41,411 nucleotides of DNA, taken from contig CAUJHK010000031.1 in NCBI GenBank assembly GCA_963204715.1, positions 1-41,411 on the forward strand, given 5' to 3'. The stretch comes from Pseudomonadota bacterium (GTDB lineage: Bacteria > Pseudomonadota > Alphaproteobacteria > Micavibrionales > Micavibrionaceae). Each line of letters begins with the position of its first letter. Within the stretch, counting starts at the first letter, position 1. Made by a program: the position numbers and the translations under genes. Shown here one piece after another: positions 1 to 41,411 of this stretch. The notes under the pieces are model-generated. The model was not told the DNA's origin. It made no database searches and saw only the letters and a program-made list of their open reading frames with translations.

Positions 1-43
1 TTAATAGGAATACTTAAGTCCTGTTTAGCGAAAAGAGAAAAGC

Positions 44-598
44 ATGTTTATCCAGACTGAAAATACACCCAATCCCGCCACCATAAAATTTATTCCTGGG
101 GTGAAGGTCATGCCCTCTGGTGTGGCGGAATTTGAAAGCAATGAGCAGGCGCAAGCTTCTCCGCTCGCCCAGCGTATCTTTGAGATTAAAGGTGTGCAGA
201 GCGTGTTTTTTGGTCATGATTTTATAGCCGTCACCAAGACAGATGCTGTGGAGTGGCCCAATATTAAAGCACCAATTCTTTCGGTGGTAATGCAACACTT
301 CTCTATGGGGGAGCCTTTGTTTTTTGAAGGCCGCGAAGACGGGGATAAAAATGATGACCTTCTTGATGAGATATCAAAGCAGATTAAGGAGTTGATAGAT
401 ACACGCGTGCGCCCTGCGGTGGCGCAAGATGGAGGCGATATTGTTTTTGAAAAATTTGACAAAGGAATTGTCTTTTTAAAAATGCGCGGTGCGTGTTCAG
501 GATGCCCCAGCTCTACAATCACTTTGAAAAATGGTGTTGAGAATATGCTCCGTCATTATGTTCCCGAGGTTTTGGAAGTCCGCCAGACGATGGAGTGA
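44..598 (+). CDS. NifU family Fe-S cluster scaffold/carrier protein (Nfu N-terminal domain plus NifU-like C-terminal domain)
   Basis: N-terminus MFIQTENTPNPATIKFIPG typical of Nfu_N; C-terminal CSGCPSS CxxC motif. Confidence 0.95.
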   Translation: MFIQTENTPNPATIKFIPGVKVMPSGVAEFESNEQAQASPLAQRIFEIKGVQSVFFGHDFIAVTKTDAVEWPNIKAPILSVVMQHFSMGEPLFFEGREDGDKNDDLLDEISKQIKELIDTRVRPAVAQDGGDIVFEKFDKGIVFLKMRGACSGCPSSTITLKNGVENMLRHYVPEVLEVRQTME

Positions 599-600
599 GG

Positions 601-1707
601 CTACTCTGCGCTTGGCGTGGGGTATAGGGTTGAAAGGCTTTGCTCGCCATTCTGATCGTCTTGCGTGTCATGGGATGTTAGCATCAGTCCGAACCAACGC
701 CAACGTGTGTCATCACCATTGCCTTGCTCCACAGGTAGTGTGCAGTTTATCCTGACTTTTTGGGTTGGCGGTGTTTTAAATCTTATTTCAACGCGGTTGT
801 TGATGGTGTCTATAACAGGTTTTTCAGGGGACGATGAAAAACAATCCAGCGCTTTTATAAAAGGCAAAAAATCTTTTTTCAAAGTAAAGCCTATGGATTT
901 TTTTAAAAAGCCGTCCTCCGGAGCAATGTCCGATACGGGAAGAGGGAGGGCATTGGCCGTCATAACAAAGCGGTCCATATCTCCAAAAGATTCTGTCAGG
1001 GTAAATCTGGGAATGGCAAACAGGTCGCCCTCGTTATGGGCCACGCCAGATTGCTGGCCGAATGCGGCTAAAAAGCCCATATCTTTGACAATTTTTTGAT
1101 ATGATTTTGAATATTCGCCAAAGGGATAAGCAAAAAAAGCAGGGCTTTCATCCGTTTCTTTTCGAATGTCAGCAAGAGAGTTGTTAATCTGCCGTTTTAT
1201 ATCGGCATCAGCCATGCTGGATAAACGTGCGTATGATGATGGTTGAAGTCCGAAGTCAACAAGGCCTGTTCGCTTTAACGCTCTGATATCATCCCATGAC
1301 AATGTCGCGCCAGTTTGGGAAATCTTTCCCGATGGAATAAAAACAGTAAAAGGAATTTTGTGCTGAATTAAAATCGGCGCTGCATAGGTTACAATAGATT
1401 TGTCGGCGCCATCAAACGTAATGGCGATCGTTCTGTCAGGCAATTTTTGATTATTTTTAAAGGCTTCTATAATGTTTTTCAAGGGCAGAATGTGATATCC
1501 GCCACTGGTAAGCTCATCAATATGGTTTGAAAATTGCTGAGGGGTTACTAGCCTTGCGTCTTCATAATTATCACCCACACCAAAATAATTGTAGATAACA
1601 GCATATCTTTGGTCATAGTCGTTTTGTGCCCAAGCTGACGCAGGGGCAGCAAAGAGCAGAGCGGCGGTAACGCAAAGGCTGAAAAAGAAGGGTTTGGTCT
1701 TGAACAT
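601..1707 (-). CDS. Exported polysaccharide deacetylase-fold protein, catalytic motifs apparently degenerate
   Basis: Signal peptide (MFKTKPFFFSLCVTAALLFAAPASAWA); NodB-like order AITFDGADKS ... FAYPFGEYS; motif 1 and motif 2 altered. Confidence 0.8.
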   Translation of the reverse strand: MFKTKPFFFSLCVTAALLFAAPASAWAQNDYDQRYAVIYNYFGVGDNYEDARLVTPQQFSNHIDELTSGGYHILPLKNIIEAFKNNQKLPDRTIAITFDGADKSIVTYAAPILIQHKIPFTVFIPSGKISQTGATLSWDDIRALKRTGLVDFGLQPSSYARLSSMADADIKRQINNSLADIRKETDESPAFFAYPFGEYSKSYQKIVKDMGFLAAFGQQSGVAHNEGDLFAIPRFTLTESFGDMDRFVMTANALPLPVSDIAPEDGFLKKSIGFTLKKDFLPFIKALDCFSSSPEKPVIDTINNRVEIRFKTPPTQKVRINCTLPVEQGNGDDTRWRWFGLMLTSHDTQDDQNGEQSLSTLYPTPSAE

Positions 1708-1820
1708 GGGTAATGGATTAGCTTATTTAAGACGTGAAAGCCACGAAAATGCGGTGCTATTGATAAAGGCCTTTTTTGATGTATTTAAGGGGGGAGAAAA
1801 ATCAACATAGGGAAAATATT

Positions 1821-2417
1821 ATGACTAGAAATGTAAAATTATCACAAGACGCTTTGGAAAACCTTTTCCTCGAAGCCAGAACCTATAATTCATGGCAGGA
1901 CAAGGATGTCGGTGATGAGCTTCTGGTTCAAATCTTTGATCTGATGAAAATGGCACCGACCAGCGCAAACTGTTCTCCCATGCGCACGGTATTTGTGAAA
2001 TCCAAAGAGCAAAAAGAAATTTTAAAACCGCTTTTAGACAAGGGCAACGTAGACAAAACCATGTCTGCCCCCGTCACAGCCATATTCGCCTATGATAGAA
2101 AATTTTATGAACATCTTCCAAAATTGTTTCCGCACGTTGATGCCAAAAGCTGGTTTGAGGGCAATGATAAAAAAATTGAAGAAACCATGTGGAGAAACGG
2201 CACGCTTCAGGCGGGTTACTTTATTTTGGCGGCGCGCGCCTTGGGGCTTGATTGCGGGCCGATGTCGGGTTTCAACAGCGCTAAAGTCAAACAAGCTTTT
2301 TTTCCAAATCTTGATGGTGATGTAAATTTTATGTGCAACCTTGGTTATGGTGATGGGAAAACACTTTTCCCTCGCTCACCACGTTTTGATTTTGCGGATG
2401 TAAACAAAATTGTCTGA
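1821..2417 (+). CDS. Nitroreductase family protein, malonic semialdehyde reductase (RutE/HadB)-like
   Basis: [37 protein letters not shown] resembles RutE; ATG at 1821 preferred over the upstream start in the track. Confidence 0.85.
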
Positions 2418-3129
2418 AGATTTTTCAACACCCGTTCTGGCGCTAGATACATCGCTTGCTGGTTGCGTTGTGGGGGTGATGTTGCCAAAAGAAGAAGCTT
2501 TTTTTCAAAAAACCTTGAAAACAGACCGTGATCAGGCCGCAAAGCTTGTCCCCATAATCGAGGACGTTCTGAAAGAGGCGGGAATTTCTTTCAAAGATCT
2601 TGGTTTGATTGTCACAACAAAAGGGCCTGGGTCTTTTACGGGTTTGCGTATAGGTATGACAACGGCAAAAACATTAGGGCTTTCTTTGAATATTCCTGTG
2701 CAGGGTATCGACACACTTTGCGTCATGATAAAAAGTTGTGGGCAGGCAGATGAGTCATCGGGCTATCTCTGCGTTCTTGAAACCAAACGAGCTGATTTTT
2801 ACGCAGGTTTTGCGGACAAGGATATGGGGCGCGAGGGTGCCTCTTTTTCAGGAAGCCGAGAGGAAATTCTAAAGCAGTGTGAGGGGCAAAAGCTTCACCT
2901 GTGCGGCGATGCCACAGACAGGTTTTTGGCAGGGGGGGATGAAGGGTTTTTTATGTCAGTCACAAAGCGTGATTTGCTCTGTCCTTTGGCTCTTTGCAAG
3001 CTTGGTGTGGCTGAATATCTTGCCCAAGGCAATGGCCATGAAACGCTTGAACCGCTTTATCTGCGGGGGGCTGATGTATCGCAATCCAAAAAACCACAGC
3101 GGGAAATTAAAGATTTTATACAATCTTAA
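2410..3129 (+). CDS. tsaB: tRNA threonylcarbamoyladenosine biosynthesis protein TsaB
   Basis: [14 protein letters not shown] and [24 protein letters not shown] motifs; TTG start overlapping the upstream stop. Confidence 0.92.
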
Positions 3130-3216
3130 GTATTCGTGTTGTATAAACATAAAACACTTGAAATAAACAGGGTTTGGTTTAACTCTATAGCAAAGTAACA
3201 ATAAGGGAACTTTATT

Positions 3217-3630
3217 ATGGCTGAGCAAACAACACATTCAGATTTACTGGCTCTGACAACCGAAATTGTGTCCGCTCATGTGTCCAATAATATTGTCCCA
3301 CAGAATGAGTTATCAGGCCTTATTGACACGGTGTTTAGAACTTTGGCCAGCCTTGGCGGTCATTCCCCCATGACGGCGGACAGGCCGCAGCCCGTTGTGC
3401 CCATAAAAAAATCTATAACCCCTGAGTATATTGTGTGCTTGGAAGACGGGAAGAAATTAAAGATGCTCAAGCGCCACTTAAAAACGGCTTATGATATGTC
3501 GCCTGAAGAATATCGTGAGCGCTGGGGCTTGCCAGCAGATTATCCCATGGTGGCTCCCAACTACGCAAAGCAGCGTAGCCGTCTGGCCAAGGACATAGGT
3601 CTTGGCACCAAAAGCAAACCTAAAAAATAA
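3217..3630 (+). CDS. mucR: MucR/Ros family transcriptional regulator
   Basis: ITPEYIVCLEDGKKLKMLKRHLKTAYDMSPEEYRERWGLPADYPMVAPNYAKQRS. Confidence 0.95.
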   Translation: MAEQTTHSDLLALTTEIVSAHVSNNIVPQNELSGLIDTVFRTLASLGGHSPMTADRPQPVVPIKKSITPEYIVCLEDGKKLKMLKRHLKTAYDMSPEEYRERWGLPADYPMVAPNYAKQRSRLAKDIGLGTKSKPKK

Positions 3631-3642
3631 AGTCTGGATGAC

Positions 3643-4467
3643 CTAGCTTTTAGAGAGTTCTTTGCTGCGGGCTGCGGCATGCTCTATGGTTTGGGTTAAA
3701 ATATCTTGCAGCCTCCCATCCATAAGGACGGACAAGCCTGCGGCGGTTGTGCCGTTGGGGCTTGTGACATTTTGGCGTAAAACATGTGCGGGGGTAGAAC
3801 TTTGCGCATCAGCCAACGCGGCGGCACCGATAATGGTCTGGCGGGCGAGCGTCATAGAAAACTCTGCCTCAAGACCAGCGTTTTCTCCTGCCTTTGCCAA
3901 AGCTTCTGTCAGGTAAAAAACATAGGCAGGCCCGCTTCCAGACAGGGCCGTGATCGCGTCCATGTCTGCGTCGTCTTTTGTCCATAAAAAATGTCCCATG
4001 GCCAAAAGCAAAGATTCTACCATCTGTTTTTGGGAAGGCTTCAAGGCAAGGTTTTCAACGGCCACGCTCATCCCCTTGCCTATGGCGGCAGGGGTGTTTG
4101 GCATGGCGCGGACAAGGGGGTTTTGCTCGCGGAATTTTTTAGACAAGTCTTTCGTGGTTTTGCCAGCAAGAATAGAAAGGATGGGAAGCTCACGCGGCAG
4201 AGCGCCTTCTTTGCCATCCAAAAAACTGTTTAGCGTTTGGGGTTTTATGGCCAGAACCAGAACATCCCACGTTGCCGCTTTTTCTAAAAACGCCTCTTCG
4301 GTTTTCAGGACAGAATCTTCCGCGCAGAAGGGGTCATAAATATCAATCGTTTTGATAAGGCCAGCCTTTTGCCATGATAAAACCATGGAGGCTCCCATCT
4401 TGCCGTATCCAGCAAGCCCTATTTTAAAAGGGGTAACGGGCGCGCCTTGGGGCAAGGCGTTGGTCAT
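3643..4467 (-). CDS. proC: Pyrroline-5-carboxylate reductase
   Basis: GLAGYGKMGASM Rossmann start; VRAMPNTPAAIGKGMS; ALSGSGPAYVFYLTEAL; NVTSPNGTTAAGL. Confidence 0.96.
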   Translation of the reverse strand: MTNALPQGAPVTPFKIGLAGYGKMGASMVLSWQKAGLIKTIDIYDPFCAEDSVLKTEEAFLEKAATWDVLVLAIKPQTLNSFLDGKEGALPRELPILSILAGKTTKDLSKKFREQNPLVRAMPNTPAAIGKGMSVAVENLALKPSQKQMVESLLLAMGHFLWTKDDADMDAITALSGSGPAYVFYLTEALAKAGENAGLEAEFSMTLARQTIIGAAALADAQSSTPAHVLRQNVTSPNGTTAAGLSVLMDGRLQDILTQTIEHAAARSKELSKS

Positions 4468-4976
4468 GACACTCCAGCCACTTGCATGGCTGCAAGGGAC
4501 AGGTCGGCATCATTGGCAGGTGTGCTTCGCGAAAGCAATTCGAAAACGGGGTAAAATCGTTCACACTCCGCCAGTGCAATATCCACAAGGTCTTCAAGAT
4601 GCTCCGCGCCTGATGTGTGGGTCATGCCCCGAAACAAGGTCGTATGGCGGAAGCATGGAATGTCAGAGCCTTCGCGCAAATCAAAATGTCCCAGCCAAAG
4701 GCCAGCATTGATGGATGACATGGTTTTTTTTACATCATCCAGCGCGTTGCGATGGATATCAAGGTCATACTGGCACACAAAGGTCATGGCGCTGTATTGT
4801 TCTTGCCATTGAAAAAAGAGTTTGTATTCGCCCATTTTGCCCGTGATCTGAACAATCAGCTCATCTTCCGTCATGCGGTCAAACACCCATTCATTGGCGT
4901 AGAGAATCTCTTCCACGCTATCAAGCGGGTTGCTGACATCTTCAAAAATATCAATTTGCTCTGATGTCTGGCTCAT
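4464..4976 (-). CDS. YbjN domain-containing protein
   Basis: NPLDSVEEILYANEWVFDRMTEDELIVQITGKMGEYKLFFQWQEQYSAM pattern of alphaproteobacterial YbjN proteins; coupled to proC. Confidence 0.8.
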   Translation of the reverse strand: MSQTSEQIDIFEDVSNPLDSVEEILYANEWVFDRMTEDELIVQITGKMGEYKLFFQWQEQYSAMTFVCQYDLDIHRNALDDVKKTMSSINAGLWLGHFDLREGSDIPCFRHTTLFRGMTHTSGAEHLEDLVDIALAECERFYPVFELLSRSTPANDADLSLAAMQVAGVS

Positions 4977-5263
4977 TATTTCTTCTTCGCTGGCTTTTTC
5001 TTGGTCGCTTTTGTGGCCACTTTCTTAGGGGCGGGGGCTTTTTTGCCGCCGCTCAGGGCTTCCAGCTTTTTTTGCAGCTCTTTGACCTGCGCTTCAAGGC
5101 GGTCAAAATCTTCACGTGGCACCAAATCCATGCGGTTTGCCATCTCGTCAAAACGGGCTTTGACGTCGTTCATAATCTGCTCGCGCACACCTGAAAACAA
5201 GTGCATGGCACCGCCCGCCATGCGGCTTAAATCGTCGAAAATTTTGGGGTCTGGTTTTATCAT
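4976..5263 (-). CDS. UbiK-like accessory factor (BMFP domain) with Lys-rich tail
   Basis: KIFDDLSRMAGGAMHLFSGVREQIMNDVKARFDEMANRMDLVPREDFDRLEAQVKELQKKLEAL. Confidence 0.85.
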   Translation of the reverse strand: MIKPDPKIFDDLSRMAGGAMHLFSGVREQIMNDVKARFDEMANRMDLVPREDFDRLEAQVKELQKKLEALSGGKKAPAPKKVATKATKKKPAKKK

Positions 5264-5449
5264 TGTGATTCCCGTCAATCAATGTGGCTTATTGGTTAGC
5301 ATTCCCTTGATTTGCCTTGCAACACAGCAAAGCGGTTTCTTGGAACATATCCACTGCGGATTTTTGTGAGTTTTTGGCCAGTTTAAGGATGGGCTATGGA
5401 TTGTTAAGGATTTGTGACGTAAAATAATAAAAAGCATGAGGGTTTGAAA

Positions 5450-6439
5450 ATGATTATTGTCACAGGTGGCGCAGGGTTTATAGGGTCTAATCTGGTTGCA
5501 GGGCTAGAGACTCATGGCCTTTCCAACATAGTGGTTTGCGATGTTCTAGGGAGCGGGGATAAGTGGCGCAACATTGCCAAGCGCGAAATCCGTGATGTGG
5601 TTCACCCCGACAGGCTGTTTGACTATATGAACAACCATGCTGACGAGATTGAAATGGTCTACCACATAGGTGCCATATCATCGACCACGGAAACCGATGC
5701 TGACTTGATTATTGATACCAATTTTGTGTTGTCGCGCAGGGTGTGGAAATGGTGCTGGAAGCACAACAAGCGCCTTGTCTATGCGTCTTCTGCCGCAACC
5801 TATGGTGATGGAAAGCACGGCTTTAAGGATGATGAGTCTATTGATGGCTTGAAGCATTTGATGCCGTTAAACCCTTATGGCTGGTCAAAGCATGTGTTTG
5901 ACCGCCGCATAGCGCGCGTTGTCGAAACAAAGTCTGAGCCTTTGCCAGCGCAGTGGGCAGGCTTGAAGTTTTTTAATGCTTATGGCCCCAATGAATACCA
6001 TAAGGCTGACCAGATGAGCGTGGTCTGCAAACTCTACCCTCAGGTAATGGCAGGCGCGGCGGCACGCTTGTTCAAGTCCCATCACCCTGATTATGAAGAT
6101 GGTGGCCAGCTGCGTGATTTTGTGTGGGTCGGCGATATTGTGGATGTCATGGTCTGGCTTTATGATCATCCTGAAATAAACGGCCTGTTTAATGTGGGGT
6201 CTGGCAAGGCTCGCTCGTTTAAAGATTTGGCAGAAAGCACGTTCAAGGCTTCTGGAAAGCAGCCTAAAATACATTACATGGATATGCCTGAATCTTTGCG
6301 CGAGAAATATCAGTATTATACGCAAGCGGACATGGCGAAGTTAAAGGCGGCGGGATATTCAAAACCTTTTACAGAGCTTGAAGATGGCGTTGAAAAATAC
6401 GTGAAGGACTATCTGTCCAAATCCGATCCCTACAGATAG
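5450..6439 (+). CDS. rfaD: ADP-glyceromanno-heptose 6-epimerase
   Basis: MIIVTGGAGFIGSNLV; YHIGAISSTTETDADLI; YASSAATYGDG; NPYGWSKHVFD. Confidence 0.95.
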   Translation: MIIVTGGAGFIGSNLVAGLETHGLSNIVVCDVLGSGDKWRNIAKREIRDVVHPDRLFDYMNNHADEIEMVYHIGAISSTTETDADLIIDTNFVLSRRVWKWCWKHNKRLVYASSAATYGDGKHGFKDDESIDGLKHLMPLNPYGWSKHVFDRRIARVVETKSEPLPAQWAGLKFFNAYGPNEYHKADQMSVVCKLYPQVMAGAAARLFKSHHPDYEDGGQLRDFVWVGDIVDVMVWLYDHPEINGLFNVGSGKARSFKDLAESTFKASGKQPKIHYMDMPESLREKYQYYTQADMAKLKAAGYSKPFTELEDGVEKYVKDYLSKSDPYR

Positions 6440-6489
6440 GGCATGTAGCAGGGTGACAAATGTCATGTTTGCCCTTATAGTCCTGCCCC

Positions 6490-7293
6490 ATGGCATTACA
6501 ATTTCCGAACTTTGACCCCGTAGCCATAGCGCTGGGGCCTCTTCAAATCCGATGGTACGCGCTGGGTTATCTAGCGGGGTTTTTGCTCGGCTGGGTCTAT
6601 GCGCGCTGGATAGTAAAGCGCGATGAACCCTTTGGTTTGCGCCCCAACCGTCTGGATGTGGATGATTATCTGCCCTTTGCCGTCATGGGTGTTATTCTGG
6701 GCGGACGGTTTGGCTATGTTTTGTTTTATCAGCCCGCTTATTATTTTTCTCATCCATTTGAAATTTTGCAGGTCTGGAATGGCGGCATGTCCTTTCATGG
6801 TGGTGTTCTGGGTGTTGTTATCTCGGTCATAAGTTACGCACTCTTGAAAAAAATCCCTGTGTTTCGTCTGGCGGACTTGTTCGCCGTGTGCTGCACCTTT
6901 GGCCTGTTCTTTGGGCGTATTGCCAATTTTGTAAATGGTGAGCTTTTTGGCCGCACAACAGATGTGCCGTGGGGCATTGTTTTCCCTGGTGGCGGGGATT
7001 TACCACGCCACCCCAGCCAGCTCTATGAAGCAGGGCTTGAGGGGCTTTTGCTTTTTACTATCCTGAGCGCGCTTATTTTGAATGAAAGAATCCGCAGCAG
7101 GCCAGGCATTGTCGCAGGAGCCTTTTTGGCGGGGTACGGCCTTTGCCGCATGTTTGTCGAAAACTTCCGTGAGCCTGATTCTTACTTGGGGTTTTTAACT
7201 CTCGGGCTGACCATGGGGCAGCTTCTTTGCATTCCCATGCTTTTAATTGGCGCGGGTTTTATAACCATGGCGGTGCGAAAGCGCCGTGCCTAA
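6490..7293 (+). CDS. lgt: Prolipoprotein diacylglyceryl transferase
   Basis: Lgt signature GRIANFVNGELFGRTTDVPWGIVFP; multiple TM segments. Confidence 0.97.
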   Translation: MALQFPNFDPVAIALGPLQIRWYALGYLAGFLLGWVYARWIVKRDEPFGLRPNRLDVDDYLPFAVMGVILGGRFGYVLFYQPAYYFSHPFEILQVWNGGMSFHGGVLGVVISVISYALLKKIPVFRLADLFAVCCTFGLFFGRIANFVNGELFGRTTDVPWGIVFPGGGDLPRHPSQLYEAGLEGLLLFTILSALILNERIRSRPGIVAGAFLAGYGLCRMFVENFREPDSYLGFLTLGLTMGQLLCIPMLLIGAGFITMAVRKRRA

Positions 7294-8377
7294 TCTCCTT
7301 GAAAACATTATCAAGAACAAAATCCGCACGCAGGGCACGATAACCATTGCCGACTATATGGAGCTTTGCCTTGGCCACCCCCAATACGGCTATTACATGA
7401 CCCGTGATCCGTTCGGGGCAAAGGGGGATTTTATCACCGCGCCAGAAGTGTCCCAAATGTTCGGGGAGATGATAGGGCTGTGGCTGGCCGACCTGTGGAT
7501 GAAAATGGGCAGTCCGTCTGAATTTATCCTTCTGGAATGTGGCCCTGGTCGCGGCACGCTGATGGAGGACATTTTACGCACAACCAAAGGGCTTGCAGGC
7601 TTTCATCAGGCTAAAAAATTATATCTGATGGAGATGTCGCCAACCCTAAAAGCAATCCAAAAACAAAAATTAAATATATACGAACCGACCTGGATTGATG
7701 ACTTAAACGCGCTCCCAGCAAGAGTTCCACTGCTTTTGGTGGCAAATGAATTTTTGGACGCTTTACCCATTCACCAGCTTGTCAAAACAGGACAGGAATG
7801 GATGGAAAAGCGCATTGAATTAAAGGACGATGCGTTTCACTTTGTGTATAAACCCGTGGATAAAAGGTTGAAAAGCTGTGTACCAAAGAAAATTTGGGAG
7901 TCGCAGACTGATGGCGTTTTTGAGGCATCGCTCATCTTAAACCAATACATTAAGTCTGTGGATATTTTGTTGAAAAAACAAAATGGTGTGGCGTTGTTTG
8001 TAGATTACGGACATCCCGAAACAGCGATGGGAGATACCCTCCAAACCATGCGTTCACACCGTTTCGTAAACCTATTCGATACGCCTGGACACAGTGACAT
8101 AACAGCCCATGTTGATTTTGAAAATATAGCCATGCAGGCATGGGCGGATGAATTGATTGTCCACGGCCCCACAACGCAAAAGTCATTTTTGACAGGCCTT
8201 GGTATTGATGTGCGCGCAGAGCGATTGATGATGGGGGCAGATGACACCCAAAAAGAGAGTTTGCGAAGCGGTCTGAATCGTCTTATCGATACGGATCAGA
8301 TGGGAAGTTTATTCAAGGTTATGGCACTATGCCCTGACCCGAATTTGAAACTGGAGGGGTTTGATGAAAGTCTTTAA
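7286..8377 (+). CDS. SAM-dependent methyltransferase, NDUFAF7/MidA family (DUF185)
   Basis: YMELCLGHPQYGYYMTRDPFGAKGDFITAPEVSQMFGEMIGLW; LLECGPGRGTLMEDILR. Confidence 0.94.
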   Translation: MPNLLENIIKNKIRTQGTITIADYMELCLGHPQYGYYMTRDPFGAKGDFITAPEVSQMFGEMIGLWLADLWMKMGSPSEFILLECGPGRGTLMEDILRTTKGLAGFHQAKKLYLMEMSPTLKAIQKQKLNIYEPTWIDDLNALPARVPLLLVANEFLDALPIHQLVKTGQEWMEKRIELKDDAFHFVYKPVDKRLKSCVPKKIWESQTDGVFEASLILNQYIKSVDILLKKQNGVALFVDYGHPETAMGDTLQTMRSHRFVNLFDTPGHSDITAHVDFENIAMQAWADELIVHGPTTQKSFLTGLGIDVRAERLMMGADDTQKESLRSGLNRLIDTDQMGSLFKVMALCPDPNLKLEGFDESL

Positions 8378-9155
8378 AGAAGATGGTTTTGCCAAGGCCT
8401 GTGGCGCAATCATATCCTATGGTTTTTATGGCCGCACGGGTGGAGTAAGCACAGGGCTGTACACATCACTAAATTGCGGTACAGGGTCGCAAGACAATCA
8501 AAATCACGTTGCACAAAACCGCAGCATCATTGCAAAAAATCTGGGTGTTGCGGATGACAATATTTCAACAGTGTGGCAATGTCATTCAGCAACATGTTTA
8601 TCAATAAAATCGGATGTTTCTCAAGGCGAAGACAGACCAAGGGCCGATGCGCTGGTCACGGATGTTGCAGGCCTTGCGATAGGGGTGTTGACGGCCGATT
8701 GCGGGCCTGTCCTTTTTAGGGGAGAAAAACCGTCAGGCGCACCTGTGGTCGGCGCCGCGCATGCGGGTTGGGGCGGCGCTCTGGGCGGTGTTTTAGAAGA
8801 CACGGTTTCAAAAATGCAAACCCTTGGCGCAGGTGTAGAAACCATCACGGCGTGTGTCGGACCTTGTATCATGCAGGCCTCGTACGAAGTCATGGATGAT
8901 TTTATGCGACCGTTTGTGATGAAGCATGAAGAGGCCGAAAGGTTCTTTATGGTGGGGCAAAAAGAGGGTCGCCTTATGTTTGATTTGCCAGGATACATAG
9001 CGTTTCGTTTGTCCGCATGCGGGGTCAAAACCGTGCGTTTGATGGGCGTGGATACGTATAGGGATGAACAAAATTGTTTCAGCTACCGCCGCGCCACCCA
9101 TAGGGGTGAGGGTAGTTATGGCCGTCAAATGTCATGTATTGTGATTAACCCGTAG
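8364..9155 (+). CDS. pgeF: Peptidoglycan editing factor / polyphenol oxidase family (YfiH/PgeF)
   Basis: TADCGPVLF; GAAHAGWGGALGGVLEDTV; ACVGPCIMQASYEV. Confidence 0.93.
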   Translation: MKVFKEDGFAKACGAIISYGFYGRTGGVSTGLYTSLNCGTGSQDNQNHVAQNRSIIAKNLGVADDNISTVWQCHSATCLSIKSDVSQGEDRPRADALVTDVAGLAIGVLTADCGPVLFRGEKPSGAPVVGAAHAGWGGALGGVLEDTVSKMQTLGAGVETITACVGPCIMQASYEVMDDFMRPFVMKHEEAERFFMVGQKEGRLMFDLPGYIAFRLSACGVKTVRLMGVDTYRDEQNCFSYRRATHRGEGSYGRQMSCIVINP

Positions 9156-9232
9156 AATCAGGTTGATTTTACCCCGTCGGATTTTTTATAGTCCAATCAC
9201 ATCAATTCTTCATTTTACGGAAAAAAACACGA

Positions 9233-10165
9233 ATGATCATCATCGGCGGTAACTCCAATAGACCCTTGGCAGACGCTATCTCCTCATACCTTGGCGTGCC
9301 TGTTGCAAAAGCAGGCATCCGCCGCTTTTCAGACATGGAAGTGTTTGTAGAGATCATGGACAATATCCGCGGTGAGGATGTCTTTGTGGTGCAGTCCACA
9401 TCATACCCCGCCAACGATAACTTGATGGAGCTTTTGATTACGATTGATGCGTTAAAGCGCAGCTCGGCCCGCAGGATTACGGCCGTTATCCCTTATTTTG
9501 GCTATGCCCGCCAAGACAGAAAGACAGGCGGACGCACGCCAATCTCCGCCAAGCTTGTGGCCAATATGATAACGGCGGCAGGGGCGGATAGGGTTTTGAC
9601 TCTGGAACTGCACGCAGGCCAGATTCAGGGCTTTTTTGATATTCCTACGGACAATTTGATTGTCGCCCCCATATTCCTGCCACACATGGAAAAGCAGTTT
9701 AAACCAGAAGAAACCGTGATGGTTTCGCCCGATGTGGGCGGGGTTGTCCGAGCCCGCGCCATGGCCAAGAAGATGAACACTGACCTTGCCATTATCGATA
9801 AGCGCCGCGAAAAAGCGGGCGTTTCTGAGGTTATGAACATCATCGGCGAGGTCGATGGTAAACATTGTATTCTGGTGGATGACATTGTCGATTCTGCGGG
9901 CACATTGTGTAACGCCGCTGTGGCGCTTAAAAATGCGGGTGCCAAATCCATCCATGCCTATATCGTTCATGGGGTGTTGTCGGGCGGCGCGGTGGCTCGC
10001 GTGGCCTCCAGCCCCTTGGAAAAGCTGGTGATTACCGATTCTATCGCGGCGACAGAAGCTGTGCGCATGTCCCCGAACATTGAACAGTTAAGCATTGCCA
10101 CACTTATGGGCGAGGCCATGAAGCGGATTAGCGAAGAACGCTCAATTTCCGCGCTTTTTAGCTGA
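9233..10165 (+). CDS. prs: Ribose-phosphate pyrophosphokinase
   Basis: [53 protein letters not shown]. Confidence 0.98.
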
Positions 10166-10315
10166 TTTTAAAGGCTATAAAGGCCGTTTTTATCGCCGCC
10201 GCCTTGAAAATCAACAAAACCCTTGCATTCCTGCGCCTTTTCTTGTTAATTGCGCCTGCGTGACCAGCACCCCTGGAGGCTGGCACTAACCATTTGATAG
10301 AAAAGGAACTAAACC

Positions 10316-11005
10316 ATGACAAAGCATTACGCACTGTCAGCGGAGCAACGTGATCGGGCCGGAAAAGGGGTCGCCCGTGCATTACGCCGCGATAAGAAAA
10401 TCCCTGGGGTCGTTTATGGCGACTCAAAAGAGCCTGAATCCATCGTTCTTCCCTTGAAAGAAGTAACACTGGAATATTTGAAAGGCCACATGTTCACAAA
10501 CTTGTGTGATTTGGAAGTAAACGGTAAAAAGCATCTTGTGCTGGCGCGTGACATTCAAATCCATCCCGTGAATGATTTTGTTCTGCACGTAGATTTCTTG
10601 CGCGTAACACCAAAAACAACCATTACGGTTCATGTGCCTGTTCACTTCCTAAATGAAGAAACATGCCCAGGATTAAAAGCAAAAGGATCTTTGACCATTG
10701 TCCGCCACGATCTTGAGCTGGTGTGTCTGGCAACAAACATTCCTGAAGGCGTCGAGATTGATTTGACACCATTCAACATTGGCGATGCCATTAAAATCAG
10801 CGATGTAAAACTTCCCAATGGTGTGAAGCCAGCGGTTACAAACCGTGATTTCACAATTGCGACAATTGCTGCTCCTCGTCTGCTTCTGGAAGAAGAAGAT
10901 GCGAAGAATGCTGAAAAAGCGGCTGTTGATGCTGAAAAAGCTGAAACAGAAGCTGCGGAAGCTGCCAAGGCAGAGCCTGCAAAAGCGGATGCCGCGAAGA
11001 AGTAA
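10316..11005 (+). CDS. rplY: 50S ribosomal protein L25/general stress protein Ctc
   Basis: GKGVARALRRDKKIPGVVYGDSKEP; HVDFLRV; Ala/Glu/Lys-rich C-terminal tail. Confidence 0.96.
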   Translation: MTKHYALSAEQRDRAGKGVARALRRDKKIPGVVYGDSKEPESIVLPLKEVTLEYLKGHMFTNLCDLEVNGKKHLVLARDIQIHPVNDFVLHVDFLRVTPKTTITVHVPVHFLNEETCPGLKAKGSLTIVRHDLELVCLATNIPEGVEIDLTPFNIGDAIKISDVKLPNGVKPAVTNRDFTIATIAAPRLLLEEEDAKNAEKAAVDAEKAETEAAEAAKAEPAKADAAKK

Positions 11006-11011
11006 TTATTT

Positions 11012-11050
11012 AAAGGAAGCGGGAGAGTTTTATGTTTTCCCGCTTCTTTT
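11012..11050 (+). terminator. Rho-independent terminator downstream of rplY
   Basis: AAAGGAAGCGGGA...TCCCGCTTCTTTT inverted repeat followed by CTATTTTTTT; 11032 ATG lies in the loop. Confidence 0.75.
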
Positions 11051-11091
11051 CTATTTTTTTAAATCGCACCCCATCGCAGGACGTAACCAAC

Positions 11092-11664
11092 ATGTGGATT
11101 TTGGTTGGCCTCGGCAACCCGGGCAAAGAATATAAAGACAATCGACACAATATCGGTTTTATGGTGATTGATGAAATCGCCCGTGAATATGGCTTGCCTG
11201 CGTTTCGCGCGAAGTTTGAAGGCGAGATAACCGAAGGCCGTATTGGCGAAGAAAAAGTTGTTTTGGTAAAGCCACAAACCTTTATGAACTTGTCTGGTGA
11301 GTGTGTGCAAAAAATTGTGCGGTTTTATAAAGTGACACCGAACCGTATTATCGCCATCCATGATGAGCTTGATCTGGTCGCAGGGAAAATGCGCGTGAAA
11401 AAAGGTGGCGGCGCGGCGGGGCATAACGGCCTGAAATCTATGGATCAACATTTGAATTCCCAAGATTACTGGCGCGTGCGTATGGGCATTGGTCATCCGG
11501 GGGATAAAGAGCGTGTGACAGGGCATGTTTTGGGTGATTTTTCAAAGGAAGAAGAAAAATGGTTGCCGGAATGGATTGATGCTTGCGCCAAAAATGTTGG
11601 TTTAATTTTATCTGGTAAGCCAGAAGATTACATGACAAAAGTAGCGGCGGATTTTAAACACTGA
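11092..11664 (+). CDS. pth: Aminoacyl-tRNA hydrolase
   Basis: MWILVGLGNPGKEYKDNRHNIGFMVIDEIA; KPQTFMNLSGECV; GHNGLKS. Start set to 11092. Confidence 0.96.
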   Translation: MWILVGLGNPGKEYKDNRHNIGFMVIDEIAREYGLPAFRAKFEGEITEGRIGEEKVVLVKPQTFMNLSGECVQKIVRFYKVTPNRIIAIHDELDLVAGKMRVKKGGGAAGHNGLKSMDQHLNSQDYWRVRMGIGHPGDKERVTGHVLGDFSKEEEKWLPEWIDACAKNVGLILSGKPEDYMTKVAADFKH

Positions 11665-11727
11665 ATCATCGGCTCTGCACTCGCATGGCGAGTGGATGAC
11701 GACGATGGGATTTAAAAGGAACATAAA

Positions 11728-12831
11728 ATGGGTTTTAATTGTGGAATTGTGGGTTTACCAAACGTTGGAAAATCAACACTGGCGAACGCTTTGTCGGGAA
11801 CGCAAGCGGCGCAGGCGGCGAACTATCCGTTTTGCACGATTGAACCAAACACATCTTTGGTGGCTGTGCCTGATGCACGCCTTGATAAAATCGCCGCTAT
11901 TGGCAAGTCGCAAAAAATCATCCCTGCACAAATTGAATTTGTGGACATTGCGGGGCTTGTGAAGGGCGCGAGCAAGGGGGAAGGGCTGGGCAACCAGTTT
12001 CTGGCCAACATTCGTGAAACCGATGCTATTATTCACGTTGTGCGCTGCTTTGAAAACGCGGACATCACTCACGTCGAAGGATCGGTTGATCCGTTGCGGG
12101 ATGCAGACATTATTGATACGGAACTGATGTTGTCTGATTTGGAGTCTGTGACCAAACAGGTTGATGGTCTTGCCAAAAAATTAAAATCAAATGACAAAGA
12201 GATTCTTGGTCAACACGCATTCGCAACCAAAGTGAAAATGGCGCTTGAGGCTGGAAAACCTGCCCGCACAGTTGTACCATCGGACGCCGATGAACAAAGA
12301 TTTATGAAGCTTTTGCAGATGATGACATCAAAACCAATTATGTATGTCTGTAACGTCAGCGAAGAAGATGCCGCCACGGGCAATGAATGGACAAAACAGG
12401 TGGAAGCAATGGCCGCCGCACAAGGTGCAGGGGTTGTTGTCATCAGCGCCGCGATTGAGGCCGAGATTGCCCAGCTTGAAACCGTTGAGGAGAAAAAAGA
12501 ATTTTTTGACACGATTGGTCTGGAAGAGCCAGGTTTGAATAAAATCATCCGCGCTGGCTTTGGTATTTTGGGACTTCAAACATACTTTACCGTTGGCCCA
12601 AAAGAAGCGCGCGCATGGACGGTGCGCAAAGGCGCAAAAGGGCCAGAAGCCGCAGGCGTCATCCACTCAGATTTCGAAAAAGGATATATCCGCGCCGAAG
12701 TCATGGGGTACGATGATTATGTGACCTTGGGCAGCGAACAGGCCGTGAAAGAAGCAGGCAAGTTCAAATCAGAAGGCAAAGACTACATCGTCAAAGACGG
12801 CGATATTATTCACTTCTTGTTTAATGTTTAG
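11728..12831 (+). CDS. ychF: Redox-regulated ATPase YchF (Obg-like)
   Basis: NCGIVGLPNVGKSTLANALSG; FVDIAGLVKGASKGEGLGNQFLANIRETDAI; C-terminal TGS-like domain. Confidence 0.98.
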   Translation: MGFNCGIVGLPNVGKSTLANALSGTQAAQAANYPFCTIEPNTSLVAVPDARLDKIAAIGKSQKIIPAQIEFVDIAGLVKGASKGEGLGNQFLANIRETDAIIHVVRCFENADITHVEGSVDPLRDADIIDTELMLSDLESVTKQVDGLAKKLKSNDKEILGQHAFATKVKMALEAGKPARTVVPSDADEQRFMKLLQMMTSKPIMYVCNVSEEDAATGNEWTKQVEAMAAAQGAGVVVISAAIEAEIAQLETVEEKKEFFDTIGLEEPGLNKIIRAGFGILGLQTYFTVGPKEARAWTVRKGAKGPEAAGVIHSDFEKGYIRAEVMGYDDYVTLGSEQAVKEAGKFKSEGKDYIVKDGDIIHFLFNV

Positions 12832-12834
12832 TCG

Positions 12835-13728
12835 CTAGGCTGCGACGGAAACCTTCCCACGTACAAGGCTCTCATACGCGCTGCGCAACTGCTTCGTCAC
12901 TGCGCCGACCTTGAATTCCACATCGTCAATCTTGCCCACGGCAGTCACTTCGGCGGCGGTGCCGGTTAAGAACACTTCATCGGCTTTTTTAAGCTCCTCT
13001 GGTGTAATCCGCGCTTCTTCAATGGGGAGTTTTAAATCCTTGGCCAGTTGAATAACCGTCTGGCGAGTCAGGCCATTCAAGAAACAATCTGGAATAGGGG
13101 TCTTTATTGCGCCATCTTTTATGACGAAAATATTCGCGCCCGTGGCTTCGGCGACAAGGCCGCGATAATCAAGCATCAATGCGTCCGTATATCCCGCTTT
13201 TTCCGCAGCATGTTTGGCCATGGTGTGTGTGGCGTAAAGGCATGATGCTTTGGAGGCCACAGGGGCGGTATCAGGCATGGGCGCGCGCCAATGCGCGGTT
13301 TGAAGAGAAATCCCTTTTTCACGCATCTCTGGTGAGAAATAGGACGGCCACTCCCAGCACGCAATCGCAACATGGGTTTGGGAGGCTTGCGCCGAAATAC
13401 CCATTTGTTCAGAACCGCGCCACGCAACGGGGCGAATATACGCATCTTTTAAACCATTGGCCGCCAGAATTTCTTCTTTGGCGGCGTTGATTTGCTCAAT
13501 GCTCATATCAATCGGGTTCATGCCAATAAGCTCTGCCGAACGTTTCAGGCGCGCCGAATGTTCATCTGATTTAAAAATATTGCCCGAATAGCAACGCTCC
13601 CCCTCAAACACCGCCGAGGCGTAATGAAGCCCATGGGTAAGGACATGCACATTGGCTTCGCGCCAAGGCATCACTTTGCCGTCCATCCAAATATATCCGT
13701 CGCGGTCGTTGAAGGCTTTTGCTGTCAT
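12835..13728 (-). CDS. ilvE: Branched-chain amino acid aminotransferase
   Basis: WMDGKVMPWREANVHVLTHGLHYASAVFEGERCY; EVFLTGTAAEVTAVGKID. Confidence 0.96.
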   Translation of the reverse strand: MTAKAFNDRDGYIWMDGKVMPWREANVHVLTHGLHYASAVFEGERCYSGNIFKSDEHSARLKRSAELIGMNPIDMSIEQINAAKEEILAANGLKDAYIRPVAWRGSEQMGISAQASQTHVAIACWEWPSYFSPEMREKGISLQTAHWRAPMPDTAPVASKASCLYATHTMAKHAAEKAGYTDALMLDYRGLVAEATGANIFVIKDGAIKTPIPDCFLNGLTRQTVIQLAKDLKLPIEEARITPEELKKADEVFLTGTAAEVTAVGKIDDVEFKVGAVTKQLRSAYESLVRGKVSVAA

Positions 13729-13844
13729 GGGTTATTACTCTTCTTATTGTTAAGGTTATGTATTTTTTGACAAAAATGACTAAAATGCAAGGGCTAACGG
13801 CGGATATTATTGCAGCAATGCAGCATTCCTGATAGGTGTTTTCA

Positions 13845-14564
13845 ATGACTTTGAACGCAAAACCTAAGGATTACAGCACTCTCCCCCATATTCTGGTGGT
13901 GGATGATGATGACCGCATTCGTTCTCTTGTGTCCAAATTTCTAAACGATCATGGCTTTTTGTCCTTTACGGCGGCCAACGCGGACGAGGCGCAAGACATT
14001 ATGAGTGTTGGTATTTTCGATGCTCTGGTGGTGGATGTTATGATGCCGGGGCGTGATGGAAAAGCCTTCACAAAGGCACTAAGGCAAACATCAGACGTAC
14101 CCGTTCTTCTTTTGACGGCCATGGGAGAGGTAGAAGACAAAATAGGCGGGCTGTCCTCAGGCGCGGATGATTACCTTACCAAACCGTTTGACCCACGGGA
14201 GCTTGTCTTGCGCCTTGAGGCCATTTTGCGAAGACGGCCTATACAAAAGCCAGTTTCCAAAAAATATAAAATCGGCCAGTGGCTGTATGACCCCGCCGTT
14301 CCCGAAATTGTAGGGGCGCACGGCTCTGTCAGGCTGACGGATGTTGAAGTGAATTTGCTCAAAGCTTTGATGCGTCGTCCAGATGTTGTTTTAAGCCGTG
14401 AAGACCTTGCTGAATTATGCGGCGTGGATGCAGGAGAGCGGACGATAGATGTGCAAGTTACGCGCCTGCGCAAAAAGCTTGAAGAAGACAGCAAAAATCC
14501 ACGATACCTTCAAACGGTGAGGGGGAAGGGATATTTGCTGCGGGTTCAAGAGGTGGTTGAATGA
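13845..14564 (+). CDS. OmpR-family response regulator
   Basis: ILVVDDDDRIRSLVSKFL receiver; VVDVMMPGRDG; winged-helix tail TIDVQVTRLRKKLEEDSKNPRYLQTVRGKGY. Confidence 0.95.
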   Translation: MTLNAKPKDYSTLPHILVVDDDDRIRSLVSKFLNDHGFLSFTAANADEAQDIMSVGIFDALVVDVMMPGRDGKAFTKALRQTSDVPVLLLTAMGEVEDKIGGLSSGADDYLTKPFDPRELVLRLEAILRRRPIQKPVSKKYKIGQWLYDPAVPEIVGAHGSVRLTDVEVNLLKALMRRPDVVLSREDLAELCGVDAGERTIDVQVTRLRKKLEEDSKNPRYLQTVRGKGYLLRVQEVVE

Positions 14565-15931
14565 GATATATTTTCCGCACCGTCATAAAAACCAAAAATT
14601 TTATCAAAGATATTCTGCCCAGATCATTGTTTGGCCGCTCTTTGCTGATATTGGTTACGCCCATTTTTTTGGTGCAGATTATAACCACGTTCATCTTTTT
14701 TGATCGCCACTGGCAAAAAATGGGTGACAGGCTCGCTTTTTCTGTCGCCAACGAAATATCCTTGATTACAAATCTTGTCGAACAAGATGACAGCAATGAA
14801 AATATTCAGCTCATCAAAGAGGAAATGGAGGCACCGCTTGACTTAAAAATTTATTTTAAGCCTGGCGAAAAATTAAACCGCGTGTTCGATGATAAAAGAG
14901 CAGGGTTTCAAAACCCCAGCCGCGAAAGCGTGATTGCCCAAAGCCTTGCGCGCGCTTTTGATGTTAGACTGAAAAGGCCCTTTAACATTATTGTTGAGCC
15001 TGATGAGAAATGGTTTGAATCACAAGTGCAAACACCCAATGGGGTTTTGAGTGTGGTTATATCCGAGCGCCGCATATTCTCCTCATCAGGTTATGTTGTG
15101 CTTTTGTGGATGATGGGATCTTCCATTATATTGGTTGTGATAGCCACGCTTTTTATGCGCAATCAAATTAAGCCAATACGCCGTTTGGCGGTTGCGGCGG
15201 AGCGGTTTGGAAAAGGGCGGGATGTTCCTTTTTTCAAAATTGAAGGTGCGCGCGAGGTGCGTCAGGCCGCGCATGCCTTTATGGGTATGAAAGACCGTCT
15301 TCACAGACAGATACAACAGCGCACAACCATGCTGGCTGGGGTGTCGCATGATTTACGCACGCCGCTCACCCGTATGAAATTACAGCTCGCCATGATGGAA
15401 GAAAATCAGCCAGTCCGTGACCTCAAAGAAGATGTTTCTGACATGGAAAAAATGATTGAGGCGTATTTACAGTTTGCCCGTGGTGAGGGAAGTGAAGAGC
15501 CTGTCCGCATGGACATCAAAGAGGTGATTGCACGCGCGGTGGAGCCTTTAAATCGTGATACTCAAAAAGTATTTGTAGGGGACGTCGAACCTGTGTCTTT
15601 GCCGCTTCGGCCTGTGGCGTTTGAGCGCTGCCTTGGTAATGTGCTCGGCAATGCCATAAAATACGGCAAGAACGCATGGGTGTCTGTTCAAAGGGTTGGG
15701 GATAACATAGAAATCTGCATTGATGATGACGGGGATGGTATTCCTGTTGCGCAATATGATGATGTCTTTAAGCCCTTCTTTCGCGGTGAGGCCTCCAGAA
15801 ATTTAAAAACAGGTGGTGTGGGGCTTGGCTTGCCGATTGTACAGGATATTGTTCATGCACATGGTGGGCGCGTGTGGTTGGACAAAAGTCCCAAGGGTGG
15901 TCTGCGCGTGGTTATTGACCTGCCTGTCTAA
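14561..15931 (+). CDS. EnvZ-like membrane sensor histidine kinase
   Basis: Two TM segments, HAMP-like region, GVSHDLRTPLTRMKL H-box, GVGLGLPIVQDIVHAHGG; overlaps RR gene stop. Confidence 0.95.
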   Translation: MRYIFRTVIKTKNFIKDILPRSLFGRSLLILVTPIFLVQIITTFIFFDRHWQKMGDRLAFSVANEISLITNLVEQDDSNENIQLIKEEMEAPLDLKIYFKPGEKLNRVFDDKRAGFQNPSRESVIAQSLARAFDVRLKRPFNIIVEPDEKWFESQVQTPNGVLSVVISERRIFSSSGYVVLLWMMGSSIILVVIATLFMRNQIKPIRRLAVAAERFGKGRDVPFFKIEGAREVRQAAHAFMGMKDRLHRQIQQRTTMLAGVSHDLRTPLTRMKLQLAMMEENQPVRDLKEDVSDMEKMIEAYLQFARGEGSEEPVRMDIKEVIARAVEPLNRDTQKVFVGDVEPVSLPLRPVAFERCLGNVLGNAIKYGKNAWVSVQRVGDNIEICIDDDGDGIPVAQYDDVFKPFFRGEASRNLKTGGVGLGLPIVQDIVHAHGGRVWLDKSPKGGLRVVIDLPV

Positions 15932-16266
15932 TAAAGCCTGCCGCCAAGAGGTATGTCTTTGTCGGGGGCTATCAAGGTGACATTTCCTTGTGCGTCGGGG
16001 AAACCCAGTACCAACACTTCAGACATGTACTTTCCAATTTGCTTTGGGGGAAAGTTGACGACAGCCGCGACAAGCCTGCCTTTTAAATTTTCGGGGCTAT
16101 AGTTTTGTGTGACTTGTGCAGATGTTTTTTTGACGCCCATTTCCGCCCCAAAATCAACCCTCAGCTTATAGGCAGGACGTCTGGCTTCAGGAAAATCCTG
16201 CACATCGACAATTTTGCCGACGCGTATGTCTATTTTTTCAAAGTCCTCATAAGTGATATGGGTCAT
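15928..16266 (-). CDS. csaA: tRNA-binding protein CsaA
   Basis: MTHITYEDFEKIDIRVGKIVDVQDFPEARRPAYKLRVDFG; QIGKYMSEVLVLGF. Confidence 0.93.
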   Translation of the reverse strand: MTHITYEDFEKIDIRVGKIVDVQDFPEARRPAYKLRVDFGAEMGVKKTSAQVTQNYSPENLKGRLVAAVVNFPPKQIGKYMSEVLVLGFPDAQGNVTLIAPDKDIPLGGRLY

Positions 16267-16284
16267 CAAAACGCTTTCCTTAAG

Positions 16285-16309
16285 AAAAAAGCCGCACAAT
16301 GGCGGCTTT
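16285..16309 (-). terminator. Rho-independent terminator of the phasin gene
   Basis: AAAGCCGC-acaatg-GCGGCTTT 8-bp stem (16288-16309) with T-tract on the minus strand. Confidence 0.75.
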
Positions 16310-16328
16310 AAAACAGATTTATGCCATG

Positions 16329-16769
16329 CTACTTGTTGGCAGAGCTTTTTATTTCCGAAATGCTGTCTACAAGGCGGCGATTCAAAACCTCAGCCGTTTC
16401 AAACGTGCTTTTGCGCATCATCTCAATCAGCTCTTGTGAGTTTAGCATGGATTTTTCACAGGCTGTTTTCAAAATATCGGCCTGTTTGGAGAATTTGTCC
16501 TGTGGTGTGCCTTCCTTCATGGTTTCGCGGGCGAGCGTGGAGTTGTCCTGCACAAACTGGCTCATCATTTCGGCCTGCCTTTGTGCCATAACCTGCCAGC
16601 CCTGCATCATCATCTGGTTTGCCTGCATCAGGGCCTGCATATTTTTGCGCTGGGCTTCCATAGCCATTTTCATATCAAAAGGTGCGGCCGGTACAACGCC
16701 AGACATCATTTTTTTTAAGTTTTCCTGCGCGTCTTCAAAAAAGCCTTCAGAAGCTTGTTTCTTTTGCAT
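16329..16769 (-). CDS. Phasin family protein (PHA granule-associated)
   Basis: Small Met/Gln-rich helical protein; NMQALMQANQMMMQGWQVMAQRQAEMMSQFVQDN. Confidence 0.8.
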   Translation of the reverse strand: MQKKQASEGFFEDAQENLKKMMSGVVPAAPFDMKMAMEAQRKNMQALMQANQMMMQGWQVMAQRQAEMMSQFVQDNSTLARETMKEGTPQDKFSKQADILKTACEKSMLNSQELIEMMRKSTFETAEVLNRRLVDSISEIKSSANK

Positions 16770-16987
16770 GATGTTGCCCTTTAAATTTTGTTAATGTTCG
16801 TTAAAATATGCCTTTTACTGCCAATGGTCAAGCTTTTCAGGCCAAAGACTTTGTGCACATTCTCCAGTGTGTGCAGACGCGCATATTAACCCGATGTTTT
16901 ACAAGAAAATTATCACATTATTAACCTCTTTTGGGCAAAGTTGTGGGTGGATGTTTTGTACCCTTCAAATCATCGGGAATCCTTGGA

Positions 16988-19528
16988 ATGTCAGACATAG
17001 AACTCGATAAAGAAAAAAGAATTGCGAATGTTTTGAAAGATAGCCTTTCAAGCCAAGGTTTTTTTGCGGGTGGTTTTTCTCAAGTCATGGTTCTTTTAAA
17101 CGGTATTATTCTGACGCTCGCGGCATACGTCACGCTGGGAATCTTTGCTGATAGAATTGTTTTTGAAGACATATCCAGAACATCTTCAAATGTTCTGGAT
17201 TTTATAAATCACGAGATGGATGATGTTGAAAATGGAATTTTTGCCGCAGGAAACATTATCTTTTTTTCCAATGATTTAGCGCCAGAAAAAATTTCAAAAA
17301 ATTTTTCCGAGCTTTTTTACTACAAAAAGTTTTTTAAAGACATTTATTGGATGGAGCAGGATACTAGCGGTCGTTATATCGCAAGAAAACTGTATGAAGA
17401 AGAGGCTGCACCACAAGGAACAGGCGGTCCTGAAGGTTTGGAAAGACACCAGAATATTTTAAAGGCACTGGCGGCTTTCAATAGTGACGAAACACATGTC
17501 CTGACATCTACGGATAGCAAGGATGTGGATGAGCATGAAGTGGTGGTGGGGCGTCGCGTGAAGATGATGGATAACACCTATGATTACATATACGGTATTA
17601 CATCCTTCCAGAAAATTATTGGCAATGACAGTCAGGCATCAAAATACAACCTTCCTCGCATCGAAGTTTGGGATTCCAGCTATGAAAACAATTACTTTTC
17701 GTACAAAAAAAACGATAACATTGGGGCTGACAATGATGGCTCTTTAAGGCTTGAAAACACAACATCATTGGGAGAAAAAAGCTTTCAGATATTATACTGG
17801 ATTGAGGTGGATGACAGGCAGAATTTTTTGAAAAAAATGCCAATTATCGCTTTGTTTCTTGGCGTGGTTTTGACCATTGTTGGCACATTGTACGTCAGAA
17901 GCAACCATGTTCAGTCTAAAAAGCTGGCTAAAATGAACATAGAATTGGCTGAAAAAAACCAAAGAATGAATTTGGAGATTCAGGAAAGAGAAAAGCTTAA
18001 CCATGCCATCCGAAAGCAGGAAAAAGACAACAGGGCCATCATAGACTCTGTCAGCGATATTATTTTTGAAACCAATACAGAAGGCAAAATTCTTTTCTTG
18101 AATGAAACCTGGCAAAAAATCACTGGCTTCACGATTGACAGGTCGCTAGGGCGCAATCTCTTTGACATGCTCTACACACAAGATCAGGCAGAACAAAAGA
18201 ACAACATGGCTCTTCTGGTGAAGGGGAGAAAACAGTCCTACAGAGCCTTTACAAGGCTTCGCACGGCGGATGGAACATTCCGCTCGGTGGAATTGGCAGT
18301 GTCTATGCTAAGACAGGACGAAAAGCGCGAACTGCGTGTTGTTGGCACTATCATGGACGTGGAAGAAAGACGTCGTGCCGAAAGAGCTTTGTCAGAGGCT
18401 GAAAAGAAATATCGCGCTATTGTTGAAAACGCGGCGAGCGGAATTTATCAGGTCACGCCCGATGGGCAATATTTAAGTGTCAACCCCGCCATGAACAGGA
18501 TCTTGGGGTATGAGGCGCATGAAGATGTTTTAAAAGACGTCCACAATGCAAACATTGATGTCTATTACAATCCCCGTGAGCGAGAAAAACAGTTAAGGGA
18601 TGCTGTTCGCCATGGCGTGTCAAACTTTGAAGCACAAATTAAAAAGAAAGATGGGCGCGTGGTGTGGGTGCAAGAAAGCCTGCGTGCTGTAAAAGACGAA
18701 GGGGAGCAGGTTCTTTATTTTGAAGGCAGCATTGAAGATATTACCTTAAGAAAAGAGGCGGAAATTGCCCTGCGCGATGCAAAAGTGGAATCGGATTTGG
18801 CGAACAGAGCAAAATCTGAATTCTTGGCGAATATGAGCCATGAGCTCAGAACGCCGTTGAATGCGATTATTGGCTTTTCAGATATTATTCACAGTCAGGC
18901 TTTTGGAGAAGTAGGCCGTCCTGAATATCTTGAATACTCCAAGGAAATAAACAATAGCGGCAAAAGACTGCTTGAGGTCATCAATGATATTTTGGATGTG
19001 TCCCGTATCGAGGCAGGTGATAGACAGTTAAACGAAGGTATTGTTGATTTGAACAAGATTGTGACATCCAGTCTTGAAATTCTGTCCGCAAAAATTGAAC
19101 AAAGCTCCCTGACGGTTATGAATTATCTGTCATCAGAAACGCCCAAGGTCATTGGCGAAAGCCATGCTATCAAGCAAATGATGCTAAACCTTTTATCGAA
19201 CGCAATTAAATTTACGCCAGATTCCGGAAGGCTTTCCATCGCAGCTGAAATGGATGACGATGGGCAGATGAGGTTGTCAGTCACAGACACTGGCATAGGC
19301 CTTACGGATGAAGAAGTCGAAATTGCGTTGTCACCGTTTGGTCAGGTGAACACCTCCCTCAGCAAAGATGAGGCAGGAACGGGGCTGGGTTTAACGCTTG
19401 TAAAATCTCTTATATCGCTCCATGGCGGTAGCTTTGAGTTGTTCTCGCAAAAGGGAGTTGGGACAACGGCAACCCTGGTGTTCCCCGTAAAGCGCGTTTC
19501 ACACAACATCGTCAAAGAAAAAGTTTAA
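16988..19528 (+). CDS. Membrane sensor histidine kinase with extracytoplasmic sensor region and two PAS domains
   Basis: TM, periplasmic region, TM, PAS/PAC x2, NRAKSEFLANMSHELRTPLNAIIGFSDII, HATPase (GTGLGLTLVKSLISLHGG). Confidence 0.93.
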   Translation: MSDIELDKEKRIANVLKDSLSSQGFFAGGFSQVMVLLNGIILTLAAYVTLGIFADRIVFEDISRTSSNVLDFINHEMDDVENGIFAAGNIIFFSNDLAPEKISKNFSELFYYKKFFKDIYWMEQDTSGRYIARKLYEEEAAPQGTGGPEGLERHQNILKALAAFNSDETHVLTSTDSKDVDEHEVVVGRRVKMMDNTYDYIYGITSFQKIIGNDSQASKYNLPRIEVWDSSYENNYFSYKKNDNIGADNDGSLRLENTTSLGEKSFQILYWIEVDDRQNFLKKMPIIALFLGVVLTIVGTLYVRSNHVQSKKLAKMNIELAEKNQRMNLEIQEREKLNHAIRKQEKDNRAIIDSVSDIIFETNTEGKILFLNETWQKITGFTIDRSLGRNLFDMLYTQDQAEQKNNMALLVKGRKQSYRAFTRLRTADGTFRSVELAVSMLRQDEKRELRVVGTIMDVEERRRAERALSEAEKKYRAIVENAASGIYQVTPDGQYLSVNPAMNRILGYEAHEDVLKDVHNANIDVYYNPREREKQLRDAVRHGVSNFEAQIKKKDGRVVWVQESLRAVKDEGEQVLYFEGSIEDITLRKEAEIALRDAKVESDLANRAKSEFLANMSHELRTPLNAIIGFSDIIHSQAFGEVGRPEYLEYSKEINNSGKRLLEVINDILDVSRIEAGDRQLNEGIVDLNKIVTSSLEILSAKIEQSSLTVMNYLSSETPKVIGESHAIKQMMLNLLSNAIKFTPDSGRLSIAAEMDDDGQMRLSVTDTGIGLTDEEVEIALSPFGQVNTSLSKDEAGTGLGLTLVKSLISLHGGSFELFSQKGVGTTATLVFPVKRVSHNIVKEKV

Positions 19529-20157
19529 GCCGCTGCGCTGTGAATAATCTGCTGCGCTTCGTCTAAGTCCATCTTCAGGGCTGTTTGTGCGATGTCATAG
19601 CCAAAGCCAGCGCGTCCCAGAGTTGCGAGTTCTTTTTGCCTGTCTGCGGTGTCATTTTTGCAAAAGGGGCCCAGCCTTTTTTTTCGGGCGCATATCAGGG
19701 CGGCAACAAGCTCGCGGTCGTGCGGGCATTCAAGACTGTCATCAAAATCACGGATAGACTGAGCGGCTGTTGAAGATAAAAATCCTTTGGATTGCAGTTT
19801 GGCGACAATAGCTTGTTTTGATTGGCCGCGACGGCGCAACGACGTAATCATCCCTTGAAGATAAAGAGAATCGTTTAAAAGACCTATGCGGGAGAAGTTT
19901 TCGACGCTTTGTGTTAGAAGTTTTTGGCACTCACCCAAGTCTTGTTCCTTATGGTAATTACAGGATCGTTTGATCTTGCGCATCATCACCCGCTCAAAAT
20001 GCATGCTGCTGGTAGGAAAGCGTTGCAGGTAAGCCAGCCCCGCATTGTGAAGGTAGGTTTGCGTAATTTTTTTTGGTATTTTTTTGGGTGCAGGCGCAGA
20101 GGTGCTATTTACATTGCACTCCATCGGCTTATCTTGGTTTTTCCTATTAATCTTCAT
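19525..20157 (-). CDS. RecX family regulatory protein
   Basis: LAYLQRFPTSSMHFERVMMRKIKRS; SLYLQGMITSLRRRGQSKQAIVAKLQSKGF. Confidence 0.85.
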   Translation of the reverse strand: MKINRKNQDKPMECNVNSTSAPAPKKIPKKITQTYLHNAGLAYLQRFPTSSMHFERVMMRKIKRSCNYHKEQDLGECQKLLTQSVENFSRIGLLNDSLYLQGMITSLRRRGQSKQAIVAKLQSKGFLSSTAAQSIRDFDDSLECPHDRELVAALICARKKRLGPFCKNDTADRQKELATLGRAGFGYDIAQTALKMDLDEAQQIIHSAAA

Positions 20158-20177
20158 TGCCCGTATTCAGGTTGTTT

Positions 20178-20999
20178 ATGTCAGAGCTAGATTTTATACC
20201 AAACCAACAAGAGTTCAAACCAAGAACAATTCCTCCCATCAATTTTATAGGCCTAAAAACCCTGATATATAAAGAGGTTGGCCGTTTTATCAATGTTTAC
20301 ACCCAAACTATTGTCGCGCCCGTTGTGACCACGCTTATGTTTTATTCTGTGTTCGCGCTGGCTTTTGGGGGACTGGAAATGAAAATAGGGGATATGTCCT
20401 ACCTTACATTTTTGGCACCAGGATTGGTTATGATGACCATGGTGCAAAATGCTTTTGCCAACACATCGTCCTCTATTGTGATAGCCAAGGTGCAGGGCAA
20501 TATTGTTGATGTTTTAATGCCCCCCATTTCTGCAGGCGAGCTGTTCGCAGGCTATATGATTGGCGGCGTTATAAGGGGGCTGGTGGTCGGCTTTGTCTGC
20601 GCTTTCGTTATATGGCTGGTGGTTGGTCTTCAGGTTTATTCCCTTATGGCTATATTGGCTTTTGCAGTCCTTGGGAACGCCCTTATGTCGGCCTTGGGGC
20701 TGGCTGCGGGCATCTGGTCAGAAAAGTTTGACCACATAGCCGCCGTAACCAATTTTGTTGTAACGCCCATGACGTTTTTATCAGGGACATTTTACTCTGT
20801 AGGGCAGCTGCCACCGCTTTGGGCAAAAATAGCGCATTACAACCCGTTTTTTTATATGATTGATGGCTTTCGCTATGGCTTTATAGGTCATGCGGACGGA
20901 AACCTGATGATAGGTCTTGCGTTGCTTTTAAGCATAAACATCTTTTTGGGTTTTCTGACCTTACGCATGTTAAAAACAGGCTATAAAATAAAAAGCTAG
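20178..20999 (+). CDS. ABC-2 type transporter permease
   Basis: KEVGRFINVYTQTIVAPVVTTLMFYSVFALAFGG; six TM segments; FVVTPMTFLSGTFYSV. Confidence 0.9.
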   Translation: MSELDFIPNQQEFKPRTIPPINFIGLKTLIYKEVGRFINVYTQTIVAPVVTTLMFYSVFALAFGGLEMKIGDMSYLTFLAPGLVMMTMVQNAFANTSSSIVIAKVQGNIVDVLMPPISAGELFAGYMIGGVIRGLVVGFVCAFVIWLVVGLQVYSLMAILAFAVLGNALMSALGLAAGIWSEKFDHIAAVTNFVVTPMTFLSGTFYSVGQLPPLWAKIAHYNPFFYMIDGFRYGFIGHADGNLMIGLALLLSINIFLGFLTLRMLKTGYKIKS

Positions 21000-21001
21000 G
21001 T

Positions 21002-21898
21002 TTGCCGATGGATGAAAACTTTACCATTCCCTTCCAACTGGAATCCTCCCATGTTCGCGGCAGGATTGTAAGGCTCTCTTCCGCCTTGGATGGGATATTG
21101 TCCGCGCACAACTACCCCGCCAATATTGAGAAGCTGGTGGCTGAGGTTTGTGTTTTGTCCTCACTGCTGTCCTCCATGCTGAAATATGAGGGCATTTTCA
21201 CCCTGCAGGCGCAATCGGAAGGCGCTGTCCGCATGCTTGTGTCTGATGTGACATCGAAGGGGGACTTGCGCGCCTGCGCGACCTTTGATGCTGATGCATT
21301 TTTAGGTGATGACAAAGAAGTTAAGCCCTCGTCCATGGATCAAGGTTATATGGCTTTTACGGTAGACCAAGGAGTGCATACGGAGCGGTATCAGGGTATT
21401 GTTGAACTAAAGCCTGAAGGGCTTGTCGCCAGCGTTCAAAACTATTTTTCCCAGTCAGAACAGATAGCAACAGGGCTTGTTGTGTCTGTGGGGAAGGTTG
21501 ATGGGGCTTGGCGTGGCTGTGCCATTATGGTGCAAAAGATGCCCGATGAAACGCAAGCCTATAACAAAGACACCGTTCCCAGCGATGTGGAAGATGACTG
21601 GCGCCGCGCCATGATATTGCTCAGCAGCGTGAAGGAGGAGGAGATGCTTTCGCCCGATCTGGACGCAAAGGACATTCTCTACAGGCTTTTTCATGAAGAG
21701 GGCGTGCGCGTTTACGACCCCCAGCCATTGCAAAAAAACTGTCGTTGTTCTCAAGACAGGGTTTTGGCCGTGTTGTCTGGTATGTCGAAAGAAGATTTGG
21801 CAGACATGGTCGTTGATGGCAACATCACCATGACATGTGAATTTTGTAGCAAAAATTATATTTTTAACCCAGACAATATTCAAGAAGGAGCGCATTGA
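21002..21898 (+). CDS. hslO: Hsp33 family molecular chaperone
   Basis: C-terminal redox zinc centre CRCSQDRV...CEFC; FTIPFQLESSHVRGRIVRL. Confidence 0.92.
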   Translation: MPMDENFTIPFQLESSHVRGRIVRLSSALDGILSAHNYPANIEKLVAEVCVLSSLLSSMLKYEGIFTLQAQSEGAVRMLVSDVTSKGDLRACATFDADAFLGDDKEVKPSSMDQGYMAFTVDQGVHTERYQGIVELKPEGLVASVQNYFSQSEQIATGLVVSVGKVDGAWRGCAIMVQKMPDETQAYNKDTVPSDVEDDWRRAMILLSSVKEEEMLSPDLDAKDILYRLFHEEGVRVYDPQPLQKNCRCSQDRVLAVLSGMSKEDLADMVVDGNITMTCEFCSKNYIFNPDNIQEGAH

Positions 21899-22473
21899 TG
21901 AAAGCCAAGCTATTACTCTTCGCATCAGTTTTAACATTGGGGGCGTGTGTCGTGGCTCACCCTGAAAGCTCGCCGCAACTAACCTTTGCAAACTACACGC
22001 CGCAAACTTTGAATGTGCAATCATCCAGTGTCGCTGAAAGCTTTCAGGGCAAGGTTGTTCAAGGTGATATATCAGGGCAGTTTGTGATGGCGCCCGATGA
22101 GGCTGTGCAAAAATATGCCGCCAACAGGTTTAAAAGCGCTAACGCGGCGGACGGAAGCTTTGTTCTGGACATTCAGGACAGCTTTGTAACCATGCGGCAG
22201 ATTGAACAGCAGAACAAAGTTCTAGAATGGGCGGATGTGGGCAAGGAAGATGAGTACCGCGTGTTTTTGCAGGTGCAAGTTGTTGCTCAACCATCGGGCT
22301 TTAAGGGTCGTCAGGCTACGACAATCAAATTTGACAGGACTCTGGTTATGCCATCAAGCGTTACTCTGGCAGAACGTGATATGCGCCAGACCAAGTTTTT
22401 GGAAAAGCTTATCTCTGACCTTGATGCCCGCGTGAATGAGGCGTTAGACCAGACACCATCCATCCGCCAATAA
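21895..22473 (+). CDS. Putative lipoprotein of unknown function
   Basis: Signal peptide and lipobox MMKAKLLLFASVLTLGAC; start overlaps hslO stop. Confidence 0.75.
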   Translation: MMKAKLLLFASVLTLGACVVAHPESSPQLTFANYTPQTLNVQSSSVAESFQGKVVQGDISGQFVMAPDEAVQKYAANRFKSANAADGSFVLDIQDSFVTMRQIEQQNKVLEWADVGKEDEYRVFLQVQVVAQPSGFKGRQATTIKFDRTLVMPSSVTLAERDMRQTKFLEKLISDLDARVNEALDQTPSIRQ

Positions 22474-22496
22474 AACAAAGTCCATTACAGGCAATA

Positions 22497-22525
22497 AAAA
22501 ACGGGGCTTTGAAAGCCCCGTTTTT
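22497..22525. terminator. Bidirectional Rho-independent terminator between convergent genes
   Basis: AAAAACGGGGCTTTGAAAGCCCCGTTTTT. Confidence 0.9.
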
Positions 22526-22541
22526 CGTAATTTAAAGCCGA

Positions 22542-23444
22542 TTATTCGAAAGATATTTCCGCACGGCGGTTCGCAGGCTCGCGCACGTTGTCTGGTGTGG
22601 CCACCAGCAACTCGTTCTCGCCACGGCTTTCGACGCGGATAATGTTCGAGGCAACACCACGTGCGGCCAAGGCATCACGCACAGCGTTGGCACGGCGTGA
22701 GGACAGCTTGTCGTTATACTCTTGTGTTCCTGACGTATCTGCGTGTCCGACAACATCAATAGAGCTCAAGTTACGCTTCGCAGCTTCTGTTGCAACAGCA
22801 TCCAGCACGCTCATGGCACCTGGACCAAGGTCGTATTGATCCCAGTCAAAGAAGACGAGATATTTTGCATTTTCAACAGCCATAGGGGCGTTGGGATCAA
22901 CATTATCAAGCGGGTTTGCGCCAGCTACGTTTTCTGGTGCGGCTGGTGGAACATTTGGCATTTGTCCTTCAAGTTGTGACAGAGCTTCCAAAAATTCTTT
23001 CTTGCAGCGGTTGATGTCATCAGGCTGGAAGTTTTCTTCTTGTTGCTCCAGCCAGCAGTCAAAGCGTGCCTGCGCAACGGCAGAAACGTCTGGATAGGCT
23101 TCGCGGGCACCCAGATCAAACATGGAGACAAGCCTGGAACGTCCAAGACTTGTTTCTTCCAGATATTCAGGGGCGATGTTCCAGTCGCTCAAAGGCTCTG
23201 GCATAACAACGTCACCGCGGGCAGAGGCCAAACCTTTACGGGCAAAGTGCAAAGAGTCCGCATGGTCTGTCTGGCCAAGCTCACTATCGACATAGCTTTT
23301 ATATTCAGCTGTCAGTTTTTGTGTGAAGGGGCTTCCTACGGGTTGCACTTCACGCAACGCGTCAACCTCGTCAAATTTATTGAAATCGCAAGCGCCAAGG
23401 GCTGCAACGCCAGCCACTATCATTAATCCGCGCAATATTCGCAT
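22542..23444 (-). CDS. OmpA-family peptidoglycan-associated lipoprotein
   Basis: Lipobox ALGACDF; C-terminal OmpA domain IDVVGHADTSGTQEYNDKLSSRRANAVRDAL. Confidence 0.9.
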   Translation of the reverse strand: MRILRGLMIVAGVAALGACDFNKFDEVDALREVQPVGSPFTQKLTAEYKSYVDSELGQTDHADSLHFARKGLASARGDVVMPEPLSDWNIAPEYLEETSLGRSRLVSMFDLGAREAYPDVSAVAQARFDCWLEQQEENFQPDDINRCKKEFLEALSQLEGQMPNVPPAAPENVAGANPLDNVDPNAPMAVENAKYLVFFDWDQYDLGPGAMSVLDAVATEAAKRNLSSIDVVGHADTSGTQEYNDKLSSRRANAVRDALAARGVASNIIRVESRGENELLVATPDNVREPANRRAEISFE

Positions 23445-23665
23445 TGAAAACTCCTTAAAATTCTAAAATGATTCATAACCCATAGTTGGGCTTCCTATTT
23501 TTTACTACCATATGACGCCCAAAGTAAAGCGATATGACCCCAAAAACCAAAAAAAGACCCAATGTTTCCAATGGTTAATTTTAACACCCCCTGTTTACAA
23601 CAATCCGCTCATATTGTTGAAAACGTACGTTTTCGATTGGTTGTTAAAGTAGAATCCACTAATTC

Positions 23666-23693
23666 TTGACATTCATGGGTGGCTGCGTATTAT
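23666..23693 (+). promoter_or_regulatory. Sigma70-type promoter upstream of the DJ-1/PfpI gene
   Basis: TTGACA (23666-23671), 16 nt, TATTAT (23688-23693). Confidence 0.55.
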
Positions 23694-23774
23694 CGCGGCC
23701 TACAAAAAGAAATCTCGCCAACCGTGAAATTGCTTAATGCATTGAAATCACTGGCATTAATATAGGGTATCTGA

Positions 23775-24344
23775 ATGATAAAAGCACTACAATCCCGCAA
23801 AATCGCGGTCGTCATGTCCAACGGCTTCAACGAATCAGAATTTTTGGCCATCCAAAGAGCCATGATAGACCAAGGGGCCGCTCTTCGCATCGTCAGCATG
23901 GACTCAGGTCTTGTAAATGGTTGGGACGGCAAGGGATGGGGACATAATTTTGCAGTGGATGCGCAATTGAACACCGCGCTGGGGATTGATTACGATGCTC
24001 TTATCATTCCTGGCGGGCAAAGAAGTATTGATAAATTGAAGCTTACAGCGCACTCCCGCCGCTTCGTCGGCAGCTTTTTGGCGGCCATGAAGCCTGTGAT
24101 ATGCATGGGGGATGCCGTTCAGCTTTTGGCACACACAGATCATCTGTCTGGCAGAACAGTCTCAGGACCTGAAGATAAAAAAGGTGTTGTGGAAGCTTCG
24201 GGCGGCACATATTCTGTTGAAGCGGTTGTGATGGATCAGGCTCTTATGACGGGCCTCACCGACGGTGAGAATCTGTTGCCGTTTGTTTCGGCGGCTGTTG
24301 ATATGGTTGTTGACTTTATGGCGGCCCAAAAACAAGCTGCTTAA
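23775..24344 (+). CDS. DJ-1/PfpI family protein
   Basis: KIAVVMSNGFNESEF; YDALIIPGG; nucleophile elbow KPVICMGDAVQLLA; GRTVSG. Confidence 0.9.
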   Translation: MIKALQSRKIAVVMSNGFNESEFLAIQRAMIDQGAALRIVSMDSGLVNGWDGKGWGHNFAVDAQLNTALGIDYDALIIPGGQRSIDKLKLTAHSRRFVGSFLAAMKPVICMGDAVQLLAHTDHLSGRTVSGPEDKKGVVEASGGTYSVEAVVMDQALMTGLTDGENLLPFVSAAVDMVVDFMAAQKQAA

Positions 24345-24371
24345 TTACGGTTTTTACGGGAATTTTCCAGC

Positions 24372-25488
24372 ATGAAGGCAGAAATCCAGGCAGTGGTAGA
24401 AGAGATTCATCAGGCTCTTTCCTTGCTAAGGAGGCATCTTTGACTGGGACTCCGCGCTAAAGCAGCTGGAAGCCTTGAACGCTTCTGCCGAAGACCCCTC
24501 ATTGTGGAATGATCCTGAAAAAGCGCAGGCCGTTATGAAGGATCGCACACGGCTGGAATCCCAGATTTCAAAAATAAAGTCTATTGAAAACGGCGTTACA
24601 GATAATGTCGAACTTATCGCCATGGGCGAAGAGGAGGCCGACGAAGCCATTGTTCTGGAAGCAGAAAAATCTCTTCTTAAACTACAACAAGACGTAGCGA
24701 AATATCAGCTTGAAAGCCTTTTGTCTGGTGAGGCGGATATGAACGATGCTTACCTTGAGGTAAACGCAGGGGCGGGGGGGACGGAAGCGCAGGACTGGGC
24801 GCTTATCCTTCTACGCATGTACACGCGCTGGGCAGAACGGCGCGGCTTTAAGGTTAGCTTGCTGGAAAAGAGTGATGGGGAGGAAGCTGGAATAAAATCC
24901 GCGACGATCCGTATAGAGGGTGAACGATCTTATGGATGGCTGAAAACCGAGAGTGGTGTGCACAGGCTTGTCCGTATATCCCCCTTTGATTCAAACGCCA
25001 GACGTCACACCAGTTTTGCTTCTGTGGGCGTTACGCCTGTGGTGGATGACAATATAGAAATAGAGATTCTGGACAAAGATTTAAAGGTCGATACGTATCG
25101 GTCCTCTGGAGCCGGCGGTCAGCACGTCAATACAACGGACAGTGCTATCCGCATCACACACATTCCCACAGGCGTGATTGTCACTTGCCAGAATGGCCGT
25201 TCCCAACACCAGAATAGGGCGGACGCTATGTCTATGCTGAAAGCGCGCTTGTATGAGTTTGAACTTCGAAAGCGCGAAGAGGTTGCCAATGCCGCCCAAA
25301 GCCAAAAAACCGAGATTGGCTGGGGGCATCAAATCCGCTCTTACGTGCTTCAGCCCTATCAAATGATCAAGGATTTGCGCACGGGCGCGGAGAATACAAA
25401 CTCGCAGGCCGTGCTGGATGGGGATATTGATCTGTTTTTGGAGGCATCCTTGTCACACCGCCTTGGTATCAGCGACAAAAAGAAATAA
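24372..25488 (+). CDS. prfB: Peptide chain release factor 2, programmed +1 frameshift; join(24372..24440,24442..25488)
   Basis: MKAEIQAVVEEIHQALSLLRRHL then TGA at 24441; CTT TGA C slippery site after AGGAGG; downstream ORF contains SSGAGGQHVNTTDSAIRITH (GGQ) and peptide-release-factor features. Confidence 0.97.
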
Positions 25489-25539
25489 GTGGACGGTGTA
25501 GTGGTTTCTTACCTCTTGCTTCCTTTTCGGGGGGGCGTT

Positions 25540-27084
25540 ATGGTTTTTGCTCTTCAGATGTTTTTAAATGTAGGTGCCAAAGCCATGTATTTTGACTGCC
25601 CCCCACGAAAAGTAACAAAACTTCTTCTTGCGGCCATGATGAGTGCGGCCTGTGTACTTCCTGCCCACGCGATGGCTCAAAGTAAAGCCGCTCCAGTTTT
25701 TATGCCTTCGCGTGCTTGGGATGTAAGTGCAACTGAACTTGTGAATATCCGTGGTCTTGCAGGCACAAAAATGCCGTGTGTGATGTCGAACGAATTTGAT
25801 AACGGCTTTGTTATGCGTTTGTCAGGCGGGGGGCAAAAGATGCTGGCTATGGCGATAGATTTTCGTCAGGAAGTCTTCGCAAAAGGACATCAGTATAATG
25901 GCATGGTCGCGTTGGGTGACAGCTACATCAAACAGGCGCAAGCCACAGCCTTTACATCATCAACTCTTATTTTCAATCTGCGCAGCATGGCAGATTTTTA
26001 TGCACAAATAGCGCAGCAAAAATCCATGGACATCTCCGTCGATGGAAATGATTTCAGGTTTTCTTTAGAAGGTATAGGCAGCAGTTTTGCCGCGCTTGAA
26101 TCCTGCTATAATGGTGAAAAAACAAAAACCATTGAACCTCTTGTTGCGGACAAAATGGATACAAGGGCTACTTCTGAGTTAGAATCAGGTGGTTTGAAAA
26201 TGCCTCCGTCTCTTGCAAAAACACCACTCCCCAGAAGCTTTGATGAAATTATCGCAGGTTCTGATTCCAGCGCGCCACAAGCAACCCTCAAAAAGGATGA
26301 AAGCCCTTCTGTAGGTTTAAAAACCATGACGCCTTTGCCAGGGGATGTTCCTTCGTCTTCGTCTGCCGCAAAGTCTTACAGGGCGGATATTCCCGCACGA
26401 GTGTCCAGGGAAATAAAAGATGCAAGTACCTCTGAAACCAAAGCGCCTGTTATGAAGGTGGCACCATCAGCCCCAGCAACCACTCCAGACTCAAAAGTCG
26501 TGTCTGCGGCGTCTGTCCCCGAGGTTGCTTCCACGCCAAAATCCGCCCCCATTTCCATGCCAACACCAGCCGCCAAATGGACGGCTTTTGCGGGGGAGAG
26601 CTTGCGCTCTGTCCTTGCCAGATGGTCTGTTGATGCTGGTTATAATCTGGACTGGCAGGCAAACAGTGCAGCAACCATTCCCCAGGATGTCAGTCTGAAC
26701 AGCAGCTTTGAAGAGGCGGTCAATCAGCTTTTGGCAGAAGCAGGCGCTTCGGACGGAATGGCCGCCAGCGTTGAAAATGCATCAGTGCAAAATTCTGATG
26801 TTGCATCAGATAGTGCGACTGTAGGCGCAGCATGGCAGGCTGACAAGGGTGCAAATATTCAAGATGTCATAAATTTATGGGCCGCGCGCGCGGGTGTAAA
26901 AGTGGCATGGTCCTCTTTTACAAGCCTTCCTGTAAAAAGCAGCCAGTCATCACGGGGGAGTTTCGAATCCGCGCTCCAAACGCTGCTTGACCAGTACAAA
27001 GGGGACAAGGTAAGACCCTTTGCGACATTGAACGAGGACCCCGTGTCAGGTGAAAAAACACTCACAATGAACATGGAAAAATAA
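25540..27084 (+). CDS. Exported protein of unknown function with tandem TcpQ/PilL_C-like repeats
   Basis: Signal peptide KLLLAAMMSAACVLPAHAMA; C-terminal repeats WTAFAGESLRSVLARWSVDAGYNLDW and WQADKGANIQDVINLWAARAGVKVAW. Start uncertain (25489/25540/25585). Confidence 0.7.
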   Translation: MVFALQMFLNVGAKAMYFDCPPRKVTKLLLAAMMSAACVLPAHAMAQSKAAPVFMPSRAWDVSATELVNIRGLAGTKMPCVMSNEFDNGFVMRLSGGGQKMLAMAIDFRQEVFAKGHQYNGMVALGDSYIKQAQATAFTSSTLIFNLRSMADFYAQIAQQKSMDISVDGNDFRFSLEGIGSSFAALESCYNGEKTKTIEPLVADKMDTRATSELESGGLKMPPSLAKTPLPRSFDEIIAGSDSSAPQATLKKDESPSVGLKTMTPLPGDVPSSSSAAKSYRADIPARVSREIKDASTSETKAPVMKVAPSAPATTPDSKVVSAASVPEVASTPKSAPISMPTPAAKWTAFAGESLRSVLARWSVDAGYNLDWQANSAATIPQDVSLNSSFEEAVNQLLAEAGASDGMAASVENASVQNSDVASDSATVGAAWQADKGANIQDVINLWAARAGVKVAWSSFTSLPVKSSQSSRGSFESALQTLLDQYKGDKVRPFATLNEDPVSGEKTLTMNMEK

Positions 27085-27260
27085 GGGTAATTCTGGTTTG
27101 TCTATAAGCAAATATGAATATCAGCCCAAAAATTTGATTTGAGCTGATGATATCTCTATATTTCCTTAAAATCCCTCTTTGCGTGAAAACGTGCTCGCGC
27201 TATGGTTTCCACTGGATTCTATATAGATCGGGATTAAACCAACGTTCGGGAAAAAACCGC

Positions 27261-30122
27261 ATGCGCATTCAAAAATTACTTTCTGGCACTTTTTTCGCAG
27301 GTCTGTTTACGGCCTCTTTGCTATTCACCCCAGCCATGGCGGGCGAAACGCTTCCACAGCCGCAGGGCAAATGGGCGCTGACCAAAATTGACCGTGTCGC
27401 GACAAGTGGGAATTCATATTGCACATTGTCCCACGGATATGCCGACAACATTGTTTTAAGCCTTGGCCGCAATCTGGCGGAGGAATATTCCCTGGCGCTG
27501 GACTTCCAAAAGCCTGTGTTTGAAAAAGACAAATCCTTAAAAATCTCCTTGCAACCTGGCCCTGGGCAGACGCGCGCCTATGACCTTATGCCGGCATCCG
27601 AACGCGCGCTGGTGATACGTTTGGGATGGGACAGTGCCTTTTTCAAAACGCTGGATCAAAGCGGTTCTATGAGAATCAGCATTGCGGACAAGTCCTACGC
27701 CTTTAAATTGCCCGACATTGCAAAAGGCCAGAGTGACTTAAAAGACTGTATGGAAGAATTAAAACTCGAGGCTGCAAAAACAAACCCGTCCCAGAATGTT
27801 GCAACAAAGGATGTTTTGCTGGCAGACGCTGGGGCGTCCAACGCCTCTGGCTTTACAGCTGAAAAATCGGAAGAGGCGGCGCCTGCGAAGTCATTCGCAA
27901 AAGTGGCCAAAACAGCCGAAAAAGAAGCTGAAAAAATGGCGGTTGTCGCAAGTGCTCCCGTTGTAAAAGCCGCACAAGAAACGCAGCAAAAGGTACAGCA
28001 AGTGCCAGCCCCGAAAATGCAGCCTGCGGCCATAGACAAGGTTAATCCCGCACTGGCTGCGCAGAATGAACGTCTTGAGAAAGATCTGCAAAAAGCGTTG
28101 GCACAAAGCAAAGCGCTGGAGGAACAATTAGGTTCTGTCCAAAAATCCATGGCGGATACAAAACCCCTGCAGGATAAAATTGCAAAGCTGGAAACGGATA
28201 TAGCCGCGAAAGAAGCGGCAGTTGCTACAACGTCCGCAGATCTGGAGAAGGCAAAAGCTGCCATGGCAGGGGCGGCGACACAATCTGCGGAAAGCGCGGC
28301 TCTGAAAAAACAGAATGATGAGTTGCAGCAAAAGCTTGCGGCCATGGAAAAAGGCACTATTGATGCAAAATCTCTTCAAGAAAAGGTAGTCTCTTTGGAA
28401 AATGATTTGGCCGCAAAAGAGGCCGCCCTGAAAACGGTTTCAGATTCCGCAACAAAAGGGCAGTCTTCAACGCAGGAACTCATGGCGCAAAAAACGGCGG
28501 AACTGGAAGCGGCAAAGACGGAAAAAGAACGCTTGAGCGCAAAGCTGGCCGAGATGGAAAAAGCGGGTGTGGATACAAACGCGCAGGCCGCAAAAATTGC
28601 TGATCTGGAAGCCAAGTTAAAATCCAAAGAAGATGATCTGGCGCAAAAAACGCTTGCAGCAAATTCTGATAAGACAGCGCAGGATATTCTGGCACAAAAG
28701 ACAGCCGAAATTGAAGCCTCAAAAATTGAAGGAAAGGCGCTCAAAGATAAGATAGCCGCGCTGGAATCCCAGCTTGCCACACAAAAAACGGCAGCCGCCA
28801 CCACGCCCGTCACGCCTCTGCCTGGCAGTGATATGGAGATTAAAAAGGCCAATGAAAAGGCGGCTACGTTTGAGGCAAAGGTAAAAGAGCTTGAGGCGAA
28901 AAACGCACAGCTTGAAGATACGGTTCGTCAATCACAAACACGCATTGCCGAAACAGCCGTGAATACAGAAACCAAATCTGTAAAAACCATTGTGGATTTG
29001 CAGTCCAAACTTGAGGCCGCGCAAAAAGACAACATCGCGCTCGCCAAACAGCTTGATAGCGTCAAACTCCAGCAAGAAGACAAACGCCTCAATCTTATTG
29101 CTGGAGACTGGGATCTGGAAAAAGCCACGAAGAGATTCAATGAATCTGAGCGTGAGGTTCAACGCCTTGGATTGCAGCTGGAAAAAGAGCGCACAAGCTG
29201 CAACATGGAAAAAGAGAAGATTGAGGGCATGCTCTTTGATCCTGCTGTGACCGAACAAAAGCAAATCGAAAAACTCACCCAGCTTGAAAAAGAGCTTCAG
29301 GAAGCAAAAGCGGCAAATCCATCTTTTGTAGGCGCTCAGGAACTGGCTTCGCTGAAAAGCACGGTTGAAAACCTGCAAACGGAAAATGCGGACCTAAGGG
29401 CAAAGGCGGGCACTCTTTCCGCGCAGCTGGTGGATACGCAGTCCAACGGTGGTGCGCGTGTGGACCAGGTGGCGTCCACGCAGATAGAAATGCAGGAGTT
29501 GCGTCAACAGCTCGCCTTGAAAGACAAACAGAACGCGACATATCTAAATCAGCTCGCGACACTGCAACAACAACAAAATATGGCGGCCAAAACGGCGGCC
29601 AATATGCAGTTGCAAAAAATAGCCAGCATAAAGCCTGCCGCAGGCGCGCCTGATGAGGTTAAGTCTATGAAGGCTGCTGCGCCAGCGTCCTCGCAAAGTG
29701 ATGTATCTTCCTTGCTAAAACAGGCTGGCTTAAGCCCCGCAGGTTTTAAAAAACTGGGGTCATCTGGTGAGGTTGAGAAGTTTTCCTGGAAAGACGCGCA
29801 GAACTTAAACGGCTCTGCCTCAGTACAGCCCATGAAGGGCAAAGGCTTTGACGCTCTCGTAACTAGTTATATCGGGCAGCAAAAATCCGCTTGTAACGGT
29901 GACTTTGCCTCCATGCCGTCCCCGTCCGCAGGAAGCGCCGCTAAGCAGATGTCGCTTTATGAGGTGGCGTGCGTTGAAGGCGGGCAGAGCAGTTCGGCCT
30001 CGCTTCTCTTCTATGAGAACAAAGGGGACTTTGTGGCCATATCAAACGCAACCGATGCGGCCAATATGGACATGGCCATGGACAGCCGTGACCGTATAGC
30101 GCAGGCCATCCGCGGAATGTAG
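27261..30122 (+). CDS. Exported long coiled-coil protein of unknown function
   Basis: Signal peptide MRIQKLLSGTFFAGLFTASLLFTPAMA; N-terminal domain shared with upstream gene; several hundred residues of K/E/A/Q heptad-like sequence; distinct C-terminal region. Confidence 0.75.
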   Translation: MRIQKLLSGTFFAGLFTASLLFTPAMAGETLPQPQGKWALTKIDRVATSGNSYCTLSHGYADNIVLSLGRNLAEEYSLALDFQKPVFEKDKSLKISLQPGPGQTRAYDLMPASERALVIRLGWDSAFFKTLDQSGSMRISIADKSYAFKLPDIAKGQSDLKDCMEELKLEAAKTNPSQNVATKDVLLADAGASNASGFTAEKSEEAAPAKSFAKVAKTAEKEAEKMAVVASAPVVKAAQETQQKVQQVPAPKMQPAAIDKVNPALAAQNERLEKDLQKALAQSKALEEQLGSVQKSMADTKPLQDKIAKLETDIAAKEAAVATTSADLEKAKAAMAGAATQSAESAALKKQNDELQQKLAAMEKGTIDAKSLQEKVVSLENDLAAKEAALKTVSDSATKGQSSTQELMAQKTAELEAAKTEKERLSAKLAEMEKAGVDTNAQAAKIADLEAKLKSKEDDLAQKTLAANSDKTAQDILAQKTAEIEASKIEGKALKDKIAALESQLATQKTAAATTPVTPLPGSDMEIKKANEKAATFEAKVKELEAKNAQLEDTVRQSQTRIAETAVNTETKSVKTIVDLQSKLEAAQKDNIALAKQLDSVKLQQEDKRLNLIAGDWDLEKATKRFNESEREVQRLGLQLEKERTSCNMEKEKIEGMLFDPAVTEQKQIEKLTQLEKELQEAKAANPSFVGAQELASLKSTVENLQTENADLRAKAGTLSAQLVDTQSNGGARVDQVASTQIEMQELRQQLALKDKQNATYLNQLATLQQQQNMAAKTAANMQLQKIASIKPAAGAPDEVKSMKAAAPASSQSDVSSLLKQAGLSPAGFKKLGSSGEVEKFSWKDAQNLNGSASVQPMKGKGFDALVTSYIGQQKSACNGDFASMPSPSAGSAAKQMSLYEVACVEGGQSSSASLLFYENKGDFVAISNATDAANMDMAMDSRDRIAQAIRGM

Positions 30123-30126
30123 AATA

Positions 30127-30160
30127 AAAAAAGAGCCGTGCAATGCGCAGGCTCTTTTTT
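30127..30160 (+). terminator. Rho-independent terminator
   Basis: AAAAAAGAGCC...GGCTCTTTTTT stem with T-tract. Confidence 0.85.
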
Positions 30161-30184
30161 GTAATATCCATAAATTTTTAAGGG

Positions 30185-30676
30185 TTATTTGCCGTCTTTG
30201 TCACCATCATTGCCAAAGGGGCGGAACATGCGCATGGCGTTTTCGAACATGGCCATGTTTTGCTTGTTAATCTCCTCAAGGTTTGGCACAGGGAAAATGC
30301 CCTCCAGTGATTTGTTGATTTGTGCTCGCATGGCTTCCTGGTTTTTGGCAAAGGTCTGGAGGGTGTGTTCCAGATAGTTTGGGACCAGCGGGCCCAGATT
30401 ATCGCCATAAAATCCTATAAGCTGGCGCAAAAAGCCGATGGGAAGAAGGCTTTGCCCTTCGTTGGATTCCTGGTCGACAATAATTTGGGTCAAAACCGAG
30501 CGTGTCAGGTCTTCGCCTGACTTTGCATCATAAACAACAAAGTCATGGCCTTCTTTGACCATTTCGCACAAATCTTCCAGCGTGACATAACTGCTGCGAC
30601 CTGTGTCATACAAACGTCTGTTAGCATACTTTTTGATGACCGTAGGTTCATCAGACTTCTTCTTGACAGTGGCCAT
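30185..30676 (-). CDS. phaR: Polyhydroxyalkanoate synthesis repressor PhaR
   Basis: IKKYANRRLYDTGRSSYVTLEDLCEMVKEGHDFVVYDAKSGEDLTRSVLTQII; GGAGGA SD upstream of 30676 ATG. Confidence 0.95.
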   Translation of the reverse strand: MATVKKKSDEPTVIKKYANRRLYDTGRSSYVTLEDLCEMVKEGHDFVVYDAKSGEDLTRSVLTQIIVDQESNEGQSLLPIGFLRQLIGFYGDNLGPLVPNYLEHTLQTFAKNQEAMRAQINKSLEGIFPVPNLEEINKQNMAMFENAMRMFRPFGNDGDKDGK

Positions 30677-30822
30677 AGGCACGTCCTCCATTTTAATGCT
30701 GCGAGTGTTATTAACTATTATTATGCACAAAGATATATTGCAAGGCAAAAATATATGCGTGTTGCGTTCTAACTTCTTTTTTGTGCGGTTTTGCCTTATA
30801 TACCATTATAAGGAAAACAATC

Positions 30823-31911
30823 ATGCGCAACGGACCAAAACCCCTTCCTTTTCAACTGGCTATGGCTTCCATGGCGGCGGCAGGCATGGCGGGTGGATCG
30901 GCGTTTGATGCGCAAACCCTCCAGTCGTTTTTTGCGGGCATACAAAAATATCAAAAACATGAGTTTCGGCGTCACATGCCCCCCTTGCCATGCGTCTGGG
31001 AGGAAGGGCAGGCAAAGCTTTATTTTTCAAAGGCCTTGCCCGTCGCACAGACGCACAAAACCCCCGTGGTGCTGGTGCCGTCTATGGTCAATAAGGCTGA
31101 TATTCTGGATTTGCTGCCAAACAGGTCTTTGTTGCGCTGGCTCTCATCGCAAGGGTTTGATGCCTATTTGTTTGACTGGGGGACAACCACGCAAGATGAG
31201 GCCCAAGCAAACATTGACAGTGCGCTTCAAAATCGCCTGCTGCCCGCGCTGGAGTCCATAGGCAAGCCTGTCCTGCTTTTGGGGTATTGCATGGGGGGGC
31301 TTGTTGGCGCGGCGGCGGCCACGCTGCGGCCAGATGCTATAAAAGGTCTGCTCTTGCTCGCCACACCCTGGAACTTTCATGACAAGCTCGGCGCGCTCAA
31401 AGCCAGGATGTCATTGATGAAACCCATGGCCATACCCTATATGACGCAATATCGTCAGCTCCCCGAAAGCTGGATGCAGGCGGTGTTTGCCACGCTGGAC
31501 CCAGAAGGCAGCATCCGCAAATTTTCTTCCTTTGCCAACATGGCGGATGGGGATGAGAGGGAGAAGATTTTTATTGCGGTGGAGGACTGGCTGAATGAGG
31601 GGGTTGATCTGCCCGCTGACATAGCAACACTGTGCATGGAAGAGTGGTATGAGGACAATAAGCCGTTTTTGGGGGCGTGGGAGGTCTGTGGTCGCAATAT
31701 ACGTGCGCAAGATATTCGCTTGCCTACCTTCGTGGTGGCCGCGGCGGCGGATAAAATTGTTCCATCGGAATCAGCGATGGCCTTCGCGCAGCAACGGACA
31801 AAGTGCGACACATTGCTGTGCCAGACAGGGCATGTGGGTTTGATTGCCAGCAAGGATGTTATAAAGCAGGTCTGGCAACCCATGGCTGAATGGTTTGCGG
31901 TGCAGCAATAG
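30823..31911 (+). CDS. PHA synthase (PhaC)-like alpha/beta hydrolase, short form
   Basis: GYCMGG Cys lipase-like box; LFDWG; AAADKIVPSES and TGHVGLI for Asp/His; located between phaR and phaA. Confidence 0.85.
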   Translation: MRNGPKPLPFQLAMASMAAAGMAGGSAFDAQTLQSFFAGIQKYQKHEFRRHMPPLPCVWEEGQAKLYFSKALPVAQTHKTPVVLVPSMVNKADILDLLPNRSLLRWLSSQGFDAYLFDWGTTTQDEAQANIDSALQNRLLPALESIGKPVLLLGYCMGGLVGAAAATLRPDAIKGLLLLATPWNFHDKLGALKARMSLMKPMAIPYMTQYRQLPESWMQAVFATLDPEGSIRKFSSFANMADGDEREKIFIAVEDWLNEGVDLPADIATLCMEEWYEDNKPFLGAWEVCGRNIRAQDIRLPTFVVAAAADKIVPSESAMAFAQQRTKCDTLLCQTGHVGLIASKDVIKQVWQPMAEWFAVQQ

Positions 31912-31999
31912 TTTTTCTTTTTCTTGCGTCTGTAGCCTTGAAATCACAAGAAGCCCGCGTTAGTTTCCGTTCAGTTCCAAAACCCCCCATCACAGGAAT

Positions 32000-33211
32000 A
32001 TGCACATGAACCACGATCCCATTGTTATAGTTTCTGCCAAACGCACAGCCATCGGCGCTTTTGGCGGCGTTTTTTCAAACACGCCCGCCCATGATTTAGG
32101 GGCGAATGTGATAAAGGCCGTGTTGGCTGATGCAGGCGTTGATGCACAAGAGGTCGATGATGTCATTCTGGGGCAGGTCTTGACGGCCACACAAGGTCAA
32201 AACCCAGCACGCCGCGCCGCTATGCTGGCTGGCGTTGCGCAGGAAAAAACCGCCATGACCATCAATCAGGTCTGCGGGTCTGGCCTGCGTGCTGTGGCGC
32301 TGGGCGCACAGGCCATTTTGTGCGGTGATGCAGATGTGGTTGTTGCAGGCGGGCAGGAAAATATGACCCTCTCACCCCACGCCATGGCGCTGCGCGCAGG
32401 CATCAAAATGGGCAATGCGGAATTGATTGACACCATGATATCTGATGGCCTTTGGGATGCGTTCAACAACTACCACATGGGTATGACGGCTGAAAACATT
32501 GCACAAAAATATGGCATTACCCGTGAAGATCAGGATGCGTTTGCTGCTGCGTCCCAGCAAAAGGTTGAGGCGGCTGTAAAGGCTGGCAAGTTTAAGACCG
32601 AGATATCGCCCGTGTCGATTAAGGTCAAAAAAGAAGACGTTATGGTTGATAAGGATGAGTTCCCGCGTGATGGTGTAACCGCTGATGCTTTGGCCAAGTT
32701 GCGCCCTGCGTTTAAGCCAGATGGGTCTGTGACGGCGGGCAATGCATCAGGTATCAATGATGGTGCAGCAGCCGTTCTTTTGATGCGCGAAAGCGCGGCC
32801 AAGGCGCGTGGGCTAAAACCATTTGCGCGGATCAAATCATGGGCAACCGCGGGGGTTGACCCTGCTGTGATGGGGACGGGGCCAATCCCCGCCAGCCGCA
32901 AGGCTTTGGAAAAAGCGGGTTGGAGCGTGTCTGATCTTGACCTTGTTGAATCCAATGAGGCTTTTGCGGCGCAGGCTTGCTGTGTTTTAAAAGAGCTGGG
33001 TCTTGATGCAGCAAAGGTCAACGTGAATGGCGGCGCTATATCTTTGGGCCATCCTATAGGGGCGTCGGGTTGCCGCGTGCTCGTGACACTTCTTCATGAA
33101 ATGGCGCGAGGGGGGGCACAAAAAGGTCTTGTGACCTTGTGCATAGGCGGCGGCATGGGCGTGGCCATGTGCGTGGAGCGTGATGCGTCAATGGAATGGA
33201 AAACGGTATAA
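32000..33211 (+). CDS. phaA: Acetyl-CoA C-acetyltransferase
   Basis: [55 protein letters not shown]. Confidence 0.96.
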
Positions 33212-33226
33212 CAGGGATTTGATGGA

Positions 33227-33955
33227 ATGAAAAAAGGTGTGGCCATAGTAACGGGTGGAACGCGCGGTATAGGGCTTGAAATCACAAGACTGCTTGTGGA
33301 AGAGGGGTATGATGTTGCGGCGGTCTATCATGGCAATGATGAGGCGGCAAAAGATTGCGAACAGCAGACCAACGCGCGCGCCTTTAAGTTTGATGTGGCA
33401 GATTTTGATGCCTGTCAGACAGGTGTAGCCACCATTGAAGAGGAGATGGGAGCTGTCACTGCTCTCGTCAACAACGCAGGTATCACACGCGACGGCGTTT
33501 TGCATAAAATGACAGCAGAGTCATGGCACGCCGTTATCGAAACAAACCTGACATCTTGTTTCAACATGTGCCGCGCTGTGATTGGCGGCATGCGGGAACG
33601 CGGTTTTGGTCGCATCGTCAACATCAGCTCCATCAACGGGCAAAAAGGCCAGTTTGGACAAACAAACTATTCGGCCGCAAAGGCGGGCATGCTTGGCTTT
33701 ACCAAGGCACTGGCATTGGAAAGCGCGGCAAAGGGTGTTACGGTCAACGCAATATGCCCTGGCTACATCGCCACAGACATGACCACGGCCATGAATCAGG
33801 ATGTCTTGGATTCCATCATTCGCCAGATTCCTGTTGCGCGCATGGGCACGCCGCAGGAGATAGCGCAAATCGTTGCATTCTTAATGTCTGAAAAGGCGGG
33901 TTTTATCAATGGCTCCACTATAACAGCCAATGGCGGGCAGTTTATGGCAGCATAA
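33227..33955 (+). CDS. phaB: Acetoacetyl-CoA reductase
   Basis: SDR: VTGGTRGIGLEI; NNAGITRD; NISSINGQKGQFGQTNYSAAKAGMLGFTKALALE. Confidence 0.93.
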   Translation: MKKGVAIVTGGTRGIGLEITRLLVEEGYDVAAVYHGNDEAAKDCEQQTNARAFKFDVADFDACQTGVATIEEEMGAVTALVNNAGITRDGVLHKMTAESWHAVIETNLTSCFNMCRAVIGGMRERGFGRIVNISSINGQKGQFGQTNYSAAKAGMLGFTKALALESAAKGVTVNAICPGYIATDMTTAMNQDVLDSIIRQIPVARMGTPQEIAQIVAFLMSEKAGFINGSTITANGGQFMAA

Positions 33956-34076
33956 TGGCAAAGCGGATAAGGCATTACTGTTCTTTTTAAGTAAAAAAAT
34001 TCTGGAATCGTTTGCGTTTATGAGTGCGCGCCCTATATAAAGGGTTCGTTGTAATTTTTTTCCTTATGGAGCCAGT

Positions 34077-37000
34077 ATGAAAACCACCTTTACTGTGGCT
34101 TTGACCATCATCATTTTAGGGTTAGCAGGTCTTTTGATTGGCCCGTCCTTTATGGACTGGGACAAGTACAAGCCGCAAATTATAGAGCAAGCAAAAAAAT
34201 CTTCGGGATATGACATCCATATTGACGGTGACATAGGCCTGTCCGTTCTTCCTGCTCCTCGTTTGAAGATTCAGGGCTTGAGCGTGGATGCGCCCAAAGG
34301 CAAAGCAGAAAAACTTATTTCTGTTGAAGATGCGTTTATCAGTGTGGATCTGTTTTCACTGATGTCGGGCGATATTGTTGTGGATACGGTACGTTTGGAA
34401 AAACCCCGCGTCACCCTGGAAAAGCTTGCGGATGGCACTTTTTCATGGGCTGTTGAGAAGAACCAGCAAAATGGGGGCGTGACACCTTCCGATACGTCGA
34501 ATGACGCAAAGACGAACCGTCCCATAAGTCTGGGCAAGGTGGTTATAGAAGAGGGTGCGCTTGACTATGTGGACAAACAAACAGACAAAACCCAAGAATT
34601 AAAAGACATCAATATTGATCTGTCGGCAAAAACGCTGGAAGGCCCGTTCTCGGCAGATGGAAACTTGCTGTATAACGGCAAGCGCATTGACATCACTCTT
34701 GATACTGAAAAACCAAAAGGCGACAAAAAAGAATTTGATGCAGAGCTGGAAATCGGTTTGCCTGAGTCAAAAGCAAGTGCGTCCTTCAAGGGCGTTGTGG
34801 CGCTCTCCCCCATGGAAGTGCAGGGCAAGCTTAATCTGGAGGCCAAAAACCTTGCTGAGGCTTTGAGCGTTTCAGGGCAAGAGCCATCACCAGCATTGGC
34901 AAGACCTTTAAGCTTTTCGGGGCTTGTAACCGCGAGCGAAAATCAGATTCGCTCTGAAGATATTTCCATCTCTTATGGTGACACAAAAGGGACGGGCAAT
35001 GTGGTTGTTTCCAACTTTAAAGATCAAAACCCCGTCAAACTACAGGCCAATATGGGCTTTAGCGGTATTTTGAACTTTGACCAAATCGCGCCCAAGGCAG
35101 ATAAATCCAAACAAGCCAGCGTGGAAGAAAAAGTGGCGAAGGGGCAAAAGCTTTCTTCTCCCGCTTTTTTGCCTGAAAGCTTAAGTATTCCATTCCCGCT
35201 CGAAGCCAAGCTGAAAATAGTGGCTGAAGGCATCCAGATGGGCGGCGTGGTTTACAAGGGTGTGAGTGCCGATATTGTAAAAACAGGCTCGGATATTGAT
35301 TTCACGGCGGCCCTGTCGGACATCCCGGGGAAAACAAATCTGGATATTCGCGGGTTGCTTCGTTACACCACAGCCTCAAGGTCAGGTGACAAGGGCATAA
35401 CCTATGCAGACCCAAAACTCACCTTTGCCGTGAACGGGACATCACAGCAGTTTCCTACATTGCTGCGCAGCTTTGCGCCAGATCAGGATGATAACAAAGC
35501 CCTCGAAATTTATAAAACCGCACGTTTTGATGTTCAGGGCATGGTGGGGCAGGACAAAATATCTTTCAACAACAGCACTGTGAAGCTGGATGATACAACG
35601 CTGGCGCTGTCTGGGTCATACAAGCCGCAAGGCCAAGGCGGACGACCTGATGTGACGCTGGACTTGACCACAGATTTTGTTGACATAGACCACATCCAGT
35701 CACGCTTGAATGGTCAGAAAAAGGCGGCTGTGCAAAAAGATTCGTCAGCTGCGCCAGATTTGAAAAAATCTCTGGAGCCTGTTCGCGGCTTTGAAGTGCC
35801 TTTAAATCTGAACTTTGATATCAGTGCGCAAAAAGCAAGGTTCAACGCTCAGGACATCAATGGTATTCGCATAAAAGGCTTCGCTTCTGGCAGTGCGTTG
35901 AAACTGGATGTTGCGTCCGCGCAGGACTTCATGGGTGCGGTCGCCAGCTTGAAGGGGCGGGTGGATGACCTTAAAACCCTCTCAGGGGTGGACTTGTCCT
36001 TTTACGGCAAAACATCCAATTTAAAAGCGTTGATGGAATCCTTGAAGATGGATACTTCAAAATTGCCTCAAAGCATAAGCAGTGCGGAAGCCAATATAAG
36101 TGCCAAAGGAAAAGCGGAAGCTTTGAATTTTGATGCGGATATTGCGGCGTTGAATGGACAGCTCAGGGCATCAGGTGACATGACAGGGCTGCTTGATACG
36201 CCCTCTTTCAACAACCTTGTGATTGGGGCAAAGCATCCTAATCTGGTCAAAGCCATTCAGGTGTTAAACCCTGCCTTCACAGGCAGTGAAGGTCTTGAAA
36301 AGCCCTTTGACTTTCAGGCAAAGGCTGTCAAAGACGGCAATGTGTATGATTTGAAAGGCATGAAGGCAACATTGGGCAGCATGTCCGTGACAGGAGATTT
36401 GAAAGTTGACCAAAGCGGCGCAAAGCCCTTTATCAGCGGCAATCTGCAAGCAGGTGATATGCCATTGGACAGCCTTTTGGGTGCCAAAAACGCTGGTGCT
36501 GGTGGCTCAGGCGGGGCGGCGGCCTCTTCATCAACCAGTGGGGGAAAGTGGTCAAAAGCACCGCTTGAAACAGGCTGGATGCACTCTATGAATGTGGATT
36601 TGGCTCTGGCCGCAAAATCCATTACCTATGGCGGGTGGAATTTTATAAATCCCTCTACACGTATTGGCCTCAAAGACGGCACATTAAATGTTGACGGCTT
36701 AAAGGCGGGTCTGTTTGGCGGTAACGCATCTATGAATGCACGCGTTGTTGACCCAGCAGATGAAAAACAACCTTTGTCACTGTCTGTTCAATCAAAAATG
36801 GACAACGTGAATCTTGAGCCGCTGGTAACAGCCTTAAGTGGTACGCGCAGGTTAAAAGCGGCGGGTGATGTGTCCTTTGATATGGATGTGTCAGGTTCTG
36901 GCCTAAGCTCTCACGCGCTGGTCAGCAGCCTGCAGGGAAAATCCACGCTCAATGGTAACAATGTTGTGATGAAGGGGTTTGACCTTGCACAAATTGGGCT

Positions 37001-37658
37001 GGCCTTTGTGGACTCAGGAAAGCCTTTGGACAGGTTGAGCGGCATTGTTGGCGGCGCGACCAGCAGCGGCGAAACCAGATTTGATACCATCAAAGGCAAT
37101 TACGACATCGCTCAGGGCGTAGTGAATATTTCCTCAATGGAAATGGACGGGCCTGCCGCCAATATCAAATCAAAGGGCAATGCCAATCTGCCGCAATGGT
37201 ACATAGACACCATCCACACCATCACCTTCAAGCAAGCCAAGGATGCTGGCGCGTTTGACGTGGCCATCAAAGGGTCTTTGAGCAGTCCCGCCAACACCTT
37301 TGGCAAAGGATTGTTCAATGATGTGTTGACCAGACGACTGCAAGGAAAAGTGCAAGAAAAACTGCAAGAAAAATTGCCTGATGTTCTGGGCAAGGATTTA
37401 ACAGGCAAGTTGCAAGGACTTGGCATATTGCCATCCGCGCCCAAGCCTGCGCCAGCCCCGGCACCAGCGCCTGTTGATGATGGTGCTGTGCCTGCTGTGG
37501 ATGATTCACCACAAAGCGCACCTGTGCCCGCACCAGCGGCCACCCCTGCGCCCACACCTGCGCCTGCGCCCCAAACCCAGCAGGATGATTCAAAAAAGGC
37601 ACTGGAGGATGAAGCCTCCAAGGCCATTCAGGGCGTTCTAAACGGGTTGCTGCAGTAA
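34077..37658 (+). CDS. AsmA family protein
   Basis: N-terminal TM, KPQIIEQAKKSSGYDIHIDGDIGLSVLPAPRLKIQGLSVDAP; AsmA-like C-terminal region; Pro/Ala-rich tail. Confidence 0.92.
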   Translation: MKTTFTVALTIIILGLAGLLIGPSFMDWDKYKPQIIEQAKKSSGYDIHIDGDIGLSVLPAPRLKIQGLSVDAPKGKAEKLISVEDAFISVDLFSLMSGDIVVDTVRLEKPRVTLEKLADGTFSWAVEKNQQNGGVTPSDTSNDAKTNRPISLGKVVIEEGALDYVDKQTDKTQELKDINIDLSAKTLEGPFSADGNLLYNGKRIDITLDTEKPKGDKKEFDAELEIGLPESKASASFKGVVALSPMEVQGKLNLEAKNLAEALSVSGQEPSPALARPLSFSGLVTASENQIRSEDISISYGDTKGTGNVVVSNFKDQNPVKLQANMGFSGILNFDQIAPKADKSKQASVEEKVAKGQKLSSPAFLPESLSIPFPLEAKLKIVAEGIQMGGVVYKGVSADIVKTGSDIDFTAALSDIPGKTNLDIRGLLRYTTASRSGDKGITYADPKLTFAVNGTSQQFPTLLRSFAPDQDDNKALEIYKTARFDVQGMVGQDKISFNNSTVKLDDTTLALSGSYKPQGQGGRPDVTLDLTTDFVDIDHIQSRLNGQKKAAVQKDSSAAPDLKKSLEPVRGFEVPLNLNFDISAQKARFNAQDINGIRIKGFASGSALKLDVASAQDFMGAVASLKGRVDDLKTLSGVDLSFYGKTSNLKALMESLKMDTSKLPQSISSAEANISAKGKAEALNFDADIAALNGQLRASGDMTGLLDTPSFNNLVIGAKHPNLVKAIQVLNPAFTGSEGLEKPFDFQAKAVKDGNVYDLKGMKATLGSMSVTGDLKVDQSGAKPFISGNLQAGDMPLDSLLGAKNAGAGGSGGAAASSSTSGGKWSKAPLETGWMHSMNVDLALAAKSITYGGWNFINPSTRIGLKDGTLNVDGLKAGLFGGNASMNARVVDPADEKQPLSLSVQSKMDNVNLEPLVTALSGTRRLKAAGDVSFDMDVSGSGLSSHALVSSLQGKSTLNGNNVVMKGFDLAQIGLAFVDSGKPLDRLSGIVGGATSSGETRFDTIKGNYDIAQGVVNISSMEMDGPAANIKSKGNANLPQWYIDTIHTITFKQAKDAGAFDVAIKGSLSSPANTFGKGLFNDVLTRRLQGKVQEKLQEKLPDVLGKDLTGKLQGLGILPSAPKPAPAPAPAPVDDGAVPAVDDSPQSAPVPAPAATPAPTPAPAPQTQQDDSKKALEDEASKAIQGVLNGLLQ

Positions 37659-37659
37659 T

Positions 37660-37884
37660 CTATTTGGGTTGAAGTTCATCAAGAACATATAACCGAAGGG
37701 CGCTGGACAAGTTTGTTCCGCGCCTTTCGTCTATGTCGGCAATAAGGTTGGCAAGGGGGCGTTTTTGCGCCTGCGCAAGGCGCTTTAGCGCCTCCCAGAA
37801 AGGCTCTTCAATCGACACGCTGGTGGTGTGCCCCGCAATGGTGACAGACCGCTTGATAACCTTGCTGGAAAGGATGTCGGCCAT
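37660..37884 (-). CDS. Ribbon-helix-helix domain protein
   Basis: KRSVTIAGHTTSVSIEEPFWEALKRLAQAQKRPLANLIADIDERRGTNLSSALRLYVLDEL. Confidence 0.85.
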   Translation of the reverse strand: MADILSSKVIKRSVTIAGHTTSVSIEEPFWEALKRLAQAQKRPLANLIADIDERRGTNLSSALRLYVLDELQPK

Positions 37885-39314
37885 TATCCGCGCGGCTTGA
37901 TCATATCTTCAGGCTTTACCCACTGATCATATTGCTCGGAGGTCAAAAGTCCCAACGCCATGCCCGCCTCACGCAAAGATGTGCCTTCCTTGTTGGCTTT
38001 TTTGGCAATTTTTGCGGCGTTGTCATAGCCAATATGCGGGTTGAGCGCCGTCACCAGCATCAATGAGTTTTCCATCAGATATTGAATGCGCTCATAGTTT
38101 GGCTCTATGCCCACCAAGCATCTATCTGTAAAGCTTCGGCACGCATCGGACAATAACTCAATGGATTGCAGCACGTTGTAAATAATAACGGGCTTAAAGA
38201 CGTTCAACTCAAAATGTCCGTTGCTTGCCGCCACACTGACGGCTGTGTTGTTGCCCATCACTTGCGCGCAGACCATGGTCATAGCCTCGCATTGGGTGGG
38301 GTTTACTTTACCAGGCATAATAGAAGATCCAGGCTCGTTTTCAGGGAGCAACAGCTCGCCAATGCCAGAGCGCGGGCCAGATCCCATCAAACGGATATCA
38401 TTGGCAATTTTCATCAGCGATACGGCCAACACATTCAACATGCCAGACATCTCGCACAGCGCATCATGCGTGGCCAGTGCTTCAAACTTGTTTGGGGCGG
38501 TGATGAAATTCAGCCCCGTAATGTCCGATACATTCGCGGCAAATTTTTCAGGAAAACCCACCATGCAGTTGATGCCTGTACCCACGGCGGTGCCACCTTG
38601 CGCCAGCATCATGGTGCGGGGCAGGGCGGCCTTGATGCGTTCTATCCCGTATTTTATTTGCGCAGCATAGCCTGAGAATTCCTGCCCCAGTGTCAAAGGG
38701 GTTGCGTCTTGCAAATGCGTGCGTCCGTTTTTCACAATGTTCGCAAATTCTTTGGCTTTTCCATCCAGTGCCGCGTGCAGCATTTCAAGCGATGGAATAA
38801 GGTCATGGTACAACGCTTCCCCCGCCGCAATGTGCATGACAGTGGGGAAGGAGTCGTTAGAGGACTGTCCCATATTCACATGGTCATTGGGGTGGACGGG
38901 GGTTTTGCCACCGCGTGTGCCAGCCAGAATTTCATTGGCGCGGCCCGCAATCACTTCGTTCGCGTTCATGTTTGTTTGTGTGCCAGACCCAGTCTGCCAG
39001 ACAGATAAAGGAAACTGGCCTGCCAGCGTGCCATCCATAATTTCATCAGCCGCCTGCACAATGGCTTGGCCCACCTTGGCGTCCAGCACATTCAAGGCCA
39101 TGTTTGTTAAGGCGGCGGCTTTCTTTTGCACACCAAGCGCGCGCACAACGCGGGCAGGCATCTTTTCTGTCCCGATATCAAAGTTTTGCATGGAACGCTG
39201 TGTTTGCGCGCCCCAGTAAGCGTCGGCGGGAACTTCAATCTCGCCAAAGGAATCTGTTTCAATACGTGTGCTGGTGGAGTTTTTTTGTGCGGTCATGTGT
39301 GCGGCGTTCGTCAT
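37884..39314 (-). CDS. fumC: Class II fumarate hydratase
   Basis: [47 protein letters not shown]. Confidence 0.97.
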
Positions 39315-40408
39315 TTCTTTTCCAAAGGTTTTGTTAAGTTGATATGTCCCATTTTGCGCCCCTCGCGGCTCTCGGCTTTGCCGTAGAGGTGAATGGCAGC
39401 ATCGGCGCGACCATAATACGCATCTAAAGTCTTCACGTCATCCCCAATCAGGTTGATCATGGTCACTTCGCTGTGGGCTATGGGCTTTAAAATAGGCAGG
39501 CCAGAGATGGCGCGGATATGCTGTTCAAACTGCGAAACATTGCATCCATCCATGGTCCAGTGGCCAGAATTGTGCGTGCGCGGCGCAATCTCGTTGGCAA
39601 AAACCTCGCCGCCCTTGGCCACGAACAGCTCCAGCGCGGCCAGCCCCACAAGGTTCACTGATTTTGCAAGTGTGGTAGCCATGTCGATGGCGGTGCTTTC
39701 CACATGCGCGTGCGCAGGGCCGAATCGCTCTACCAGATTAACAGGCGCTATGCTCTCGCTCAAAATATGGTTCTTGTGGTTGTTTAAGGCTATGGGGAAG
39801 GTTTCTATCGTGCCAAAAACATCGCGTGCAACGATGACAGAGCATTCATATGCAAAGTCTATTACGCCTTCAATAATAGCCTCGTTGGTATTCAATTTTG
39901 CCCAGTTATCTGCGCTGTTGTCTTTAATACTATGTTTTATTTGACCTTTTCCGTCATAACCGAAACGGCTCGTCTTTATGATGCAATTTTGTGCCTTTTG
40001 CTGCCCCATGAAGCGGTCAATGTCGGCGGCGGATGTCGCTGGCGACCATGGCGCGGTCTTGATGCCAGATTGGTTTAAAAAATCCTTTTCTTTCAATCGG
40101 TTCTGCGAAACCATCAAGAGATTGGCGTCTGGATAAACGGGTTTTGTCCCGCTTAAAACCTCTATCGCTTCGAGAGGGATGTTTTCAAACTCATAGGATA
40201 TAACATCAACACTTGTTGCGAAATCTTTGAGTTTGTTTATGTTTTCGTAAGAGGCGCAAGTGAAAAGATCGGTAACCTGAGAGGCTGGGCAATTCTCTTC
40301 GGGGCAATATATATGGGTGCGCATGCCAAGACGGCTGGCGGCAAGGGCAGACATTCTGCCCAGTTGCCCACCACCCAAAATGCCGATTGTTTTGATGTTC
40401 ATCTTCAT
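39311..40408 (-). CDS. purK: 5-(carboxyamino)imidazole ribonucleotide synthase
   Basis: [47 protein letters not shown]. Confidence 0.97.
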
Positions 40409-40490
40409 AGCGGGATATAAAACCTTTACCCTTTGAAATTCAAGGCATATTTGGGCATATAAAAAAAATGTTATGCGCCATGGCCAATAC

Positions 40491-40594
40491 TAATCCACAT
40501 ATCCACAGCTTCAAAGACCCTATATTGGGTTTTTGGCACGAATTTGAATGTTGTTGATTTTATGGATTGTGGATAAACTGCCTGCTTATCCACA
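40491..40594. promoter_or_regulatory. DnaA-box cluster between purE and purK
   Basis: TAATCCACA 40491-40499(+), ATATCCACA 40499-40507(+), TGTGGATAA 40568-40576 (perfect, -), TTATCCACA 40586-40594 (perfect, +). Confidence 0.65.
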
Positions 40595-40599
40595 GGGCT

Positions 40600-41097
40600 T
40601 TAATCCTTGGGCTGGTCAGCCACTTTTGCGGTTTCGTTCTCGCGATATTTTTCCAATCTCGCCATAAGTTCGTCATCCGATAATCCTAAGATGGAGGCGG
40701 CCAAAAGGGCAGCGTTTTTCGCGCCCGCCTCGCCAATAGCCAATGTGCCCACGGGCACGCCACCTGGCATTTGGACGATGGACAGTAAAGAATCCATTCC
40801 TTTCAATGCCTTAGATTTAACGGGAACGCCTAGAACTGGCAAAGATGTCAGGGCGGCGGTCATCCCAGGCAGGTGGGCTGCGCCTCCTGCGCCCGCGATA
40901 ATTACCTTTATGCCGCGTCCCTTGGCAGAGGTGGCATAGTCATACATGCGTTTGGGGGTACGGTGCGCTGACACTATATTGACTTCGTGTGGAATTTGAA
41001 GCTCATGCAGTAACTCATGAGAAATCTTCATAGTTTCCCAGTCAGACTGTGACCCCATGATAATTCCGATTTTCGGGTTTGGATCGCTGTGCGTCAT
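40600..41097 (-). CDS. purE: 5-(carboxyamino)imidazole ribonucleotide mutase
   Basis: [47 protein letters not shown]. Confidence 0.97.
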
Positions 41098-41126
41098 GAT
41101 GAACCGTCTTTAAAAGCAAGGGTTGG

Positions 41127-41336
41127 TCAGGCGATAATGTCAGGTAAAATATCGCTTTTTAGTTTTTGTATCTGGTCTTTTAAGGCCAGTTTCTTCTTTT
41201 TCAGCCTCTGAATGGCCAAAAGGTCAATAGGGGGTGAGTTGATCGCGCGTTCAATTTCGGCATCAAGTTTTCTATGCTCGCTTTCGAGGTCTGCAAGCTT
41301 TTCGGTCAGGTCGGCAAGGTCTTCCATAAAATCCAA
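41127..41336 (-). CDS. DUF465/YdcH family protein
   Basis: LESEHRKLDAEIERA...DLLAIQRLKKKKLALKDQIQKL. Confidence 0.88.
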   Translation of the reverse strand: MDFMEDLADLTEKLADLESEHRKLDAEIERAINSPPIDLLAIQRLKKKKLALKDQIQKLKSDILPDIIA

Positions 41337-41411
41337 AAATTCGGAATAAAAATTTCAAAGGTCATATAGTCTATCAGAAAATTCGGCTTTTGATAAGAAA
41401 AAGAATAGGAT

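Follow-up and report, generated by a model that had tools for sequence, protein, structure and literature searches.

Two adjacent genes of a member of the Micavibrionaceae, here designated A and B, code for putatively exported paralogues whose N-terminal domains (N-domains) belong to a single family, and this family is probably folded like the N-terminal domain of MotY and like IalB. We propose, with a rough probability of 0.45, that A and B arose by ancient paralogy and form a two-part periplasmic scaffold. The genes are neighbors on the + strand of the 41,411-nt stretch of DNA analyzed (the window), with prfB before the pair and a divergent phaR after it; no secretin or flagellar gene adjoining the pair was recognized within the window, and a PAS-GGDEF-EAL gene is absent from it. 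The N-termini of both products are signal-peptide-like, as judged by eye. The main features are:

25540–27084, + strand: gene A, coding for a putative signal peptide, the N-domain, a low-complexity linker and two TcpQ repeats
25489–27084, + strand: open reading frame of gene A, opening at GTG 25489, with the likely start at ATG 25540 or ATG 25585
25690–26124, + strand: N-domain of A, supported by a 62-sequence alignment, AlphaFold and Foldseek
25717–25719, 25777–25779 and 26104–26106, + strand: codons for the invariant W and the two invariant Cys of the N-domain of A
27261–30122, + strand: gene B, coding for a putative signal peptide, the N-domain, a long coiled coil and a predicted DcrB/PsbP-like C-terminal domain (C-domain)
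27147–30122, + strand: open reading frame of gene B, with the likely start at ATG 27261
27345–27767, + strand: N-domain of B, supported by BLASTP, HMM searches and the alignment
27372–27374, 27420–27422 and 27747–27749, + strand: codons for the invariant W and the two invariant Cys of the N-domain of B

The N-domains of A and B are one family. Their segments from the first to the last Cys both span 110 residues and align without gaps with 24 identities, as compared to an average of 6.9, and never more than 19, when the segment of B was shuffled 20,000 times, and BLASTP also aligned the two N-domains free of gaps (39.3 bits, E = 2e-9). This bears out a preliminary description of this DNA, which had counted about 23 identities in a gap-free, 110-residue alignment from Cys to Cys. 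HMMs seeded with A or with B reach the identical 62 proteins, from 40 regions plus the window, and an HMM from one partner retrieves the other at E values of about 1e-38 to 1e-41; the opposite outcome foreseen in that description, two N-termini of different folds or families, thus did not occur. Only three columns, W10, C30 and C139, are invariant across all 62 aligned sequences. A tblastn search of the source genome, which is 90.4% complete, showed A and B to be the sole copies of the N-domain, with no third copy at E ≤ 10, and the further members of the family sought in the preliminary description were found in relatives. Its view of A and B as two exported, neighboring paralogues is therefore confirmed by their adjacency on the + strand, their signal-peptide-like starts and their common HMM family.

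The profile of the N-domain did not match any PDB sequence, and its structure was modeled for A with AlphaFold from the 62-row alignment (pLDDT 94.7, pTM 0.87). Foldseek, one of the checks suggested at the outset, was run on this model and returned MotY in the Vibrio LPHT ring as the top credible PDB match (8z5n; prob 1.00, E = 2.8e-3), together with the crystal structure of MotY (2zf8; prob 0.99), both at a TM of about 0.5, and Bartonella IalB (3dtd; prob 0.98, TM 0.53/0.54); none of these matches passes E 1e-3 and the TM values are borderline, so profile–profile comparisons were added. Using hhalign, the N-domain scored 31.8 over 126 columns against 15 MotY_N sequences, with W aligned to W and both Cys to Cys, and 37.3 over its last 66 columns against 30 IalB sequences, while the best of 38 unrelated decoy profiles scored 17.5 and reversed profiles 11–12. 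The direct comparison of MotY with IalB was weak (21.5), and the N-domain therefore scores higher to each of them than they do to one another. In Pfam searches, PF18393 (MotY_N) had no match at E ≤ 1 in A or in B, nor did it match elsewhere in the source genome; PF06776 (IalB) left A and B unmatched, and a distant member of the N-domain family reached 15.6 bits against it, below the cut-off of 22.1. A canonical IalB is encoded in the same genome (G000:C65). From the profiles and the predicted structure, we take the N-domain to be a separate family within a MotY-N/IalB-like fold group; that it shares ancestry with MotY-N and IalB is likely but not proven, and the alignment suggests that the N-domain of B has the fold of that of A. 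We found no relevant paper on a MotY–IalB connection in the literature searched. The domain had been called undescribed, which holds for the sequence family, since no Pfam or NCBIfam model matches it, but not for the fold, which appears to be MotY-N/IalB-like.

Beyond the N-domain, the two products carry different parts:

26578–26763, + strand: TcpQ repeat 1 of A, with approximate boundaries, from the motif WTAFAGESLRSVLARW
26830–27006, + strand: TcpQ repeat 2 of A, the best PF10671 stretch (residues 448–506)
28050–29636, + strand: coiled-coil region of B, proline-poor and heptad-rich, estimated from a simple heptad scan
29106–29300, + strand: conserved coil segment of B, DWxLExATxRFxESEREVxRLG...C..EK..IE.MLFDP, common to B-type and A'-type proteins (see below)
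29685–30119, + strand: C-domain of B, of about 140 aa, whose two invariant Cys are Cys916 and Cys942 in the numbering of the open reading frame

PF10671 (TcpQ) matches A above its cut-off in two stretches (82.8 bits, E = 1.9e-23). The secretin matches in the source genome fall on contigs C78, C83 and C147, and none is on C31. The interdomain stretch of B spans about 640 residues, mostly proline-poor and heptad-rich, and its matches to filament, SMC and liprin proteins were rejected as coiled-coil noise. The C-domain of B has no match in Pfam, and its profile found no credible match among PDB sequences, only a stray one at E = 0.057. Its AlphaFold model (pLDDT 94.2) did match the structures of DcrB (6e8a; E = 1.5e-5), PsbP (E = 7.9e-5) and EagT6/SciW, all with prob 1.00. 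B therefore has a further conserved two-Cys domain that is undescribed as a family, and its predicted fold resembles that of DcrB, PsbP and Mog1. The preliminary description, in which the rest of A and B was unrelated and consisted of TcpQ-like repeats versus coiled coil, was right as to the repeats and the coil and overlooked this C-domain. Its suggestion that one periplasmic module is shared by proteins with different effector parts is supported, the single N-domain family being joined to TcpQ in A and to coil and C-domain in B; the two-component envelope assembly and the disulfide that it also put forward are still inferences.

Micavibrionales is the order of the predator Micavibrio, and both genes are widespread among the relatives examined: the A query has matches in 55 of 58, some of them to the TcpQ-repeat part, and the B N-terminus query in 52 of 58. 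Among the Micavibrionales loci read, 21 (families f1, f2, f3, f5 and f7) have two N-domain genes side by side, usually adjoining prfB, in a prfB–phaR setting, in f1, f2 and f7; in f3 and f5 (L083 and L098) the pair adjoins, by eye, ruvABC/yebC-type genes in a ruvABC/tolQR setting. The two genes are thus neighbors within the genus as well as across several families of the order, and the lack of adjacency in close relatives that would have spoken against the preliminary description was not seen. The co-conservation it had asked about is real in these 21 loci but not strict. A TcpQ-only gene without the N-domain occupies the place of A beside B in about eight Micavibrionales loci read, and six genomes encode an A-type N-domain protein (A') at a second, unlinked locus, mostly with conserved neighbors of its own (by eye, acyl-CoA dehydrogenase-like, SCO1-like and thiC-like genes). 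Some genomes, such as G003, G008, G009 and G012, combine the TcpQ-only gene beside B with an unlinked A', and locus L082 shows the opposite loss, with a B-type protein lacking a detectable N-domain. In the tree, A' groups with A (24 rows, support 98/93), and B forms a clade of 29 rows (99/98). The N-domains of A and B are ancient paralogues, whose divergence predates that of families f1, f2 and f7.

In a sample of 381 alphaproteobacterial genomes from outside the order, 34 carry the N-domain. HMM searches confirmed a compact protein comprising the N-domain and the C-domain (N-C) in 11 regions, with 12 proteins counted; in L198 the N-domain and the C-domain fall in separate reading frames. Two further genomes (L116 and L129) show the N-C architecture by eye from translations. 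The scanned compact N-C proteins of other orders have no TcpQ domain, and the remaining N-domain proteins consist of the domain alone, carry unassigned C-termini or are fused to Trypsin_2. The second gene of the pair retains N and C in f3 and f5. It is likely that the compact N-C protein of other Alphaproteobacteria is the parent of A and B, and the simplest history would be a duplication of N-C, after which a coil was inserted into B and TcpQ took the place of the C-domain in A. As a separate observation, about nine Micavibrionales loci have a PAS-GGDEF-EAL gene downstream of B, once with an intervening gene, and two other families (L203 and L204) have such a gene after that for N-C.

In the proposed scaffold, A and B would both be secreted. 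The N-domain of MotY is locked by a disulfide between the equivalent cysteines and, by analogy, each N-domain of the pair may be locked by a disulfide between its own two invariant Cys. The N-domains would dock to each other or to a shared envelope partner, the TcpQ repeats would anchor A to the outer membrane or to a ring of the secretin type, and the coil of B would be a tether bringing the C-domain to a second envelope site. Contact between N-domains is not essential everywhere, because the neighbor in the place of A has no N-domain in about eight genomes.

As for the machine served, we give the flagellum a small lead over a secretin. A flagellar accessory, the Micavibrionales counterpart of the MotY T-ring/stator scaffold, with N-domains around the P-ring and with TcpQ and coil replacing the OmpA-like anchor, is a possible but rather unlikely identity for the pair. 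It would agree with MotY as the best structural match and with the pairing of W, first Cys and last Cys in the profile alignment; however, IalB fits the fold equally well and has no known flagellar role, the Pfam model MotY_N does not match and no flagellar gene was recognized adjoining the pair. FlgI is present in 54 of 58 relatives, and the two pair-bearing genomes without it that are at least 90% complete (G038 and G042) carry FlhA-family genes, for which reason their lack of FlgI was dropped as an argument against a flagellar role. Since all of the tested genomes that have the pair and are at least 90% complete are flagellated, co-occurrence does not discriminate. Outside the order, all 13 N-C genomes are FlgI-positive, versus a background of 225/385 (58%), although by family this association is just 5/5, expected by chance at about 0.07 and only suggestive, and N-only proteins do occur in genomes without FlgI.

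Somewhat more doubtful is a role of the pair in a secretin or type IV pilus-like channel, with A as a TcpQ-type secretin partner and B as the periplasmic tether of the channel. TcpQ takes part in secretin assembly, being reportedly necessary for the stability and outer-membrane localization of the secretin TcpC (PMC4971541), A bears two TcpQ repeats, and other TcpQ genes of the relatives are no more than about 2 kb away from a secretin gene (G043:C21, G042:C31, G047:C4, G037:C1, G041:C57, G027:C2 and G049:C2). Nevertheless, the window locus is without a secretin and the scanned N-C proteins of other orders are without TcpQ; secretins occur in all 58 relatives, which makes their co-occurrence with the pair uninformative. 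We consider it improbable that the N-domain is merely an IalB-like periplasmic module of generic use, tied to no particular machine, with A and B adjacent through tandem duplication and acting separately. The occurrence of the domain in other Alphaproteobacteria, by itself or in fusions with trypsin-like proteases, and the relocation of the A-type N-domain away from B in six genomes, fit such a module. Yet adjacency kept in 21 genomes, at about 20% identity and in varied neighborhoods, exceeds what is usual for decaying tandem duplicates, and TcpQ remains next to B even where the N-domain is gone.

The predicted fold places an unannotated alphaproteobacterial domain, also fused to proteases, in one group with MotY and IalB; the predicted C-domain of B defines a second unannotated partner domain, and both point to a conserved, unstudied envelope structure in Micavibrionales. 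It is conceivable, though unlikely, that the polar motor or another envelope machine of this order has a new periplasmic ring or tether made of two MotY-like paralogues, in which case the MotY N-domain would be a gammaproteobacterial offshoot of a wider module that includes IalB.

Among known systems, MotY is a T-ring component required in stator assembly and bears a peptidoglycan-binding motif (PMC7990780). The pair resembles it in the fold of the N-terminal domain (PF18393; prob 0.99–1.00 to 2zf8 and 8z5n), in the bracketing W, first Cys and last Cys, alignable over the whole domain, and in being putatively exported with the N-domain followed by an effector domain. This effector is an OmpA-like peptidoglycan-binding C-terminus in MotY, as opposed to TcpQ repeats in A and coil plus DcrB-like domain in B; the pair also departs from MotY in giving no MotY_N match, in a TM of about 0.5 and in the lack of a recognized flagellar gene alongside. 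IalB (PF06776; 3dtd) shares the predicted fold (prob 0.98, TM 0.53 both ways) and aligns with the N-domain profile along its last 66 columns, but has another Cys pattern, leaves the pair under its Pfam cut-off and is, in the copies sampled, mostly a single-domain protein of 160–250 aa. Like TcpQ proteins (PF10671), A holds repeats that exceed the Pfam cut-off, two in number, although here they are joined to a new N-domain at a locus with no recognized secretin gene. Finally, the C-domain of B is predicted to have the Mog1/PsbP-like fold of DcrB, PsbP and EagT6/SciW (prob 1.00), and differs from them in its two invariant Cys and its placement after a long coil.

The N-domain pair, gene A and gene B, is flanked in the window by the following genes:

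21895-22473, small lipoprotein-like gene
22542-23444, minus strand, OmpA-family lipoprotein-like gene
30185-33955, polyhydroxyalkanoate-type genes (phaR, hydrolase/synthase-like, thiolase, reductase-like)

The OmpA-family gene lies near prfB and near the pair, yet is divergent from it; its position near prfB is conserved in 23 of the loci read. The small lipoprotein-like gene gave no family matches above the cut-off and shows conservation across 10 loci; the gene order of the polyhydroxyalkanoate-type cluster adjoining the pair is conserved. In families f3 and f5 of the Micavibrionales, a receiver-like gene and a gene of ca. 177 aa, of unknown function, converge on the pair (L083:6078-7213, L097:6398-7543 and L098:5918-7009).

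A PAS-GGDEF-EAL gene occurs downstream of gene B in loci L071, L072, L076, L077, L081, L082, L087, L091 and L096, and likewise downstream of the compact N-C gene, which encodes both domains, in two other families (L203:2623-4356 and L204:6465-8156); none occurs in the window. This placement hints at a c-di-GMP link.

One B-type protein of family f7 (L082:10680-13514) keeps the C-domain, with no detectable N-domain. In other Alphaproteobacteria, a trypsin-like protease domain is joined to the N-domain known from A and B (L120, L130). An A-type N-domain protein is also found at a second, unlinked locus (L066, L070, L073, L075, L086, L095); the proteins from these six loci contain the coil segment NWNLExATxRFxEAER...MLFDP, and five of the loci share acyl-CoA dehydrogenase-like, SCO1-like and thiC-like neighbours. 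Other TcpQ genes of the relatives have a secretin gene within ca. 2 kb at seven contigs (G043:C21, G042:C31, G047:C4, G037:C1, G041:C57, G027:C2 and G049:C2).
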